DNA from: Faecalibacterium hattorii
GTDB lineage: Bacteria; Bacillota; Clostridia; Oscillospirales; Ruminococcaceae
Reading direction: 5' to 3'
Length of the DNA stretch: 64,000 nucleotides
NCBI RefSeq assembly: GCF_003287455.1
Contig: NZ_PRLC01000002.1
Location: 1 to 64,000, forward strand
Shown: positions 1-64,000 of the stretch, piece after piece
Numbering within the stretch: the stretch's first letter is position 1
Layout: each line of letters starts with the position of its first letter
Notes under the pieces: generated by a model
What the model saw: the letters and a program-made list of their open reading frames with translations, nothing else
What the model was told of the DNA's origin: nothing
Database searches by the model: none
Position numbers and translations under genes: made by a program

Positions 1-140
1 GAGCCCTGTGCAGTACAGGATTCAGACCGTTGGGGCCGCTTAATTTGATTTTTGTCTAACTTTTGGGGTTCATTTCATAATCGCCATCGGGCCTTTACTT
101 TTTTCTACATACAAATATCGCAAAAAGCGTGAATTTTGTA
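1..140. other. Window edge, no gene seen
   Basis: AT-rich stretch downstream of queA up to the window edge. I see no convincing open reading frame, tRNA or clear hairpin terminator in it. It may hold the 3' untranslated end of the queA transcript. Confidence 0.4.
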
Positions 141-1169
141 TCAAACTATGAGCATCGCATCCCCAAAGCTGAAGAAGCGGTATTTCTCTTCTACAGCTAC
201 CTTATACGCGGCCATGGTCTTCTCATAGCCGTAGAGGGCGGAAACGAGCATGATGAGGGTGCTTTCGGGCAGGTGGAAGTTGGTGATGAGGCCATCGATG
301 CAGTTGAACTTGACGCCCGGATACAGGAAAATAGAGGTGTTTCCGCTGCAAGCCTTGATCTCGCCGTACTTGGCGGCGACGGCTTCCAGTGTGCGGCAGC
401 TCGTGGTGCCGACTGCGATGACCCGGTGCCCGGCGGCCTTGGTCTCCCGGATGCGCTGGGCGGTCTCCTCGCTGACAGAGTACCACTCGCTGTGCATCTT
501 GTGGTCGGCGATCTCATCCTCCATCACGGGGCGGAAGGTGCCGAGGCCGACGTGCAGGGTCACTTCAGCGATGCCGACGCCCTTGGCGCGGATGGTATCC
601 ATCAGCTCCGGGGTGAAGTGCAGACCGGCCGTCGGGGCGGCGGCGCTGCCAAGCTCCTTGGCGTAGACGGTCTGATACTGGCTCTGGTCTTCGAGCTGCT
701 TGGTGATATAGGGCGGCAGAGGCATTTTGCCAAATTCGTCCAGCTTTTCATAAAGCGTCTCGGTGTCATAATAAAATGTAACGAACTTGTTGCCGTCTTC
801 CAGCGTCTCGTCCACCACGGCCGTCAGGGTGCCGTCGCCGAAGCTCACCTTGGTGCCGGCCTGCATCCGCTTGCCGGGCTTGGCAAGGCACTCCCACTGG
901 TCGCCCTTGACCTGACGCAGCAGCAGCAGCTCGCAGACCGCGCCGGTAGGCTGCTTGACGCCCACGATGCGGGCGGGCAGGACCTTGGAGTTGTTGACGA
1001 CCAGCAGGTCGCCCGGCTCCAAATATTCCGGCAGGTCGTGGAAGATGCGGTGCTGGATGCTGTCGTCTTTCTGGCTCAAGACCATCAGCCGGGCCGAGTC
1101 ACGAGGGTTCGCCGGTTCCTGCGCGATGAGCTCTTTGGGTAAATCGTACCAAAAATCTTTTTTTAACAT
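141..1169 (-). CDS. queA: S-adenosylmethionine:tRNA ribosyltransferase-isomerase QueA
   Basis: Transfers and isomerises the ribosyl part of S-adenosylmethionine onto preQ1 in tRNA to give epoxyqueuosine, the penultimate step of queuosine synthesis in the cytoplasm. The protein is 342 residues, the usual QueA length. Family landmarks are visible: the start MLKKDFWYDLPKELIAQEP, the segment RDSARLMVL, the central AAPTAGLHFT, and GTTSCRTLE near the C-terminus. I chose the ATG at 1169 because the protein aligns with the family from this Met; an in-frame TTG at 1274 lies inside the promoter and would add 35 unrelated residues. The gene is monocistronic and divergent from the lysine operon. The tgt gene, often adjacent in other genomes, is not in the window. 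Confidence 0.95.
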   Translation of the reverse strand: MLKKDFWYDLPKELIAQEPANPRDSARLMVLSQKDDSIQHRIFHDLPEYLEPGDLLVVNNSKVLPARIVGVKQPTGAVCELLLLRQVKGDQWECLAKPGKRMQAGTKVSFGDGTLTAVVDETLEDGNKFVTFYYDTETLYEKLDEFGKMPLPPYITKQLEDQSQYQTVYAKELGSAAAPTAGLHFTPELMDTIRAKGVGIAEVTLHVGLGTFRPVMEDEIADHKMHSEWYSVSEETAQRIRETKAAGHRVIAVGTTSCRTLEAVAAKYGEIKACSGNTSIFLYPGVKFNCIDGLITNFHLPESTLIMLVSALYGYEKTMAAYKVAVEEKYRFFSFGDAMLIV

Positions 1170-1193
1170 GCTTCGCATTTGCCTTTCCGATGA

Positions 1194-1223
1194 TTGACAC
1201 GGAGGCCGTATCAATGTTATCAT
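1194..1223 (+). promoter_or_regulatory. Promoter of asd-dapA-dapB operon
   Basis: A -35 TTGACA at 1194-1199 and a -10 TATCAT at 1218-1223 are separated by 18 bp. The start would fall near 1230, leaving about 90 nt of leader before asd. No lysine riboswitch fits in that space. Confidence 0.6.
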
Positions 1224-1245
1224 AAAATCTGTGTAAACAGTATCT

Positions 1246-1274
1246 ATTATATTGCATAGGCGTCCGGTTTTCAA
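1246..1274 (-). promoter_or_regulatory. Promoter of queA
   Basis: On the minus strand, -35 TTGAAA (1274-1269) and a perfect -10 TATAAT (1251-1246) are 17 bp apart. Transcription would start near 1239, within about 10 bp of the oppositely directed asd start. Confidence 0.65.
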
Positions 1275-1321
1275 GCCATGTTCTGTGTGAATTTGTTTTT
1301 TTGAAAGGAAAGGTGCTGGAA

Positions 1322-2404
1322 ATGGAAAAACAATATAAAGTTGGTATCGTCGGTGCGACCGGCATGGTCGGTCAGCGCTTTGTCACGCTGCTGGAAAATC
1401 ATCCTTGGTTCAAGCTGACCACGCTGGCCGCTTCCGGCCGCAGCGCCGGAAAGACCTATGAGGAAGCCGTCGGCTCCCGCTGGGCTATGACCACTCCGAT
1501 GCCCGAAAGCGTCAAGAAGATGGTCGTGCTGGACGCCTCCAAGGTGGAAGAGGTCGCCTCTCAGGTGGACTTCATCTTCTGCGCGGTCAATATGCCCAAG
1601 GCCGAGATCAAGGCGCTGGAAGAGGCTTACGCCAAGGCAGAGTGCCCGGTGGTCTCCAACAACAGCGCAAACCGCGGCACCCCGGATGTGCCGATGGTGG
1701 TGCCGGAGATCAACGCCGACCACATCGAGATCATCCCGGCCCAGCGCAAGCGTCTGGGCACCAAGCGCGGCTTCATCGCAGTCAAGTCCAACTGCAGCTT
1801 GCAGAGCTACGTTCCCGCCCTGCACCCCCTGATGAAGGAGTTCGGCGTCAACAAGGCGCTGGTCTGCACCTATCAGGCCATTTCCGGCGCGGGCAAGACC
1901 TTCGACCGGATGCCGGAGATCATCGACAATGTGATCCCCTACATCGGCGGCGAGGAAGAAAAGAGCGAGCAGGAGCCGCTGAAGCTGTGGGGCCACATCG
2001 AGGGCGACAAGATCGTCAACGCCGAGAAGCCCGTCATCACCGCGCAGTGCTTCCGCGTCCCCGTTTCGGACGGCCACACCGCTGCTGTCTTCGTGAGCTT
2101 TGACAAGAAGCCCACCAAGGAGCAGATCCTCGAAGCATGGGCCAACTTCCGCGGCCCCGCACAGGAGCTGGAGCTGCCCAGCGCACCCAAGCAGTTCCTG
2201 CACTACTTCACCGAGAACGATCGTCCCCAGCCCAAGCTGGACCGCAACACCGAGAACGGCATGGCCGTCTGCCTCGGCCGTCTGCGGGAGGACACCCTGT
2301 TTGACTACAAGTTCGCCTGCATGAGCCACAACACCCTGCGCGGTGCGGCGGGCGGCGCTGTCCTGCTGGCCGAGCTGCTGGCCGCCAAGGGCTATTTTGA
2401 TTGA
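1322..2404 (+). CDS. asd: Aspartate-semialdehyde dehydrogenase
   Basis: Reduces aspartyl-4-phosphate to aspartate-4-semialdehyde with NADPH, the branch-point intermediate for lysine/DAP, threonine and methionine. The 360-residue protein opens with the dinucleotide-binding motif GIVGATGMVGQRF. It carries the active-site cysteine in VKSNCSLQSY (about residue 158) and the catalytic histidine region VPVSDGHTAAVFV (about 240-250). The short spacing and overall sequence resemble the archaeal/fungal-type ASADH branch more than the E. coli enzyme. The ATG at 1322 follows AAAGGAAAGG at a good distance; an upstream TTG at 1301 has no such site. First gene of the lysine operon. Confidence 0.95.
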   Translation: MEKQYKVGIVGATGMVGQRFVTLLENHPWFKLTTLAASGRSAGKTYEEAVGSRWAMTTPMPESVKKMVVLDASKVEEVASQVDFIFCAVNMPKAEIKALEEAYAKAECPVVSNNSANRGTPDVPMVVPEINADHIEIIPAQRKRLGTKRGFIAVKSNCSLQSYVPALHPLMKEFGVNKALVCTYQAISGAGKTFDRMPEIIDNVIPYIGGEEEKSEQEPLKLWGHIEGDKIVNAEKPVITAQCFRVPVSDGHTAAVFVSFDKKPTKEQILEAWANFRGPAQELELPSAPKQFLHYFTENDRPQPKLDRNTENGMAVCLGRLREDTLFDYKFACMSHNTLRGAAGGAVLLAELLAAKGYFD

Positions 2405-2443
2405 TCTGCGTTTGGAAACGCAGCAAAAAGGAGATTTTACACT

Positions 2444-3331
2444 ATGAAGAATCCTGTCTTTACCGGCGCGGGCGTGGCGATCATCACCCCGATGTACGAG
2501 GATGGCAGCGTCAATTTCGACGAACTGGGACGCATCATTGAGGACCAGATCGCCCGCGGCACCGATGCCATCGTCATCTGCGGCACCACCGGCGAGTGCT
2601 CCACCATGACCGATGAGGAGCAGCTGGCTGCCATCAAGTTCACCGTCGATACCGTGAACCACCGCGTTCCGGTCATCGCCGGTGCCGGTTCCAACGACAC
2701 CGACCACGGCTGTGCACTGGCGGCAAAGTCTGCCGAGTGCGGCGCAGACGCCCTGCTGCTGGTCACCCCGTACTACAACAAGACCACACAGGCTGGTCTG
2801 GTGGTACACTTCACCGCCATGGCGGACGCCGCCGGCATCCCGGTCATCGTCTACAATGTGCCTTCCCGCACCGGCCTGAACATCGCTCCGGAAACGGCGC
2901 TGGAGCTGAGCAAGCACCCCCTCATCAACGGCATCAAGGAAGCTTCCGGCAACATTTCGCAGGTGGCGAAGATCGCACAGCTTTGCGGTGACGAGTTGAA
3001 CATCTATTCCGGCAACGACGATCAGGTGGTTCCCCTGCTGTCTCTGGGCGGCAAGGGCGTCATCAGTGTGGTCTCCAACGTCAAGCCGGAACTGGTGCAC
3101 GCGTGCTGCAAGGCATGGTTCGAGGGCGATACCAAGAAGGCTTGCCAGCTGCAGTTGGAGATGCTGCCGCTGGCCGATGCCCTCTTCTGCGAGGTCAACC
3201 CCATCCCGGTCAAGTACGCGATGAACGTGCTGGGCTGGAACGCGGGCGCATGCCGTCTGCCGCTGGTGGAGCCCAGCGACGCCCACAAGGAGAAGATCGA
3301 ACAAGCGCTGGCCGCAGAAGGTCTGATTTAA
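2444..3331 (+). CDS. dapA: 4-hydroxy-tetrahydrodipicolinate synthase
   Basis: Condenses pyruvate with aspartate semialdehyde, the first committed step of lysine and meso-DAP synthesis. The protein is 295 residues with a class I aldolase (NAL family) fold. The substrate loop CGTTGECSTM is present, the catalytic Tyr lies in VIVYNVPSRTG (about residue 134) and the Schiff-base Lys in GIKEASGN (about 162). AAAAGGAG precedes the ATG. It sits 39 nt after asd, so its product feeds straight into dapB downstream. Whether it is lysine-inhibited cannot be read reliably from sequence alone. Confidence 0.97.
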   Translation: MKNPVFTGAGVAIITPMYEDGSVNFDELGRIIEDQIARGTDAIVICGTTGECSTMTDEEQLAAIKFTVDTVNHRVPVIAGAGSNDTDHGCALAAKSAECGADALLLVTPYYNKTTQAGLVVHFTAMADAAGIPVIVYNVPSRTGLNIAPETALELSKHPLINGIKEASGNISQVAKIAQLCGDELNIYSGNDDQVVPLLSLGGKGVISVVSNVKPELVHACCKAWFEGDTKKACQLQLEMLPLADALFCEVNPIPVKYAMNVLGWNAGACRLPLVEPSDAHKEKIEQALAAEGLI

Positions 3332-3346
3332 ATAAAATGCAGGTCC

Positions 3347-3376
3347 AATGCCCGGTGGAATGCTCTTCCGGGCATT
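3347..3376 (+). other. Intercistronic hairpin between dapA and dapB
   Basis: A 9-bp perfect stem (AATGCCCGG / CCGGGCATT) with a 12-nt loop fills the dapA-dapB gap. It is not followed by a U-run, so it looks more like an mRNA-stability or processing hairpin than a terminator. Confidence 0.5.
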
Positions 3377-3424
3377 TGGCCTCTTTCGGAAAATGAGCGG
3401 AACAAAACAACGAGGTAAAATCAA

Positions 3425-4183
3425 ATGACGGATATCATCATTCAGGGCATCGGCGGCCGCATGGGCCATGTGCTGTGCGAGATGATCGCAAAGCGCGAGG
3501 ATTGCCGCGTGGTGGCCGGTATCGACGTGAAGGACGGCGAGCAGAACGGCATCCCCGTGTACGACAGCTTGGAGAAGCTGGAAGGCAAGGGCGATGTCAT
3601 CATCGACTTCAGCTCCCCCGCCGCCGTGGAAAAGGCTCTGCCTTATTGCGAAGCCCACAAGCTGCCCATCGTGGTCTGCACCACCGGCCTGTCCGAGGAG
3701 CTGCAGTTGAAAGTCGTGCAGCTCTCCCGCACCGTGGCCGTGTTCAAGAGTGCCAATATGTCCATGGGCATCAATGTGCTGTCCGAGCTGTGCAAGCGCG
3801 CTTCTGCCATCCTCGGCGTGGATTATGACGTTGAGATCGTGGAGCAGCACCATCACAACAAGCTGGATGCACCCAGCGGCACGGCTCTGATGCTGGCCGA
3901 CGCCATCAACGAGGAGAACAACGGCGAGTATCATTACGTCTATGACCGCTCCTCCGTCCGCCAGAAGCGCGACCCGAAGGAGATCGGCATCAGCTCGGTG
4001 CGCGGCGGCAGCATCGTGGGCGACCACGAAGTGCTGTTCTGCGGGCAGGATGAGGTCATCACCCTCAAGCATACCGCTTATTCCCGCAGCATTTTTGCGA
4101 ATGGCGCAGTGAATGCCGCCGTTTATCTTGCAAAAAAGGAGCCGGGGCTGTACAATATGGGTAACATGATCGCAGAAATGTGA
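3425..4183 (+). CDS. dapB: 4-hydroxy-tetrahydrodipicolinate reductase
   Basis: NAD(P)H-dependent reductase acting on the DapA product in the lysine/DAP pathway. The 252-residue protein begins with the nucleotide-binding loop IIQGIGGRMGHVL. The catalytic signature EQHHHNKLDAPSGTA is near residue 145, and the C-terminal substrate-binding part contains GGSIVGDHEV. The ATG follows CGAGGT by 9 nt. It is third in the operon, 93 nt after dapA because of an intervening hairpin. Later DAP-pathway genes (for example a dapL-type aminotransferase) are not in this window. Confidence 0.97.
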   Translation: MTDIIIQGIGGRMGHVLCEMIAKREDCRVVAGIDVKDGEQNGIPVYDSLEKLEGKGDVIIDFSSPAAVEKALPYCEAHKLPIVVCTTGLSEELQLKVVQLSRTVAVFKSANMSMGINVLSELCKRASAILGVDYDVEIVEQHHHNKLDAPSGTALMLADAINEENNGEYHYVYDRSSVRQKRDPKEIGISSVRGGSIVGDHEVLFCGQDEVITLKHTAYSRSIFANGAVNAAVYLAKKEPGLYNMGNMIAEM

Positions 4184-4229
4184 AAGTGCCGGAACTTGGA
4201 GCCCTTACGGGCAGAATGGAGTGTTTACT

Positions 4230-4697
4230 ATGTACGGTGTATCGAAGATCAACATCGAACCCAGCCTCATGATGATCAGCGTTCAGGATGTCGAGTTCAA
4301 GGGCAACAGTCTGGCACGTTATCTGCAGATCTTTGCCGATACCGGCGTTGTGGTGGATATGATCAGCCAGAGCGCCCCCCACGGCACCACCATTGATTTC
4401 AGCTTTACCGCCTCCTCCAGCGACCTTCCGCTTGTGATGAAGGCCATCTCTGCCGCCAACCTCGATAAAGACGCCAAAGCTTCCCCGCTGATCAGCGTCG
4501 GCTACTCCAAGCTGAACCTCTTCGGCGAGGAAATGGTCACCAGCTGCGGCGTGGCCGCCCGCGCCCTGAATGCGCTGGCCATGGCAGACATCGAAGTGCT
4601 GCTCATCACCACCAGCGACTTGGATATTTCCCTGCTGGTCCGCGCGGAGAATGAAGATGCCGCCTACGATGTGCTGAAGAAAGCCTTCGAGCTGTAA
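4230..4697 (+). CDS. Stand-alone ACT-domain protein (aspartokinase regulatory-domain type)
   Basis: A 155-residue protein built of what look like two ACT-like halves. The N-terminal part runs to about residue 75 (NIEPSLMMISVQDVEFKGNS, then FADTGVVVDMISQ). The C-terminal part contains VGYSKLNLFGEEM, then GVAARALNALAMADIEVLLI and TTSDLDISLLV. This matches the tandem ACT module at the C-terminus of aspartate kinases, but there is no kinase domain. As last gene of the asd-dapA-dapB operon it could bind an end-product amino acid and act in trans. That role is inference. The ATG at 4230 is preferred over an in-frame GTG at 4221 because AATGGAG lies upstream at good spacing. Confidence 0.8.
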   Translation: MYGVSKINIEPSLMMISVQDVEFKGNSLARYLQIFADTGVVVDMISQSAPHGTTIDFSFTASSSDLPLVMKAISAANLDKDAKASPLISVGYSKLNLFGEEMVTSCGVAARALNALAMADIEVLLITTSDLDISLLVRAENEDAAYDVLKKAFEL

Positions 4698-4735
4698 GCA
4701 ACGGCACCATTTTTCCATCCATCGATACAAGCAAC

Positions 4736-4782
4736 AAACGCCCCGCTCCCCTCTCATTTGTGAGAAGGAAGCGGGGCGTTTT
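4736..4782. terminator. Bidirectional terminator, lysine operon / tyrS
   Basis: A 12-bp stem (AAACGCCCCGCT / AGCGGGGCGTTT) ends in a T-run on the plus strand and has A/T flanks on the minus side. It separates the convergent ACT gene and tyrS. Confidence 0.85.
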
Positions 4783-4810
4783 GCAGTTTGGTTTTCTGGT
4801 GTTTCCGGGG

Positions 4811-6028
4811 TTACAGGGTCACCTTGTGGTAGACCTTCTTGCCCTTCTTGATGACGATGCCCTTGGTCAGTTGATCTGCGGTGAAGCTGACGGTGGGAGC
4901 TGCGACCTTCTCACCATCGACGAGGACGCCGCCCTGCACGACCAGACGGCGGGCTTCGCCGTTGGAAGCGGCCAGACCGGCCTTGACCATCAGGGTCAGG
5001 ATGCCGATGGAGCCATCGGTCAGATCCGCCTCGGTCAACTGGGTGGCGGGCATATGCTCGGTATCTGCGGCACCGCTGAACAGAGCGCGGGCGGCCTTCT
5101 GTGCCTTTTCGGCCTCTTCCTTGCCGTGGACCATGCTGGTCAGCTCGTAGGCAAGGATCTCCTTTGCCTCGTTCAGGCGCTCGTCCTTCCAAGTGCTCAT
5201 CTCGTCGATCTGCTCCAGCGGCAGGAAGGTCAGCATCCGAATGCACTTCATGACATCCGCATCGCCAACGTTGCGCCAGTACTGATAGAACTCGAAGGGG
5301 CTGGTCTTGTTGGGGTCGAGCCAGACGGCGTTGCCCGCGGTCTTACCCATCTTCTTGCCCTGCGAATCGGTCAGCAGGGTGATGGTCATAGCGTAGGCAT
5401 CCTTGCCCAGCTTGCGGCGGATCAGCTCGGTGCCGCCCAGCATGTTGCTCCACTGGTCATCGCCGCCGAACTGCATGTTGCAGCCGTAGTGCTGGAACAT
5501 GTAGTAGAAGTCGTAGCTCTGCATGATCATGTAGTTGAATTCGAGGAAGGACAGGCCCTTCTCCATCCGCTGTTCATAGCATTTGGCGCGCAGCATGTTG
5601 TTGACGGAGAAGCAAGCGCCCACATCGCGCAGCAGCTCCACGTAATTCAGATTCAGCAGCCAGTCGGCGTTGTTCAGCATCAGAGCCTTACCGTCGGAGA
5701 AGTCGATGAATTTTTCCATCTGCTTCTTGAAGCATGCCGCGTTGTGAGCAATGTCTTCCTTGGTCAGCATCTTGCGCATGTCGGTGCGGCCGGAGGGGTC
5801 GCCGATCATGGTGGTGCCGCCGCCGATCAGAGCGATAGGCTTATTGCCCGCCATCTGCAGACGCTTCATCAGGGTCAGCGCCATGAAGTGACCGGCAGTC
5901 AGGCTGTCGGCCGTGCAGTCAAAGCCGATGTAGAAGGTGGCTTTGCCGTTGTTGATAAGGTCGATGATCTCCTCATCGGTGATCTGAGCAACCAGACCGC
6001 GAGCCTTGAGTTCTTCGTAGAGAGTCAT
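4811..6028 (-). CDS. tyrS: Tyrosyl-tRNA synthetase
   Basis: Charges tRNA-Tyr. The protein is 405 residues, the bacterial TyrRS length. The Rossmann catalytic domain has the HIGH-equivalent LTAGHFMAL (about residue 45) and the KMSKS-equivalent GKKMGKTAG (about 230). The C-terminal S4 RNA-binding domain ends with GGVLVDGEK and KGKKVYHKV. The ATG at 6028 follows AGGAGGAACT; an in-frame extension to 6082 lies in the T-box leader and is not family sequence. Expression is controlled by the T-box element just upstream, so charging of tRNA-Tyr should feed back on this gene. Confidence 0.97.
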   Translation of the reverse strand: MTLYEELKARGLVAQITDEEIIDLINNGKATFYIGFDCTADSLTAGHFMALTLMKRLQMAGNKPIALIGGGTTMIGDPSGRTDMRKMLTKEDIAHNAACFKKQMEKFIDFSDGKALMLNNADWLLNLNYVELLRDVGACFSVNNMLRAKCYEQRMEKGLSFLEFNYMIMQSYDFYYMFQHYGCNMQFGGDDQWSNMLGGTELIRRKLGKDAYAMTITLLTDSQGKKMGKTAGNAVWLDPNKTSPFEFYQYWRNVGDADVMKCIRMLTFLPLEQIDEMSTWKDERLNEAKEILAYELTSMVHGKEEAEKAQKAARALFSGAADTEHMPATQLTEADLTDGSIGILTLMVKAGLAASNGEARRLVVQGGVLVDGEKVAAPTVSFTADQLTKGIVIKKGKKVYHKVTL

Positions 6029-6067
6029 GGATAGTTCCTCCTGTTGTTGTGGGCAGAGGGAAAAGAA

Positions 6068-6365
6068 AACGCCCCCTGCCAAAATAAATTTGGCAGAGGG
6101 CGAGAAAAAATCGCGGTACCACCTCTGTTTGCCGCCTCCTCACGGAAACGGCCTCACGAGTGCATGCCCCAGAGTAGGACGACACTCCTGCGTTTGTAAC
6201 GCTCGCACGCGGCACGGCCTACTAGAGAAAACTTCTCATTCAGCTTGCAGCTCCGGGAGGTATTTCCCCCGTTGCTCTGCACGCCCCTTTCACCAACCGG
6301 GGCCTCTCTGGGCAGAGCGCTTCAGGGTACTTGTTCCCTTCTTCGCCTTTCAACGAAAGCCAGTT
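6068..6365 (-). promoter_or_regulatory. T-box leader, tyrosine-specific
   Basis: Untranslated tyrS leader on the minus strand. The conserved T-box sequence AGGTGGTACCGCG lies at about 6124-6111. It is followed by a strong terminator hairpin (6101-6068) with arms CCCTCTGCCAAA and TTTGGCAGGGG plus a U-run. In the stem I region, GAAATACCTCCC places a TAC Tyr codon at 6262-6260 as the likely specifier. Uncharged tRNA-Tyr would pair with the specifier and with the T-box bulge to favour antitermination. Outer limits are approximate. Confidence 0.9.
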
Positions 6366-6386
6366 TAACACATTTCCGGAAGCTTG

Positions 6387-8063
6387 TCAATCACGAGTTT
6401 CCCGCTCGGCAATGCCCAGCATCTCCCGCGCGTTGGCACGGGAAAGCTCGGTGACATGGTCGCCGGAAATGATATGCGCCAGCGCATCCACCCGGCCCTC
6501 CTGATCAAGGGGATGGATCTCGGTATAGGTGCGCTCGTTTGCAACATTTTTCTGGATGAGCAGATGGCAGTCAGCCAGTGCAGCAATCTGTGCGGTGTGG
6601 GTGATGCAGAGGATCTGGTGGTCCTTTGCGCTCTGCTTGAGCACCTCGCCGATGCGGCTGGCAGCCTTGCCCGAAACGCCGCTGTCGATCTCATCGTAGA
6701 TGACGGTGGGCACGGCGTCCTTGTCCGCCATTGCGTTCTTGATGGCCAGCGTAATGCGGCTCAGCTCGCCGCCGGACGCGATCTTTGCCAGCGGCTTCGG
6801 GGCCTCACCGGGGTTGGTGGAGATATAAAATTCCACGCTGTCCTGTCCATGGCTGGCCAGCGGCCCCCTTGTGTGGCGGAGCGTCATTCGGACGCCGGGC
6901 ATGTTCAGAAAATCCAGCGTGCCGGAAATGCGTTTGTTCAGCTCTTCGAAAGCTTTCAGGCGGGTCTGGGTCAGCGCCTCGGCCTTATCCCGCGCCAGCA
7001 CATAAAGCCGGTGCTTTTCCGCTTGCAGCTGTTCGGCCCGCTCCTCCGAGAACTGGATGCGTTCCAGCTCTTCTCGCGCCCGCTGGCCAAAAGCGATGAT
7101 ATCTTCCACCGTATCGCCGTACTTGCGCTTGAGCTTGTAGATCCGATCGATGCGCTGTTCGATCTCGTCCAGTTCTGCATCATTTGTATCATATCCATCG
7201 AGCCGGTTGATGAGGTCGGCGGAGAAATCCTTGGCGGAATAATAGAGGTCCAGCAGCTGCCCAGCGGCAGCGGAAAGGCTCCCGTCCACCTGTGAAGCGG
7301 CGTCAATGGCATTGGAAGCTTCGCCCAGCAGATCGACTGCACCGGGCGTCTCGTCGTCACCCGAAAGCAGAGCGTAGCTCTGGGAGATGCGCTCCCGGAT
7401 GGTGGAGGCGTTCGCCAGCACCCTGCGGCGGGCATCCAGCGTTTCCTCTTCCCCTGCCGTCAGCGCGGCATCCTCGATCTCCTGAACCTGATAGCTCAAC
7501 AGGTCGATGCGGCGCTGTTTTTCCGCTTCATCGGTGATGATGGCATCCAGTTCCTTTTTGACCTTGATGAGTTCCCGGTAGACCGCATAATATTCCTGAA
7601 ATTCTGCGCCGTTCTGGGCATAGGCGTCCAGAATGCCCTCGTGGCGGGCCGGGTTCAGCAGACCCACCGAGTCGTGCTGGCCGTTGATGTTAATCAGTCC
7701 GCCGCACAGCTCCCGCAGGATGGCCGCTGTGGCGGGCATCCCGTTGATGCGGCAGGTGCTCTTGCCCTCGGCGGTGATCTCCCGGCTCAGGGTCAGCGCC
7801 TCCGAGCGCTCGTACCCCGCCTTCTCCAGACTGTCCAGAACCGAAGGGGGCACATCGTCGAAGGCAGCGCGGATGACCGCCTTGGCAGCTCCGGTGCGCA
7901 CGAGATCCTTGGACGTCCGGTTGCCGAGGATGGCGTTGATGGAATCAATCAGGATCGATTTGCCCGCGCCTGTTTCGCCGGTGAGGACGTTCAGCCCCTT
8001 TTCAAAATGCACATTGGCTTTCTGGATGACTGCAACATTTTCGATTTGCAGACTACTCAGCAT
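6387..8063 (-). CDS. recN: DNA repair protein RecN
   Basis: SMC-like ATPase acting early in double-strand break repair. The protein is 558 residues. It has an N-terminal Walker A (TGETGAGKSIL, about residue 30), long central coiled coils (about 150-350), and a C-terminal ABC half with SGGELSRI and Walker B VIYDEIDSGVSG. Last gene of the operon that starts at asp23, immediately after argR, as in Bacillus subtilis. Confidence 0.96.
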   Translation of the reverse strand: MLSSLQIENVAVIQKANVHFEKGLNVLTGETGAGKSILIDSINAILGNRTSKDLVRTGAAKAVIRAAFDDVPPSVLDSLEKAGYERSEALTLSREITAEGKSTCRINGMPATAAILRELCGGLININGQHDSVGLLNPARHEGILDAYAQNGAEFQEYYAVYRELIKVKKELDAIITDEAEKQRRIDLLSYQVQEIEDAALTAGEEETLDARRRVLANASTIRERISQSYALLSGDDETPGAVDLLGEASNAIDAASQVDGSLSAAAGQLLDLYYSAKDFSADLINRLDGYDTNDAELDEIEQRIDRIYKLKRKYGDTVEDIIAFGQRAREELERIQFSEERAEQLQAEKHRLYVLARDKAEALTQTRLKAFEELNKRISGTLDFLNMPGVRMTLRHTRGPLASHGQDSVEFYISTNPGEAPKPLAKIASGGELSRITLAIKNAMADKDAVPTVIYDEIDSGVSGKAASRIGEVLKQSAKDHQILCITHTAQIAALADCHLLIQKNVANERTYTEIHPLDQEGRVDALAHIISGDHVTELSRANAREMLGIAERETRD

Positions 8064-8079
8064 GGTAATTTCTCCCGCA

Positions 8080-8565
8080 TTATTTTTGTCCGATGTGGTG
8101 GGTCAGCTCGGTGCAGATGGTCTTGGCATCCCGTTCCGAGCGCGCCACGATCAGGAACGTATCGTCGCCGGACAGTGTTCCGACAACATTTTTCCATTTC
8201 AAAGCGTCGAACACCTCACAGGCCGCGTTCGCCATACCGGAGTAGCATTTGACGAGAACCACATGTCCGGCATAGTCCACGCCGAGGACGGATTCGTGAA
8301 AGATCGTCTCAAAACGGCCCTGAATTTTAGGGTTCAGCGCTTCGTTGTGGCTGGAAACATACCGGTAACCGGTGCTCGTCGCGGCTTTTACAAGGCTGAG
8401 TTCCCGGATATCACGGGAGATGGTGGCCTGTGTGGCGTCGAACCCTTCCTTCCGCAGATAGTCGAGCAGAGACTCCTGACGGCTGATCGGATATTCTTGG
8501 ATCAAGCGCAGGATCGCCTGCTGACGCTCCCGTTTGCTTTTGGCATCGCCTCGGCTGCTGGCCAT
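8080..8565 (-). CDS. argR: Arginine repressor ArgR/AhrC
   Basis: Arginine-responsive DNA-binding hexamer that represses arginine synthesis genes. The 161-residue protein has an N-terminal winged helix (about 10-75; RQESLLDYLRKEGFDATQAT, then SRDIRELSLVK). The C-terminal oligomerisation and arginine-binding domain contains GTLSGDDTFLIVARSE. The ATG at 8565 follows GAAAGGGGA; a longer frame to 8586 has no site. The position between nadK and recN matches the ahrC-recN pair of Firmicutes. Confidence 0.95.
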   Translation of the reverse strand: MASSRGDAKSKRERQQAILRLIQEYPISRQESLLDYLRKEGFDATQATISRDIRELSLVKAATSTGYRYVSSHNEALNPKIQGRFETIFHESVLGVDYAGHVVLVKCYSGMANAACEVFDALKWKNVVGTLSGDDTFLIVARSERDAKTICTELTHHIGQK

Positions 8566-8589
8566 ACGGTTTCCCCTTTCTATCAAAAC

Positions 8590-9441
8590 TTACCGTCTGC
8601 CGCGCAGTTTCTGGTCAATGGCCTGAAACTGGTCGGCTTTGCTGAAGGTGATGAGCTGAACGATCTGGTCGCTCAGGCGCACCTCGGCGGTGGCACCGGC
8701 GCAGAGCGAATACCCGGCGGCACCGTCGCAGCTGATGAATACTTCCTCGTCCGCCACCTGCCCGACACAGATGTTGATCTTGCGCTCCTGCGCAAAGACC
8801 ATAGCCGGGCTGGCAAGGCTGTGGGGGCAGATGGGGGTGACGACCACGCCCTTGGTCTGCGAGTCCAGAATCGGGCCGCCCGCCGCCAGCGAATAGGCGG
8901 TGGAGCCGGTGGGCGTGGCAACGATCACACCATCTCCACGGTAGTGCTCCACAAGGATGTCGTCGCAGTAGATGCTGAAGTCGATGGCTTGCTGCAAGCG
9001 GCCTTTGGTCATAACGACATCGTTCAGAGCGTGGCCCTCCCAGCTGTCGTCGCCCAACACCCGGACGTAGAGCAGCATCCGGGTGTCCAGCATGTAGTCC
9101 CCGCGCGCGACGGCAGAGAGCTTCTGCTCCATTTCATCGACCTCGCAGGTGGCCAGAAAGCCGCATCGGCCCAGATTGATGCCGAGGATGGGCTTATGGT
9201 ATTCCAGCGAGAGGTTCGCTTCGTGCAGGATGGTTCCGTCGCCGCCGATGGTCAGGATGACATCGGTCTTTTCAAGGCACTCCTTTTGGGGCAGGAACTG
9301 CACCCCCATGGTGTTGCACTCTTCCCGGAGGTTCATCTGCATCAGCACCTTGGCACCGTGGGCCATCAGGATCTGCGCGGCCCGCTGGGAGATGCCGTAG
9401 GCCATCGGTTTGCCGGGGTTGGGCGAAATATAGACCGTCAC
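8590..9441 (-). CDS. nadK: NAD kinase
   Basis: Phosphorylates NAD to NADP with ATP or polyphosphate. The protein is 283 residues. It carries the kinase motif TIGGDGTILHEA (about residue 65), NLGRCGFLA, and the nucleotide-binding TPTGSTAYSLAAGGP (about 160). I place the start at the GTG at 9441 because AGAGGTGA lies 6-10 nt upstream and the protein then begins at VTVYISPNPGKP like its family; a GTG at 9450 is the alternative. About 28 nt separate it from tlyA. Confidence 0.93.
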   Translation of the reverse strand: MTVYISPNPGKPMAYGISQRAAQILMAHGAKVLMQMNLREECNTMGVQFLPQKECLEKTDVILTIGGDGTILHEANLSLEYHKPILGINLGRCGFLATCEVDEMEQKLSAVARGDYMLDTRMLLYVRVLGDDSWEGHALNDVVMTKGRLQQAIDFSIYCDDILVEHYRGDGVIVATPTGSTAYSLAAGGPILDSQTKGVVVTPICPHSLASPAMVFAQERKINICVGQVADEEVFISCDGAAGYSLCAGATAEVRLSDQIVQLITFSKADQFQAIDQKLRGRR

Positions 9442-9469
9442 GTCCTTCACCTCTTCTAAATCGTCAGAT

Positions 9470-10273
9470 TCAGCGATCCAGCGTGGAATGGCTGGCCTCC
9501 ACGACCTGCTTTGCCACACTGTCGTCCAGCACGGCGGGCTCGTCGCTCTTCTGAACGAACATTAGATATTCGATGTTGCCTTCCGGGCCCTTGACAGGGC
9601 TGAAGTCCAGCCCGCGCACCGCGAAGCCGTTGGCGGCGGCATAGCCCATCGCATTGTGGAGCACTTCGCAGTGGGTGGCCGGGTCACGCACGACGCCGTT
9701 CTTGCCGACCTTTTCACGGCCCGCCTCGAACTGCGGCTTGACCAGACAGACGCCCATAGCGTCCGGCGTGGTGATGGCCTGTGCCACCGGGAAGATATGA
9801 TGCAGCGAGATGAAGGAGACATCCACGCTGAAAAACTCAATGGGTTCGCCCAGTTGGTCGGGTGTGACGCTGCGGATGTTGGTGCGCTCCATATTGACGA
9901 CGCGCTCGTCGGTGCGCAGCTTCCAAGCGAGCTGGCCGTAACCGACATCCACGGCATAGACCTTGACGGCCCCGTTCTGCAGCATACAGTCGGTGAAGCC
10001 GCCGGTGGAGGCGCCGATGTCCATGCAGACCTTGCCGTTCGGCGTCAGCGGGAAGCACTGCATCGCCTTTTCCAGCTTCAGTCCGCCACGGCTGACGTAG
10101 CCGATGTCGTGGCCGCGCACCTCGACCTTGGCGTCTTCCTTGATCATCTCGCCGGCCTTGTCCACCTTCTGCTCGTTGACGAAAACGACGCCGGACATGA
10201 TCATAGCCTTGGCGCGCTCACGGCTCTGGATCAGGCCATGCTGAACCAGATATTGATCCAATCGGATTTTCAA
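9470..10273 (-). CDS. tlyA: TlyA-family rRNA 2'-O-methyltransferase / S4-domain protein
   Basis: By family, a 2'-O-methyltransferase for cytidines of 16S/23S rRNA; some members are described as haemolysins, which I do not infer here. The 267-residue protein has an N-terminal S4 RNA-binding domain (about 1-65, RLDQYLVQHGLIQSRERAKA). An FtsJ-like Rossmann methyltransferase follows, with the SAM motif MDIGASTGGFTDCML (about 83-97) and VKPQFEAGREKVGK. It overlaps the dxs stop by 4 nt (ATGA), implying translational coupling. Confidence 0.93.
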   Translation of the reverse strand: MKIRLDQYLVQHGLIQSRERAKAMIMSGVVFVNEQKVDKAGEMIKEDAKVEVRGHDIGYVSRGGLKLEKAMQCFPLTPNGKVCMDIGASTGGFTDCMLQNGAVKVYAVDVGYGQLAWKLRTDERVVNMERTNIRSVTPDQLGEPIEFFSVDVSFISLHHIFPVAQAITTPDAMGVCLVKPQFEAGREKVGKNGVVRDPATHCEVLHNAMGYAAANGFAVRGLDFSPVKGPEGNIEYLMFVQKSDEPAVLDDSVAKQVVEASHSTLDR

Positions 10274-12153
10274 GATACAGTTTCTCCTTTCACGGTCTCA
10301 CGGATGGTCTGCGCCAGATGGGCAGCGTCCAGACCCGTTGCTTCTTTGATCTGCGGGACTGTTGCATGGGGCAGACGAAGGTTCTCGACGGCCCGGTGGA
10401 TGTACGTACCCTTCCAGCCGGAGCGGTAAAGGGCGGCTTCCAGATGTTCGCCGATGCCGCCGCATGCGACGCACTCCTCGGCGAACAGAATTACATCATA
10501 GCGCGAAATTTCTTTGATGAATTCATCTGTAAAGGGATATATCTTTACAAGCTTGTAAACGTCGCAGGGCAGCTTTTCCTCGCCCAGAAGCTTTGCCGCA
10601 CAGAGCACATCCTCCACTTCGTCGGCATAACTGATGAAAGCAGCCTTTGCATCGGGGGCGGTATAGAGGCGATCGTACTCCCGGCCGGAGCAGCCGTAAG
10701 CAGCCAGCACCTCGCTCTCGCCGCCGCGCGGGTAGCGGATGGCACGCGGGCCCTTCTGCTCGTCACTGAGCAACACCGGCAGCCAATGGCGCAGCTCGGC
10801 GTAGTTCGAAGGCGAATAGGTCGGGATGCCGATCTGGCTCAGGAAAGCCGGATCGTAGATGCCCTGATGGGTCTCGCCGTCGGCCGGAACAAAACCGGCG
10901 CGGTCAATGGCAAGCACAACATTTTCGTTCAGCAGATTGACGTCGTGGATGATCTGGTCATAGGAGCGCTGCAGGAAGGTGGAATAGATGCAGACCACCG
11001 GCAGAATTCCCTGACTGGCCAGACCGGCTGCAAAGGTCACAGCGTGCTGCTCGGCCATGCCCACATCAAAGAAGCGCTTCGGGTGGGTGTGGGCAAAGAA
11101 TTGCAGACCGGTGCCGTACTTCATGGCTGCAGTAATGGCGCAGATCTTCTCGTTGGTGGTTCCTTCTTTGTTCAGGACATTGCCGAACACATTCGAGAAG
11201 GATTCCTTCGGGGCTACTTCCGGGTCGGGAATGCTGTCCACAAGGTCGAACTTCGAAACACCGTGGAAGTTGCCGGGGTTGCTCTCGGCGGGGCCATATC
11301 CCTTGCCCTTTTTCGTAACGATGTGCAGGAAATGGGGGCCGGGCTGCTTGTGGATGCTCCGCAGGATCTGCTCGACTTCCTGTTCGTTATTCCCATCAAA
11401 GGGGCCGTAATAGTGGAAGCCCATATCCTCGAACATGGTGGAGTGGTACAGAGCGCGGCGCACCAAGGTTTTTCCGCTATGGATCGTCATTTTCAGCGGC
11501 GGGCCGATCACAGGCACCCGATCAAGGAAGCCGCGCACATTTTCCTTGGCATCAAAGTAGCGGTTGGTCGTGCGCAGACGCTTCAGATAACGGGACAGTG
11601 CACCGACGTTTTTGGAAATGGACATCTTGTTGTCGTTCAGGACGACCAGCAGGTTGTCCAGCCCGCCGATGTTGTTCATTCCCTCATAGACCATGCCGCC
11701 GGTAAAGGCACCGTCGCCGATGACGGCGATGACCTGCCCCGGCTCTCCGCGCAGCTTTTTGGCCCACGCGATGCCGATGGCAACGGACAGTGCCGTGTTG
11801 CCGTGGCCGGAAATAAAGGCGTCGTGCTCGCTCTCGTTCGGGTTCGGGAAGCCGGACAGACCGTCCAGCTGGCGCAGTTTTGCAAAACCTTCGCGGCGGC
11901 CGGTCAGCAGCTTATGGGTATAGCACTGGTGGCCCACGTCGAACACGATCTCATCCTGCGGCGTCGTAAAGACGCGGTGCAGCGCGACCGTCAGTTCCAC
12001 GGCCCCCAGATTGGATGCCAGATGGCCGCCGGTCTTAGATACGTTTTCCAATAAAAATTCGCGGATGTCCGCACAAAGCTGCACGACCTGCTGGCCGGAC
12101 AGCTTTTTCAGATCGCTGGGCTGCGAGATTTTCTCCAGCAAAGGCGAATTCAT
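10270..12153 (-). CDS. dxs: 1-deoxy-D-xylulose-5-phosphate synthase
   Basis: Thiamine-diphosphate enzyme that condenses pyruvate and glyceraldehyde-3-phosphate, the entry step of the MEP isoprenoid pathway. It is 627 residues, full length. The ThDP motif VIGDGAFTGGMVYEGMNN lies near residue 150, the transketolase-type DVGMAEQHAVTFAAGLA near 365, and DRAGFVPADGETHQG near 420. It shares an operon with ispA, which uses the downstream C5 units. A GAAGGA-type site precedes the ATG. Confidence 0.97.
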   Translation of the reverse strand: MNSPLLEKISQPSDLKKLSGQQVVQLCADIREFLLENVSKTGGHLASNLGAVELTVALHRVFTTPQDEIVFDVGHQCYTHKLLTGRREGFAKLRQLDGLSGFPNPNESEHDAFISGHGNTALSVAIGIAWAKKLRGEPGQVIAVIGDGAFTGGMVYEGMNNIGGLDNLLVVLNDNKMSISKNVGALSRYLKRLRTTNRYFDAKENVRGFLDRVPVIGPPLKMTIHSGKTLVRRALYHSTMFEDMGFHYYGPFDGNNEQEVEQILRSIHKQPGPHFLHIVTKKGKGYGPAESNPGNFHGVSKFDLVDSIPDPEVAPKESFSNVFGNVLNKEGTTNEKICAITAAMKYGTGLQFFAHTHPKRFFDVGMAEQHAVTFAAGLASQGILPVVCIYSTFLQRSYDQIIHDVNLLNENVVLAIDRAGFVPADGETHQGIYDPAFLSQIGIPTYSPSNYAELRHWLPVLLSDEQKGPRAIRYPRGGESEVLAAYGCSGREYDRLYTAPDAKAAFISYADEVEDVLCAAKLLGEEKLPCDVYKLVKIYPFTDEFIKEISRYDVILFAEECVACGGIGEHLEAALYRSGWKGTYIHRAVENLRLPHATVPQIKEATGLDAAHLAQTIRETVKGETVS

Positions 12154-12209
12154 AGATTCACGTCCTTCTCACATAATGGATTTGAGCGGTCTGCCCGCCC
12201 AAGGGCTGA

Positions 12210-12677
12210 TCACACCATCGGGTACAGAAGCCCGACCATGCAGCCGACCACAAAGCCGGCCAGCACCTGCAGCGGCGTATGGCCGACCATTTCCTTCAGG
12301 TGCATGTTCTGGAGGAAGGGGTTGTTTTTCTCGGTCACCTCGATCCACTGCTCGATCATTTTATTCAGAACCTTGGCCTGTTCGCCGGTCTCGCGGCGGA
12401 CACCCATGGCATCGTGCATCGTGATGATGGCAACGACGGCAGCCACGGCAAAAATAGCCGAGTTGATGCCCTCGCTCCGGGCCGTGGCAATGACCATGGC
12501 GCAGACGGTCGCGCTGTGGGCGCTGGGCATTCCGCCGTCCCCCCACATCCGTTCCAACTGGAATTTGCCCAGCAGGATAAAGTTGATGAGGGTCTTCAGC
12601 ACCTGTGCCACGAACCAGCTCAGGAGCGAAACCGTCAGGATCTTATTTAGGGACAAAACCTCGCGAATGAATTGCAT
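12210..12677 (-). CDS. DUF212 / YuiD-type membrane protein (PAP2-like)
   Basis: A 155-residue integral membrane protein of the DUF212 family, distantly related to acid phosphatase/vanadium haloperoxidases. The signatures GDGGMPSAHSATV (about 40-52) and HDAMGVRRETGEQAKVLN (about 85-102) are typical. About four hydrophobic segments are visible. Its place between ispA and dxs suggests a link to polyprenyl-phosphate metabolism, but that is inference and the family has no firm function. The ATG at 12677 follows AAGAAAGAGAG. Confidence 0.85.
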   Translation of the reverse strand: MQFIREVLSLNKILTVSLLSWFVAQVLKTLINFILLGKFQLERMWGDGGMPSAHSATVCAMVIATARSEGINSAIFAVAAVVAIITMHDAMGVRRETGEQAKVLNKMIEQWIEVTEKNNPFLQNMHLKEMVGHTPLQVLAGFVVGCMVGLLYPMV

Positions 12678-12699
12678 GTTCTGCTCTCTTTCTTCTTTC

Positions 12700-13581
12700 T
12701 TAGCTGCGGCGCACCAGCAGCTCCTTGGCAAGCTGCTCCAAAAAGGCGCTCTTTTCGCCAAATTCTGCGCGCAGGGAGGCGCAAGTCCGGTCGTTCAGCT
12801 TCTGGGCCAGCTCCATGGCACCGTCGGTACCGTAAAGGGTAACGAAGGTGGTCTTGTCGTTTTCGCTGTCGCTGCCGATGGGCTTGCCCAGCTGCTCCTG
12901 CGAACCGGTCACGTCCAGCACATCGTCAACGATCTGGAACACCAGCCCGATGCCGAAGGCGTACGCCTCCAGCTCTTTGCACTGGGTCTCGTTGGCCTGT
13001 GCGGCGGCAGCGCCCATCTGGACGGCGGCGTTGATGAGCGCACCGGTCTTATTGCGATGGATGAGGCGGAGCTGCTCTTCCGTTGCGGCCAGCGCCTCAT
13101 ATTTCAGGTCAAGCTCCTGCCCGTAGACCATGCCGCGGCTGCCCGCACCGGCACCCAGCGCCTTGGCCGCCCGGACATTCACGATGGCGGGAGCCTCCAC
13201 GTTCGCGATGACCTCGAACGCCTCGGTCAGCAACACATCACCCGCCAGCATAGCCGTGGCTTCGCCAAAGGCCTTGTGGCAGGAGGGCTTGCCCCGGCGC
13301 AGGTCGTCGTTGTCCATGCAGGGCAGGTCGTCGTGGATCAGCGAGTAGCAGTGCAGCATCTCCACCGCCGCCGCAAACTGTTCGGCAGCGGCCGCATCGC
13401 CGTTCAGCATATCGCAGACGGCCAGCACCAGCACCGCACGGATGCGCTTGCCGCCGCCGAGAAGGCTGTACCGTGCTGCACGGCAGACCTCCGATTCTTC
13501 GGGCAGAAAGGCATCACAGGCAGTTTCCAGTGCGCGGTTGACCCGTGCCAAATACTCCTGATACTGCGTCGCGTAATCCAT
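12700..13581 (-). CDS. ispA: Farnesyl diphosphate synthase (polyprenyl synthetase)
   Basis: Condenses DMAPP/IPP to geranyl and farnesyl diphosphate. The protein is 293 residues. It has LLGGGKRIR (about 43), the first Asp-rich motif DDLPCMDNDD (about 85-94), and the second motif QIVDDVLDVTGS (about 215). A perfect AAGGAGGA precedes the ATG at 13581. Positioned between xseB and DUF212/dxs, as in the Bacillus yqiD locus. Confidence 0.96.
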   Translation of the reverse strand: MDYATQYQEYLARVNRALETACDAFLPEESEVCRAARYSLLGGGKRIRAVLVLAVCDMLNGDAAAAEQFAAAVEMLHCYSLIHDDLPCMDNDDLRRGKPSCHKAFGEATAMLAGDVLLTEAFEVIANVEAPAIVNVRAAKALGAGAGSRGMVYGQELDLKYEALAATEEQLRLIHRNKTGALINAAVQMGAAAAQANETQCKELEAYAFGIGLVFQIVDDVLDVTGSQEQLGKPIGSDSENDKTTFVTLYGTDGAMELAQKLNDRTCASLRAEFGEKSAFLEQLAKELLVRRS

Positions 13582-13594
13582 ACGAAAATCCTCC

Positions 13595-13816
13595 TTAGTG
13601 ATCCGCTTCCGGCGTCTGAGCTTCGGCACACTTGGCGTCGATCTCATCCAACTGCAGGGAAGCCTTTTCCAGTGTATTGCGGCAATATTCGGTCAGCGAT
13701 GCCGCTTCGGCATACAGCTTGACCGATTCTGCCAGCGTGGTCTCCGGCTGCTGCATCTGGTCGAGGATGGCTTCCAGCCGGTTCATACCTTCTTCAAAGC
13801 TTTTGGGTGCTCTCAT
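13595..13816 (-). CDS. xseB: Exodeoxyribonuclease VII small subunit
   Basis: Small helical subunit that binds XseA to form exonuclease VII, a single-strand DNase. The 73-residue protein contains the family segment FEEGMNRLEAILDQMQ and a coiled middle (TLAESVKLYAEAASLTEYC). The ATG at 13816 lies inside the end of xseA, a 23-nt overlap, with GGAGGAAC upstream. The longer open frame above it is a shadow of xseA. Confidence 0.93.
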   Translation of the reverse strand: MRAPKSFEEGMNRLEAILDQMQQPETTLAESVKLYAEAASLTEYCRNTLEKASLQLDEIDAKCAEAQTPEADH

Positions 13817-15017
13817 TGGGTTCCTCCACGGCATCCACGGTACAGCGGATGCGGTTCTTTGCGCCGCAGAGCGTAATGCTCTGCCCCGCCCGGAGCGCAT
13901 CCGGGGCGCAGATGCGGCCCTTTTCGTCCTGCACCAGCGCGTAGCCCCGCGCAAGGACGCCATAAGGGTTCAGCGATGCCGCCAGTGACGCGGCATGGTT
14001 CATTTGGAGCGCACAGCTCTGCTGCTTTGCCCGCGCCGCTGCACTGAGCTGCCCGGTCAGCATCTGCAATTGCTGCTGGCGCTGGGCAAGCTGACCCTGC
14101 ATCTGCGGGCGGGAAAACGCCTGTGCCGTTTCGTCCAGTCTATTATAACATAACTCTAGCTTGTTTTGGATAGAATTGTGAATATTTTCTTCCAAAATGA
14201 ATAATTTTCGCGCATACTCGGCCCGATCCGGCACGGCAAGCTCTGCCGCCGCCGAGGGGGTCGGGGCCCGCTGATCCGCTACGAAGTCCAGAATCGTGAA
14301 GTCGATCTCATGGCCGATGGCGCTGATGAGGGGCGTTTTGCAGCGGTAGGCTGCCCGCGCGATCCGCTCCGCATTGAAGACCCAGAGATCTTCCCTGCTG
14401 CCGCCGCCCCGCGCCACGATGATCTCATCGACTCTGCCGCTCTTGTCGAGCCGGTCGATGGCCGCGGCGATCTCATCCGCCGCCTCAAAGCCCTGCACGT
14501 TGACCGGGCAGAGCAGCAGCTTCACAGCAGGCCAACGCCGCCCGATGACATTGCGGATATCCTGCAATGCGGCACCGGTCTTGCTGGTGACAAGGCCGAT
14601 GCACCGGGGAAACTGCGGCAGCGGCTTCTTATGCTCCGGCGCGAACAGACCCTCTTGGTCGAGCTTTGCTTTCAGCTGCTCAAAGGCAAGCTGCGCCGAA
14701 CCGATGCCATCCGGGAACATGTCGTTGACATAGACTTGAAACGCACCGTCCCGCTCGTAGAGGGTGACCCGGCAGCGCACGACGACCTTCATTCCCTCTT
14801 CAGGGCGGAACCCCAGCCGCCGCGCGTCGGAGCGGAACATGACGGCTTTCACGCTGGCGGTCTCATCCCGCAGGGAAAAATAGCAGTGGCCGCTCCGGGC
14901 GTTCTGGACAAAGTTTGCGATCTCGCCCCGGAGCGCAAGGTCAAACAGCAGGTCGTTCGCATCGAGCAGGGTCTTGACGTAGCGGTTCAAAGCCGAGACA
15001 GAGATCACTTCAGCCAT
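13794..15017 (-). CDS. xseA: Exodeoxyribonuclease VII large subunit
   Basis: Catalytic subunit of exonuclease VII. The 407-residue protein begins MAEVISVSALNRYVKTLL. It has an N-terminal OB-fold (about 5-100), a catalytic centre with GLVTSKTGAALQDI and IIVARGGGSREDLWVFN (about 185-205), and helical C-terminal coiled coils (about 260-390). The ATG at 15017 is inside the 3' end of the upstream TsaD-like gene (13-nt overlap), so translation of the two is probably coupled. A 99-residue upstream extension of the frame is not family sequence. Confidence 0.96.
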   Translation of the reverse strand: MAEVISVSALNRYVKTLLDANDLLFDLALRGEIANFVQNARSGHCYFSLRDETASVKAVMFRSDARRLGFRPEEGMKVVVRCRVTLYERDGAFQVYVNDMFPDGIGSAQLAFEQLKAKLDQEGLFAPEHKKPLPQFPRCIGLVTSKTGAALQDIRNVIGRRWPAVKLLLCPVNVQGFEAADEIAAAIDRLDKSGRVDEIIVARGGGSREDLWVFNAERIARAAYRCKTPLISAIGHEIDFTILDFVADQRAPTPSAAAELAVPDRAEYARKLFILEENIHNSIQNKLELCYNRLDETAQAFSRPQMQGQLAQRQQQLQMLTGQLSAAARAKQQSCALQMNHAASLAASLNPYGVLARGYALVQDEKGRICAPDALRAGQSITLCGAKNRIRCTVDAVEEPNESTQKL

Positions 15018-15946
15018 GATCCGACCTCCCGTGCGGCAAGGATCGACACCCCGATGGCGTTGTCGCTGGAATACTGGCCCGGCACAAAATACACCTGCGG
15101 CAGACGCTGCTGCACCCATTGGCGGATGATATCGCTGCTCATGACGCCGCCCGCGCAGACCACCGGAAGCTCCGGATATTCTTTCTGCGCAGCCTTGGTC
15201 ATCTTCACAACGGTATCCGCCACGCAGAGCAAGCAGTATTTGCAGACATAGTCCGGGCTTTTCCCGGCGGCAAGCAGGGCATTGCACTGGTTTTCCAGCC
15301 CGGAAAGGCTGCACTGCATCCCCTTGACGCTCGATTTCGGCTTGATGGGTTCCTCACACAACGCCGCAAGGCGGGAGACTTCGACACCGGCCGGAAAACC
15401 AAAGCCCAGCTTGACGCCTACGCGGTCCACCGCCTGCCCGGCGTAAAGGTCGGTGCTGGTGCCCAGCGTCTCGATCTGTTCCACCTGATCGCAGAGCAGC
15501 AGGTCGGTGGTGCCGCCGGAAATGTGGAAGAGCAGTACCTTCTGGCGGAACAGCTCCTCCCCTTTTGCGGCAAACAGCGCTGCTGCGGCGTGGCCCTGCT
15601 GGTGGGTCGTGCGGATCAGCGGGATGCCGCGGGCCTTGGAAAAGGCCGTGGCCGCGCTGACGCCCGCAAGAAAGCAAGGCATATAGCTGCCCTCCACCGG
15701 GCGCGGCTTCTGGGAGACGCCCACAGCAGAGATCTGCGTCAGGTCGAACTCCCCGCTCAATTCCTCCAGCATTTCGGGCAAGGCGGTGGTGTGGTGGAAC
15801 AGCGCATCGCTCTGACGCAAGCCGAGCTGCCCCTCCTTGACCGGGAGAAACCGCTTCTTTGCACAAACAACCTCTCCGGCTGTATCAAAAACCGCCAGAG
15901 AGGTTGCATAGTTGCTTGTGTCGATGCCCAGTGTATAGCGGCTCAC
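15005..15946 (-). CDS. TsaD/Kae1-like peptidase M22 family paralogue
   Basis: A 313-residue ASKHA-fold protein related to TsaD. It begins YTLGIDTSNYATSLAVF where TsaD proper usually has an ETSCDET-type motif. The metal-binding HxxxH survives in RTTHQQGHAAAA (about 108-119), and a nucleotide-binding Gly-rich segment LLFHISGGTTDLLL is present. A second Gly pair occurs in VVCAGGVMSSDI near the end. It occupies the slot held by folD between nusB and xseA in Bacillus. I infer a paralogue with an undefined role; the true TsaD should be elsewhere. It shares ATGA overlap with nusB. Confidence 0.75.
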   Translation of the reverse strand: MSRYTLGIDTSNYATSLAVFDTAGEVVCAKKRFLPVKEGQLGLRQSDALFHHTTALPEMLEELSGEFDLTQISAVGVSQKPRPVEGSYMPCFLAGVSAATAFSKARGIPLIRTTHQQGHAAAALFAAKGEELFRQKVLLFHISGGTTDLLLCDQVEQIETLGTSTDLYAGQAVDRVGVKLGFGFPAGVEVSRLAALCEEPIKPKSSVKGMQCSLSGLENQCNALLAAGKSPDYVCKYCLLCVADTVVKMTKAAQKEYPELPVVCAGGVMSSDIIRQWVQQRLPQVYFVPGQYSSDNAIGVSILAAREVGSWLK

Positions 15947-16386
15947 AGTGTTTCGGACGCTGCATCCTCGGCAGTGTCCAGCCCCTGCTCGCGGGCGACC
16001 GTGCCCAGCAGACCGTTGACGAACTGGTGATCCTCATCTGCTCCGTATTTCTTGGTCAGCTCCACGGCCTCGTTGATGACGACGGCGACCTTCTTCTCGT
16101 CGCCGTACAGCATCTCGGCCAGTGCCAGACGCAGCACCGTCAGGCTCACGCGGGGCAGACGGGCCATGGTCCAGTTGCGCAGATGGCTGCTGATAAGGTC
16201 ATCCACCTCCGCGGAGTGGTCGTAGTAAGCGTTCAAAAGCCGCTTGCCGAACACATCCACCGGGTGCTCTTCGTCTTCCGTGTTGTTGAGCAGAGCCTCC
16301 TGCAGGGGGATATCACCAAAGGTCTGCGAAAAAGCCAACAAAAACGCATTTTCGCGGGCTTCACGACGGGGCAAAACATTTTCCAT
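15943..16386 (-). CDS. nusB: Transcription antitermination factor NusB
   Basis: Binds boxA RNA together with NusE/S10 in antitermination of rRNA operons. The protein is 147 residues, all helical. The N-terminus RREARENAFLLAFSQTF matches the NusB Arg-rich start, and the C-terminal half has ALAEMLYGDEKKVAVVINEA and VELTKKYGADEDHQFVNGLLG. Downstream of asp23, the conserved Firmicute order. Overlaps the TsaD-like gene by 4 nt. Confidence 0.95.
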   Translation of the reverse strand: MENVLPRREARENAFLLAFSQTFGDIPLQEALLNNTEDEEHPVDVFGKRLLNAYYDHSAEVDDLISSHLRNWTMARLPRVSLTVLRLALAEMLYGDEKKVAVVINEAVELTKKYGADEDHQFVNGLLGTVAREQGLDTAEDAASETL

Positions 16387-16408
16387 AGTAGTTTTCTATT
16401 CCTCTCAC

Positions 16409-16774
16409 TTATTCCTGTTCTGCGGCAGCAACACCGGCGATGACCAGATTGACGCGGCTCACGGTCACGTTGGTCATGCTCTGAACAGCAGTCTTCACAT
16501 TTTCCTGCACCTTTTCAGCCACAGCGGGGATGCGCGCGCCAAAGGCGACCACCAGATTCAGGGTCAGTTCCGCGGTGCCGTCCCGCATTTCCACGATCAC
16601 GGGCGGCTGGATGCTGGCAGCTTCCAGAAAATCCTTCACCTTTTTGTTCTGCTTGCCGCAGGAAACCTCGGACACACCGTCCACTTCCAGTGCAGCGCAG
16701 CGTGCGATCTTGCCGATGACTTCGGTGGAAATCTGCAGGGTCCCGCCGTTCAGATCCATATTCTGTAAATCCAT
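16409..16774 (-). CDS. Asp23/Gls24 family protein (YqhY type)
   Basis: A 121-residue Asp23/Gls24 envelope-stress family protein, YqhY-like by gene context (first gene before nusB). Visible landmarks are QISTEVIGKIARCAALEVDG, then PVIVEMRDGTAELTLNLVVA and the conserved VNLVIAGV end. In Bacillus, YqhY is tied to acetyl-CoA carboxylase regulation; that is family knowledge only. I prefer the ATG at 16774, preceded by GGAGGACCTAGA, over the ATG at 16813, which has only GATGGAAA. Confidence 0.85.
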   Translation of the reverse strand: MDLQNMDLNGGTLQISTEVIGKIARCAALEVDGVSEVSCGKQNKKVKDFLEAASIQPPVIVEMRDGTAELTLNLVVAFGARIPAVAEKVQENVKTAVQSMTNVTVSRVNLVIAGVAAAEQE

Positions 16775-16849
16775 TCTAGGTCCTCCATCTAAAATAAGCG
16801 TATGCTCATTCATTTTATTTCCATCTTTGCAGGGAGACCTCCCTGCCGT

Positions 16850-17944
16850 TCAATGCTTATGTCTATTATACCATCTTTCTCGCCGATTCACAACCGTTTC
16901 TTTTGGTTCCGGGGTCGGCTTTTGCAAAAGGCGGCTCAGCTCGCACACGCACAGGCAGCAGACGAAGAACACCAGCAGCAGACAGTCCGGCGGCAGACGG
17001 CGCATCGGCACCACCTGCGGCGGCAGGGTGCTGAATACGCTCTGCTCCCCGCTCGGCAACAGCAGATAAAACAGCCCCAGTGAAAGCGGCAGGTGCAAAA
17101 GACGTGCTGTGTATAGGGGCCGGAGCGTCATTTCCGGCGGGCAGAGGGCCCGGACTTGGAGCAGGACCGAAAGCCCCTGCACACTGAGAGCCGTGCAGCA
17201 AAGGAGGCTGGCCCACCGCCCGGTGCGGGCCGCCAGATCACACCCGGAACAGACTTCCAGCAGCATGGCGCAGAGCGTCCCTGCCATGGGCGGGAGGAGC
17301 GCCCCGGCCCCGGCTGCCAGCATCCGGAAAAAGAGCACGAAGCCGCAGAGCTTTACGTAGCCGATCGCTGCGTCGGTGAGAACATCCGTCAGGCGGGGCG
17401 GCTCCGGCGAGGGCTGCACAGAAATGGTCCGCATCCCTTCCCCGGCCGGTGCCATCCGGCACAGCAGCGCCGCCGTCAGATAGCCGGCCGCCAGCTGCGC
17501 GCCAAACAGCAGCACACCGAGTTCAGCGCTGCCCAGCATACTCTCCCCCACCGTCAGCACCACAAAGGACGGCCCGGAGCAGACACACGCGGGCAGCAGG
17601 GCGTCCGCTTCCCGCCCGGTGAGCTGCCCGGTCCGCACGGCCTGAGCCGCCGCATTGGCTGCCGGAGCAAAGCCCCCGAAGAAGCCGATCATCAGCACCC
17701 GCGCGGCGCAGGGGCTGTGCACCCCGATTCCCCGTGCCAGCGGACGGAATGGGACAGCCAGCAGGTCGCTGGCCGGGCACTGCACCAGCAGCGACGACAC
17801 CACCAAGAACGGAAACAGGGACAGCAGCAGCGGCCCGCCGCAGAGCACCAACCCCTCCCGCAGGGCCTGTGTGCAGGGTCCCGGAGCCGCAAACGGCAGC
17901 ACTCCGGCCAGCACCGCCAGAAGAAAGAATCCGATTTGATACAT
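16850..17944 (-). CDS. ylbJ: YlbJ-like sporulation integral membrane protein
   Basis: A 364-residue polytopic membrane protein with roughly eight hydrophobic segments. Features of the YlbJ/nucleoside-recognition (Gate) family are visible: LFPFLVVSSLLV near residue 45, GFFGGFAPAANAA near 85, and CVCSGPSFVV near 120. YlbJ in Bacillus is made in the mother cell under SigE and is needed for normal spores. The ATG at 17944 follows GGAGGGG at 7 nt; a frame running up to 19177 is a shadow of yqfD. It is divergent from yqfC across a perfect palindrome. The N-terminal half is unusually Cys- and Pro-rich. Confidence 0.8.
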   Translation of the reverse strand: MYQIGFFLLAVLAGVLPFAAPGPCTQALREGLVLCGGPLLLSLFPFLVVSSLLVQCPASDLLAVPFRPLARGIGVHSPCAARVLMIGFFGGFAPAANAAAQAVRTGQLTGREADALLPACVCSGPSFVVLTVGESMLGSAELGVLLFGAQLAAGYLTAALLCRMAPAGEGMRTISVQPSPEPPRLTDVLTDAAIGYVKLCGFVLFFRMLAAGAGALLPPMAGTLCAMLLEVCSGCDLAARTGRWASLLCCTALSVQGLSVLLQVRALCPPEMTLRPLYTARLLHLPLSLGLFYLLLPSGEQSVFSTLPPQVVPMRRLPPDCLLLVFFVCCLCVCELSRLLQKPTPEPKETVVNRRERWYNRHKH

Positions 17945-17959
17945 ACAAAACCCCTCCGC

Positions 17960-17975
17960 TTCCATATATATGGAA
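17960..17975. promoter_or_regulatory. Perfect 16-bp palindrome between ylbJ and yqfC
   Basis: TTCCATATATATGGAA is perfectly self-complementary and lies midway between two divergent spore genes. Flanking arms CTCCGC and GCGGAG extend the symmetry imperfectly. It may be an operator, or an RNA hairpin in either leader. Confidence 0.55.
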
Positions 17976-18019
17976 CAATGGGCGGAGCTTTGCACAGCAA
18001 GTATGGGGAGGGAGCGGGC

Positions 18020-18307
18020 GTGAAACAACAGCGGACCGGACGTCTTTCCCTGCGGGAGTGGTTCCAGCGGATGTTCCGCCAGCCTGTGCGAGGCTTTTAC
18101 GGCCAGCCCTCCGTCTACCGCAGCGGCGACCGGATGGAGATCGAACAGTTTCAGCGCATCCTCCTCTACGATGAAGAAAAGCTCTGCCTCGAATTCCGGC
18201 GCGGGCGGTTCACCGTTTACGGCGACGGGATGCGGATTGAAACGCTGGCCGCCCACCGCATCACCCTGCGGGGCATCTTTCTGCGCACCGAATTTTCCAG
18301 CAGCTAG
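18020..18307 (+). CDS. yqfC: Sporulation protein YqfC
   Basis: A 95-residue YabP/YqfC-family protein. The last two thirds match the family: SVYRSGDRMEIEQFQRILLY followed by LEFRRGRFTVYGDGMRIETL. YqfC is a SigE-regulon protein in Bacillus, needed for sporulation, of unknown mechanism. I place the start at the GTG at 18020, preceded by GGGGAGGGAG; the longer open frame back to 17156 is a shadow of ylbJ. It is 12 nt upstream of yqfD, the invariable partner. Confidence 0.85.
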   Translation: MKQQRTGRLSLREWFQRMFRQPVRGFYGQPSVYRSGDRMEIEQFQRILLYDEEKLCLEFRRGRFTVYGDGMRIETLAAHRITLRGIFLRTEFSSS

Positions 18308-18319
18308 GAGGCGGAACGG

Positions 18320-19468
18320 ATGGAATTGCAGTTGCTCTGGGCTGGGGTAAGGTTTTCCGCGCGAAACGGGAATGGGGAGGGGCTCCTCTCCGAAGCGGCA
18401 CGGACGGGCCTTCACCTCTCCGAGGTCACGCCGCAGCCCGGCGGCTTTGCGGCCCGGTGTGCGGCGTGGCGCTACCGAAAGCTCGCAGCGCTGGCCCGGA
18501 AGCGGCGGGTGCGGCTGCACATCGCTCAGCGCACCGGCCTTTACTTTTTCCTCCGGCCCTTTCTCCGGCGGCGGGGGCTCTGGGCGGGACTGCTGCTCTT
18601 CGTTCCCCTGCTGCTGTGGTCGCAGAATTTTGTCTGGGCCGTGGATCCCAGCAGCCTTTCCGCCGGGCAGCAAGCACGGGCCAAGCAGATCCTGCGGGAA
18701 ACGTGCTCGATTGCCCCCGGCAGCTTCATCACGCAGGAAAAGCTGACCGCCGGGGAATACGCCCTTTTGCAGAGCGGAGAGTTTTCGTGGGCGAGCCTGA
18801 ATTTTCAGGATGGGCGGCTCGTGGTGGAAGCGGCCGCCGCAAAGCCGGTGCCGGACATCGCCGCCGGAAAGCTGGACGGCGTATTGGCCAAAACCGCCGG
18901 AACCGTGGTCCGCACCAATCTCACCAGCGGCACGATGCTGGTCACCCCCGGACAGGCCGTGGAGGCCGGGCAGCCCCTCATCGGCACAGCCCGCACAGAG
19001 CGGGACGGCACCCCCATCTTCGAACCCGCCGCCGGGGCCGTCTTCGCCCGATTCGATTGGGAGCACGTGCAGACAGAGCCGCTGATCGTTTCCGCAAAAC
19101 GCCTGACCGGGCGGCAATTCAGCCGCCGTGTCGTTTCGTTTAATGGATGGAATCTTCCCCTGCCGGTTTGGAAGCAATTTTCAGAAGAAACGGCGCTTGC
19201 CATTTCCCGCACCGTACAGCCGGAGTGGCTGGGGCTGTGCCTTCCCTTTTCCATCGCAGAAACCACTTATTACGAGCAGACAGAGCAGGAAATTTCCTAC
19301 ACCGAAGAACAGGCGCTGGCCTTGGCAAAACTCCACAGCCTGCAAGCGCTTTTCGCCGCTGCCCCGGATGCGGAATTTGTGGCCCAGAAAGAAGATGTCT
19401 CCACCGAAAACGATACCCTGCGTTACCGGGTCGTTTATACGATTATTGCCGATATCTGCGCAGACTAA
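18320..19468 (+). CDS. yqfD: Sporulation protein YqfD
   Basis: A 382-residue membrane-anchored spore protein. An N-terminal basic domain with RRVRLHIAQRTGLYFFLRPF leads to one transmembrane helix (about residues 92-107, GLWAGLLLFVPLLLW). A large external domain follows, with SWASLNFQDGRLVVEA and VVRTNLTSGTMLVTPGQAV, and a C-terminal region where B. subtilis YqfD also has its conserved part. AGGAGG-like sequence precedes the ATG. Expected partner of YqfC; the molecular role is unknown in any species. Confidence 0.88.
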   Translation: MELQLLWAGVRFSARNGNGEGLLSEAARTGLHLSEVTPQPGGFAARCAAWRYRKLAALARKRRVRLHIAQRTGLYFFLRPFLRRRGLWAGLLLFVPLLLWSQNFVWAVDPSSLSAGQQARAKQILRETCSIAPGSFITQEKLTAGEYALLQSGEFSWASLNFQDGRLVVEAAAAKPVPDIAAGKLDGVLAKTAGTVVRTNLTSGTMLVTPGQAVEAGQPLIGTARTERDGTPIFEPAAGAVFARFDWEHVQTEPLIVSAKRLTGRQFSRRVVSFNGWNLPLPVWKQFSEETALAISRTVQPEWLGLCLPFSIAETTYYEQTEQEISYTEEQALALAKLHSLQALFAAAPDAEFVAQKEDVSTENDTLRYRVVYTIIADICAD

Positions 19469-19505
19469 AAGGCGGCAGAGAGCGAGAAACTCTCTGCCGC
19501 CTTTT
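19467..19505. terminator. Bidirectional terminator, yqfD / Sel1 gene
   Basis: A near-perfect 16-bp stem (AAAAGGCGGCAGAGAG / CTCTCTGCCGCCTTTT) with a 7-nt loop sits between convergent yqfD and the Sel1-repeat gene. Confidence 0.9.
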
Positions 19506-19509
19506 CATA

Positions 19510-19884
19510 CTATTTTAATTTTTCCAACGCATCCGTCTGTTGCTGCGCTGCCGCTTTATGATACCACACATTTGCAATTTCCAAATCTTTTGGAACAATG
19601 ATTCCATTTTCATAGAACCACCCCAGATTGAATTGTGCATCGCGGTCACCATGCTGCGCGGCACGTTCCGTCCAATAAAATGCCTGTGTGAGATTTTTTT
19701 GAACCCCATAACCTTCCAGATAGAAATATCCCACTTGACATTCCGCCAGAGGATATCCCTTTTCTGCAAGTTTCAAATGTCCTGCAAAACACAATTCATA
19801 TCGCTTTGTGTTCCAATACTGTTCAATCAACGCATTACATTCGTCAAGTTCTTTACAAGGAGCATAGTAATCAGACACTTTCAT
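19510..19884 (-). CDS. Sel1-repeat protein, AT-rich
   Basis: A 124-residue soluble protein with about two to three Sel1-like (TPR-type) repeats: KGYPLAECQVGYFYLEGYGV, HGDRDAQFNLGWFYENGIIV and a following degenerate unit. Such repeats mediate protein-protein contact. Base composition is clearly more AT-rich than its GC-rich neighbours, which hints at a different origin. The ATG overlaps the end of hslO by 14 nt and uses GAGGAA inside hslO, so translation may be coupled to Hsp33. No specific function can be assigned. Confidence 0.8.
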   Translation of the reverse strand: MKVSDYYAPCKELDECNALIEQYWNTKRYELCFAGHLKLAEKGYPLAECQVGYFYLEGYGVQKNLTQAFYWTERAAQHGDRDAQFNLGWFYENGIIVPKDLEIANVWYHKAAAQQQTDALEKLK

Positions 19885-20788
19885 TTTCCTCAGTCGGCAC
19901 GGGCGTTTTGTGCTTATCTACAGCCTTTTGGACCAGCTCGTTCAGGTCGAACTGATACTTGGTGTGGCAGAAGTGGCAGACGACCTCGCAGTTGGGGTCC
20001 TCGTCACGGAGTTTTTCCAGCTCCTTTTTGCCGAGGCTGAGCAGCATCTCTTCGGTGCGCTCGTGGCTGCAATCGCATCGGTAGGCCACCTCCCGCTCGT
20101 CGAGGACATTGGGGTTGAAGCCCTTGAGCGCCAGTTCCATCATATCCTCCGGCGTCTTGCCCGCGCGGAGCAGCTCGGTGACGGAGGGCATGGCGGCAAT
20201 GTTCTGTTCCAGCTGCGTGATCTCAGCATCGGTCGCACCGGGCAGGAGCTGGATGAGGTAGCCGCCCGCACAGGCAATGGTCAGATCGGTATCCACCAGC
20301 ACGCCCAGAGCGCAGACCGTGGGGATCTGCTCGCTGTAGGCGTAGTAGCTGGTCAGATCCTCCGCGATCTCGCCGGAGACCAGCGGCACCTGCCCGACGG
20401 TGGGCTCCTTCTGCAGCCGGTTATCGCGGATGACGGTCATAACACCGTCCCTGCCGACAGCCCCACCGACGTCCAAGTGGCCGTTTTCCTTGAGCGGAAG
20501 CTCCACCAGCGGGTTGTCGATGCAGCCCTTCACGTTGCCGGTGCCGTCGGTGCACGCGATCAGCACACCCGCCGGGCCGTTGCCGGAGACGCGCAGGGTG
20601 ACGGTATCGCGGTCATCCTTGAGCATAGAGCCCATCATGGCGGCACCCGTCAGCAGACGGCCAAGGGCCGCGCTGCAAGTGGCGCTGGTCTTATGGAGCT
20701 GTTCGGCTTTGCGGACGATCTCGGTGGAGTTCACGCCGCAGAACACGACGCCGCCGTTCTCCGACAGGCCGCGGATCAGATTCGACAT
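19871..20788 (-). CDS. hslO: Hsp33 redox-regulated chaperone
   Basis: Holdase chaperone activated by oxidative unfolding. The protein is 305 residues. The C-terminal zinc switch has CDC (YRCDCSHERTEEM, about 248) and CxxC (EVVCHFCHTKYQF, about 281), the four cysteines expected. The N-terminal domain has NGPAGVLIACTDGTGNVKG. The ATG at 20788 follows GGAGGAACAATA, which lies in the end of the methyltransferase gene; the stop and start are one nucleotide apart. Confidence 0.95.
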   Translation of the reverse strand: MSNLIRGLSENGGVVFCGVNSTEIVRKAEQLHKTSATCSAALGRLLTGAAMMGSMLKDDRDTVTLRVSGNGPAGVLIACTDGTGNVKGCIDNPLVELPLKENGHLDVGGAVGRDGVMTVIRDNRLQKEPTVGQVPLVSGEIAEDLTSYYAYSEQIPTVCALGVLVDTDLTIACAGGYLIQLLPGATDAEITQLEQNIAAMPSVTELLRAGKTPEDMMELALKGFNPNVLDEREVAYRCDCSHERTEEMLLSLGKKELEKLRDEDPNCEVVCHFCHTKYQFDLNELVQKAVDKHKTPVPTEENESV

Positions 20789-20789
20789 A

Positions 20790-21542
20790 TTATTGTTCCT
20801 CCAATTGGGTATACTGCTTGACCGCACAGAAGAAATAACGCTCGCTCTCGTCGGTCAGAGGGCCGAACGTCTCGCCGTCGCAGACGCTTTCCAGCACAAA
20901 GCCGTGCTGTTCCAGCGCCGCGCGGATGGTCTCAAGGTCGTAGGTGTACTCGTAGAACTGTTCGTGGAAATGCTCGCCGGTCTCCCGGTAGTCGATGTCC
21001 ACGGTGATCTCCACCCGGCGGTTTTCCGCATCGTAGTGGTTGCGCCAGACGCAGGAAGCATCCTCTTCCTCAAAAGTGAACTCGTTCTCTCCCAGCACAT
21101 TCTGGTGCTTGTAGGGGGTGTTCATATCAAAGAGGAAGACGCCGCCCGCTTCCATGAAAAAGCCCGCATTCGCAACGGCGGTATCGAGGTCCGGGATGTG
21201 GTTGAACGTGTCAAAAGTGGACACCGCACCCCGGATGGTGCCGTAGAGGTCGAGCTTGAGCAGGTCCTGCTGCAAGAGCAGGAGCTTGCCCGAAAGGCCC
21301 AGTTGTTCGGCCTTGTCCCGAACGACGCAGAGCATCTCCTCGGATTGGTCGATGCCGATCATATCGTAGCCCGCTTGGGTCAGCATCAGGGTCAGTTCCC
21401 CTGTGCCGCAGCCAAGGTCGGCCACGATGCCGTCCGCGATGCCGTGGGCGGCCAGTTCCTTCTGGATGTGTTTGTACAGGGCGTCGTAATCGGCTTCCCC
21501 ATTGAACTCATCGTAAAAATAGGCAAATTCGTTGTAAGCCAT
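20790..21542 (-). CDS. Class I SAM-dependent methyltransferase
   Basis: A 250-residue Rossmann-fold methyltransferase. Motif I is VADLGCGTGELTLML (about 40-54), motif II acidic residue in MIGIDQSEEML, motif IV region TFDTFNHI, and post-motif FLFDMNTPYKHQNVLG. It resembles the YqeM/YrrT group by length and the opening NEFAYFYDEFNG. The substrate cannot be told from sequence. It lies between engB and hslO in the operon with nearly no spacing. Confidence 0.85.
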   Translation of the reverse strand: MAYNEFAYFYDEFNGEADYDALYKHIQKELAAHGIADGIVADLGCGTGELTLMLTQAGYDMIGIDQSEEMLCVVRDKAEQLGLSGKLLLLQQDLLKLDLYGTIRGAVSTFDTFNHIPDLDTAVANAGFFMEAGGVFLFDMNTPYKHQNVLGENEFTFEEEDASCVWRNHYDAENRRVEITVDIDYRETGEHFHEQFYEYTYDLETIRAALEQHGFVLESVCDGETFGPLTDESERYFFCAVKQYTQLEEQ

Positions 21543-21547
21543 CGCTG

Positions 21548-22144
21548 TTACTCCGCATCCTCTTCGGCCACCGCTTCGTTCAACACAGCCTGCAGCTCCG
21601 GAATGCCGTAGCCGTTTTCGCCGCTGGTCAGCACGACCTTCCGGCAGCCGTAGGGCAGACAGATCGTTTCGAAGTCTTCCTGCGTCTTGGCCAGTTGGCT
21701 CTTCTTGAGCTTGTCCGCCTTGGTCAGCGCCACAACAAACGGGATGTCGTGGTAATGCAGATATTTGAGCATCTGAAGATCATCCGCGCTGGGGGCGTGG
21801 CGGCAGTCGATGAGCTGGACCAGCAGGGTGTGGTGGCGGGGCGCTTCGAAGTAGCTGTTGATCAAGTCATCCCAACGCTCACGGTCGGCGTTGCTGACCT
21901 TGGCGTAGCCGTAGCCGGGCAGGTCCACAAAATAGCAGTCATCCACCGAATAAAAGTTGATGGTGGCCGTTTTGCCCGGCGTGCTGGAGACGCGGGCCAG
22001 ATTCTTGCGGCTGCACAGCTTGTTGATCAGGCTGGACTTGCCCACGTTGGACCGACCCGAAAAGCTCAGTTCCGGGCGGTCACTTTCGGGCAGCTGGCTG
22101 GAAATGCCGTAACTGGCGATAAAGTCCGCTTTGTTATAGTTCAT
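21548..22144 (-). CDS. engB: Ribosome-assembly GTPase EngB/YsxC
   Basis: Essential GTPase for 50S subunit maturation. The protein is 198 residues. G1 is FSGRSNVGKSSLIN (about 28), G2 STPGKTATINFY, G3 DLPGYGYAKVS, G4 ALTKADKL. Located directly downstream of lon, the classical lon-ysxC order of Firmicutes, 15 nt apart. Confidence 0.96.
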   Translation of the reverse strand: MNYNKADFIASYGISSQLPESDRPELSFSGRSNVGKSSLINKLCSRKNLARVSSTPGKTATINFYSVDDCYFVDLPGYGYAKVSNADRERWDDLINSYFEAPRHHTLLVQLIDCRHAPSADDLQMLKYLHYHDIPFVVALTKADKLKKSQLAKTQEDFETICLPYGCRKVVLTSGENGYGIPELQAVLNEAVAEEDAE

Positions 22145-22159
22145 CGTGTTGCTCCTTTG

Positions 22160-24616
22160 TCAGCAGACCGCACCGGGCTTGGGCTGCTCTGCGGGCTTCG
22201 GCTGGGAAGCCGCGTCCACAGGCTTTTTTGCCTTTTTGCTGGGGTGCGAATGGCGGGCGGAAACGGTTTTGGGTTTGAGCAGCGCGGCGTTCAGCACCTG
22301 CGCCAGATTGGACATGGGCAGGAACTGGAGGTTCTTCTTCACCTCGTCATCCACCTCATACAGGTCGGAGACGTTGTCCTTCGGGATGAGGACGGTCTTC
22401 ATCCCCTCACGGTAAGCAGCCATGCTCTTTTCGCGCAGACCGCCGATGGGCAGCACGTTGCCGTGCAGGGTGATCTCGCCGGTCATGGCGACATCGCCGC
22501 GCACCGGGATGCCGGACAGGCAGGATACCAGCGCCGTGGTCAGGGTGACACCGGCGGAGGGGCCGTCCTTCGGCACGGCGCCTTCGGGGGCGTGGATGTG
22601 CAGGTCGCACTTTTTCAGGCGCTCCGGGTCGATGCCGTACTCATCCGCATGGACGCGGACATAGGTGACGGCAAGCTGGGCGCTTTCCTTCATCACGTCG
22701 CCCAGCGAACCGGTGACCGTGATCTTGCCGCTGCCGTTGTCCATGACCTGCACCTCGATGGGCAGGGTCTCGCCGCCCACGCTGGTCCATGCCAGACCGT
22801 TGGCGATGCCGATGGCATTGGTGCGGTTGAGGAAGTCGGGCTTGATCATCTTGGGGCCCAGCAGCTCTTCCAGATTGGAACCGGTGACGGCGAAGCTTTC
22901 CACCTCGCCGGAAGCAATCTTGCGGGCACACTTGCGCAGCACGCTGGTGATGGTACGCTCCAAGTTGCGGACGCCGGCTTCGCGCACATAGCCGTCGATG
23001 ATGCCGTACAGCGCACTCTGGGAAAAGGTGACCTTGCCGCTCAGGCCGCATGCCTTGAGCTGCTTGGGCACCAGATGCTTGCGGGCGATGTTGTATTTTT
23101 CCACGCGGGTGTAGCTGGGCAGCTCGATGACATCCATACGGTCCCGCAGCGGGCCGGGGATGGCGCCGAGGTCGTTGGCCGTGGTGATGAAGAGCACATG
23201 GCTCAGGTCAAACGGCATATCAATGAAGTGGTCGTTGAAGGCAGCGTTCTGCTCCGGGTCCAGCGCTTCCAGCAGAGCGGCAGCCGGGTCGCCCCGGAAA
23301 TCGCCCGCCAGCTTATCGATCTCGTCCAGCAGCATCAGCGGGTTCGAGCTCTTGGCCGTGATCATCGCGCTGATGATCTTGCCCGGCATGGCGCCGATAT
23401 AGGTGCGGCGGTGGCCGCGGATCTCGGCTTCATCCCGCACGCCGCCAAGGCTCAGGCGGACATACTTGCGGCCCAAACTTTCGGCGATGGAGCGTGCAAT
23501 GCTGGTCTTGCCGACGCCCGGAGGGCCGACGAGGCAGATGATCTGGCCCTTGACGTCCGGGGCAAGTTTCCGGACGGCCAGCACCTCAAGGATGCGGTCT
23601 TTGACCTTTTTCAGGCCGTAGTGGTCGCGGTCAAGGATGCGCTGGGCCTTGGCGATGTCGAGGTCATCCTCGGTGAAGGTGTTCCACGGCAGCTCCAGAC
23701 AGGTATCCAGATAGGTGCGGATGACCGTACCCTCCTGATTGCTGCTCTGCATCTTGGAAAGGCGGTCCGCTTCCTTGAGCAGCTTCTTCTCACGGTCGGC
23801 ATCCAGATGCAGCTCGGTGATCCTGCGGCGGTACTCCTCGGCTTCGGCGGTGGTGTCGTCGTCCTCGCCCAGCTCCTCGCTGATCATGTGCATCTGCTCG
23901 TGCAGGTAGTAGTCGCGCTGGTTTTTGTCCATGGCTTCATCGACCTTCTGGGCGATCTCCTTGTCGATCTCCAGCATCCGGCGCTCCCGGTGCATCCGCT
24001 CCACCAGAAGGCGCAGACGGCCGATCAGAGTCCCCTCTTCCAGCACGGCTTGTTTGTCCTCAAAGCGGAACAGAAGGTTTGCCGGGATGTACTCGCAGAG
24101 GAAGGCGGGGTCGTTGTTGGAATTGACCGCGAACACCACATCCTTGCCGATGCGGGGGTTCAGGTTGAGCAGCTCGTCGAAGCTCTTTTTCACGTTGCGG
24201 AGCAGCGCATCCGCCTCGGCCTCTTCTTCGGGCTTCACGGGGCGCACCGGCGTGGGGCGCACCGAGGCCAGCAGGAAGCTGCCGTCGGTGTCGATCTGGG
24301 TGAGCTTGGCGCGGTATTTGCCCTCCACAAGGATGCGGACGAGGTCATCCGACACCCGCATGACCTGCTTGATCTCGGCTACGACACCGTAATGATACAG
24401 GCCGTCGGCGGCGGGGTCGTCGGCCTTCATGTCCTTCTGGGCAATGAGGAAGACGTTGGAATGATTGCTGACCGCCCACTCCACCGCGGCAATGCTCTTT
24501 TCGCGGCCCACTTCAAAGTGAAGCAGGTTGTTGGGGAAAACCACAAGCCCCCGCAGGGCAATGGCGGGCAGATGGAGAATGTTCCGCTCCACCCGGACCG
24601 TAACTTTTTCAGACAT
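22160..24616 (-). CDS. lon: ATP-dependent protease La (LonA)
   Basis: Cytosolic AAA+ serine protease degrading damaged and regulatory proteins. It is 818 residues. The N-terminal substrate domain (about 1-200) is followed by coiled coil, then AAA+ with Walker [18 protein letters not shown] (about 355) and Walker [14 protein letters not shown]. The C-terminal protease domain has the catalytic Ser in [11 protein letters not shown] (about 680) and Lys in [14 protein letters not shown]. The extra C-terminal tail is Lys/Pro-rich. The ATG at 24616 is preceded by AAGAGG; the in-frame TTG at 24622 is disfavoured. Confidence 0.97.
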
Positions 24617-24628
24617 ATGCAAAACCTC

Positions 24629-25174
24629 TTATTCTCCACGATGTTCGTGGGTGTTGTAACCGAGACGACCCAGTGCGGGCAGGATGGCGCGGAGGGTAAC
24701 GGACGTCAGTGCGCCCATCACAAGCCCCAGCACCAGCATGACCGGCGCGTAGTAAAGGGAGACGGCGGTGGAAAGGATCACGCTGGCTCCCAGAAGCTGA
24801 CCGATGTTGTGGGCCAGTGCACCGCAGACCGACAGGATATACCATGTCGGCCGCACCGGGAAATGATAATACAGCAGCCACATCACCAAAAGCGAGAGCA
24901 GACCGCCGCACAGCGAGAGGAACCCCGCCGTCCAGCCGGACACCAAAAAAACGAAGAGCGCCTTGAGGATATCCAGCACCAGCGCCTGTTTCGGCCCCAT
25001 AAAAAACAGGGCGTACATCACCACAATATTCGCCAGCCCCAGCTTCATGCCCGGCAAAAGGCCGGGGATGACGAGGGTGCCCTCGATGAACGAGAGCGCC
25101 ATCGCCAGCGCGAACAGCAGCCCGGAAAGGGCGATGCTGTGGGTCTTGGAGTCATTGCGGCGGTTCTTTGGCAT
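24629..25174 (-). CDS. HepI/Gx-transporter family membrane protein
   Basis: A 181-residue membrane protein with about five hydrophobic segments, of the family annotated as heptaprenyl diphosphate synthase component I or Gx transporter. Typical sequence includes LSFIEGTLVIPGLLPGMKLG and LANIVVMYALFFMGPKQALV near residues 30-70, and AHNIGQLLGA. The name from HepPP synthase is probably misleading since it is an ECF-type substrate-binding-like membrane protein. The usual NusG-like (DUF2807/NusG) partner is not beside it here. The ATG at 25174 follows AAAGGAGC. Confidence 0.7.
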   Translation of the reverse strand: MPKNRRNDSKTHSIALSGLLFALAMALSFIEGTLVIPGLLPGMKLGLANIVVMYALFFMGPKQALVLDILKALFVFLVSGWTAGFLSLCGGLLSLLVMWLLYYHFPVRPTWYILSVCGALAHNIGQLLGASVILSTAVSLYYAPVMLVLGLVMGALTSVTLRAILPALGRLGYNTHEHRGE

Positions 25175-25194
25175 GTTGGCTGCTCCTTTGGTCG

Positions 25195-27090
25195 TTATTC
25201 TTCTGCGGCTCCCTGCTCGTACTGCTCCTGTTCCTCCATGGCCTTTTCCCATGCGGCGAACAGTTCTTCCTGATGGAAGCGCAGGTCGGCAAGTTCATCG
25301 CTCTTTTCCCGCAGAAGCTGCGGGTCGTTGTACACTTCCGGCGAGTTGATCTCGTTGTCCAGTTCCACCTCGCGGGCACCGCACGCCTCCATCTCGTCCT
25401 CACAGGCTTTGATCTTGGCACGCAGCTCGGCGCGGCGGCGGCGCTGCTCCTTGCCGTAACCGGCCTTGGCAGGCTCGGATGATTTTTCGGGCTGGGCGGC
25501 GGCAGGAGCACTGCGTCCCATCAGAGCGTCGTAGCTGGGGTAGAGCGTCGCCTTGCCGTTCTCCAAATAGAGGATCGGGCAGCCGAGGCTGTTCATCAGG
25601 TGGCGGTCATGGGTGACCATCAGCAGGGTGCCGGTGTAGGCCATCAGCGCCTCGGTCAGGTTCTCGCGGGTATAGATATCCAAGTGGTTGGTGGGCTCGT
25701 CGAGGAAGAGCAGGTTCGGCCGCTCCAACACGATCTCAGCAAAGCGCAGCCGGGCCAGCTCGCCGCCGGACAGGGCTTCGCAGGGCTTGAAGACCGTTTC
25801 GCCCCGGAAACCAAGCTTCGCCAGATGGCTGCGGACTTCCAGCTCGGTCATCCGGGGGTATTTGTTCCAGATGACGTCAATGACCCGGCCTTGACCCAAA
25901 CGGTTCTGCTGCTGGGCAAAGATGCTGGGGCGGGCGCCGGTGCCAAGCCGCACCATACCGCCGGAGGGGCGGCGCTTGCCGTCCAGCACCTGCATCAGGG
26001 TGGATTTGCCCGCGCCGTTGGGGCCCGCAATGACCAGCCGCTGCCCGCGGCAGACTGTATAGGTGAAGGGTTCCAGCAGGGTGCGCTCCCCGATGCGGAT
26101 GGTCAGATTCTTCATCAGCACCAGCTCGTTCCACGGCTCCACGTCGTATTCGAAGCGGAACTTGAGCTGATTCGTCTCATCTTTGGGCGCTTCGGTGATC
26201 TCCAGCTTTTCCAACTGTCTGCGGCGGCTCTGGGCCATTTTGGTGGTGGAAGCGCGCACAAGGTTGCGGTCCACGTAATCCTGCAATTTCTCCGCCAGCG
26301 CCACATCGGCGTCGTGCTGCTTCTGGCGCAGCGCATCGGCCGCTTCCTTCTGGGGCAGATAGGCCGAAAAGTTGCCCTTGTAAGTCGTCATGGTCTGGAA
26401 CGAGACTTCCCAGATCTTCGTACAGACGTTATCGAGGAAGTACCGGTCATGGCTGACGACGAGAACCGCGCCGGAATACCCCTTAAGGTAATTTTCCAGC
26501 CACTCCATTGTTGCAAAGTCGAGGTGGTTGGTGGGCTCGTCCAGAATCAGGACGTCCGGCTTCTGGAGCAGCAGCTTTGCCAGCCGCAGCCGGGTCAGCT
26601 CGCCGCCGGAGAGGACCGCGATGTTCTTGGTCCATGTGTCCTGCCCGAAGCCCATGCCGGACAGCACCTTTTTGATGTTGACGTCCATATTGTACCCATC
26701 GGCTGCGTCGATGATGTTCTGGAGCGCATCGTGCTGTTCCAGCAGCGAAGCATCCTCCGGAGAGGCCGCCATCCGGCGTTCCAGAATCTGCATCTGCGCC
26801 ATGGCGTCCAGTACATGCGCAAAGCAGGAGCGCATCTCGCCGTAGATATCCAGCGTAGGGTCGAGTTTTGCGTTCTGTTCCAGATAACCGAGGGTAACGC
26901 CGTGGGTCACGCTGAACTCGCCCTCGTAATCTGTATATTCACCGGTCAGGATCTTCAGCAGGGTCGTTTTGCCCGCGCCGTTCTGGCCGACGATGCCGAT
27001 GCGGTCTTCCCGCTCGACACTGGCGGTGACGTCGTGCAGGACGATCTTTTCACCGAAGCTCTTGCCCAGTTTTTCCAAATGTATCAGCAT
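25195..27090 (-). CDS. ABC-F family ATPase
   Basis: A 631-residue protein with two ABC domains and no transmembrane segment, so a translation-associated ABC-F protein rather than a transporter. The first domain has GQNGAGKTTLLKILTG and the signature LSGGELTRLRLAKLLL. The second has GPNGAGKSTLMQVL and LSGGELARLRFAEIVL, then DEPTNHLDIYT. A linker (about 245-310) and a C-terminal coiled coil (about 540-625, acidic/basic helices) fit the YdiF/Uup group. Its exact ribosome function cannot be assigned. Confidence 0.92.
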   Translation of the reverse strand: MLIHLEKLGKSFGEKIVLHDVTASVEREDRIGIVGQNGAGKTTLLKILTGEYTDYEGEFSVTHGVTLGYLEQNAKLDPTLDIYGEMRSCFAHVLDAMAQMQILERRMAASPEDASLLEQHDALQNIIDAADGYNMDVNIKKVLSGMGFGQDTWTKNIAVLSGGELTRLRLAKLLLQKPDVLILDEPTNHLDFATMEWLENYLKGYSGAVLVVSHDRYFLDNVCTKIWEVSFQTMTTYKGNFSAYLPQKEAADALRQKQHDADVALAEKLQDYVDRNLVRASTTKMAQSRRRQLEKLEITEAPKDETNQLKFRFEYDVEPWNELVLMKNLTIRIGERTLLEPFTYTVCRGQRLVIAGPNGAGKSTLMQVLDGKRRPSGGMVRLGTGARPSIFAQQQNRLGQGRVIDVIWNKYPRMTELEVRSHLAKLGFRGETVFKPCEALSGGELARLRFAEIVLERPNLLFLDEPTNHLDIYTRENLTEALMAYTGTLLMVTHDRHLMNSLGCPILYLENGKATLYPSYDALMGRSAPAAAQPEKSSEPAKAGYGKEQRRRRAELRAKIKACEDEMEACGAREVELDNEINSPEVYNDPQLLREKSDELADLRFHQEELFAAWEKAMEEQEQYEQGAAEE

Positions 27091-27137
27091 TGTTGTTCAT
27101 CCAATCTTTTGTTGCCCTTGCCGCACAGCGCCGGAAC

Positions 27138-27878
27138 TTACAGCTGATGGCGGCGGTTCTTCACCCCGACGTTGGCCAGTTCCTCCGGCTCCATGACCAG
27201 AGGGTACAGCTCTTCAAGGTTCGAGATCTCATACGTCGGGCAGACCTTACCCGGATTTTCGGCGTGGTTCGGGTTATACCAGCAGGTGTCCAACCCAGCG
27301 TTGATGCCGCCCTGAATGTCGCTGGTCAGGCTGTCGCCCACCATCAGCACATGCTCCCGGTTCTCCACGCCCAGCGAGCGGAGGGCCGCATCGAAGATCT
27401 TGCGGTTCGGCTTTTCACTGTCCAGCTTTTCGGAGACAAAGACCTCCTCGATGAAGTCCTTCATGCCGGATTCCGCCACCCGGCGGGACTGCACCCGGTC
27501 AAAGCCATTGGTCACGACGGCCAGCGTCGCCACCTCGGAGAGTTCCTTCAGCACGTCCAGCACATTGGGGGCGGCGAGGTCGGGGTGGGTGGAGAGCTGG
27601 TCGAGATAGAACTTATTCATCTCCGCCCCATTGCCCGCAGCATCGACCGCTTTCAAAAAGCGGGTGAAGCGCTCGGCCATCAGTTTGTCGCGGCGGAGCT
27701 GGCCTTTTTCCAACTGACGCCACAGTTCTTCGTTGATGGTGCGGTAGGTCTGGACCGTTTCGGCGTCCGGCTCAATGCCGTAATTGCGGAGCGTGTCCGC
27801 CAGCGCCTTGCTCTCCGCGGCGTCGAAATCAAGCAGGGTATTGTCTGCATCGAACAGGATGCAATAGTATTTTGCCAT
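27138..27878 (-). CDS. HAD-superfamily YjjG-type nucleotidase
   Basis: A 246-residue HAD hydrolase. Motif I is CILFDADNTLLDFD (about 6-19), motif II Thr/Ser in LAVVTNGFDRVQ, motif III Lys near SEKLDSEKPNRKIFD, motif IV VLMVGDSLTSDIQGG. The overall length and cap match YjjG-like noncanonical pyrimidine nucleotidases (removal of 5' phosphate from abnormal pyrimidine nucleotides). Substrate specificity is family inference. First gene of the minus-strand block that runs to the Sel1 gene. Confidence 0.88.
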   Translation of the reverse strand: MAKYYCILFDADNTLLDFDAAESKALADTLRNYGIEPDAETVQTYRTINEELWRQLEKGQLRRDKLMAERFTRFLKAVDAAGNGAEMNKFYLDQLSTHPDLAAPNVLDVLKELSEVATLAVVTNGFDRVQSRRVAESGMKDFIEEVFVSEKLDSEKPNRKIFDAALRSLGVENREHVLMVGDSLTSDIQGGINAGLDTCWYNPNHAENPGKVCPTYEISNLEELYPLVMEPEELANVGVKNRRHQL

Positions 27879-27965
27879 AGATCGGTTTCCCCTCTTATCG
27901 ATTGTTTTTCAGGGGACCTTGTCCCCTCACCGGAGCCATTTTTTCAAAGCTTCAGGAACAGCGAG

Positions 27966-27995
27966 AAGCCAGCCCCGCCCCGGCAGAGCTGGCTT
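27966..27995 (-). terminator. Possible weak terminator after the acidic protein
   Basis: An 8-bp stem (AAGCCAGC / GCTGGCTT) with a 14-nt GC-rich loop directly follows the 75-residue acidic gene. No U-run follows, so termination is uncertain. Confidence 0.3.
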
Positions 27996-27999
27996 CGCC

Positions 28000-28227
28000 T
28001 TATTCCTCGACTACTTCATACGTTTCATCGTCGGTTTGTTCCGGACGGTTGTCCTCACAGCGGGAAGTATCGGAATCGGAGCAGGGATTTTCCGGGCACT
28101 TCGACATTTCGGATTCCAAAACGCCGTTGTCCACATTTTCCCAGTCCATCTCGTACCAGTCCACGCTGCCGTCGGTCACATTCTCTTCTCCGGGAAGGCC
28201 CGGAACACGGATCTCTTCACAAAACAT
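28000..28227 (-). CDS. Small acidic protein of unknown function
   Basis: A 75-residue strongly acidic protein with three Cys (for example SEMSKCPENPCSDS) and an Asp/Glu/Thr-rich end. I recognise no family. The ATG has AAGGGAGC upstream, and it lies 48 nt after the SGNH hydrolase gene, so it is probably co-transcribed with it. No signal peptide or membrane helix is visible. It could be a false frame, but start site and codon pattern look genuine. Confidence 0.55.
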   Translation of the reverse strand: MFCEEIRVPGLPGEENVTDGSVDWYEMDWENVDNGVLESEMSKCPENPCSDSDTSRCEDNRPEQTDDETYEVVEE

Positions 28228-28275
28228 CCGCTCACGCTCCCTTCTGCCCAGCTTATGCAGCGGAGCGCAAAAAGG

Positions 28276-30132
28276 TCAGCGGCTGGCAGATCCTTCGGTT
28301 TCCGTGTTTTCGGCAGTGCTCGAAGCGGGCAGGTCGTTCTCGGCCTTGCTCTCGCTTTCCGCCTTGGACTCGCTGTGGGAAGAAGCGGTTTCCTCGCTCT
28401 TGGATTCACTGGCCGACTCGGCCTTGGATTCGCTCTTGGACTCCGATGCGCTGGACGCCGAGCTGGAAGAATGCTCCGAGCTGCTGGAAGTGCTTTCGGC
28501 GGTGCTGTGGGAAGAGCTGGACGAGGACGCGGGCTTTTCCTCCGAATTGCCGGAGCTGCTGGATGTACTGCCGGAGCTTGCTCCGGAAGAAGACGAGCTG
28601 GAGGAGCCGGAAGAAGAGCTGCTCGACGCGCTCGAATGGGACGAACTGCTGGAGGCGGCCTCGCCGCTGACGGTCAGCGTCAGGGTGTTGCTACTCACCT
28701 TGCAGTCGTTGTAAGTGACCACAGCGTAGATCTTATAACTGCCGTTTGCAACAGAGGATGCCGGGACGGAGACGGTCGTCTGGCCGGCAGCGGCCTTAAC
28801 TTCCTCGCCGTTGGCGTACCAGCGGATCGTATCGCTGCTGGCGTACTTGCCGCTGATTTTTGCGTGGAAGATATAGGAGCCGCTGAACAGGCCCTTGCCC
28901 TCGCTGCTGACCTCCACCGACACGGCGGCGAAGACGGCGGTCACATCGAGGTTCTGCTTGAACTTCGTGTCCGTGCGGGTCTTGCTGGTCACGCCGTCGC
29001 TCCACTTGACGAAGACATGCCCTTCGGCGGGCACAGCCGTCACACTGACGGTCTGGCTTGCATCGGTGATGCTATAGCTCAACGAAGTCTTGCCGGATTC
29101 GTTCCCGGAAGCCAGCGTGCCGCCGCCGTTCTTATCGACCTGATAGCGAGCTTCATAGTGGACCGCCTCGACCGAGCTGCTGGTGCTCTCGCTGGCGGCT
29201 TCCGAGCTGGGGGCCTGAACCGCAGAGCTTGGGTTCGAGACATATTCCAGCGTGCGGATCGGAATGTTGTTGGTATCCGGGCGGTTGTCGGTGGTCTCGC
29301 AGGCGTGGGTGCGCAGATAGTTCAGCGCAGCCTTGAGCCCGGCGCTCTTCAGATGGATGTCACCACTGGTGTAATAATCTGCTTTTCCATAGCCGTCGTC
29401 CCCCTTGAGGGTCTCGGCGGTGTTCAGGAACTTGAGGCCCAGCTGCTCACACATGCTGAGCAGAGCCATGTTCATATCGTCGATCTTGGCCTGATCCATG
29501 TGGGGATAGGTCGAGTGGTCCGCCGGGATGGGCGGGATGGTGTTGACGATGATGTCGGTGTACGGGTAGCTTTCCCGGATAGCCTGTACCAACGCGGTGT
29601 AGTTGCTGATGAAGTCAGCCACTTCCATGCCGGTATCGTTGGTGCCGAGGGTGATGACCACGCGGCGGGGCTTCATCATGGCGACAGCCTGTGCGATGGT
29701 GTAGGAATTGCTGTCCTTCTTAAAGGTGACGATCCCTTCGTGCAGCGCCACCTGTGTGCCGATGCCCTCCTTGGCGCAAAACTGCTGCAGGGAGATCAAG
29801 CCGTTGTTGTAGAGGCGGACGGTGTTGGAATCGCCGAGAAAAAGAGTTTCGTCCTGATAGGACTGGCCCGCGTCGGCCGTCTCGGTCAGCAGGGCGGAGG
29901 AGGTGTTGTCGATCTGGTAATGGCCGGCCAGATCATTGCTCCCCGCCGGAGTGTCTGTCGTCACGGAGTCCGCATCGGGGACAGCCGGGGTCTCCCCTTT
30001 GCCCCGCTTGAGCAGGGTCAGGGTGATGCCGATGGTCAGCAGAGCCGCCAGCGCGCATACGACGCAGACCAGAACCGCCTGCCGCTGCAAAGGAGTCATG
30101 GATTGCTTGTCCGATTGTGTCCTAGGATTCAT
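28276..30132 (-). CDS. Membrane-anchored SGNH/GDSL hydrolase with Ser-rich tail
   Basis: A 618-residue surface protein. The N-terminus is cytoplasmic, followed by one transmembrane helix (about residues 22-43, LVCVVCALAALLTIGITLTL). An SGNH hydrolase domain (about 85-285) has the nucleophile in LFLGDSNTVRL, the GTND block ITLGTNDTG and the catalytic Asp-His in GDIHLKSAG. Two small beta modules follow (about 325-480), with an InlB-like EGHVFVKWSDGV and an Ig-like strand set. The last ~130 residues are almost only Ser, Glu, Lys and Ala. The enzyme could remove acetyl groups from cell-wall glycans, by analogy. The ATG at 30132 follows AAGGTGA. Confidence 0.8.
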   Translation of the reverse strand: MNPRTQSDKQSMTPLQRQAVLVCVVCALAALLTIGITLTLLKRGKGETPAVPDADSVTTDTPAGSNDLAGHYQIDNTSSALLTETADAGQSYQDETLFLGDSNTVRLYNNGLISLQQFCAKEGIGTQVALHEGIVTFKKDSNSYTIAQAVAMMKPRRVVITLGTNDTGMEVADFISNYTALVQAIRESYPYTDIIVNTIPPIPADHSTYPHMDQAKIDDMNMALLSMCEQLGLKFLNTAETLKGDDGYGKADYYTSGDIHLKSAGLKAALNYLRTHACETTDNRPDTNNIPIRTLEYVSNPSSAVQAPSSEAASESTSSSVEAVHYEARYQVDKNGGGTLASGNESGKTSLSYSITDASQTVSVTAVPAEGHVFVKWSDGVTSKTRTDTKFKQNLDVTAVFAAVSVEVSSEGKGLFSGSYIFHAKISGKYASSDTIRWYANGEEVKAAAGQTTVSVPASSVANGSYKIYAVVTYNDCKVSSNTLTLTVSGEAASSSSSHSSASSSSSSGSSSSSSSGASSGSTSSSSGNSEEKPASSSSSSHSTAESTSSSSEHSSSSASSASESKSESKAESASESKSEETASSHSESKAESESKAENDLPASSTAENTETEGSASR

Positions 30133-30164
30133 ATGATTCACCTTATCGTTGATTCGTTGTCAGG

Positions 30165-30812
30165 TCAGACGTTCAGAAGCGCGTCCGCAAGGGCGGCGCA
30201 GCTTTCGGCGTAGAAGACCGGGTGGAAGGGTTCCAGCTCTTCCCGGCTGCCGTAGCCGTACAGCGCTGCGGCCGCAACCAGATGGCAGTCCGCCGCGCCG
30301 CGCATATCGTCATTGCGGTCACCGACCATCAGCACCCGCTTGCCCTTGGCACAGGGCTGCTCCAGCACATAGCGGACGACCTCCGTCTTGGTATCGCGGC
30401 TCTCGTCCATGGACGCGCCGCCGATGAAATCAAAATAGGGAGCCAGCCCCTGCTCTTCGAGGATGGGGGTCACGACCTTGGTGGGCTTGGAGGTGGCGGT
30501 ACAGAGCACATAGCCCGCTTCCTTCAGGCGGCGGAGCATTTCAGCAGCTCCGGGGTAGGCATTGCCTTCATGGCTGCCCTTGGCCGCGTAGCTCGCACGG
30601 TAAAGCTCGGTGGCCTTCTCGATCTTCTCCGGGTCAGAAAAGTGTTCGCCGAAGCTTTTGCGGAGCGGCGGGCCGAGGTAGCGGCGAAGATCAACGCCGG
30701 TGATGTCCACATTCATTTTATGAAAGACCTCTTCCAATGTATTCAGGATGCCGGGGGCGGAATCGATCAGGGTCCCGTCCACGTCGAATAAGATCACGTC
30801 ATAGTGCTGCAA
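30165..30812 (-). CDS. HAD-superfamily phosphatase (phosphoglycolate phosphatase-like)
   Basis: A 215-residue HAD hydrolase. Motif I is VILFDVDGTLIDSAPG near the start, motif II CTATSKPTK (about residue 110), motif IV RVLMVGDRNDDMRGA (about 165). The helical cap type and length fit Gph/PpaX-like phosphatases; substrate unknown. I prefer a TTG start at 30812 with AGAGAGGG upstream, because the promoter at 30848-30876 would start RNA near 30841, leaving no leader for the in-frame ATG at 30836. Confidence 0.8.
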   Translation of the reverse strand: MQHYDVILFDVDGTLIDSAPGILNTLEEVFHKMNVDITGVDLRRYLGPPLRKSFGEHFSDPEKIEKATELYRASYAAKGSHEGNAYPGAAEMLRRLKEAGYVLCTATSKPTKVVTPILEEQGLAPYFDFIGGASMDESRDTKTEVVRYVLEQPCAKGKRVLMVGDRNDDMRGAADCHLVAAAALYGYGSREELEPFHPVFYAESCAALADALLNV

Positions 30813-30847
30813 GGCTTTTCCCTCTCTTTCACACATATACATGGGAT

Positions 30848-30876
30848 AGTATAGCACAGTTTTCCGTTTTCATCAA
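30848..30876 (-). promoter_or_regulatory. Promoter of HAD phosphatase gene
   Basis: Minus-strand -35 TTGATG (30876-30871), 17-bp spacer, -10 TATACT (30853-30848). Confidence 0.65.
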
Positions 30877-30933
30877 TTCCGACAAATCATTTTTCCCTCT
30901 TTTGTCGAGATTGTTCATGAAATCGCCACAAAT

Positions 30934-30966
30934 AAAAAAGCCTGCCCGGCAAACGATGCGGACAGG
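30934..30966 (-). terminator. Terminator after helical protein gene
   Basis: Minus-strand stem CCTGTCCG...CGGGCAGG is followed by CTTTTTT. It ends the yerC-helical protein transcription unit. Confidence 0.8.
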
Positions 30967-30981
30967 TAGGGGCAACCGCCG

Positions 30982-31311
30982 TTATTGCGCGGTGGAGGTG
31001 CCGGAGCAGTTCTCGGCAGAGGGGTAATAGAGGTTGTTGGAGATAAACTCCAGCTTCTCCTTGAGCACAAGCTCCAGATTGGCGACGGCATGGACCATGT
31101 TGGTGGCGGAGTCGTTGATCTCCAGCAGCTTGCACAGATCCACTTCCTCCATCGCCATGGCCGTTTTCATCTTCTGGCTCTCGGCGCAGAGGATGTGGCT
31201 CAGGGCAGATTCCTGCAGCGCGATGCTCTCCAGCAGATCAATGACCGCCTGATCGAGGGTGACGCGGGGCAGTGCGGGGCATTCCAGAGGGGTGCAGTTG
31301 GTATCAGCCAT
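30982..31311 (-). CDS. Small helical protein, spore-surface-domain-like
   Basis: A 109-residue protein, almost all helix. The core AVIDLLESIALQESALSHIL and then CAESQKMKTAM resembles the 'LLxSIAxEExxLxHIxNAEGEKI' helical repeat found in Clostridia/Bacilli beside exosporium and collagen-like spore proteins. That resemblance is my recollection, not a search. A Cys pair occurs at each end. The ATG at 31311 follows GAAAGGATG; the frame above it is a shadow of yerC. It lies 61 nt after yerC. Confidence 0.65.
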   Translation of the reverse strand: MADTNCTPLECPALPRVTLDQAVIDLLESIALQESALSHILCAESQKMKTAMAMEEVDLCKLLEINDSATNMVHAVANLELVLKEKLEFISNNLYYPSAENCSGTSTAQ

Positions 31312-31372
31312 AAATGGGATCATCCTTTCTATATAAGGTGTAGCCCATTGTATGCCCGTTTCCCCGCCGTTG

Positions 31373-31690
31373 TCACTTCTCCGGCTCGGTGTCCTTCTGG
31401 GCCGAAAGCTTCTCGATGACATCGCGGTAACCGCCGGCACCGTACTGGATGCAGCGGTTGATGCGGCTGATGGTGGCTGTGCTGATCTCCACCTTCTTCA
31501 CGATCTGATCGTAGGTGCTGCCGACCAGCAGAAGCTTCGCTGCTTCCAGCCGCTGCGCCATGTCGGAGATCTCTTTCACGGTGCACAGATCCTCGAAAAA
31601 GTTGTAACACTCCTCCCGCGTTTCAAGGCTCAGGAACGCATCGAACAATGCGTCCGTCATCGGGTTCTTTCTGGGGTTTCTCTCAGCCAT
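31373..31690 (-). CDS. YerC/YecD family TrpR-related regulator
   Basis: A 105-residue TrpR-superfamily DNA-binding protein. The helix-turn-helix covers MAQRLEAAKLLLVGSTYDQI and VEISTATISRINRCI (about 44-85). The N-terminal FLSLETREECYNFFEDLCTV is typical of the YerC/YecD group, which are regulators of unknown signal. It starts after AAAGGAGG. A GTGTGAAA repeat set upstream could be its own operator (inference). Confidence 0.88.
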   Translation of the reverse strand: MAERNPRKNPMTDALFDAFLSLETREECYNFFEDLCTVKEISDMAQRLEAAKLLLVGSTYDQIVKKVEISTATISRINRCIQYGAGGYRDVIEKLSAQKDTEPEK

Positions 31691-31749
31691 AGCGGCCTCC
31701 TTTGCGGCAAGTACCGGGTCATAAAGGTGATCAATGATTTTGTATTATT

Positions 31750-31778
31750 ACTTTAGCACTTGAAAGTGTGAAAGTCAA
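31750..31778 (-). promoter_or_regulatory. Promoter of yerC-type gene
   Basis: Minus-strand -35 TTGACT (31778-31773), 17-bp spacer, -10 TAAAGT (31755-31750). A GTGTGAAA element lies within the spacer/-35 region. Confidence 0.65.
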
Positions 31779-31839
31779 GTATTTTTATAAAGTGAGCCTT
31801 TTTCATTTGACATCGTGTGAAAGTTTCTTCGTTTCACAC
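31766..31839. promoter_or_regulatory. Three GTGTGAAA half-sites between yerC and cstA
   Basis: GTGTGAAAGT occurs at 31766-31775 and again at 31815-31824, and an inverted copy CGTTTCACAC occurs at 31830-31839. The last two form an inverted repeat with a short spacer. One copy overlaps the yerC promoter. This is a plausible binding array for a regulator of yerC and/or cstA. Confidence 0.5.
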
Positions 31840-31916
31840 GTGAACAAAAATCACCTAAAAGTTGTTGCGGATTTTTTTATTGAATTGGCACATCCACTGA
31901 ACTTGTTCCAAATATA

Positions 31917-31945
31917 TTGACAAATTATGAAATCGGCGATAAAGT
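31917..31945 (+). promoter_or_regulatory. Promoter of cstA
   Basis: -35 TTGACA at 31917-31922, 17-bp spacer, -10 TAAAGT at 31940-31945. The ~70-nt leader contains a hairpin (31954-31999: TTTTCG plus GGCAAAGA pairing with TCTTTGCC and CGAAAA) upstream of the ribosome-binding site. The rest of the 31840-31916 gap is AT-rich with no gene seen. Confidence 0.7.
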
Positions 31946-32021
31946 ATACACAATTTTCGGGCAAAGATGCCACGGCGTGACCTCTTTGCCTTGCGAAAAG
32001 AAAGGAAAGAGGTAAAAAACA

Positions 32022-33749
32022 ATGAACACGCTGGTCATCGTTTTGATCGCAGCTGTGTGTCTGTTGGGAGCTTACACCCTCTACGGACGCTGGCTGGCAA
32101 ACAAGTGGGGCATCGACCCCAAGGCTAAGACCCCCGCCGTCGTCCACGAGGATGGCCGCGATTATGTCCCGACGAACGGCTGGACCGTTTTCGCCCATCA
32201 GTTCAGCTCCATCGCAGGTGCCGGCCCTGTCACCGGTGCCATTCAGGCTGCCGCCTTCGGCTGGCTGCCCGTTCTGCTGTGGGTCCTGATCGGCGGCATC
32301 TTCTTTGGTGCTGTGACCGACTTCGGCGCTCTGTATGCTTCTGTCAAGAACGACGGCAAGTCCATGGGTATGCTGATTGAGAAGTACATCGGCAAGACTG
32401 GCCGCAAGCTGTTCCTGCTGTTCTGCTGGCTGTTCTGCGGCATCGTCATCGCAGCATTTGCTGACATGGTCGCTGGCACCTTCAATGCCTTTGGCACCGA
32501 TGGTGCTCTGGTGGAGGCCGCACAGACTAACGGCGCTGCCGGCATGGTCTCCATCATGTTCATGGTGTTCGCTGTCGTCTTCGGCCTGATCCAGAAGAAG
32601 TTCAGCTTCTCCGGCTGGAAGGAGAGCGTCATCAGCATCGTCTTCATCGTTCTGTCCTTCGTGATCGGTGCAAACTTCCCCATCATCTTGGGCAAGGCTG
32701 CATGGAGCTACATCACCTTCGTCTACATCTTCTTTGCAGCTGTCCTGCCCATGTGGCTGCTGAAGCAGCCCCGTGACCACATGACCACCTTCATGTTCGT
32801 GGCCATGATCGCAGGTGCCGTGGTCGGTCTGCTGGTCGCACATCCCACCATGAATCTGCCCGTCTTCACTGGTTTCACCAATGAGAAACTGGGCACCATG
32901 TTCCCCATCCTGTTCGTCACCGTTGCCTGTGGTGCGGTTTCCGGTTTCCATAGCCTTGTTTCTTCCGGTACTTCTTCCAAGACCGTTGAGAACGAAAAGG
33001 ATATGCTGAAGGTCGGCTACGGTGCCATGATCCTCGAAAGTCTGCTGGCTGTTCTGGCCCTGTGCGTTGCAGGTGCTGCTGCCGCTGCGGACGGCACCCC
33101 TGCTGCAGGCACCCCGTTCCAGATCTTCAGCCGCGGCGTTGCCGGTTTCTTTGAGATGTTCGGCATTCCCGCCTACGCTGCTACCGTTTTCATGACCATG
33201 TGCGTTTCTGCTCTGGCTCTGACCAGTCTGGATGCCGTGGCCCGTATCGGCCGCATGAGCTTTCAGGAACTGTTCAGCGTCGATGACATGGAGCATGCGG
33301 AGGGTTGGCGCAAGCTGTTCTGCAACGTCTATTTCTCCACCTTCATCACGCTGGTGTTCGGCTTCATCCTGACCAAGATCGGCTACGCCAACATCTGGCC
33401 GCTGTTCGGTTCCGCCAACCAGCTGCTGAGCGCTCTGGTTCTGGCTACCCTGTGCGTCTTCCTGAAGGTCACCGGCCGCAACAACAAGATGCTCTTTCCC
33501 CCGCTGGTCATCATGCTGTGCGTCACCTTCACCGCTCTGGTGCAGCGTCTGATCGCCATGGTCAAGGCCATCAGCGCAGCCGCTTCGGTGGGCATCCCTG
33601 CTGGTGAGACCACTTGGGGCGCTGTGTTCATCGCCAATGGTCTGCAGCTGATCCTCGCAGTCCTGCTGATCGTTCTGGGCCTGAACATCGTCTTCCACTC
33701 CTTCTCTGCTTACAAAAAGGCTGAGCACAACAGCGAAGCAAAGGTCTAA
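32022..33749 (+). CDS. cstA: Carbon starvation protein CstA family transporter
   Basis: A 575-residue polytopic membrane protein with about 16 hydrophobic segments. It begins LVIVLIAAVCLLGAYTLYGR. Family marks are GPVTGAIQAAAFGWLP, then IFFGAVTDFGALYASVKNDG and GFHSLVSSGTSSKT. E. coli members CstA/BtsT import pyruvate or peptides; which substrate applies here is unknown. Codon use is strongly biased, suggesting high expression. AAAGAGG precedes the ATG and a good promoter lies upstream. Monocistronic with a strong terminator. Confidence 0.93.
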   Translation: MNTLVIVLIAAVCLLGAYTLYGRWLANKWGIDPKAKTPAVVHEDGRDYVPTNGWTVFAHQFSSIAGAGPVTGAIQAAAFGWLPVLLWVLIGGIFFGAVTDFGALYASVKNDGKSMGMLIEKYIGKTGRKLFLLFCWLFCGIVIAAFADMVAGTFNAFGTDGALVEAAQTNGAAGMVSIMFMVFAVVFGLIQKKFSFSGWKESVISIVFIVLSFVIGANFPIILGKAAWSYITFVYIFFAAVLPMWLLKQPRDHMTTFMFVAMIAGAVVGLLVAHPTMNLPVFTGFTNEKLGTMFPILFVTVACGAVSGFHSLVSSGTSSKTVENEKDMLKVGYGAMILESLLAVLALCVAGAAAAADGTPAAGTPFQIFSRGVAGFFEMFGIPAYAATVFMTMCVSALALTSLDAVARIGRMSFQELFSVDDMEHAEGWRKLFCNVYFSTFITLVFGFILTKIGYANIWPLFGSANQLLSALVLATLCVFLKVTGRNNKMLFPPLVIMLCVTFTALVQRLIAMVKAISAAASVGIPAGETTWGAVFIANGLQLILAVLLIVLGLNIVFHSFSAYKKAEHNSEAKV

Positions 33750-33781
33750 AAACAACTGCGGTTTTCACGATTCGTTCGTAA

Positions 33782-33840
33782 AAACAGAAAGAGATCCCCG
33801 CTGACGTCATCGAACCCGTCAGCGGGGATCTCTGTTTTTC
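33782..33840. terminator. Bidirectional terminator, cstA / hydrolase
   Basis: Long stem AGAGATCCCCGCTGAC / GTCAGCGGGGATCTCT flanked by AAAACAGA and TCTGTTTTT. It serves both convergent genes. Confidence 0.9.
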
Positions 33841-33846
33841 TGCGCT

Positions 33847-34539
33847 TCAGAGATGCGCTCCTTCCCAGACCTGCAGCACGGCCAGCTGCGTCTCGGTGTG
33901 GAACCAGTGTTCCCCGTCGGCCAGAAGGGTCAGCTGAGCCCCGGTCGCGCGCTTGAAGCGGTCAAGCACGGCATAGGAAGTCAGCTCGTCAGCTTCACCA
34001 TAGAGCACCTGCGTGGGGGTGCGCCAGCGGAGCGGATGCTCCCGCACCCAGCAGAGATACGGCCACGAAAGCGTCTCCCCGAAAGTTGTGGGGATCTCCC
34101 CTGCCGCCTTCAGCTGTTCTTCGGTCACGTTGGCCTGCTGCATCATCCTGCCGATGAGGTCTTCCATATCCACGATGGGCGAAACGAAGAGCGCACGGCG
34201 CAGTGCCTTCTCCTGTAACGCCAGCATGGAAAACCACACACCGATGCTCGTGGCCCGCAGCGAGACCTGCCGCCAGTGCACTCTTGCATACTGATCTATA
34301 AATTGCAGCTCCGGAACGACTACCCATGGCAGGAGCCGTTCCGGGCCGTTCTTCCGCTCGCCATGTTCGGGCAGGTCGATGGCCAGCACCTGATAACCTG
34401 CCGGGCAGGCAAGCTCTGCAAACGGCAGGGCTTCTTCTTTGCATCCCATTTTGCCATGGACATAGAGATATACTTTTCGGCTTTCTTCCCCGTACAGCAA
34501 AGCAGGAATACCGCCGATCTCAAGTTTCTGTGTTTTCAT
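33847..34539 (-). CDS. Alpha/beta hydrolase
   Basis: A 230-residue alpha/beta-fold hydrolase. It opens MKTQKLEIGGIPALLYGEES with VYLYVHGKMGCKEEALPF as oxyanion segment. The nucleophile elbow is degenerate, RATSIGVWFSML (Ser about 118), and the late catalytic acid/His pair is in VLYGEADELTS and LLADGEHWFHTE. The substrate is unknown. The ATG at 34539 follows AGGAGATG; the longer frame to 34683 is not used. A 22-codon ORF lies immediately upstream. Confidence 0.8.
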   Translation of the reverse strand: MKTQKLEIGGIPALLYGEESRKVYLYVHGKMGCKEEALPFAELACPAGYQVLAIDLPEHGERKNGPERLLPWVVVPELQFIDQYARVHWRQVSLRATSIGVWFSMLALQEKALRRALFVSPIVDMEDLIGRMMQQANVTEEQLKAAGEIPTTFGETLSWPYLCWVREHPLRWRTPTQVLYGEADELTSYAVLDRFKRATGAQLTLLADGEHWFHTETQLAVLQVWEGAHL

Positions 34540-34553
34540 CGTAACATCTCCTG

Positions 34554-34622
34554 TCAGATGCCGCCTTCCTTTTTTCGGTACAGCGGCTGGTCGAGATTCT
34601 TCACTTCCAGCTTTCTCTTCAT
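34554..34622 (-). CDS. Possible 22-residue small protein upstream of hydrolase
   Basis: ATG at 34622 with AGGAA upstream encodes a basic 22-residue peptide, MKRKLEVKNLDQPLYRKKEG and two more residues, ending just before the AGGAGATG of the hydrolase. It may be a leader or a real small protein. Only ORF structure and spacing support it. Confidence 0.35.
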   Translation of the reverse strand: MKRKLEVKNLDQPLYRKKEGGI

Positions 34623-34665
34623 TGTAATTGTTCCTATGATAACACACTTCTCGTTCAAACACAAA

Positions 34666-34705
34666 CAAAAAGAGCCGCAACACCCTGTGACAGGCACTGC
34701 GGCTC
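34666..34705 (-). terminator. Terminator after tsf
   Basis: Minus-strand stem GAGCCGCA / TGCGGCTC followed by TTTTTG closes the rpsB-tsf operon. Confidence 0.85.
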
Positions 34706-34729
34706 CCATTTTCAGCTTGGAAGCTTAAA

Positions 34730-35653
34730 TCACTTCACCATGCTTGCGACTTCAGCAGCGAAGTCGTCAGCACGCTTCTCAAGGCCCTCGCCCTTCTGGA
34801 AACGAGTGAACTTGACGATCTTGATGTCGCCGCCCAGATCCTTTGCGACCTTAGCGGTGTACTGAGCAACAGACAGGTCGCCGTCCTTGACGAACTCCTG
34901 ATCGACCAAGCAGTTCTCCTTGAAGAACTTCTTGATCTTGCCCTCGATCATCTTCTGCTTGACTGCTTCCGGCTTGTTAGCGTTCTTCGGATCGCCAGCC
35001 ATCTGAGCGAGCATGATCTCCTTCTCCTTGGCCACGACCTCGGCGGGGACGGAAGCCTCATCGACGTAGCTGGGGTTAGCAGCTGCGACCTGCATAGCGA
35101 TGTCCTTGCCGTAAGCAACGAACTCGTCCTTTGCGTCGATGTCGTTGGTGGTCTCAAAGTTGACCAGAATGCCGTGGGTGCCGCCGCCGTGGACGTAAGC
35201 AGAGCAGACGCCCTCGTAACGGACGAAACGGCGAACCTTGATGTTCTCCTTAATGACGAGGATCAGGTTCTTCAGGGCCTCATCCACGGTCTCGCCGGAC
35301 TCGGTCTTGCAAGCCATCAGAGCCTCAACGTCAGCAGGGTTCTGCTTCATGATGACCTGAGTTGCCTCCTTGACGAAAGCAACGAACTTGTCGTTCTTTG
35401 CGACGAAGTCGGTCTCAGCGTTGACTTCGATGACGACGCCGACCTTGCACTGCGGGCAGTACTCCGCGTAGACCATGCCCTCAGCAGCAGTACGGCTTGC
35501 CTTCTTTGCAGCGGTAGCCAGACCACGCTCACGCAGGATCTCAACTGCCTTCTCGAAGTTGCCGTCGGCCTCGGTCAGTGCCTTCTTGCACTCCATCATG
35601 CCGCAGTCGGTCTGCTTGCGCAGCTCCATAACGTCCTTTGCAGTAATAGCCAT
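34730..35653 (-). CDS. tsf: Elongation factor Ts
   Basis: Nucleotide-exchange factor for EF-Tu. The 307-residue protein begins ITAKDVMELRKQTDCGMMEC, the conserved UBA-like start. The core has VIEVNAETDFVAKNDKFV. Where many Firmicutes have a Gly-rich GGGRIG turn, this protein has YCPQCK, a CxxC pair (about residues 67-70) that could bind metal or form a disulphide. A second AYVHGGGTHGILVNFET segment follows later. Co-transcribed with rpsB, 52 nt upstream. Confidence 0.96.
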   Translation of the reverse strand: MAITAKDVMELRKQTDCGMMECKKALTEADGNFEKAVEILRERGLATAAKKASRTAAEGMVYAEYCPQCKVGVVIEVNAETDFVAKNDKFVAFVKEATQVIMKQNPADVEALMACKTESGETVDEALKNLILVIKENIKVRRFVRYEGVCSAYVHGGGTHGILVNFETTNDIDAKDEFVAYGKDIAMQVAAANPSYVDEASVPAEVVAKEKEIMLAQMAGDPKNANKPEAVKQKMIEGKIKKFFKENCLVDQEFVKDGDLSVAQYTAKVAKDLGGDIKIVKFTRFQKGEGLEKRADDFAAEVASMVK

Positions 35654-35705
35654 TTTTATTCTCCCTTACACGTTATTAAACGGGTTTGTTCGGAATACGG
35701 AATAA

Positions 35706-36422
35706 TCAGGCGTTTGCTTCCTCAGCGGGAGCTTCCTGATTGCCCTGCTTGCCTTCCAGAACAGCGTCAGCCATAGCGCCGGCGATCAGCTTGACAGCGC
35801 GGATTGCGTCATCGTTGCCGGGGATCACGTAATCGATCTCATCGGGGTTGCAGTTGGTATCGACGATAGCAACGATGGGGATGTTCAGCTTGCGGGCCTC
35901 AGCAACAGCGATGCGCTCCTTGTGAGGATCGACGATGAACATAGCCTTCGGCAGGGTCTTCATGTTCTTGACGCCGCCCAGATACTTGTCCAGCTTCTCC
36001 ATCTCCAGCTCCAGCTTAGCCACTTCCTTCTTGGGCAGCAGCTCGAAGGTGCCGTTCTCCTTCATCTTAGCCAGCTGATCCATGCGGTCGATGCGCTTAC
36101 GGATGGTGCGGAAGTTGGTCAGCATACCGCCCAGCCAGCGAGCGTTGACATAGTGCATACCGCAGCGCAGAGCCTCGTCACGGATGGACTCCTGAGCCTG
36201 CTTCTTGGTGCCGACGAACAGGATATCGCCGCCCTCAGCTGCAACTTCCTTCACGTAGTTGTAAGCCTCATCCAGCTTCTTAACGGTCTTCTGCAGATCG
36301 ATGATATAGATGCCGTTGCGCTCGGTGAAGATATACTTCGCCATCTTGGGGTTCCAGCGGCGGGTCTGGTGACCGAAGTGCACACCTGCTTCGAGAAGCT
36401 GCTTCATAGAAACGACTGCCAT
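35706..36422 (-). CDS. rpsB: 30S ribosomal protein S2
   Basis: Ribosomal protein S2, 238 residues. It starts [20 protein letters not shown] with [11 protein letters not shown], then [16 protein letters not shown], and ends with the typical short acidic tail. The ATG at 36422 follows GGAGGTATTTTTACT. It is first in the rpsB-tsf operon. The frame upstream to 36563 is leader sequence. Confidence 0.97.
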
Positions 36423-36580
36423 AGTAAAAATACCTCCAAATATTGTTTTGCCTCCGTACACCGTGATCGGCGCACCGTATCGGACGGGGCCGACTGCCCT
36501 CCACCCGGATGGGCACAAAAGGGCATAGTGATACGTGTGTAATGCTGAATAATAATAGCACAAAAAAGAGACCGTTGCAA
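36423..36580 (-). promoter_or_regulatory. rpsB promoter and 5' leader
   Basis: Minus-strand -35 TTGCAA (36580-36575) and -10 TATTAT (36557-36552) are 17 bp apart. The start near 36545 leaves a leader of about 120 nt with GC-rich pairing potential. S2 autoregulatory leaders are known for this operon in many bacteria; whether this one qualifies needs covariance testing. Confidence 0.55.
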
Positions 36581-36592
36581 GAGGTTTTCTCT
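36561..36592 (-). terminator. Terminator overlapping the rpsB promoter
   Basis: Minus-strand stem AGAGA(AAA)CC / GGTCTCT followed by TTTTTTG. On this strand it precedes rpsB, so it can only stop transcription reading in from the LTA-synthase-like gene direction upstream on the minus strand, which ends at 36624. Confidence 0.6.
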
Positions 36593-36623
36593 GTTTTTTA
36601 CAAAAAGATTCTGCACTTTTCTC

Positions 36624-38576
36624 TTATTTGCTGTTCTGGCTGCTGCCAAGGTCCTCCATTCCCATCCGGCTGAGGGCGTAGCCCTTGCCGAACATGAGAT
36701 CGTATTGGAGCAGCCAGTGGTTCGTGCTCCACGTCTGCTGCAATGCGCTGGGCGTCTGGGTGGTGGTGCCGTCCCGGTTCAGGATGGTGCCGCGTGTGTT
36801 GGAACGGTAGGCCGCCTGAAGCTGGCGGGTCAGGTACTGGAAGTAGAGCGGGGACTTCAGGCCGTAAATGTTCATCATCACCGGCGAGATATCGTAAGCC
36901 GCAATGGTGCCGAGATCCACTGGCTTGTCGGTGTAATTCGACCACATGAGCAGCGTGGTCTGGTGAAGCTTCGGGTCCGCACTGGAATCGCTGGCGTAGC
37001 CGCTCTTGGTGAAGACATCGTAGTTGGAATCGATGGGGTTGTAGTGGTCGCCCCAGAACACGAGGATCACCGGCTCGTCCACCTGCGAGAAGTATTCGGT
37101 CAGCTTGCCGAGCATCGCGTCGGCGTCCCGGATGCCGGTGGCGAAGTCCTCCAAGGCACCCAGCGTACTGCGGCTGATGCCGGATGGGGCATTCAGCACC
37201 TTCACCCGCTGGTCGTCCGGGTAGTTGTCCTTATTATAATTGGTGTGGTTCTGCATCGTGACCGCGTGGAGGAAGACCGGCGCGTCGGACGAGGACTTCA
37301 TCTTCTCGTACTGCTGGATGATCTGGTCGGCCATGGAATCGTCGGTGACAAGGCCGGTGGTCCAGTAGTGCCTGCGCACCTTGTTGACGTGGGTCATCTT
37401 TTCCAAGCTGACAAAGGTGTCAAGGCCGAGGTTCGGGTAGGCCGTGTCGCGGCTCCAGTATTTTGCCCAGAAGCAGTGGACCGCAGCGGTCTGGTAGCCC
37501 TGCGTCTTGAGGTAGTTCGGCAGAGAGAATATAGGCTTCGTTACGTGCTGCTGGTAGGGCTTGCTGCCGTTGGGCAGATAGGAGACCGAGTAGCCGGTCA
37601 GTGCCTCGAACTCCACATCACAGGTGCCGCCGCCGAAGCTGGGGCTGTAGGCCCGGCCATAGGCGCTGGTCTGCTGCAAGGCATGGAGGTTGGCGGAAAC
37701 GTCGGTGTCGAAGGCAAAGCCGTACTGCTCCAGTTCCGAGACGTCCCAATAGGACTCGTCCATCACATAGATAATGGTCGGCTGCTGCTCCGTCTCGTCG
37801 GCGGGCGTCGTGGCTCCGTAGGAGTCCGGGTAGAGGGGCGACGTGGTGTATTTCTCTGCCGCAGCGGTGTCATCGAGGATCTGGTCAACGGCTTCTTCCG
37901 AGTAGCCTTCGGGCTTGCTGATCTCCAAATTGGTGAGGTTGGTCAGGAAGCTGGTGATGACGCCGTAATAGCGGTAATAGCGGTCCTGCATCCATGCGTC
38001 GGGCATGATCCCGATGGTTTGGGTCACGGTCGGCTGCAAAAAGACGCCAAAGATCAGCGCACAGGTCGCCGCCGCACTGGCTGCAAAGCCGAGGATGCGG
38101 AACTTCCAGCCCGCCTTCTTTCGGCCACGGTATAAAAAGAAGGAGGCTGCGAGCAGCAGCAGGACCAGAACGATGGAAACGACCATGCTGGTCTGGATGT
38201 GGATACCGGCTGCGGAGGCCACGCCCGCCGCCTCCGATACCTGCGTCAGGTCCCACGGCAGGAAGGGCTCGCCCCGCAATTGCAGGGTGTAGAAGTTGAC
38301 CGCCGCCGGGACGCAGCCGAGAATGGCCGCAATCAGCGTTGCCAGCGGGGCGAAGCGGGTCAGCCAATCCACGGTCAGCCAGACGAGGAACAACAGCCCC
38401 CATGCCAGCAGGTAGGCTTCCCCATGGGGAAAAATGTACTGGGTAAAGGTGTCCGCGGTCAGGCTGCCGCGGGCGATCCACTCCGTGAGCACCAAGATCA
38501 GGAGCGTGACGACAGGCGGGAACACCAGCCGCAGCGCATGAAGCGGTACCGGAGTGTCGGATGCGCGATGTTTCAT
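36624..38576 (-). CDS. LTA-synthase-type sulfatase-fold glycerophosphotransferase
   Basis: A 650-residue membrane enzyme of the LtaS family. About five N-terminal transmembrane helices (to about residue 205) precede an extracellular sulfatase-fold domain. The metal-binding Glu is in YVMDESYWDV, the catalytic Thr in SFGGGTCDVEFEALTG (about 312), and the metal Asp-His in WGDHYNPID. It could polymerise glycerol-phosphate onto a glycolipid or modify another envelope polymer. AAAGGAAC precedes the ATG. It appears monocistronic. Confidence 0.88.
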   Translation of the reverse strand: MKHRASDTPVPLHALRLVFPPVVTLLILVLTEWIARGSLTADTFTQYIFPHGEAYLLAWGLLFLVWLTVDWLTRFAPLATLIAAILGCVPAAVNFYTLQLRGEPFLPWDLTQVSEAAGVASAAGIHIQTSMVVSIVLVLLLLAASFFLYRGRKKAGWKFRILGFAASAAATCALIFGVFLQPTVTQTIGIMPDAWMQDRYYRYYGVITSFLTNLTNLEISKPEGYSEEAVDQILDDTAAAEKYTTSPLYPDSYGATTPADETEQQPTIIYVMDESYWDVSELEQYGFAFDTDVSANLHALQQTSAYGRAYSPSFGGGTCDVEFEALTGYSVSYLPNGSKPYQQHVTKPIFSLPNYLKTQGYQTAAVHCFWAKYWSRDTAYPNLGLDTFVSLEKMTHVNKVRRHYWTTGLVTDDSMADQIIQQYEKMKSSSDAPVFLHAVTMQNHTNYNKDNYPDDQRVKVLNAPSGISRSTLGALEDFATGIRDADAMLGKLTEYFSQVDEPVILVFWGDHYNPIDSNYDVFTKSGYASDSSADPKLHQTTLLMWSNYTDKPVDLGTIAAYDISPVMMNIYGLKSPLYFQYLTRQLQAAYRSNTRGTILNRDGTTTQTPSALQQTWSTNHWLLQYDLMFGKGYALSRMGMEDLGSSQNSK

Positions 38577-38704
38577 ATAAGAAAGTTCCTTTCACTTCCT
38601 GAGAGAGTTTGGTTTGCCGGGGCAAAAAGTGCCCACAGTCCCTTATTATAATCCTGTTTTCCGCAAAATCAAACCCCAATCCAAGAAAAGCAGATGAAAA
38701 ACTT

Positions 38705-38998
38705 TCATCCATCCAGCCAATGCCGCAGCGTCTGCCAGAAGGAGGCGGGTTTCGGTTCGGGCGGCGGCAGTTCGGTGCGGACCAAAACGGCATCCACGCC
38801 GATCTTATCGATCTCCTCCCACGGGATCGTCAGCGTCGCGTCCCGCCCCAGCAGCCCGAAAAACCGGGGCCGCCCCAGCAGCTGCAAACTTTGAATCTGG
38901 GCCGTCTGGGGGTCCAGCTCCAAATCGTCTGCCTTGCCCAGACAAGCCCCGTTGGAAAGCTGCACGACCTCTTTGGCACAAAGCTCCCGGAACGTCAT
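38705..38998 (-). CDS. YlmC/YmxH-family PRC-barrel sporulation protein
   Basis: A 97-residue PRC-barrel protein. The pattern FRELCAKEVVQLSNGACLGK is followed by DDLELDPQTAQIQSLQLLG, RFFGLLGRD and TIPWEEIDKIGVDAVLV. This is the YlmC/YmxH arrangement associated with sporulation genes in Firmicutes, function unknown. GGGGAGGGGAG lies directly upstream of the ATG at 38998. It is separate from other spore genes here. Confidence 0.82.
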   Translation of the reverse strand: MTFRELCAKEVVQLSNGACLGKADDLELDPQTAQIQSLQLLGRPRFFGLLGRDATLTIPWEEIDKIGVDAVLVRTELPPPEPKPASFWQTLRHWLDG

Positions 38999-39051
38999 CC
39001 GTCTCCCCTCCCCGTTTCTGTTCTGTTTTATGGTATGCGGGGCGGCGGCGC

Positions 39052-39081
39052 TTGATGCAGACCGGGCTGTTGTGTTATACT
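39052..39081 (+). promoter_or_regulatory. Promoter of HAD gene at 39133
   Basis: -35 TTGATG at 39052-39057, 18-bp spacer, -10 TATACT at 39076-39081. Confidence 0.55.
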
Positions 39082-39132
39082 GGGAGTTGGAAACCATTGG
39101 AAATGCAAACCATAAAGATAGAGGTACGAGCA

Positions 39133-39747
39133 ATGTACAAAAACATCGTATTTGATTTTGGCGGCGTTATGGTCGATTTTGATCCCAAGGAGTATCTGGT
39201 GGACCGCTTCTGCAATGCCGACGTAGAGGAGCAGGTGTACCAACTGACCTTTGGCAGCGAGGAGTGGAAACTGCTGGACGCCGGGCTTATCACCCGCTTT
39301 GAGGCCAACCAGCGGATGCTGGCCCGCGCCAAGGAGCAGGGCCGCGCCTTTGAGGTTCAGGGTGTGCTGGATGACTGGATGCACATCCTGCGCCCCCGCC
39401 GCCGGATGCAGGAATTGGTGCAGAAGCTCAAGAGCCACGGCTACTGCGTTTATTACCTGAGCAATATCCCGGAAGATGTGCTCGATCTGCTGATGGAGCG
39501 GGACATGAAGGGCCTTTTTGACGGCGGTGTGGCCTCCTGCGAGGTCCACATCAACAAACCCGACCCCCGCATCTATCAGGCTCTGCTGGACAAATACGGC
39601 CTCAAGGCGAAGGAAAGTGTCTTCATCGACGACCGGCTGGACAACATTCAGGCCGCATTCCAGCTCGGCTTTACCGGCATCCAGATGAAGGACAGCGTCG
39701 GCACCTTGGTGCGCAGCCTTGCCACCTGCAACGTGGTCGTCCGCTGA
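39133..39747 (+). CDS. HAD-superfamily hydrolase (YihX-like)
   Basis: A 204-residue HAD phosphatase. Motif I is NIVFDFGGVMVDFDP, motif II YYLSNIPEDVLD (about residue 108), motif III Lys in HINKPDPRIYQAL, motif IV VFIDDRLDNIQAA. This fits YihX/epoxide-hydrolase-type HAD proteins that dephosphorylate sugar phosphates. The ATG at 39133 follows AGAGGT. Monocistronic between a promoter and a terminator. Confidence 0.85.
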   Translation: MYKNIVFDFGGVMVDFDPKEYLVDRFCNADVEEQVYQLTFGSEEWKLLDAGLITRFEANQRMLARAKEQGRAFEVQGVLDDWMHILRPRRRMQELVQKLKSHGYCVYYLSNIPEDVLDLLMERDMKGLFDGGVASCEVHINKPDPRIYQALLDKYGLKAKESVFIDDRLDNIQAAFQLGFTGIQMKDSVGTLVRSLATCNVVVR

Positions 39748-39758
39748 TCTCCCGCACG

Positions 39759-39806
39759 CAAAACGCCCTGTTCCATGTCGCTTTTGACACGGAGCAGGGC
39801 GTTTTT
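39759..39806. terminator. Bidirectional terminator at 39.8 kb
   Basis: Stem AAAACGCCCTGT / GCAGGGCGTTTT with a T-run on the plus strand; lies between HAD gene and the DUF1540 gene. Confidence 0.85.
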
Positions 39807-39831
39807 GCCGCGGAGAAATGCGCTTTAGGGG

Positions 39832-39990
39832 TTACTTTTCCTCGTAGCTCTGGCAGAAGTGCGGCGTTTCGACCTGTTGGGTCGTGCAGGAGCAGTGCTC
39901 CGTCACCTTGATCTGCGGCAGACTGCACTTGCAGCTTTCCACGTTGTGACGGCACTCGCAGACATCACAAATCACACCGGTATTTTCCAT
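39832..39990 (-). CDS. Small Cys-rich DUF1540-type protein
   Basis: A 52-residue protein starting MENTGVICDVCECRHN, with eight cysteines in CxxC/CxC spacing (for example SCKCSLPQIKV and EHCSC) and a final HFCQSYEEK. This is the DUF1540 pattern, small metal-binding or disulphide proteins common in Clostridia, sometimes with spores. I prefer the ATG at 39990, with GAGGTGA 7 nt upstream; an ATG at 39996 is too close to that site. Confidence 0.8.
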   Translation of the reverse strand: MENTGVICDVCECRHNVESCKCSLPQIKVTEHCSCTTQQVETPHFCQSYEEK

Positions 39991-40100
39991 TTTCATCTCA
40001 CCTCTTTGTTTGGGATGTTTCTAGGATGCCCCATTTCAAAGAGATTATGCAGCTTTATTTTTCTGCCTTGGCTTCCCGTTTTGCTTTCAAGAGCAAACGC

Positions 40101-40523
40101 TTACCATGCGGCCAGATCAGCACCCAGCTTGCGGCAAGCAGCCTGTGCGTCGTCGTCCGGGGTCTCGTTGCAGATCAGGCCTTCCTCGCTGAACAGAACC
40201 GCGCCGTCCTCCTTGGCACGCTCGCACCAATCGCGCATCCACTGGCCGTCGCCCCATCCGTAAGAACCGAACAGGGCCACCTTCTTGCCGTTCAGAGAGC
40301 CTTCCAGAGAAGCGAACATCGGCTCGAACTCGCTCTCCTCCAGCTGCTCAGCGCCCATTGCGGGGCAGCCGAATGCCACCACGTCATACTCGCCCAGCTT
40401 TGCTGCGTCCATTTCGCCGCAGGGAACGATGGCTGCGGCAGCGCCAGCACCCTCAGCGATGCAGTTTGCCATGGTCTCGGTGTTGCCGGTTGCGCTCCAG
40501 AATACGATTGCTACTTTGCTCAT
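40101..40523 (-). CDS. Flavodoxin
   Basis: A 140-residue FMN-binding electron carrier. The phosphate loop is VFWSATGNTETMANCI near the start. The 90s loop segment ALFGSYGWGDGQWMRDW is the flavodoxin signature, and VVAFGCPAMGAE is present. Flavodoxin can replace ferredoxin, usually under iron limitation. Two operator-like palindromes lie upstream, one over the start region. AGAGAGG precedes the ATG. Confidence 0.95.
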   Translation of the reverse strand: MSKVAIVFWSATGNTETMANCIAEGAGAAAAIVPCGEMDAAKLGEYDVVAFGCPAMGAEQLEESEFEPMFASLEGSLNGKKVALFGSYGWGDGQWMRDWCERAKEDGAVLFSEEGLICNETPDDDAQAACRKLGADLAAW

Positions 40524-40549
40524 AAGGATGAACCTCTCTTTCCATATTG

Positions 40550-40565
40550 GTTAGTATATTCTAAC
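40550..40565 (-). promoter_or_regulatory. GTTAG-N6-CTAAC palindrome near flavodoxin
   Basis: GTTAG TATATT CTAAC, 27 nt upstream of the flavodoxin ATG. On the minus strand its centre contains TATACT, so it could overlap a -10 element. Confidence 0.5.
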
Positions 40566-40623
40566 TTTTTGTCCCAAGAAATTGCGCAGTCCTGTTTGAC
40601 AACCACAGAACGCGCATCTTCAC

Positions 40624-40641
40624 GGTTAGGCTTTTCTAACC
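40624..40641 (-). promoter_or_regulatory. GGTTAG-N6-CTAACC palindrome at flavodoxin promoter start
   Basis: Second, longer copy of the same palindrome, just downstream of the -10 element at 40648-40653, so it covers the expected RNA start. The shape resembles metal-regulator boxes of the DtxR/IdeR type by general form only. Confidence 0.55.
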
Positions 40642-40647
40642 AACGAT

Positions 40648-40676
40648 AAGATATCACATCTTACCCGTCTTGTCAA
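40648..40676 (-). promoter_or_regulatory. Promoter of flavodoxin gene
   Basis: Minus-strand -35 TTGACA (40676-40671), 17-bp spacer, -10 TATCTT (40653-40648). Confidence 0.65.
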
Positions 40677-40707
40677 GGCTCTTTTGCAGATTTTTCCACT
40701 TCCCTGC

Positions 40708-41460
40708 TCAAAGCAGCTGCGGGAGGGAAAACACCACCGTCATCACTCCGAAAATGACCGGCTGATGGAGCAGGTACAGCACCAGCGAGTGCCGCCCCAG
40801 CCACCCCAGCGGCGGGCAGACCAATCGGCGCAGCGGTTTCATCCGCTCCCGCCCGATGAGATGATAAAGGTAGAATCCCGCCCAGAATAAAAACAGCCAC
40901 GGCAGAAGCGGGAAGTAATCGGTGGAGAAAAAGCCGAGGGGGTAAAAGCCCAGATAGGCTGTAAAGCAGTTTGCGTACAGGCTCCGCGGCAGCAGCCAGC
41001 GCAGTGCCCCAAGGCCCCAGTAGCCGTTCATCGTGTGATAGGTCAGCGCAAACAGCGCAAAGCTGACAAGAAAGCCCGCTACCGGCGGAACCTTTTGCAG
41101 GGCCTTTTCCAGCAGCCCGGTCAGGATCATCGCCGAACCCAGCAGGGTCAGCACGCCGAATAAGACGACATTCTCCGGCATGAACAGCAGCGTCACGGCT
41201 GTGACCAGCGCCCCGGCCCCGAAGACCACTGCGCCGCGCTTGACGGGGTGATGCCCCATCGGCAGACAGAAACCGGACAGCAGAATGAATCCCCAGCAGA
41301 TGCTCTGCTGCCACAGACGCCCCGGCGTGCCCGCATACCACGGCACTGCGACGCCGAACAGATAAACGGCATCCCATGTGCCATGGTAGAGCATCATGCT
41401 GATGAGGTCGAGCCCGCGCAGCTCGTCCAGCAGTGCGTAACGGGTGGAAGTCTGGTTCAT
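40708..41460 (-). CDS. DUF1624-type membrane protein (HGSNAT-like acyltransferase fold)
   Basis: A 250-residue polytopic membrane protein with about seven to eight helices. It begins RYALLDELRGLDLISMMLYH, the typical start of DUF1624/HGSNAT-related proteins (compare GLDLI and the conserved His in MMLYHGTWD). LGRHSLVLYLLHQPVI near the C-terminus also fits. Members may transfer acyl groups across the membrane, unproven here. AAAGGATG precedes the ATG. Confidence 0.8.
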   Translation of the reverse strand: MNQTSTRYALLDELRGLDLISMMLYHGTWDAVYLFGVAVPWYAGTPGRLWQQSICWGFILLSGFCLPMGHHPVKRGAVVFGAGALVTAVTLLFMPENVVLFGVLTLLGSAMILTGLLEKALQKVPPVAGFLVSFALFALTYHTMNGYWGLGALRWLLPRSLYANCFTAYLGFYPLGFFSTDYFPLLPWLFLFWAGFYLYHLIGRERMKPLRRLVCPPLGWLGRHSLVLYLLHQPVIFGVMTVVFSLPQLL

Positions 41461-41522
41461 AAAATGAATTCATCCTTTGCGTTTTTTGTCCATTGTACGC
41501 CATGTAAGGAAAGGCGTCAAGC

Positions 41523-41561
41523 AAAAAAGCTGCTGTGCAGCAAATGCCACACAGCAGCTTT
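41523..41561 (-). terminator. Terminator after rubrerythrin
   Basis: Minus-strand stem AAAAGCTGCTGTGT / GCACAGCAGCTTTT followed by TT closes the rubrerythrin gene. Confidence 0.85.
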
Positions 41562-41574
41562 TGGAATGATCGTT

Positions 41575-42126
41575 TTAGAGCTCGACGTTGAAATAGCGCT
41601 TCAGCAGACCCTCGAAGCCGCGGCCATGACGAGCCTCGTCCTTCGCCATCTCGTGAACGGTATCGTGGATGGCATCGAGGTTCAGAGCCTTTGCCTTCTT
41701 GGCCAGATCCATCTTGCCGGCACATGCACCGCACTCAGCCTCAGCACGCATCATCAGGTTCTTCTTGGTGCTGTCGGTGACGACCTCGCCCAGCAGCTCA
41801 GCAAAACGGGAAGCGTGGTCAGCCTCCTCGTAAGCATAGCGCTTGTAAGCCTCAGCGATCTCCGGGTAGCCCTCGCGCTCTGCGACACGGGCCATGGCCA
41901 GATACATGCCGACCTCGCTGCACTCACCCTCGAAGTTTGCGCGCAGACCATCGACGATCTCCTGCGGGACGCCCTCGGCCTTGCCGATGCCGACGACATG
42001 CTCGGTCACATAAGTGTTGCCGGTCTTCTCAACAAATGCGGAAGCCGGAGCCTTGCAAACGGGGCACTGCTCAGGGATGGTGCCTTCAGCGATATAACCA
42101 CAAACGGTGCAGACATACTTTTTCAT
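41575..42126 (-). CDS. Reverse rubrerythrin
   Basis: A 183-residue non-haem diiron protein that reduces hydrogen peroxide (and in clostridial relatives oxygen) with NADH-derived electrons. The rubredoxin-type centre is at the N-terminus ([14 protein letters not shown], then [10 protein letters not shown]), reversed relative to ordinary rubrerythrin. The ferritin-like four-helix domain follows with [29 protein letters not shown] and [14 protein letters not shown] providing the Glu/His ligands. GGAGGT precedes the ATG at 42126. Promoter and a candidate operator are upstream. Confidence 0.94.
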
Positions 42127-42200
42127 AAGATAGACCTCCATAATTTCTCAGTAATTCTTTTGGCTCGCCTCTGGTACCGGCGGCCTTGGTTTCTGAGCTA

Positions 42201-42229
42201 ATTATAGCAATCATTCCTAGGTTAGTCAA
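42201..42229 (-). promoter_or_regulatory. Promoter of rubrerythrin
   Basis: Minus-strand -35 TTGACT (42229-42224), 17-bp spacer, perfect -10 TATAAT (42206-42201). Confidence 0.75.
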
Positions 42230-42231
42230 GT

Positions 42232-42248
42232 ATAATTTTGAGAATTAT
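42232..42248 (-). promoter_or_regulatory. ATAATT-N5-AATTAT inverted repeat upstream of rubrerythrin
   Basis: Perfect 6-5-6 inverted repeat abutting the -35 element. AT-rich shape is similar to PerR/Fur boxes by general form. The plus-strand GGTTAG half-site of the flavodoxin palindromes also occurs at 42220-42225. Confidence 0.55.
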
Positions 42249-42266
42249 TCCTATTTAACACTTTGT

Positions 42267-43628
42267 TTACACCTGCAGGTTGCCGCTGGTTGCAGCGTCG
42301 GTGCCGTCGGCTGCATCGAACTCATAATCGTTGCCGGGCAGGATGGCATTCAGCAGGATGCCGACGATGGCGGAGATGGCCAGACCGGACAGGTTGATGG
42401 ACACACTGCCGACCATGAAGGTCAAGCCGCCCACCGAGTTGAATCCCAGCGCGGACACCAGAATGACGGCTGCCACGATCAGGTTGCGGCTGTTGGTGAA
42501 GTCCACCCGGTTCTCGACCACATTGCGGACACCGATGGCGGAGATCATGCCGTAAAGCACGAAGCTGATACCGCCAATGATGCCGGTGGGGATGGTGTTG
42601 ATGACGGCCTCAAACTTGGGGCTGAAGCTCAGGATGATGGCCAGCACTGCGGCGATGCGGATGACCAGCGGGTCGTAGATGCGGCTCAGGGCCAGAACAC
42701 CGGTGTTCTCGCCGTAGGTGGTGTTGGCCGGGCCGCCCAGCAGACCGGCCATGGTGGTGGCAAGGCCGTCACCCATCAGGGTGCGGTTCAGGCCGGGGTC
42801 GTTGATATAGTTGTGGCCAACGGTGGCACTGATGGCAGCGATGTCACCGACATGCTCCATCATGGTCGCCAACGCGATGGGCAGGATGGTGAAGAGGGCG
42901 CTGATGAACTCCGGGCTGCCGTCGATGGCGAACAGGCCCATGGCGCTCTTATGCAGCGGGATGCCGAGCCAATCGGCGGCGGCAATGGCTTGGAAGTCCA
43001 CTGCACCGGTCACGAGGGCCACCGCATAGGACACCAGAACGCCAATCAGGATGGGCAGGATCTTGACCATACCCTTGCCCCAGATATTGCAGACGATGAC
43101 CGTGCCCAGCGCCACAAAGGCCAGCAGCCAGTTGGACTGGCAGTTGGTGATGGCGGAGGGGGCAAGGATCAGGCCGATGGAGATGATGATGGGGCCCGTG
43201 ACCACCGGCGGGAAGAACTTCATGATGCGGCGGATGCCGAAGGTGGAGATCAGCAGACTGACCACCAGATACAGCACGCCGGAGAAAGCCACGCCCGCAC
43301 AGGCGTAAGGCAGCATCTTGGTGTTGACCACGGTCAGGTTGCCGTTGGCATCGGCCAGCATGGGGGCCACGATGGAGAAGCCGCCCAGATAGGCGAAGGA
43401 CGAGCCAAGGAAGGCCGGGACCTTGCCCTTGGTGATCAGGTGGAACAGCAGCGTGCCCAGACCGGCGCACAGCAGCGTGGTGGAAACGCTTAAGCCGGTG
43501 AGCAGCGGCACCAGAACGGTGGCACCGAACATGGCGAACATGTGCTGCACGCCGAGGATCAGCATCCGGCCCGTGCCCAGCTGGCGCGCGTCGTAAATGC
43601 CCTTGGAGTAGTCGATTTTTTCACTCAT
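42267..43628 (-). CDS. uraA: Uracil permease (UraA/PyrP)
   Basis: A 453-residue nucleobase:cation symporter (NCS2/NAT) with about 12-14 membrane segments. Conserved parts are VPLLTGLSVSTTLLCAGLGT (about 40), the substrate motif FSVPVVTGP-like PPVVTGPIIISIGLILAP and TTYGENTGVLALSRIYD (about 290). Uracil is the likely substrate, by family and by the pyrimidine-attenuator-like leader. The ATG overlaps the stop of a 47-codon leader ORF (ATGA). AAGGGAGGA is upstream. Confidence 0.92.
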   Translation of the reverse strand: MSEKIDYSKGIYDARQLGTGRMLILGVQHMFAMFGATVLVPLLTGLSVSTTLLCAGLGTLLFHLITKGKVPAFLGSSFAYLGGFSIVAPMLADANGNLTVVNTKMLPYACAGVAFSGVLYLVVSLLISTFGIRRIMKFFPPVVTGPIIISIGLILAPSAITNCQSNWLLAFVALGTVIVCNIWGKGMVKILPILIGVLVSYAVALVTGAVDFQAIAAADWLGIPLHKSAMGLFAIDGSPEFISALFTILPIALATMMEHVGDIAAISATVGHNYINDPGLNRTLMGDGLATTMAGLLGGPANTTYGENTGVLALSRIYDPLVIRIAAVLAIILSFSPKFEAVINTIPTGIIGGISFVLYGMISAIGVRNVVENRVDFTNSRNLIVAAVILVSALGFNSVGGLTFMVGSVSINLSGLAISAIVGILLNAILPGNDYEFDAADGTDAATSGNLQV

Positions 43629-43768
43629 GAAAATGAGTCCTCCCTTCGTTTCTGCCCAAAAAAAGAGGCATTGCCGCCCGAAAGCGTCAGTGCCTCAGAT
43701 TTTTGGGAAATGAACATCAACGGGAACAGAAAAGACGACCGTGTGCTCCGCAAAGTTGAACCACGCAT
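43625..43768 (-). CDS. 47-residue leader ORF of uraA
   Basis: ATG at 43768 with an excellent AAGGGGAGAGAG site encodes a 47-residue peptide (starts MRGSTLRSTRSSFLFPLMFI). Its stop overlaps the uraA ATG. The frame spans the terminator hairpin at 43696-43658, so a translating ribosome would disrupt the hairpin. Immediately before it is a pyrimidine-rich run of codons (Ser-Phe-Leu-Phe-Pro-Leu-Met-Phe-Ile-Ser). The peptide itself shows no recognised domain. Confidence 0.6.
   Translation of the reverse strand: MRGSTLRSTRSSFLFPLMFISQKSEALTLSGGNASFFGQKRREDSFS
43658..43696 (-). terminator. Attenuator hairpin inside the uraA leader
   Basis: Minus-strand stem GAGGCA / TGCCTC with a GC-rich loop, followed by TTTTTTT, located within the leader ORF and 30 nt before uraA. 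Confidence 0.75.
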
Positions 43769-43800
43769 CGCTCTCTCCCCTTCCCGTTTTGACTTTATAG

Positions 43801-43829
43801 AGTATAGCAGAAACCGCTCCGCCGCGCAA
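43801..43829 (-). promoter_or_regulatory. Promoter of the uraA leader
   Basis: Minus-strand -35 TTGCGC (43829-43824), 17-bp spacer, -10 TATACT (43806-43801). Confidence 0.6.
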
Positions 43830-43916
43830 CCGGTTTCCAACTTTTTGGCAATATCCCTAAATTCGCCTTCTTTTTTCGGGGTTTCCCGGCGCCCGGCGGC
43901 ATTTTTGCCCGGCATC

Positions 43917-43945
43917 TTGAAATCCGGCCAGCGGAGCACTATAAT
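43917..43945 (+). promoter_or_regulatory. Promoter of cysteine desulfurase-ttcA operon
   Basis: -35 TTGAAA at 43917-43922, 17-bp spacer, perfect -10 TATAAT at 43940-43945. Confidence 0.7.
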
Positions 43946-43982
43946 AATACCTATTAAATGGATTGAGATTTGAAGGAGCATT

Positions 43983-45110
43983 ATGATCTATCTGGATTAT
44001 TCAGCCAATACCCCGGCCGACCCCCGCGTGCTCGACCGGTTTTGTACGGTGGAGCGCAGCTGCATCGGCAACGTGAACTCCCACCATCAGGCGGGGGCAG
44101 CCGCCAAGGCAGAGATCGACGCCGCCACGATGAAAATCGCCTCGCTGCTGGGCGTTCAGCCCGCCGAGGTCATCTATACTTCCGGCGCCAGCGAGTCCAA
44201 CAACTTTGCGCTCAAAGGGCTGGTGCGGCTCTCCCGCCATGTGGGCAAGCACATCATCTCCACTCCGCTGGAGCACTCCTCCGTCAGCGGCACGCTGACC
44301 GCTTTGCAGGAGCAGGGCTGCGAGATCGACCTTGTAGACATCCAGCGGGACGGCACCATTGATCTGGAGCATTTGAAAGATCTGCTCCGCCCGGACACCA
44401 TCGCCGTGGCCGTCACCCTTGTGGACAGTGAACTCGGCGTCGTGCAGCCGGTGGACAAAATCGCCGAGATCCTGAAGGATCACCCCAACTGCCACCTGCA
44501 TGTGGACGCCACACAGGCCGTGGGCAAGATCCCCGTCTCTTTCGAAGGGGTGGACACCATGAGCCTGACGGCCCACAAATTCTACGGCCTGAACGGCATC
44601 GGCTTGCTGCTCAAACGGCGGAATCTGGCGCTGGAACCTCTCATCCACGGCGGCGAGAGCACCACCATCTACCGCAGCGGCACCCCCACCGTCGCGCTGG
44701 CCTCTTCCCTTGCCTCGGCGCTGGAGCTGGCCGTGAACGAGCTGCCGGAGCGCGCCGCTCATGTGCAGAAGCTGAATGCCGAACTCCGCGCCGCGCTGAG
44801 CCAACGCCCGGACGTCCGGATCAACAGCCCGGAACACGCCATCCCTCACATCCTGAATCTCAGCGTCCAGAATGTGAAGGGCACCGTTTTCCAGCGGGAA
44901 CTGGACGCCCACGGGGTCTGCGTTTCGGTCAAATCGGCCTGTTCGTCGGATGGTCTGCCTTCCCGCGCCGTCTTCGCCGTCAGCCGGGATCGCCGCAACG
45001 CCCTTTCGTCGTGGCGCATCAGCCTAAGCCACCTGACCACGGAAGCCGAGATTCAGGAATTTTTACAGATGTTCGACGTCTGCTGCCAGCAGCTGACCGC
45101 CGCACACTGA
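43983..45110 (+). CDS. Cysteine desulfurase (NifS/IscS family)
   Basis: PLP enzyme taking sulfur from cysteine as a persulfide. The 375-residue protein begins IYLDYSANTPADPRVL. The PLP-binding His/Thr region is VIYTSGASESNN, the Schiff-base Lys is in LTAHKFYGLNGIG (about 200), and the catalytic Cys loop is SVKSACSSDGLPSRAVF (about 320). AAGGAG precedes the ATG. The next gene is a TtcA-type thiolase, so it probably supplies sulfur for tRNA thiolation rather than mainly Fe-S clusters. Confidence 0.9.
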   Translation: MIYLDYSANTPADPRVLDRFCTVERSCIGNVNSHHQAGAAAKAEIDAATMKIASLLGVQPAEVIYTSGASESNNFALKGLVRLSRHVGKHIISTPLEHSSVSGTLTALQEQGCEIDLVDIQRDGTIDLEHLKDLLRPDTIAVAVTLVDSELGVVQPVDKIAEILKDHPNCHLHVDATQAVGKIPVSFEGVDTMSLTAHKFYGLNGIGLLLKRRNLALEPLIHGGESTTIYRSGTPTVALASSLASALELAVNELPERAAHVQKLNAELRAALSQRPDVRINSPEHAIPHILNLSVQNVKGTVFQRELDAHGVCVSVKSACSSDGLPSRAVFAVSRDRRNALSSWRISLSHLTTEAEIQEFLQMFDVCCQQLTAAH

Positions 45111-45128
45111 ACGATACAAGGAGAAATC

Positions 45129-45986
45129 ATGAAACGCGAACTCGAACCTTATCAACTGATCGAACGCAGCATCATCAAAAAATACCGCAAGGAACTCTGG
45201 ACGCCTTTCATCGTGGCCGTCAAGCGGTACGAGCTGATCCAAGCGGGCGACAAGATCGCCGTCTGCATCTCCGGCGGCAAGGACTCCATGCTGATGGCCA
45301 AACTCATGCAGGAGCTGCAAAAGCACAGCGATGTGCCCTTTGAGCTGGTCTTCCTCGTGATGGACCCCGGCTACAACGAGATCAACCGCCAGAAGATCGA
45401 ATCCAACGCCGAACTGCTCCACATCCCCGTGACCATTTTCGAGAGCAACATCTTCTCGGTGGCCAACAACACCGAGAAGAACCCCTGCTACCTCTGCGCC
45501 CGGATGCGCCGCGGCCACCTGTACAGCAAAGCCAAGGAGCTGGGCTGCAATAAGATCGCGCTGGGCCACCACTTCAACGATGTCATCGAGACGACCGTGA
45601 TGAGCATGTTCTACGGTTCCCAGCTCCAAGCCATGCCCCCCAAGCTCCACAGCACCAGCTTCCCCGGCATGACCCTCATCCGCCCGATGTACTGCATCCG
45701 CGAGGAGGATATTCTGGCGTGGAAGCGCTACAACGACCTTGAGTTCATTCAGTGCGCCTGCCGCTTTACCGAAAACTGCACCATGTGCGACAACGGCGGC
45801 GGCGGTTCCAAGCGGCAGGAGACCAAAATTCTGCTCCGCCGCCTCAAGCGCGACAACCCCAACATCGAAAACAGCATCTTCCGCAGCATCCACGCCGTTG
45901 CACTGGACACCATGCCGGGCTATAAGTCCGAGGGTGTCGAGCATAGCTTCCTAGAGCGGTTTCATGAGATGGAAGAGCGACAATAA
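45129..45986 (+). CDS. ttcA: TtcA-like tRNA 2-thiolation PP-loop ATPase
   Basis: PP-loop ATPase of the TtcA/TtuA group, 285 residues, that thiolates a tRNA base using ATP and a persulfide donor. The PP-loop is VCISGGKDSMLMAKL (about 40-54). A CxxC in NPCYLCARMRRGHLY (about 120) and a later Cys pair (QCACRFTENCTMC) would hold a metal or Fe-S cluster. The bacterial TtcA makes 2-thiocytidine-32; which base applies here is uncertain. Lies 18 nt after the desulfurase. Confidence 0.85.
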   Translation: MKRELEPYQLIERSIIKKYRKELWTPFIVAVKRYELIQAGDKIAVCISGGKDSMLMAKLMQELQKHSDVPFELVFLVMDPGYNEINRQKIESNAELLHIPVTIFESNIFSVANNTEKNPCYLCARMRRGHLYSKAKELGCNKIALGHHFNDVIETTVMSMFYGSQLQAMPPKLHSTSFPGMTLIRPMYCIREEDILAWKRYNDLEFIQCACRFTENCTMCDNGGGGSKRQETKILLRRLKRDNPNIENSIFRSIHAVALDTMPGYKSEGVEHSFLERFHEMEERQ

Positions 45987-46000
45987 GTCCTCTTTATGCC

Positions 46001-46037
46001 AAAACCGGCAAGGCAGTTTGTTCTGCTTTGCCGGTTT
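46001..46037 (+). terminator. Terminator after ttcA
   Basis: Stem AAAACCGGCAAGGCAG / CTGCTTTGCCGGTTTT followed by ATTT. Confidence 0.85.
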
Positions 46038-46089
46038 TATTTGTTACCCAAATAAATTATAATGCAAAATCCAGTCGATGTAAACATCC

Positions 46090-46137
46090 AAAAAGCCCCA
46101 CAACAGCACGCTTTTCGCGCACGATTGTGGAGCTTTT
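46090..46137 (-). terminator. Terminator after tRNA-Leu(UAA)
   Basis: Minus-strand stem AGCTCCACAA / TTGTGGGGCT followed by TTTTT, directly after the tRNA 3' end. Confidence 0.8.
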
Positions 46138-46139
46138 CA

Positions 46140-46223
46140 TGCCACCGGCGGGGCTTGAACCCGCACTCTGTCTCCAGAAAGGGATTTTAAGTCCCTCGTG
46201 TCTGCCAATTTCACCACAGTGGC
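46140..46223 (-). tRNA. tRNA-Leu (anticodon UAA)
   Basis: 84 nt on the minus strand. Acceptor arms GCCACTG / CGGTGGC with one G-U pair, D-arm GGTGAAATTGGCAGAC, anticodon loop CTTAAAA giving UAA, a long variable arm and GGTTCAAGC T-loop. No CCA is encoded. A promoter (-35 TTGACA 46296-46291, -10 TATGAT 46273-46268) and an upstream hairpin (46265-46231) lie before it. Confidence 0.95.
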
Positions 46224-46267
46224 ACCTAAAGAACTGCCGCCCACAGCAGCTGCAAGCGGCAGTTCAT

Positions 46268-46296
46268 ATCATACAATAGAAACGCGGTTTTGTCAA
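46268..46296 (-). promoter_or_regulatory. Promoter of tRNA-Leu(UAA)
   Basis: Minus-strand -35 TTGACA, 17-bp spacer, -10 TATGAT. A hairpin with arms GAACTGCCGC / GCGGCAGTTC (46265-46231) sits between promoter and tRNA, perhaps a processing signal or a partial terminator for pncB. Confidence 0.6.
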
Positions 46297-46298
46297 GC

Positions 46299-47816
46299 TT
46301 ACACTTTGCCGCCATGCAGCTCGGCATACATACGGGAGCGGCACTCGGCGACGGCGGGGGTCATGTTGACATAGTGCTTGTGGGGGCACTCCAAGCGCAG
46401 CTCGCTCTCCCACGTTTCGTCGGTGAGCTGCTTTGCGATGTAGGCCTTTTTCTCTGCGATGGAAGGCAGCTCGATGGCCAATTCACCGTTCAGGATGTGG
46501 GGCACCAACAGCTTTTTGACCTTGGTGGGGGTGATGGTCACGGTGCGCTCAATGGCGTCGGAGTCGAGGTTGACCATCGTGACGGGCTTCCCGGCTTCGA
46601 TCTCCTCGCCGTCCATCGCGATCAGGTCACACTGGGCCTGACCGTTTTCGTCGTAGAGACGCCACGGCATCTTCTTGCCGGGGATGATGGCCTTGCTGGC
46701 GGAATCGGAGCACTTCATCTTGGGCTGATAGCTGCCATCCGGGCGCTTGACCGCCACCAGCTTGTACACGCCGCCGAAGACGGGGTCGGACGCGGAGGTG
46801 ATGAGGTTCTCGCCGACGCCGTAAGAGTCGAAGTGGGCGTGCTCATACAGCTCCATGTTGGCGATCTTCTTTTCGTCCAGACCGTTGGAGGCCACCAGTT
46901 TGATATAGGGCTTCCCGGCTGCATCCAGCGCCTTGCGCAGACGCTTGGAACCGCGGGCCAAGTCGCCGGAATCGATGCGGGCGCTCTTCACGCGGCGGTT
47001 GGGGTCGTTGGGGTATTTTTCGATGAGGTAGTCGTCCAGTTTGATGAGGTTGGGCAGACCGCTCTCCATGATGTTGTAGGTATCCAGCAGCAGACTGACG
47101 GAATCCGGGTAAGTATCCGCAAAAGCCTTGAAGGCGTCGAACTCGGTCGGGAAGAACTCGATAAAGCTGTGGGCCACGGTGCCGACGGCCTTGACGTCCG
47201 AACCGTACTTCATCTCAGCCAAGCAGTTGGCGGTGCCGATACAGCCGCCCAGAACCGCCGCATAAGCGCCGTCGTTGCCCGCGCTCTCGCCCTGTGCGCG
47301 GCGGGTGCCGAACTCCATGACGCTGCGGGGCGTATGGGTGTTCAGGCCGGTGACGCGGGTAGCCTTCGTGGCGATGAGGCTGTGGAAGTTCATGGTCTGG
47401 AGCAGGTAGGTCTCGATCAGGATCGCACCGACCAGATCACATTCGATGCGAACCATCTGCACATGGGGGTAACAGACGGTGCCCTCCGGCAGAGCATACA
47501 TGTCGCCCTTCCACTTGTAGGTGCGCAGATACTCGCAGAATTCCTCGCTCATGCCCTTGGTGCGCAGCCAGCGGATGTCCTGCTCGTTGAAGTGATAGTT
47601 CAGCAAAAAGCGGGTCAGCTTGCGCTGGCCGGCGCTGATGGAATAGCCCTGATTGTCCGGGTTCTTGCGGAAGAACATATCGAACACCAGCGTCGTATTC
47701 TTGAAGCCATGCAGGAACAGGCAGTTGGCCATCGTGAACTCGTAAAAATCCACGACCATTGCGGGGTTATCATAATCTTCATCCGGAATATACGGAATAA
47801 CTTTGATCTCGTCCAT
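46299..47816 (-). CDS. pncB: Nicotinate phosphoribosyltransferase
   Basis: Salvages nicotinate with PRPP and ATP to nicotinate mononucleotide for NAD synthesis. It is 505 residues. Landmarks: DFYEFTMANCLFLHGFKNTT near the start, SVMEFGTRRAQGESAGNDGA (about 200), RIDSGDLARGSKRLRKALDA (about 295) and FGGVYKLVAVKRPDGS. The ATG at 47816 follows GAGAGGA. Promoter and a perfect palindrome lie upstream; nadK elsewhere in the window acts later in the same pathway. Confidence 0.95.
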   Translation of the reverse strand: MDEIKVIPYIPDEDYDNPAMVVDFYEFTMANCLFLHGFKNTTLVFDMFFRKNPDNQGYSISAGQRKLTRFLLNYHFNEQDIRWLRTKGMSEEFCEYLRTYKWKGDMYALPEGTVCYPHVQMVRIECDLVGAILIETYLLQTMNFHSLIATKATRVTGLNTHTPRSVMEFGTRRAQGESAGNDGAYAAVLGGCIGTANCLAEMKYGSDVKAVGTVAHSFIEFFPTEFDAFKAFADTYPDSVSLLLDTYNIMESGLPNLIKLDDYLIEKYPNDPNRRVKSARIDSGDLARGSKRLRKALDAAGKPYIKLVASNGLDEKKIANMELYEHAHFDSYGVGENLITSASDPVFGGVYKLVAVKRPDGSYQPKMKCSDSASKAIIPGKKMPWRLYDENGQAQCDLIAMDGEEIEAGKPVTMVNLDSDAIERTVTITPTKVKKLLVPHILNGELAIELPSIAEKKAYIAKQLTDETWESELRLECPHKHYVNMTPAVAECRSRMYAELHGGKV

Positions 47817-47836
47817 GACGGTTTTCCTCTCTTCTG

Positions 47837-47852
47837 CCCTGTCATGACAGGG
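47837..47852 (-). promoter_or_regulatory. Perfect 16-bp palindrome in pncB leader
   Basis: CCCTGTCATGACAGGG is perfectly self-complementary and lies just downstream of the pncB promoter, about 20 nt upstream of the ATG. A repressor operator for NAD-pathway control is a natural guess; TGTCA/TGACA cores occur in some NiaR-type boxes. Confidence 0.6.
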
Positions 47853-47862
47853 TGTTTGTATC

Positions 47863-47891
47863 ATGATAGCATCTTTCCCGTGCGGGTGCAA
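47863..47891 (-). promoter_or_regulatory. Promoter of pncB
   Basis: Minus-strand -35 TTGCAC (47891-47886), 17-bp spacer, -10 TATCAT (47868-47863). Confidence 0.6.
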
Positions 47892-47943
47892 GTGGTTTTG
47901 TAAAATTCCGGCACAAGTGGGTCAAATCTTTTTTCCGAAAGCA

Positions 47944-47984
47944 GCAAAAAGCCGCCTCCGGAGCGTCCGGAAGCGGCTTTTTGC
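47944..47984 (-). terminator. Terminator after guaB
   Basis: Long stem GCAAAAAGCCGC.. / ..GCGGCTTTTTGC directly after the guaB stop. Confidence 0.85.
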
Positions 47985-47996
47985 AGTCGGTTCAGA

Positions 47997-49511
47997 TCAA
48001 CCGTTGATGATATTCGGGGTGGCGTTCTTCAGCACAACGTCGTGGCTGCCGCCCTCGACAATGGAGGTGGAGGAAACGACGGTGAGCTTTGCCTTCTGCT
48101 GCAGTTCGGGGATGGACAGTGCGCCGCAGTTGCACATGGTGCTCTTGACCTTGTACAGGGTGGTCTGGACACCGTCGGACAGGGGGCCGGCGTAAGGAAC
48201 ATAGCTGTCCACGCCTTCCTCGAAGCTCAGCTTGGTGGAGCCGCCGAGGTCATACCGCTGCCAGTTGCGGGCGCGGTTGGAGCCCTCGCCCCAATACTCC
48301 TTCATATACTGGCCGTTGATGCGGACCTTGTTCGTGGGGCTCTCGTCGAAGCGGGCAAAGTAGCGGCCCAGCATAACGAAATCCGCGCCCATGGCCAGCG
48401 CGAGGGTGATGTGATAATCGTGGACGATGCCGCCGTCGGAGCAGATGGGCACATAGATGCCGGTCTCCTTGAAGTACTCGTCACGAGCCTTGGCGACCTC
48501 GATGACAGCGGTGGCCTGACCACGGCCGATGCCCTTGGTCTCGCGGGTGATGCAGATGGAACCGCCGCCGATGCCGATCTTCACGAAGTCTGCGCCAGCC
48601 TTGGCAAGGAAGCGGAAGCCCTCAGCATCCACGACATTGCCCGCGCCGACCTTCACGGTGTCGCCGTAGTTCTCGCGGATCCAGCCGATCGTGCGGCTCT
48701 GCCACTCGGAATAGCCCTCGGAAGAGTCGATGCAGAGGACGTCCACACCGGCATCCACCAGTGCGGGCACACGCTGGGCATAGTCACGGGTGTTGATGCC
48801 CGCGCCGACGACGTAGCTCTTATTCTTGTCCAGCAGCTCGTTGATGTTCTTCTTGTGGGAATCGTAGTCCTTGCGGAAAACGAAGTACTTCAGGTTGCCC
48901 TCGGCGTCCACCAGCGGCAGGGTGTTGATCTTGTTGTCCCAGATGATGTTGTTGCAGTCATGCAGGGAGGTGTTTTCCGGTGCGGTGACCAGCTTCTCGA
49001 TGGGGGTCATGAAGGTGGTGACAGGAGCATCATCCGGGGTGTGGTTGACGCGGTAATCGCGGGAGGCCACGATACCCAGCAGCTTGCCGCCCGGGGTGCC
49101 GTCGGCGGTAACAGCGATGGTGGAGTGGCCGGTGCGGGCCTTCAGCTCCAGCACGTCGTGCAGGGTGGCAGTGGGGGCCAGATTGGAGTCGGAAACGACA
49201 TAACCGGCCTTGTAGCTCTTCACGCGGCGGACCATGGCGGCCTCGTTCTCGATGCTCTGAGAACCGTAAATAAAGGAAACGCCGCCCTCACGAGCCAGTG
49301 CGATGGCCAGCTTATCGCCGGAGACCGACTGCATGATGGCGCTGATCATGGGGATGTTCATTTCCAGCGGGCACTCTTCCTCACCCTTGCGGTACTTGAC
49401 CAACGGGGTCTTCAGACTGACGGCCGTAGGAATATTCTCTGCGGAGGAATACCCCGGAACCAGCAGATATTCGCCAAAGGTGCGGGAAGGTTCTTCATAG
49501 AAATAAGCCAT
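47997..49511 (-). CDS. guaB: Inosine-5'-monophosphate dehydrogenase
   Basis: Oxidises IMP to XMP, committing purines to GTP. The 504-residue protein has a TIM barrel with an inserted CBS pair (about residues 100-225). The catalytic Cys loop is [16 protein letters not shown] (about 315) instead of the usual GPGSICTTR, and the flap region [18 protein letters not shown] precedes it. The C-terminal NAD/flap part has [20 protein letters not shown]. The unusual Gly/Ile replacements mark a divergent subfamily. The ATG at 49511 follows AAAGGAG. Confidence 0.93.
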
Positions 49512-49605
49512 ACTCAAACTCCTTTTCTCTCGTGCAGCCCGTCAAAACGGCGGCAAATTCATTTCACCTAATGTGCTTGGAACATGCTTAAAATTGCTTG
49601 CACTT

Positions 49606-49633
49606 ATTGTAACACAAACCGGCACAAACGCAA
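49606..49633 (-). promoter_or_regulatory. Promoter of guaB
   Basis: Minus-strand -35 TTGCGT (49633-49628), 16-bp spacer, -10 TACAAT (49611-49606). It gives guaB its own start, separate from the RNA upstream. The 49634-49763 stretch shows no gene or clear element. Confidence 0.55.
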
Positions 49634-49763
49634 GCATTTTGCAAAACAAACTTTCCAAATGACTCCTCGCGAAAACCAGACACTTTGTCTAAGAAAATGA
49701 CGGAAAGTAACACTTTATTCCCGAAATCTGCTTTTTTTGCTCTCACCGCAGCCCCGGAGGTGC

Positions 49764-49789
49764 AAAAAAGCCCGCCCCGAAGGGCGAGC
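49764..49789 (-). terminator. Terminator of the unassigned RNA
   Basis: Minus-strand stem GCTCGCCC / GGGGCGGGC with a UUC loop followed by TTTTTT. Confidence 0.8.
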
Positions 49790-49940
49790 TTTTCTGCACA
49801 CGAAGCGAGGATACCGCCTGTGCGGTGCGCGGCCAGCAGCTGCGAAGGAGTACAGCCGGAGGAGGATGGGCGGCGCACCCGATATCCACGGATAACAAGA
49901 AGAAAAAGATTTCACTCAGAAGCGTCTTACCGCTTTCTGT
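49764..49940 (-). ncRNA. Structured RNA, about 177 nt, unassigned
   Basis: Minus-strand unit with promoter (-35 TTGCAA 49975-49970, 17 bp, -10 TACAAT 49952-49947) and a Rho-independent terminator at 49789-49764. A 5' hairpin CAGAAAGCG / CGCTTCTG is followed by a long imperfect helix in which GGATA pairs with TATCC and GGGTGCG with CGCACC. No coding frame of quality exists on this strand. It could be a 6S-like or other regulatory RNA, or a guaB leader with attenuator; the separate guaB promoter argues for a stand-alone RNA. Confidence 0.6.
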
Positions 49941-49946
49941 AACCAT

Positions 49947-49975
49947 ATTGTAACTCTTTTGAAACCATTTTGCAA
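49947..49975 (-). promoter_or_regulatory. Promoter of the unassigned RNA
   Basis: Minus-strand -35 TTGCAA, 17-bp spacer, -10 TACAAT. Confidence 0.6.
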
Positions 49976-50018
49976 GAGTTTTTGCAAAGAAAATTGTAAA
50001 TCTTTTGTAATTCTTTTT

Positions 50019-50762
50019 TCAGACCTTTTGTGCCCCTTCGTCGGCAAACTCCAGATAGCATTCAAATGCCATGTGCTCCTCGCGGCGGCCCACCACATAC
50101 CAGCCATCCGCCGACGGGGCATAGGACACCACCACCTCGGCCCCCATGGGGATCTCGCGGTGGTATTTGATGGAGGCGAAGCGCAGAGGGCCTTTGCGGA
50201 GCACTTCCAGCGGCAGCGCGTCGCACGCGATGTCCAGATAGCAGGAGTTGTTTACATGGCCGTTCAGGTCGCACAGAGAATAGTGGGCCGTCCAATTGCC
50301 CGCAAAGGTCAAGTCCCTCGTTTTGTGCACGAGCTGAGGCAGCTCCCCTTCCAACGTATCATTCTCGTAGTTGGGGGTGCACCAACTGGGCTGGCGCAGG
50401 ATGCGCTCCGTCTCGGTATCCACCACGATCCAGCGGCAGTCCACCATGGCAAGCTCACGGCCCGCCTCGTCCCGCAGATGGGTGATCCGCTTCATGGAGC
50501 CTTTTTTGCAGGGTTCACAGGCCGTATCCAGCGTGACCTTTTCGCCACGGGTGGGCATCCGGTAGATCTCCACCGCCTGTTTGCCCACCAGAAAGGCTGT
50601 GTGGCGGGCGGCAAAAAAAGCGTCGTCCATGCCATAGGCGCGGGCGTGATCCGCTGCCGCCTGTTCCACGTAGCGGAACAGGGCGCTGGGCTTGAGCATC
50701 CGGCGGAAGTCGCCGTCCGCATTCAGAACGGTGAAGGTCTCGGTGAAGTGATTCAGTTCCAT
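50019..50762 (-). CDS. Acyl-ACP thioesterase
   Basis: A 247-residue FatA/FatB-type thioesterase (double hotdog fold) releasing fatty acids from ACP. The catalytic Asn-His segment is DLNGHVNNSCYLDIA (about 185-199) and the first hotdog has VEQAAADHARAYGMDD. The ATG at 50762 follows AAGGAATG; the frame to 50876 is leader. In anaerobic Firmicutes such enzymes supply short or medium-chain acids, but chain length is not readable here. Confidence 0.88.
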   Translation of the reverse strand: MELNHFTETFTVLNADGDFRRMLKPSALFRYVEQAAADHARAYGMDDAFFAARHTAFLVGKQAVEIYRMPTRGEKVTLDTACEPCKKGSMKRITHLRDEAGRELAMVDCRWIVVDTETERILRQPSWCTPNYENDTLEGELPQLVHKTRDLTFAGNWTAHYSLCDLNGHVNNSCYLDIACDALPLEVLRKGPLRFASIKYHREIPMGAEVVVSYAPSADGWYVVGRREEHMAFECYLEFADEGAQKV

Positions 50763-50784
50763 TGTCAAACATTCCTTTTCAATC

Positions 50785-50818
50785 AAAAACAGGCCGCACC
50801 AAGGGAGGCGCAGCCTGT
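50785..50818 (-). terminator. Terminator after potD
   Basis: Minus-strand stem ACAGGCTGCGCC / GGTGCGGCCTGT followed by TTTTTG. Confidence 0.8.
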
Positions 50819-50824
50819 ATGGGG

Positions 50825-52066
50825 TCAATACATATTGCGCGATTTTTTGCGCAGCTTCCGCCAGATGTTGAAGCACGCCAACGCGATCATGGCAAGGAGG
50901 AGCAGCAGGAAAATAACGCCGCTGCCGCCCTCATCGTAGCTCTTCATCTCGCTCCACTTGACGTCGAGTTCGCTGTTCACCTCGTCGCTCAGGTCGGTGA
51001 AGACCTTCTCCTTTTCGGCGATCTCCTCCGAGGGGAAAGCGATCTCGCTGTACTTCAGATCCTCGTCCAGCACGTCCCACACGGCCTGCATGGGGGTGGT
51101 GTAGCCGATATACTCGGCGTTCGCCTTGCCGATGTCCACTTCGCACATGAAGTTGATGAACATTTCGGCGGCCTCTTGGTTTTCGCTGGTGGCGGGGATG
51201 CACATGCTGTCCACCGAGAGGACACTGCCCTCTTCCGGGAAGACCCATGCCAGATCGGGGTTGTCGTCGATCATGGTGATGGCGTCGCCGGAGTAATAGA
51301 CGCCGATGGCTGCCTCGCCGCCGATCATCTTATCGAAGATCTCGTCCATGACGTAGGCCTGAACAAGGGGCTTCTGGCTCTTGAGCTTCTCGACCACCTC
51401 GTCCACTTCCTCGGTAGACTGGGGATTGATGCTGTTCCCGGTAGCAAAAGCGGCGATGGCATAGGCATCGCGGCTGTTATTGAACATCAGCATATTGCCG
51501 GAATACCGTTCATCCCACAGGTCAGCCCAGCTGGTCGGAGCCTTGTCCACCATGGTGGTATTGTAGATGATGCCGGTGGTGCAGAGCATATAGGGCACCG
51601 AATACTCGTTGGTGGGGTCATAATCGGCGTTGCGGTACTCCTCGTCGATGTTCTGGAAGTTGGGGATGTTGCCATAATCGAGCTTTGCCAGCATCCCTTC
51701 CGAGATCATCTTCGCCACCATATAATCCGACGGGATGATCACATCGTAATCTGCCGCGCCGGATCTGAGCTTGGCGTAAAGGGACTCGTTGGAGTCGAAG
51801 GTGGTGTAGTTGACATGGATGCCGGTCAGCTTCTGGAACGCTGACACCACGTCCACGCTGTCGTCCGAACCGTTGGAGATGTACTCGCCCCAGTTGTAGA
51901 CGTTCAGGGTAATGTTCTTTCCCTTGAAGCGGGTCCAGTCGTAGGTGTCAGTCACGGAGACGTCCTCGGTGACCTCGATGGTCCCGGCGGCCAGCGTCGA
52001 AAGCGGCAGACTCAGGGCAAGGACCGCCGTCAGCAGCAGCGCCGCAAAGCGTTTCATCTGTTTCAT
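50825..52066 (-). CDS. potD: Spermidine/putrescine-binding protein PotD, C-terminally anchored
   Basis: Polyamine-binding component of the PotABCD importer, 413 residues. The N-terminus is a signal peptide (RFAALLLTAVLALSLPL...LAAG) without a lipobox Cys. The type II periplasmic-binding fold has LNVYNWGEYISNG, DVIIPSDYMVAKM and IGVYYSGDAITMID. A C-terminal hydrophobic helix (about residues 385-401, VIFLLLLLAMIALACFNIW) is followed by Arg/Lys residues. So anchoring by a C-terminal membrane helix, not a lipid, is suggested. Overlaps potC by 4 nt (ATGA). Confidence 0.92.
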   Translation of the reverse strand: MKQMKRFAALLLTAVLALSLPLSTLAAGTIEVTEDVSVTDTYDWTRFKGKNITLNVYNWGEYISNGSDDSVDVVSAFQKLTGIHVNYTTFDSNESLYAKLRSGAADYDVIIPSDYMVAKMISEGMLAKLDYGNIPNFQNIDEEYRNADYDPTNEYSVPYMLCTTGIIYNTTMVDKAPTSWADLWDERYSGNMLMFNNSRDAYAIAAFATGNSINPQSTEEVDEVVEKLKSQKPLVQAYVMDEIFDKMIGGEAAIGVYYSGDAITMIDDNPDLAWVFPEEGSVLSVDSMCIPATSENQEAAEMFINFMCEVDIGKANAEYIGYTTPMQAVWDVLDEDLKYSEIAFPSEEIAEKEKVFTDLSDEVNSELDVKWSEMKSYDEGGSGVIFLLLLLAMIALACFNIWRKLRKKSRNMY

Positions 52067-52911
52067 GCCACGTCCTCCCCTCTCAGTGCCCTCTGGTCGC
52101 GGCGGTACCCGCGGCTTTCCATCGCGTTAGAGATCAGGATGATGGACAGGATGACCACGAACATGATGGTAGACAGGGCGTAGATCTCCGGGCTGACCTT
52201 CTTACGGGTCATGGAGTAGATAGCGATGGGCAGGGTCTCGACTGTGCCGCAGTTGAAGTAGGAGATCATGAAGTCGTCGATGGAATACGTCAGGCAGATG
52301 AGGAAGGCCGACAGGATGGCGGGGCTGATCTCCGGCAGGATGACCTTGAAAAAGGCCTGTTTCGGGTCGCAGCCAAGATCGAGGGCGGCCTCATACAGCT
52401 TGATGTCCAGCTGCTTGAGCTTCGGGGACACGTTGAAGATGACATAGGGCACATTGAACGCGATATGCGCGATGAGCAGCGTGGGCAGACCCATGATGCT
52501 GTCGGGCAAAAGCTCGGTGTGGGCTGCGAAGCGCTGGTATGCCACGAAGAGCAGCATCAGCGAGATACCGGTAATGATCTCCGGGTTGACCACCGGGATA
52601 TAGGTGATGTTGGTGACCACAAGGCGGCTCTTGCGGCCCATGGACGCAATTCCCAGCGAAGCCGCTGTGCCGAGGATGGTGGCGATGACCGCCGAAGCCA
52701 GCGCCACTTCCAGCGAGACGGCCAGCGCCCGCAGGATGGAAGCGTTATGGAACAGGCTGGTGTACCACTTGAGCGTAAAGCCGGTGAACAGCGCGTAGCC
52801 CTTGCTCTGGTTGAAGCTGAACACGATCATATACGCGATGGGCAGATACATGAAGCAGAAAAACAGGATGATATAGACCCGCTGCATCAGGCGAAGATGT
52901 TTTGTTTTCAT
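52063..52911 (-). CDS. potC: Polyamine ABC transporter permease PotC
   Basis: Inner membrane permease, 282 residues, six membrane helices expected. The N-terminus RLMQRVYIILFFCFMYLPIA is followed by YALFTGFTLKWY, and the conserved EAA loop is EAALDLGCDPKQAFFKVILP (about 180-199). Start overlaps the potB stop by one base (TGATG). Confidence 0.95.
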   Translation of the reverse strand: MKTKHLRLMQRVYIILFFCFMYLPIAYMIVFSFNQSKGYALFTGFTLKWYTSLFHNASILRALAVSLEVALASAVIATILGTAASLGIASMGRKSRLVVTNITYIPVVNPEIITGISLMLLFVAYQRFAAHTELLPDSIMGLPTLLIAHIAFNVPYVIFNVSPKLKQLDIKLYEAALDLGCDPKQAFFKVILPEISPAILSAFLICLTYSIDDFMISYFNCGTVETLPIAIYSMTRKKVSPEIYALSTIMFVVILSIILISNAMESRGYRRDQRALRGEDVA

Positions 52912-53726
52912 CAGGACACACCCTCCATCTCATCCTCATCAAAGCTAGAGGTAAAGCTCATGCAGAGCAGAACGATGATCATCAGCACAAGGCTCATGGC
53001 CGAGCCGACGTTCAGGTTGTAGCTGTTGCCAAGGAACTGCATCTCAATCAGATCGCCGATCAGCAGGTTGGAACCGCCGCCCAGCATCCGGCTAATGACG
53101 AAGGTAGACACCGCCGGGACGAAGACCATCGTGATACCGGTGCTGATGCCGGGCACGCTCATGGGGATGAGCACCCGCAGCAGGGTCTGGGTGGTGGAGG
53201 CACCAAGGTCCTGCGCCGCCTCCACGATGCTCTGGTCGATCTTGGTCATGCTGGTGTAAAGCGGCAGGATCATATAGGGCACGTAGTTGTACACCATGCC
53301 CAGCACCACCGCGCCGGAAGTGTTCAGCATATTGAACGGTCCAAGGCCGAAGAAGCCAAGCACCGCGTTGACCGGGCCGTTCGTGCTGAGCAGACCCATC
53401 CACGCATAGGTGCGGAGCAGAAAGTTCATCCACATGGGCAGCATGACCAGCATCAGCATGATGTGCTGCTTGTTCACCCGCAGCCGGGAGAGGAAATAGC
53501 CCACCGGAAAGGCGATGATGAGGCAGATGACCGTCGCGATCAGGGCCAGCAGCAGACTGCGGGCGAACACCGAGCCGTAGCCGCTGATGGAGAGCAGATT
53601 GTCCAGCGTGAAATTGCCGTCCGCATCCGTCAGGGCGTAGTACACCACGATGATGAGCGGCACCACCGTGAACAGCGTCATCCATACGAAATAAGGATAC
53701 GCAAGCTTTTTATCGTAGATCTTCAT
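52911..53726 (-). CDS. potB: Polyamine ABC transporter permease PotB
   Basis: Second permease, 271 residues. It begins KKLAYPYFVWMTLFTVVPLI. The EAA loop is EAAQDLGASTTQTLLRVLIP (about 185). It pairs with PotC to form the channel. Starts 13 nt after potA. Confidence 0.95.
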   Translation of the reverse strand: MKIYDKKLAYPYFVWMTLFTVVPLIIVVYYALTDADGNFTLDNLLSISGYGSVFARSLLLALIATVICLIIAFPVGYFLSRLRVNKQHIMLMLVMLPMWMNFLLRTYAWMGLLSTNGPVNAVLGFFGLGPFNMLNTSGAVVLGMVYNYVPYMILPLYTSMTKIDQSIVEAAQDLGASTTQTLLRVLIPMSVPGISTGITMVFVPAVSTFVISRMLGGGSNLLIGDLIEMQFLGNSYNLNVGSAMSLVLMIIVLLCMSFTSSFDEDEMEGVS

Positions 53727-53738
53727 TTCGGCATCACC

Positions 53739-54779
<1,041 letters not shown>

Positions 54780-54910
54780 ATGATACCAAATCCTCCTTAA
54801 ACTCAGATACGAAAAAAGACAGGGCCGTTGCCCCATCCCTCGTACCGGGGTGATCGTCCCCACGCCGCGCCAAAGAACGGCAAGCTTTGCGCAGGGTCCT
54901 CTCCCCTATC
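54780..54910 (-). promoter_or_regulatory. GC-rich 5' leader of potA
   Basis: About 130 nt between the start (near 54910) and potA. GGGG acgatca CCCC forms one hairpin; GGGGC/GCCC before TTTTTT forms a weak second that could terminate. No known riboswitch consensus recognised. The pairing suggests possible transcript-level control of polyamine uptake. Confidence 0.45.
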
Positions 54911-54916
54911 GTGTCT

Positions 54917-54945
54917 ATCTTATACAATTTGTGTGCAAATGTCAA
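54917..54945 (-). promoter_or_regulatory. Promoter of potABCD
   Basis: Minus-strand -35 TTGACA (54945-54940), 17-bp spacer, -10 TAAGAT (54922-54917). Confidence 0.7.
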
Positions 54946-55006
54946 TCACTCTGACACAGTTTGCCCAAACTTTACGAAATCGGAAAAAACCGGCGCGGAG
55001 CATAGA

Positions 55007-55043
55007 AAAGCCCGGCGGCCCCTGTACAGGAAACCTCCGGGCG
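55007..55043 (-). terminator. Terminator after DUF4340 gene
   Basis: Minus-strand stem GCCCGG / CCGGGC with a GC-rich loop followed by TTTTC. Confidence 0.7.
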
Positions 55044-55072
55044 CAAAAACGACCATTGGATGAACTTTTGTT

Positions 55073-55930
55073 TCACGAATCCGCTGCCGCAGCGTCCGCG
55101 GCAAGGATAGTCTGGACCGTGGAACCGTCTACCGTGTAGAGCGAGGTGTCCCCCGCCACGGTCAGGTAGTAGTTGTCCATGCCCTCATAGTAGGTCAGGG
55201 TCTTGGTGCTGTCGGCTGTCTGGACCACAGCGGCGGCAAGCTCCTTCCTTCCGGCGGGGTCACCGTCCGTCGTCTGGGAGGTCACATAGCTGCTGAGGGC
55301 CGAAAGGAGTTCGGTGGTCAGCTCCGGGGTGAGGGTCTCACCGTTTTTCGTCAGCGTCACCGCTTCAATGGCCGAGCTCGTCAGCCCCGCCGGATTGAAT
55401 GCTCCGAAGAGGTCCGTTTTTCGCACCTCGAAGCAGGACGCCTTTGTGCCGACCACCGTATAAAGGGCATCATCCCCGGCTTTTTTCAGGTAGATGTCCC
55501 CGGTGGCTGCATTCTCCGCCCCAAAGGTGAAGGTGTTCGTTTCCCCCGCTGCCGTGACCGTCACGATCAGCGAATCGGCGGTGAAACCGTAGTCTTCACC
55601 CGGCTCTTCGGTCAGCTGGCGCTTGGCATTCAGGGCGGCCAGCGCCGTGCGCATCGTATTGCAGGACGTTTCGTCGAGGTGGTAGGCCGGATCTTCGGCC
55701 AGTGTCCAGCCGCCGTCTGCAGAGTGGAGGGTGTTGGTCTCGCCGTTGTAGGTGACCACGATCTCCGTCAGATCGTCCGCCGCAAAGGAGGACAGCGGGA
55801 TGGTTCCCTGCGCGGCTTCGCTGGCGGCCTGTTCCGCCTTCTGGTTCTGCCGGGTGAGCAGGGCCAGCGCCCCGCCCAGCAGCAGGACCAGCACCAGAAG
55901 CCCCAGCAGGGTGCGCTGTTTTGTTTTCAT
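55073..55930 (-). CDS. DUF4340-containing membrane-anchored protein
   Basis: A 285-residue protein with one N-terminal membrane helix (about 8-25, LLGLLVLVLLLGGALALL) and two DUF4340-like beta repeats. The repeats read ADDLTEIVVTYNGETNTLHS and later AIEAVTLTKNGETLTPELTT. DUF4340 proteins accompany Gld-type ABC transporters, as here, where it is last in the operon. Function unknown. Confidence 0.85.
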   Translation of the reverse strand: MKTKQRTLLGLLVLVLLLGGALALLTRQNQKAEQAASEAAQGTIPLSSFAADDLTEIVVTYNGETNTLHSADGGWTLAEDPAYHLDETSCNTMRTALAALNAKRQLTEEPGEDYGFTADSLIVTVTAAGETNTFTFGAENAATGDIYLKKAGDDALYTVVGTKASCFEVRKTDLFGAFNPAGLTSSAIEAVTLTKNGETLTPELTTELLSALSSYVTSQTTDGDPAGRKELAAAVVQTADSTKTLTYYEGMDNYYLTVAGDTSLYTVDGSTVQTILAADAAAADS

Positions 55931-55937
55931 GCAGGCC

Positions 55938-57380
55938 TCACTTTCTGCGCCGCAGCACCACGACCACCGCGCCCACCGCCAGCAGCGCGGCGGGCAGGAT
56001 GACGATGAACGTCAGCCCCAGCACCGCCGAAACGCTGCTGGAGACCGAGATGGGAGCCGCTTCCAGCGCCTTGGAGTCGATCAGTACCGTGCTGACCTGA
56101 CCCGCCAGCGAGGCGGCACAGCCCTGCAGGAAGGTGCAGTTGCCGGGCACGACCTGATAGGCGGCTTCGTTGTCCATGTTGCCGCAGTTGACCCAGATCA
56201 CTTCCGCCTCGGTGGTCTCATTCCGGGCATATGCTGCCAGCGCGAAGGGGCCGTCGAGGTCGCCGTCTTCCTTATCGGCGGTGACCATCTCGTAGCCCGC
56301 CGTTTTGCTGTAGGCGGAATTGGAGGTGGTAAGCAGCGCTTCCGAAACGATGTTGTCCGTCTCGGTCAGGGTGATGCCCTGCGCCATCTGCAGCAGCACA
56401 TGGCGGCTGGTGTCCACACCGTCCAGCGCGGTGGTTTCGGTGGGGCTGGTGTAGTCTGGCAGCAGATAGTAGGGGTAGCCGTTCATAGAATGGTTGGCGT
56501 CTCCCTCCACCACAAGACCCTCGGTGCGAGTCAGACCGAACTCCGCCATCAGCGCGTCGAGGTTGGGGGTATTATAATAGGAATCGGTCAGCAGCAGCAC
56601 CTTGCCGCCGCTGCTCAGATAGCTGCGCAGCAGCCTCATCTCGTCCACAAGGCTGCCCGCCGAGGCAAGATCCTGCGCGGGGTTGTTGATGATGAGCAGG
56701 TCGCAGTCCTCCGGGATGCCGCTGGAGAGCAGGTTCAGCGCCGTAAGGGAAAGGTTCTGGCTTTCCAGCGCATCGGTCAGGGTGTCGGTCAGGGTCTGCT
56801 CGCCGTGGTTGGTGGTGTAGTAGGCGTGCTTCTGCTCCCCGCTGGTCAGGCGGTAGATGGCCGAGGTGATCTCGTTTTCGCCCGCAAAGGTCACGCTGTA
56901 GGTTCCGGTGGTGTAGTAGTCGGAGTAGTCGTAATCGTAGAGGTCGGATGCATCCAGCACAACATTCTGGTCCCCGGAAACGAGGATCACACTGCCGGAA
57001 GAGGCCTCCTGTGCGCCGTACTGGGCCGCAAAGGTGGGGTAGACTGCCGGGTCCTTCAGCTCCCACGTAATGTGGCTGCTCTCGGCAGCGTATTTATCCA
57101 GCAGCTTGGAGATGATCTGATCTTCATTGCCGGTCTCGCAGAGGTAGTAGATGGTCACATCCTGCGAAAGCTCCCGTGCCACCTGCTTGGAGCTGTCGCC
57201 GAGGGTGTAGAGCCCAGCCTCCGAGAGGTCGAATTCGGTGTACTTGGACGGGATGGCCCGCACCAGCAGATTCAGCAGCACCACCGCCGCGATCACCGCT
57301 GCTGTAATGGCAGCAGAATACAGGCCGCTGCGGAACACTTTTCCGTCCGACGCGGATTTTTTCGATTTCAAAAATTTCAT
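55938..57380 (-). CDS. GldG-like ABC-2 auxiliary membrane protein
   Basis: A 480-residue protein with an N-terminal helix (about 22-43), a large extracytoplasmic domain (about 50-450) and a C-terminal helix (ILPAALLAVGAVVVVLRRRK). The domain resembles the GldG/ABC-type auxiliary family: VTIYYLCETGNEDQIISKLL, then LTSGEQKHAYYTTNHGEQTL and ALMAEFGLTRTEGLVVEGDA. In gliding Bacteroidetes GldG partners GldA/GldF; in Firmicutes the cargo is unknown. Confidence 0.82.
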   Translation of the reverse strand: MKFLKSKKSASDGKVFRSGLYSAAITAAVIAAVVLLNLLVRAIPSKYTEFDLSEAGLYTLGDSSKQVARELSQDVTIYYLCETGNEDQIISKLLDKYAAESSHITWELKDPAVYPTFAAQYGAQEASSGSVILVSGDQNVVLDASDLYDYDYSDYYTTGTYSVTFAGENEITSAIYRLTSGEQKHAYYTTNHGEQTLTDTLTDALESQNLSLTALNLLSSGIPEDCDLLIINNPAQDLASAGSLVDEMRLLRSYLSSGGKVLLLTDSYYNTPNLDALMAEFGLTRTEGLVVEGDANHSMNGYPYYLLPDYTSPTETTALDGVDTSRHVLLQMAQGITLTETDNIVSEALLTTSNSAYSKTAGYEMVTADKEDGDLDGPFALAAYARNETTEAEVIWVNCGNMDNEAAYQVVPGNCTFLQGCAASLAGQVSTVLIDSKALEAAPISVSSSVSAVLGLTFIVILPAALLAVGAVVVVLRRRK

Positions 57381-57396
57381 TGCTCTGCCCCTCCTT

Positions 57397-58269
57397 TCAG
57401 TTCCAGCGGCGCTTCTCGATGCTCTGCGCCGTGAAGAACAGGAACATTCCCGTCACGGTCAGGTAATAGACCAGCGTCGGGAGGGAGAAACTGTTGTTGA
57501 CGAAATCCTCAAAGGGGGTAAAAAAGCATAGGACGCTCAGCACTGCGCTGAAAGCCTCGGTCAGCCATGCGCTCTGCAAAAGGAACAGGCCCGTCAACCC
57601 AAGGCAGAGGGCCGCAAAGGTCAGGCAGCCGAGGATGAAGCTCCGGGTGCGCAGCCCGGCCATCAGGGAAGCCGCTCCCGCAATGGCCGTGAAGACCGCC
57701 AGCGCCACAGCGCTGCCCGCGTTGAACAGGCTGCGGAGACTGGGCATCATGTAGGCCAGCAGCAGCACAGAGAAGCCCGCCACCGCCGCGATGATGGGGT
57801 TTTCGGTCAGGCCGGAGAGGAACTCCCCCATAGCGATGGCTGCACAGCCCAGCAGGAAATAGCACAGCAACGCGGCAAAATTGGCGGCAAGTGCCGGGAC
57901 AGTGCCGCCCAGCGCCCAGAGGATGAGGATCATGACCACATCCATAAGGCAGGGCAGCGCAAAGACGGCGCACATGGCAAAGAACTTGCCCAGCACGATG
58001 CCCCAGACAGGGACCGGGCTGGTCAGCAGCAGTTGGTCGGTGCGGCTGCGGCGCTCCTCGGCCAGCGAACGCATCGTCAGCACCGGGATGTAGAGCAGCA
58101 GCATGAAAATCGTGCGGTATAACGTGTAGTAGCCGAAATCCGTCAGCCCATAGCCGAGGTTCAGCGCCAGAAAATAGATGCCCGACGAGGCCAGCAGAAA
58201 GGCCGTGAGCACATAGCCCAGCATCCCGTGAAAATAGCTGCGGAGTTCCCGCTTGAAGATGGCTGTCAT
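57397..58269 (-). CDS. GldF-like ABC-2 permease
   Basis: A 290-residue ABC-2 permease with six membrane segments. The start FKRELRSYFHGMLGYVLTAF and the segment LTMRSLAEERRSRTDQLLLT (about 60-80) are typical of this family. It overlaps the ATPase stop by 4 nt. Downstream is GldG-like protein, 17 nt apart. Confidence 0.87.
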   Translation of the reverse strand: MTAIFKRELRSYFHGMLGYVLTAFLLASSGIYFLALNLGYGLTDFGYYTLYRTIFMLLLYIPVLTMRSLAEERRSRTDQLLLTSPVPVWGIVLGKFFAMCAVFALPCLMDVVMILILWALGGTVPALAANFAALLCYFLLGCAAIAMGEFLSGLTENPIIAAVAGFSVLLLAYMMPSLRSLFNAGSAVALAVFTAIAGAASLMAGLRTRSFILGCLTFAALCLGLTGLFLLQSAWLTEAFSAVLSVLCFFTPFEDFVNNSFSLPTLVYYLTVTGMFLFFTAQSIEKRRWN

Positions 58270-59009
58270 TCCGCTTCCTCCTCCCCTGTTTCTTCCTCGG
58301 CATTTCCGCCCGTCAGCTCCATAAAGACTTCCTCAAGGCTCCGGTCTCCGGCGGTCAGCTCTTCCAGCGTGCCGGATGCCGCCAGCTTCCCCTTGGACAG
58401 GATCAGCACCTGTTGGCAGACGGCCTGCACCTCGCTCAGGATGTGGCTGGACAGGATGACGGTGTGCGCCTTGCCCAGCTCCCGGATGAGCTTGCGGATC
58501 TCGACCACCTGTGCGGGGTCAAGGCCGACCGTGGGCTCGTCGAGGATGATCAGCTTCGGGCTGCCCAGCAGGGCCTGTGCAATGCCGACCCGCTGCCGGT
58601 AGCCATTGGACAGGCTGCGGATGAGCCGGGGCATCACGTTATCCAGCCCGGTCCGATGGGCCGCTTTCCGCACTTGTTCCTTCCGGTCGGCCCGCTTCAC
58701 ACCCTTGAGCTCGGCCGCGAAGAGCAGATACTCCTCCACCGTCATCTCCGGGTAGAGCGGCGGCTGCTCCGGCAGGTAGCCCACGCACGCCTTGGCGGCA
58801 TCGGCTTCCTCCGGCAGTGGGTGCCCCGCCACCGTGACAAGGCCGCCGGTAGCGGACAGGTAGCCGGTCAGAATGTTCATGATAGTGGACTTGCCCGCAC
58901 CGTTCGGCCCCAGCAGACCGCAGATCTGCCCATCCTCCACGGTGAATGAAACATCGTCCACCGCAAGGTGTCGGCCATACGTTTTGGTAAGGTGTGAAAC
59001 TTCGATCAC
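58266..59009 (-). CDS. GldA-like ABC exporter ATPase
   Basis: A 247-residue ABC ATPase. Walker A is GLLGPNGAGKSTIMNILTGY, the signature SLSNGYRQRVGIAQALLG, Walker B LIILDEPTVGLDPAQV. It starts with a GTG at 59009, preceded by AGAGGAGCG; a longer frame to 59045 is unlikely. It is first of the four-gene operon with permease, GldG-like and DUF4340 proteins. Confidence 0.9.
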   Translation of the reverse strand: MIEVSHLTKTYGRHLAVDDVSFTVEDGQICGLLGPNGAGKSTIMNILTGYLSATGGLVTVAGHPLPEEADAAKACVGYLPEQPPLYPEMTVEEYLLFAAELKGVKRADRKEQVRKAAHRTGLDNVMPRLIRSLSNGYRQRVGIAQALLGSPKLIILDEPTVGLDPAQVVEIRKLIRELGKAHTVILSSHILSEVQAVCQQVLILSKGKLAASGTLEELTAGDRSLEEVFMELTGGNAEEETGEEEAE

Positions 59010-59152
59010 AAAGAACGCTCCTCTCAAGGGCCGTGCAGAACCCAAAATTTTAGATCGCTGGTTTATTTTAGTCCGGAAATGTGTTCAAAATAAGGGAACC
59101 GTGTGTAAGATTCGCAAGGACTCCTTTTCCGCACTTTTCCGCGCAGATGCAC

Positions 59153-59188
59153 AAAAAAGCGCCGCCTCCGCAAAGGAGACGACGCTTT
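59153..59188 (-). terminator. Terminator after rpmE
   Basis: Minus-strand stem AAAGCGTCGTCTCC / GGAGGCGGCGCTTT followed by TTT. Confidence 0.85.
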
Positions 59189-59202
59189 GAAAGACCTGTA
59201 AA

Positions 59203-59403
59203 TTACTTACGGCCGAAACGCTTGTTGAAGCGCTCAACACGTCCGCCGGTGTCAACCAGCTTCTGCTTACCAGTGTAGAAAGGATGGCACTTGGAGCAAA
59301 CTTCGACGTGGATCTCCGGCTTGGTGGAACGAGTCTTGATGACGTTACCGCAAGCGCAGGTGATGGTGCAGTCAACGTAATTCGGATGGATACCCTGCTT
59401 CAT
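59203..59403 (-). CDS. rpmE: 50S ribosomal protein L31 (zinc-binding type)
   Basis: 66 residues: [20 protein letters not shown], then a CxxC in [16 protein letters not shown]. The four Cys mark the zinc-containing form. A monocistronic unit with its own terminator and an AT-rich promoter region near 59440-59460. Confidence 0.96.
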
Positions 59404-59578
59404 TCTTTTTCACCTCATTTCTGGTTCTGACTTATTGGGGCCATATTATAAATGTATGTGCCCATCACAACCTTCAATATCGGCTACCCCCGCGAGCGGC
59501 CTTGGAAACGATTGCCTTAATATTATATCACGGATTTTCAAAAATGCAAGAGGGAAAATAAATTTTTTAGCTACTACG

Positions 59579-60337
59579 TCACCCCACCCGCTGCCTCTTA
59601 TCCAGCCGCATCTTATCCGCGATCATCGCGATGAACTCCGAGTTTGTAGGCTTGCCCCGCAGGTTGTGGATGGTGTAACCGAAGTAGCTGTTGAGGGTGT
59701 CCACGTCGCCCCGGTCCCATGCCACCTCGATGGCGTGACGGATGGCGCGCTCCACCCGGCTGGCGGTGGTGCCGTTTTTCTTGGCGATCTCCGGGTAGAG
59801 CCGCTTGGTGACGGCGTTGATGTACTCCGGCTCGTTCATGGTAAGCAGGATGGCATCCCGCAGGAACTGGTAGCCCTTGATGTGGGCGGGAACGCCGATC
59901 TGGTGCAGGATCTCGGTCACCGTCAGCTCGTCGCTGTCCACACTGGTGGGCAGATGGTGCTTTTCCTTCCCCATAGCCACTTTGACCACGCGGCTGGCGA
60001 GGACATTTTCATCAAACGGCTTGACGAAATAGTAGGCAAAGCCTTCGTCCAGCAGCTCCTGAACCATTTCCTCACTCTGGAACGCGCCGGTCACGAAGAA
60101 CGAGGTGTGCCGCTCCCCCGCCGCATTGTACTTCTGTTTGACGGCCAGCGCATCCAGTCCCGGCATGAATGCGTCCAGCAGCACCACCTGCGGCCGCACC
60201 GAGAGCATTTTCTGAAGTACCTTCTGTCCGTCTTTCTCGACGACCGTAACTTCCACGCCTTTTTGTTCCAGCGCTTCGCGGCAAGCCTCCGTGATCTCCG
60301 CACTGGTATCCGACATCAAAAACCGAATTTTTTCCAT
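59579..60337 (-). CDS. spo0A: Sporulation master regulator Spo0A
   Basis: A 252-residue response regulator. The receiver (about 1-125) has its phosphoryl Asp in [16 protein letters not shown] (about residue 56) and the conserved Lys in YYFVKPFDE. The effector domain (about 135-252) keeps the DNA-recognition block [20 protein letters not shown]. Binding to 0A boxes (TGTCGAA type) is family knowledge. GGAGG precedes the ATG; a promoter lies at 60379-60407. Paired with spoIVB as in Bacillus. Stop is 175 nt from rpmE. Confidence 0.95.
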
Positions 60338-60378
60338 CGTTCATTCCTCCAAAGTGTGCAGTTCTCTTAACGCTTTTG

Positions 60379-60407
60379 ATTTTACCATATTTTCCCATCT
60401 ATTTCAA
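60379..60407 (-). promoter_or_regulatory. Promoter of spo0A
   Basis: Minus-strand -35 TTGAAA (60407-60402), 17-bp spacer, -10 TAAAAT (60384-60379). Confidence 0.65.
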
Positions 60408-60454
60408 CGGTTATTTTTGCCAGTTTTTGACATTTGAGGTCGAGTTCGAATTAT

Positions 60455-61708
60455 TTATTTTGCCAATTCCGGCTCCTGCGCCCTCTGCGCCACGATTTCG
60501 GCCTGTTCCAGCATGGTCTGGGCGAAAATTCCGTAACCGCGTGTCGGGTCGTTGACAAGGACATGGGTCACTGCGCCCACCAGACGCCCATTCTGTACGA
60601 TGGGGCTGCCACTCATCCCCTGCACGATGCCGCCCGTCTGGGCCAGAAGGGCCGGGTCTGTGACCCGAAGGACCATGTTCCGCTTGGCGTCGGCGTCGCT
60701 GATCCGCTCGATCTGGACCCGGTAGGCCCGCGGCGCCCCGCCCGACACGGTAGACCAGATCTCGGCGCTGCCGGTCTCGACCTCCTGCGCAAAGGCAACT
60801 TCCATCGTCTGCCCGGTGAACGGGGTGCGGGTGGTGCCGTAGACCCCGTTTTCTCCGTTGATGCGGATGCTGCCGATGGCCCGGCTGCTCAGGAAGCGGC
60901 CCTTCAGCTCGCCGGGGCTGCCCGCCGTGCCTTTGCTGCAGCCGGTGATCTCACAGGGGACGATTTCCCCGCTGCGCAGCGCAATGCTTTCGCCGGTGTC
61001 GCTGTCGCTGATGGGGTGGCCCAGCCCCGCAAAGGTGCCCCGTTCCTCATCCGCAAAGGTCAGCGTGCCGACCCCTGCCGAGGAGTCCCGCACCCACATT
61101 CCTGCCCGCCACTGGCCCACAGACTCATCCCAGATGGGCGTCAGGCTCGTTTGCAGCTGCTCTCCGTTTCGGATATAGACCACCTCCACGGCGTTCCCCT
61201 GCGCCGCTTCCAGCGCCGCCTTGACCGCGTCGTTGTCCTCCGTCGCCGTTGCACCGATCCGGATGACCCGGTCTCCAAGGCGCAGCCCGGCCCCCTTGGC
61301 GGGGTTCGTCGTGCCGCCGCTGGCCTTTTCCACATCCGAGAAGCCGACGATCAGCGCCCCCTCCGAAAACATCTTGACGCCGAACGGCGTCCCGCAGACG
61401 GTCACCTGCCGACGCTCCGTGACGATGGTGCGGATGGTCTTGATGGGCAGCCAGCCGCCCAGCGAGAGGGTGGTCTGATAGCTGCCCACCGCGCGGGTGC
61501 TGGCAACATTCTGGCTTCCACGGGCTCCCAGTGGCTCCACCCACGCAAAACGCGGCAGGGCCAGCGTCTGTCCGGGTTCCAGATAGACGCGGTCCGGCAG
61601 ACGGCTGTACAGCCACCCCAGCGCCGCCAGCGGCAGAAGCGCCAGCATCGCCGCTGCTCGTTTGCCCCTCTGACGCCAACTGCGGCGGCCTCTGTTCTGC
61701 TGTTTCAC
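60455..61708 (-). CDS. spoIVB: SpoIVB serine peptidase
   Basis: A 417-residue forespore-secreted peptidase (family S55) that in Bacillus activates the SigK checkpoint. After one N-terminal membrane helix (about 20-32, AAAMLALLPLAALGWLY) comes a PDZ domain (about 105-165, GGTTNPAKGAGLRLGDRVIRI start). The peptidase domain has the His in FAGLGHPISDSDTGE and the Ser in QGMSGSPIVQNG. I choose the GTG at 61708, which gives GGGGAG proper spacing; the ATG at 61717 lies too close to it. Confidence 0.85.
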   Translation of the reverse strand: MKQQNRGRRSWRQRGKRAAAMLALLPLAALGWLYSRLPDRVYLEPGQTLALPRFAWVEPLGARGSQNVASTRAVGSYQTTLSLGGWLPIKTIRTIVTERRQVTVCGTPFGVKMFSEGALIVGFSDVEKASGGTTNPAKGAGLRLGDRVIRIGATATEDNDAVKAALEAAQGNAVEVVYIRNGEQLQTSLTPIWDESVGQWRAGMWVRDSSAGVGTLTFADEERGTFAGLGHPISDSDTGESIALRSGEIVPCEITGCSKGTAGSPGELKGRFLSSRAIGSIRINGENGVYGTTRTPFTGQTMEVAFAQEVETGSAEIWSTVSGGAPRAYRVQIERISDADAKRNMVLRVTDPALLAQTGGIVQGMSGSPIVQNGRLVGAVTHVLVNDPTRGYGIFAQTMLEQAEIVAQRAQEPELAK

Positions 61709-61784
61709 GTGTTCCATCTCCCCGAATCTTTTTGGGGCTAGTATGCGCCGCACCGGGAGCTTTTATAAAAGTGGGCCGCGGGAA

Positions 61785-61813
61785 TTGACTTTTTGGTTCG
61801 AACTTGGTACACT
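61785..61813 (+). promoter_or_regulatory. Promoter of tRNA-Leu(UAG)
   Basis: -35 TTGACT at 61785-61790, 17-bp spacer, -10 TACACT at 61808-61813. Confidence 0.6.
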
Positions 61814-61827
61814 AGTAAAGTCAATCT

Positions 61828-61909
61828 GCGGGTATGGTGGAATTGGCAGACGCGCAGGATTTAGGTTCCTGTGCCGCAAGGCGTGTGGGTTCGACCCCCA
61901 CTACCCGCA
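61828..61909 (+). tRNA. tRNA-Leu (anticodon UAG)
   Basis: 82 nt: acceptor arms GCGGGTA / TACCCGC, D-arm GGTGGAATTGGCAGACGC, anticodon loop TTTAGG giving UAG, long variable arm, T-loop GGTTCGACCC. CCA is not encoded. Confidence 0.95.
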
Positions 61910-61916
61910 TCCGAAA

Positions 61917-61970
61917 ACAGCCCTCTTCGGTCCGGTTCTATGGAACTGCCGAAGAGGGCTGTTTGTTTTC
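61917..61970. terminator. Bidirectional terminator after tRNA-Leu(UAG)
   Basis: Stem ACAGCCCTCTTCGG / CCGAAGAGGGCTGT followed by TTGTTTTC; it also ends the polysaccharide deacetylase gene on the minus strand. Confidence 0.9.
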
Positions 61971-61982
61971 AGGAGACCCTTT

Positions 61983-62819
61983 CTAGGGTTTGAGCACCTG
62001 TTCCACCGTGCAGAATGCAAATCCCTGATCCTTGTACCATTGGATGATATCCGGCAGCGCCTCAGCGGTGGTGCGGGTCGTGGCGGAATCGTGCATCAGA
62101 ACGATGCACTGGGTCTGCTCGCCGGTCTCCCGCACAACATTGCGGTAGATGGTGTTGGCGCTGGGCTTGCCGCCCACGGCATCCTCGGCACAGACATTCC
62201 AATCCACATACGTATAGCCTTTTTCCTCCGCCTGTGCTTTCAACTCCGACATGATCCCCTTTCCGCCGTAGCGTCGGCTGACGGTATTGGTGCTGCCGCC
62301 CGGAAAGCGGAGATAGTGGATGCCGTCGGTCAGGATATAGGGCGAAATGCGTTCTTGCAGCAGCGCGATGTCCTCCCAGTAGGCGTCCGGGCTCTGGTAG
62401 ATGTCACTGTACTCGTGGGAGGCGGAGTGGAACGCGATCTGGTGCCCCGCCGCCGCAGCCTCCGCGATGAGGGGCAGATACTTTTCGTTGTAGCCCGTCG
62501 CCACCACAAAGAAGGTCGCCTTGACCCCGGCAGCATTCAGCGCCGCCAGCACATCCGGTGTCGTTTTGCTGGGCCCATCGTCGAAGGTCAGGCAGACCCA
62601 TTTTTCCGGCGGCGCAGGGAGTTTTTCCGGCACCGAGGCCGCCGGGGCCTCACTTTCAGTCGGTGTCAGGAATTCCGTGTCCGGAACCGGGGTCAGATCG
62701 CTCTCCCGGCAGCCGATGACCGGCGCGGCCGCATAGAAACTCCCCAGCAGAAAACCGGCGGCCAGCCCCAACATCAAGAGAATTCCACTACGAAATAAAA
62801 TCTTTTTCTCCACCTTCAC
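61983..62819 (-). CDS. Polysaccharide deacetylase (NodB domain)
   Basis: A 278-residue membrane-anchored deacetylase. N-terminal helix (about 9-28, LFRSGILLMLGLAAGFLLG), then a linker, then the NodB domain. Motif 1 is CLTFDDGPSKTTPDVL (Asp pair), motif 2 HSASHEYSDI (His-x3-His), motif 3 LRFPGGSTN, motif 5 QCIVLMHDSA. This is the PdaA-like peptidoglycan deacetylase pattern; the exact glycan is unknown. A GTG start at 62819 follows AAGGAGG. Confidence 0.9.
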   Translation of the reverse strand: MKVEKKILFRSGILLMLGLAAGFLLGSFYAAAPVIGCRESDLTPVPDTEFLTPTESEAPAASVPEKLPAPPEKWVCLTFDDGPSKTTPDVLAALNAAGVKATFFVVATGYNEKYLPLIAEAAAAGHQIAFHSASHEYSDIYQSPDAYWEDIALLQERISPYILTDGIHYLRFPGGSTNTVSRRYGGKGIMSELKAQAEEKGYTYVDWNVCAEDAVGGKPSANTIYRNVVRETGEQTQCIVLMHDSATTRTTAEALPDIIQWYKDQGFAFCTVEQVLKP

Positions 62820-62902
62820 GCCAAAAACCTCCTTGTACGGTAATTTTATGAAAAAGCGGCTCTGTACAGGATATGACGGGCGAAAAAATCTATGAAAAAC
62901 GC

Positions 62903-62931
62903 TTGACTTTCGCGGGGGTTTATGGTACTAT
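62903..62931 (+). promoter_or_regulatory. Promoter of tRNA-Leu(GAG)
   Basis: -35 TTGACT at 62903-62908, 17-bp spacer, -10 TACTAT at 62926-62931. Confidence 0.6.
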
Positions 62932-62994
62932 ACTGGAGCAGTCCGCACGACGGTTTCAAACCTCAGGAACTTAGGATTGCACACAACAGAATAT

Positions 62995-63078
62995 GCGAAG
63001 GTGGCGGAACTGGCAGACGCGCACGTTTGAGGTGCGTGTGGTTTATCCTTGGGGGTTCAAATCCCCTCCTTCGCACCA
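62995..63078 (+). tRNA. tRNA-Leu (anticodon GAG), CCA encoded
   Basis: Acceptor GCGAAGG / CCTTCGC plus discriminator A and an encoded CCA at 63076-63078. D-arm GGCGGAACTGGCAGACGC, anticodon loop TTTGAGG giving GAG, long variable arm, T-loop GGTTCAAATC. The other two tRNA-Leu genes in the window lack CCA. Confidence 0.95.
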
Positions 63079-63083
63079 TGACG

Positions 63084-63127
63084 AAAACCCGCATGAATGC
63101 TGAAAATTTAGTGTTCATGCGGGTTTT
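63084..63127. terminator. Terminator after tRNA-Leu(GAG)
   Basis: Stem AAAACCCGCATGAA / TTCATGCGGGTTTT with 16-nt loop. Confidence 0.85.
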
Positions 63128-63218
63128 CTTTGTTTTGTTCGCTTGCAGATACTCGCAGATAGTAACGGTTATTTGCGGCTTTTGCACTCCCAAAGTCGTC
63201 AAAATATGGTCACTCACT

Positions 63219-63335
63219 TCAGCCGCCCGCGATAGTCTCCCAGTACTCCACGATCTTGCCGGGCGCGGCGTCCTTGTCCGTCAGAAAGGCGGCGTCGAGG
63301 TCTGCGTAAAAGTTCGCGGTGTCTGGATCAGGGGT
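63219..63335 (-). other. 38-codon open extension after MerR stop
   Basis: Directly in frame beyond the MerR TGA, an open stretch reads (T)PDPDTANFYADLDAAF, then LTDKDAAPGKIVEYWETIAG, before a TGA at 63221-63219. It has no start or ribosome-binding site. It reads like protein-coding sequence and could be a readthrough tail or a gene remnant. Confidence 0.35.
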
Positions 63336-64000
63336 TCACATTCTGCCGCGTAGAACAAGTGCTCCCAGCACTATAACGGCGACTGCCACAGGGAGCAGCC
63401 GCCGCAACCAACGCAGCAGGCGTTCCCGCCTTGGCGGGAGTCCCGTTTGGAGAGATTCCGGGAAGAATGCTTCGCAGCAAACAGAATCGCAATAACGTCC
63501 CTGCCCGCGCCATGCCTTATATCGGATGCCGTTCCACTCAAACTCCGGGTACATTCCCCCTTTTGTGATGCGGATGGGGCTTCCCTGAGCTTCCCCATAG
63601 CGCAGCAGTACGGCAGCAAAATCCTCCGGGGTGTTGATGGACTGTTCCGATACGATGGAAAAGCGCTTTTTCTGCTCGTTTTCTGCCACGGTACGGTAAT
63701 CCCTGAGCCAGCCGGAGAAAAATCCACCCGGCTCCTGCGGGTCCTGCATCCGTTTCAGACAATCGTCCACATCCAGCTGATCCACCTGAGGAGCCTGTTG
63801 GGTCAGCTCTGCGCAAAAGCGGATCGAACCCGCCAGCTGCGCTGCCTGCTGCTCCAGTACCGTCTGCTGCGCCCGAAGCGCTTCGGTCAGCGGCTGTTCC
63901 CCGTTGAGGACCCTCTGTATTACGGGCAGCGGCATATCCAGCATCCGAAGCATCCGAATCAGTTTCAGGGTCCGGATATCCTCGGCGGTGTAATCCCGGT
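63336..64000 (-). CDS. MerR-family regulator with C-terminal membrane helix (5' end cut by window)
   Basis: Partial: the start lies beyond the window edge, so coordinates give only the visible part. The visible start DYTAEDIRTLKLIRMLRMLD and then MPLPVIQRVL matches the second half of a MerR DNA-binding domain. A coiled-coil middle (about 30-60) and an effector-like C-terminal domain follow, then a basic segment with one membrane helix (LLPVAVAVIVLGALVL) at the end. Membrane anchoring is unusual for MerR proteins. Confidence 0.75.
   Translation of the reverse strand, partial: RDYTAEDIRTLKLIRMLRMLDMPLPVIQRVLNGEQPLTEALRAQQTVLEQQAAQLAGSIRFCAELTQQAPQVDQLDVDDCLKRMQDPQEPGGFFSGWLRDYRTVAENEQKKRFSIVSEQSINTPEDFAAVLLRYGEAQGSPIRITKGGMYPEFEWNGIRYKAWRGQGRYCDSVCCEAFFPESLQTGLPPRRERLLRWLRRLLPVAVAVIVLGALVLRGRM

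Follow-up and report, generated by a model that had tools for sequence, protein, structure and literature searches.

A stand-alone small RNA gene of family RF02994 beside guaB in Faecalibacterium, with loops complementary to ribosome-binding sites

Introduction

In the window analysed here (positions 1 to 64,000 of contig NZ_PRLC01000002.1 of Faecalibacterium hattorii), the minus strand between an acyl-ACP thioesterase gene (50019–50762; Pfam PF01643 and PF20791) and guaB, the IMP dehydrogenase gene next downstream (47997–49511; NCBIfam NF005493), contains a strongly structured stretch, which raises the question of whether it is a gene of its own or a leader of guaB, and what its RNA may do. 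An initial annotation had left the choice between a small RNA gene of 6S-like size and a novel guanine-pathway leader. Faecalibacterium and related bacteria are commensals that abound in the gut; for none of them did a search of the open-licence literature turn up a paper on a small RNA and its role.

Gene architecture and identity

The minus strand from about 49940 to 49764 is well supported as a stand-alone small RNA gene, made up of a promoter, a covarying fold and an intrinsic terminator. The promoter TTGCAA-17-TACAAT lies where it had been annotated (49975–49947, minus strand, as for all parts of the gene given below), with the −35 hexamer TTGCAA at 49970–49975 and the −10 hexamer TACAAT at 49947–49952, both identified by a promoter scan and by the same-genus loci: TTACAAT is present in 30/30 of these, and 29 of them have TTGCAA at the −35, L029 alone having TTGCTT. 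Promoter-like sites number 2 in the 1.6-kb stretch, against 0.6 ± 0.8 in shuffled sequences. With its start placed by this promoter, the presumed transcript would be ~177 nt long (49764–49940), and its end is formed by the annotated terminator, AAAAGCUCGCCCUUCGGGGCGGGCUUUUUU (49793–49764), which has a run of six T and is seen both in the fold and by covariation. A consensus terminator scan did not list this terminator on the minus strand, probably because the stem runs into the U-tract. By eye, the stem in the window (49797–49756) and in the aligned loci extends beyond the U-tract, as UGCA...UGCA in many loci and as UACA...UGUA in L017, L027 and L029; this covarying extension is more than RNA termination alone requires. 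The annotation had seen nothing coding on this strand; three ORFs of 66–96 aa do cross it and, judged by alignment indels only, none of them looks conserved, because many of these indels are not multiples of three.

The covariance search against Rfam that the annotation had proposed assigns the element to RF02994, “IMPDH RNA” (Rfam type: Gene; sRNA). The match (49783–49893) covers model positions 1–108 of 108 at 110.5 bits, above the cut-off of 95.4, and therefore the family of the window RNA is already known and the element is not novel, though the model appears to cover only one branch of the family (see below). At E up to 10 the region has other Rfam matches, none of which comes near its cut-off. 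No function was found attached to RF02994 in the Rfam entry or in the open-licence literature, and no paper on “IMPDH RNA” or RF02994 was found in the latter; the source paper of the family is reportedly Weinberg et al. 2017. Elsewhere in the window, a T-box leader (RF00230) matches at 6093–6352 on the minus strand with 109 bits.

Conserved fold

The 177-nt RNA, terminator included, folds at −72.7 kcal/mol, in comparison with −58.3 ± 3.9 kcal/mol for shuffled sequences (z −3.7, 0/200 as low), in agreement with the strong pairing noted before. Its core is formed by two helices: an outer helix between GGATATCG (49880–49887) and CGGTATCC (49816–49809), and an inner helix between GGTGC (49875–49879) and GCACC (49828–49824), with a 7-nt bulge, GCACAGG (49817–49823), between the two on the 3′ side. 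These enclose an internal loop, in which the anti-Shine-Dalgarno motif UCCUCCUCC (49858–49866) is unpaired, and an apical hairpin (49838–49857), whose loop ACUCCUUC (49851–49844) is a second anti-Shine-Dalgarno motif (CUCCUUC). The annotated pairings of the long helix are real and covary, but the 5′ hairpin (49917–49939) of the same annotation, which folds in the window by single-sequence prediction, is variable and lies outside the consensus fold.

Alignment of relatives, also proposed at the outset, does reveal compensatory changes. Covariation in 30 aligned loci (29 distinct sequences) supports the outer helix, the inner helix, the apical hairpin and the terminator, which have two-sided changes in 7/8, 4/5, 2/5 and 9/14 of their pairs, respectively, so that the consensus fold of RF02994 is retained in the window RNA and its relatives. 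In the consensus prediction from the 30 loci, two-sided changes occur in 26 of the 40 predicted pairs. For the four elements together, with five pseudoknot pairs that show no covariation counted in, the figure is 22/37, and 97.4% of the cells are paired; shuffling lowers this share to 90.4%, and sliding to 51.7% or less. The pseudoknot itself, GCACA (49823–49819) with UGUGC (49800–49796), was dropped: 86.9% of its cells pair, it has zero two-sided changes, and shuffles do equally well (94/500). Conservation in the 30 aligned loci peaks in the unpaired parts: the single-stranded pyrimidine stretch GAAAUCUUUUUCUUCUUG near the 5′ end (49896–49913), UCCUCCUCC of the internal loop, UUCUCCUUC of the apical loop, and CUUCGUGUGCAAAA ahead of the terminator, where the window has the conserved CUUCGUGUGCA (49795–49805).

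Extent of the family

RF02994 is found in 30/31 Faecalibacterium genomes, with one copy in each, including 22/22 of the genomes that are at least 90% complete, and it lies above the cut-off in 25/31. Across 297 genomes of the host's taxonomic family there are six matches, of which five are from the same genus (the window's own included) and one was judged to be due to chance; the reach of the Rfam model is essentially Faecalibacterium only. A model built from the 30 Faecalibacterium sequences (R1) matches a locus of another genus (L039, on the contig of L124) at 49.3 bits (E 6e-11), seven further loci at 34–45 bits, and the Ruthenibacterium-type loci and L155 at 17–24 bits; it has no match for the short Gemmiger forms L067 and L147, nor for L119 and L110. 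Eight of the 23 out-of-genus loci (L039–L061) were read, and apart from the homologue L039 these are seven apparently terminator-driven matches (L040–L046); a weak match from the search of the taxonomic family (L031, 27.7 bits) lies, by eye, inside apparent coding sequence. At ~1450–1600 in the match orientation, L043–L046, from four genomes of a single other genus (g50), have TTGACATATTAAGAAAAATGGGTATACTAAAG, ~70 nt of CU-rich sequence and a strong terminator in common, and this looks like another small RNA gene. The L119 stretch, from a Ruthenibacterium MAG, contains a glmS ribozyme (RF00234; 1227–1437, 53.4 bits).

A pattern scan of 85,000 genomes for the promoter followed by CTTTTTC (GTTACAATNNNGTTRCAN{10,40}CTTTTTC) gave 95 stretches: 49 with guaB, the thioesterase or a PotD-like gene, which form the syntenic set, and 46 non-syntenic ones. 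A UCCUCC-type motif, which is absent from the search pattern (YCCTCC, at most 110 nt on), is present in 49/49 syntenic versus 4/46 non-syntenic loci, and a −35 with at least 4/6 matches at the right place in 48/49 versus 7/46. One of the four non-syntenic loci with YCCTCC (L085) is plainly a family member. Another of the four, from Oscillospiraceae (L137), has CUUUUUCAU, UUUUCCUCC and a terminator; it is a possible, more distant member and was left out of the counts.

Loci of the non-Faecalibacterium type come from Gemmiger, Fournierella, Ruthenibacterium, Subdoligranulum, unplaced Clostridia and Oscillospiraceae, and also from three MAGs labelled Faecalibacterium (L073, L121 and L124). Promoter, neighbourhood and UCCUCC-type motif are common to the homologues of Gemmiger, Fournierella, Ruthenibacterium and others, and none of 18 loci of this type is reached by Rfam sRNA families. 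The folds of two of them (L124 and L144) follow the plan of the window RNA: an outer helix, a 7-nt 3′ bulge, an inner helix, a 5′ loop of ~10 nt with UCCUCC, and an apical hairpin; their helix sequences differ from those of the window, and they reach only modest z-scores (−2.1 and −1.0). By these likenesses, the window RNA appears to be part of a wider gut-bacterial family, of which RF02994 would cover one branch.

Relation to guaB

The window RNA is not supported as a leader of guaB, of which it is independent because it has a promoter and a terminator of its own. The position implied by the name of RF02994, upstream of an IMPDH gene, holds in the window, in 28/30 Faecalibacterium loci, with guaB within 1.5 kb downstream (the exceptions are L024 and L026), and in 35 of the 50 loci of the wider family, with guaB on the same strand at most 750 nt away. 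Elsewhere in the 50, guaB is found on the same strand at more than 1.5 kb (6 loci) or on the other strand (3), or is absent from the 3.5–7.6 kb downstream (4); the remaining 2 have too little flanking DNA, and one of these (L143) shares its contig with L010, which does have guaB downstream. Other locus names overlap likewise: L068 is on the contig of L026, L129 on that of L024, and L124 on that of L039. An ORF of more than 330 aa intervenes between the RNA and the distant guaB in three of the 6 loci (those read). Both Faecalibacterium exceptions keep the whole RNA gene, followed in L026 by the Trp-repressor-like yerC/yecD (Pfam PF01371, TIGR02531) and in L024 by a gene that is Trp-repressor-like by sequence. 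In L126, the order of the thioesterase gene and guaB is unchanged, and the RNA gene is inverted between them; L126, L091 and L121, in which either the RNA gene is turned round where it stands or guaB is convergent, are natural tests of independence from guaB. An aromatic-acid-exporter-like gene lies between the RNA and guaB in L080 and L144 (PF06081, L080 piece).

Of the marks of a cis-acting guaB leader, neither a constant leader position nor a terminator/antiterminator switch is found. In the 30 loci, the 5′ arm of the terminator has no consistent antiterminator partner: the best upstream partner beats at least 36/40 shuffles in 6/30 loci only, at scattered places. A purine riboswitch has no match in the window at the gathering threshold, nor in 49500–50100 at E up to 10. 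The separate guaB promoter proposed by the initial annotation is plausible as a candidate, TTGCGT-16-TACAAT, with a −10 that begins at −97 (to within one base) relative to the ATG, but it lies below the 9-of-12 threshold of the promoter scan, and a −10-like hexamer precedes guaB in 10/28 loci only.

Promoter repeats

Two direct repeats accompany the promoter of the RNA on the minus strand: TTACA-N6-TTACA upstream (49995–50011; on the plus strand, TGTAAATCTTTTGTAAT), which may be a response-regulator box, and GTTACAATATGGTTACA (49938–49954), which overlaps the −10 and the start site. The TTACA half-sites at −10/+1 are 11 bp apart in 29/30 Faecalibacterium loci, and the pair upstream of the −35, 10–12 bp apart, is present in 30/30 of these and, among loci of the other type, in 11 of the 27 that could be read. 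With respect to its position in 23 of the 30, the upstream pair lies 11 bp further out in the window and in L020, and 10 bp further out in L008. The non-Faecalibacterium type has a third half-site 22 bp on in 22/28 loci, the second half-site there belonging to the search pattern.

On the opposite strand, the two window repeats are both exact fits to the WalR (YycF) consensus, given as TGTWAH-N5-TGTWAH in PMC9210968. The likeness of the RNA promoter to WalR boxes ends with these two exact matches: the consensus is hardly enriched genome-wide (17 matches versus 11 in the control), and therefore a match to it names no regulator, and none of the ORFs next to the other consensus sites, read by eye, has a cell-wall theme. 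WalR is thus not singled out as the regulator.

Complementarity to translation starts

In all 28 homologues of the non-Faecalibacterium type, CUUUUUCAU is found ahead of the UCCUCC-type motif, and the two jointly complement a ribosome-binding site and AUG AAA AAG. The AT right after CTTTTTC, which completes a CAT and is absent from the search pattern, is present in 28/28 of these loci versus 0/22 of the Faecalibacterium type. The window genome lacks the anti-start motif, with CUU in place of CAU; a divergent Faecalibacterium locus (L030) has the CAU, as CTTTTTCAT. The shortest form (L067, ~85 nt) contains little beyond CACUUUUUCAUGUGUUCUUCUCCUCCUUUC and the terminator; reverse-complemented, CACUUUUUCAUGUGUUCUUCUCCUCCUUUC gives GAAAGGAGGAGAAGAACACAUGAAAAAGUG, a translation start of the textbook kind.

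No near-full target was found: a 24-nt complement with at most 3 mismatches, sought in 11 genomes, returns only the RNA gene itself in 11/11. Complements of the 5′ stretch show no enrichment in five Faecalibacterium genomes (31, 34, 27, 30 and 28, versus 31, 30, 20, 32 and 28 in controls). The start pattern GGAGGN{4,11}ATGAAAAAG occurs 10, 15, 7 and 12 times in the window's genome (G000), G778, G788 and G789, versus 1, 2, 1 and 0 times in controls, the counts for G778 and G788 each including the RNA gene itself. Among 28 such genes that were read, 12 have, by eye, a lipoprotein-like signal at their start, and 10/10 of those given to Pfam are extracellular solute-binding proteins, a result that is partly built in because exported proteins often begin with AUG AAA AAG.

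Pairing energies with start regions and with coding stretches were compared on the basis of crude gene calls. In 15 Gemmiger-type loci, the start-codon part, CACUUUUUCAUGUG, pairs better with 108 start regions than with 324 stretches of coding sequence, and 1/50 shuffles is as good; the corresponding values are 3/50 for UCCUCCUCC of the window, 25/50 for its apical loop and 24/50 for UUCUUCUCCUCCUUUC of the Gemmiger-type loci. Most of the anti-Shine-Dalgarno pairing effect is explained by CU-rich composition. Hfq (PF17209) has no match in the window's genome, the one genome searched, and the positive controls were detected.

Discussion

We give a probability of roughly 60% to the reading that the window RNA is a stand-alone, trans-acting small RNA of ~177 nt, similar to csRNAs and LhrC, that masks translation starts without Hfq. 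Its fold keeps the CU-rich anti-Shine-Dalgarno motif of the internal loop open, and the second one in the apical loop, and the RNA would base-pair with the ribosome-binding sites of target mRNAs, where ribosomes could then not start. In the neighbouring genera, the 5′ part adds CUUUUUCAU, the complement of AUG AAA AAG, which makes the RNA complementary to a whole translation start (Shine-Dalgarno sequence, start codon and two lysine codons) of the kind that opens many solute-binding lipoproteins. Transcription of the RNA may be controlled by a response regulator through the 11-bp direct repeats.

The conserved pyrimidine loops might bind an RNA-binding protein and not mRNA, with the RNA serving as a sponge or scaffold; the stronger conservation of unpaired than of paired parts and the lack of enriched 5′-stretch complements in Faecalibacterium would suit such a role. 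We consider it unlikely, however: the complements of start codon and Shine-Dalgarno sequence co-occur in 28/28 homologues, which is what an anti-start RNA needs and which a protein site would not require, and there is no known partner, Hfq not being found in this genome. Improbable, too, is a riboswitch or attenuator that gates transcription into guaB by purine. The closeness of guaB in 35/50 loci, the terminator at the end of the RNA and the Rfam name all point that way, but the loci in which guaB is distant, absent or on the other strand, the flipped RNA gene of L126, the scattered partners of the terminator arm and the promoter-like site that the window guaB has past the terminator argue against it. 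As guaB is not the constant downstream gene, the guanine-pathway leader of the initial annotation is not supported; its small RNA gene is borne out by the RNA's own promoter and terminator, by the covarying fold and by its existence apart from guaB in other species.

The likeness to 6S RNA that the same annotation drew stands as to size, and a long interrupted helix would also fit an RNA that binds RNA polymerase. The region, however, has no match to the 6S covariance model (RF00013) at E up to 10, and the genome's 6S RNA lies on another contig (G000:C54:65584-65788, 63.2 bits), which leaves this reading a next to negligible chance. Very improbable as well is that the structure arises, without function, as a by-product of intergenic repeats and a strong terminator that acts in both directions: the terminator can act on both strands because its stem is long and A/T-flanked, yet promoter, loops and covarying helices are conserved across the whole RNA in 30/31 genomes, and there are homologues in other genera.

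Start-site masking by the window RNA can be extended, tentatively and at rather less than even odds, to the family as a whole. RF02994 would then be a branch of Hfq-independent anti-start small RNAs of the Faecalibacterium-Gemmiger-Fournierella-Ruthenibacterium group, whose ancestral form complements GGAGG-spacer-AUG AAA AAG and which would repress secreted solute-binding lipoproteins as a class; a response regulator would read the TTACA repeats flanking the −35, and the whole would be a nutrient-uptake switch in major gut commensals, with a role like that of GcvB or LhrC, to which it would be unrelated. If true, an orphan Rfam family gains a testable mechanism, its name describes only the neighbour, and a family several genera wide offers a clean case of anti-start-site action in bacteria where Hfq was not found. 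The RF02994 family was already known; the separation from guaB, the wider family and the anti-start complementarity are added here.

Comparison with known small RNAs

Compared with the window RNA, the RF02994 model stops short of the terminator's end and lacks the 5′ part, and it misses 18 loci of the other type. Start-site masking itself is known from csRNAs and LhrC (PMC3091779, PMC4132741). The csRNAs of Streptococcus have an unpaired anti-Shine-Dalgarno and anti-AUG sequence, depend on CiaR through a direct repeat of 11-bp period at the promoter, and end in a terminator (PMC3091779). The window RNA resembles them in its unpaired anti-Shine-Dalgarno motif, the 11-bp-period promoter repeat and the terminator, and its homologues in related genera also in the anti-AUG. 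It differs in the repeat itself (TTACA-N6-TTACA in place of the CiaR repeat TTTAAG-N5-TTTAAG), in its single copy, seen in 30 genomes and in 11 genomes, where csRNAs have several per genome, in its clade and bulged two-helix core, and, in the window form, in having no CAU.

LhrC of Listeria is described as multicopy (five), Hfq-binding and LisR-controlled, with UCCC motifs in loop, linker and terminator (PMC4132741). Unlike LhrC as described there, the window RNA is single-copy, its CU-rich motifs are of another sequence, and its genome has no Hfq match. Both have several CU-rich sites, redundant with one another, in a single-stranded part as well as in a loop, and the terminator loop of some homologues of the window RNA contains, by eye, UCCC; a further parallel with LhrC, which we propose for the window RNA, would be control by a two-component system.
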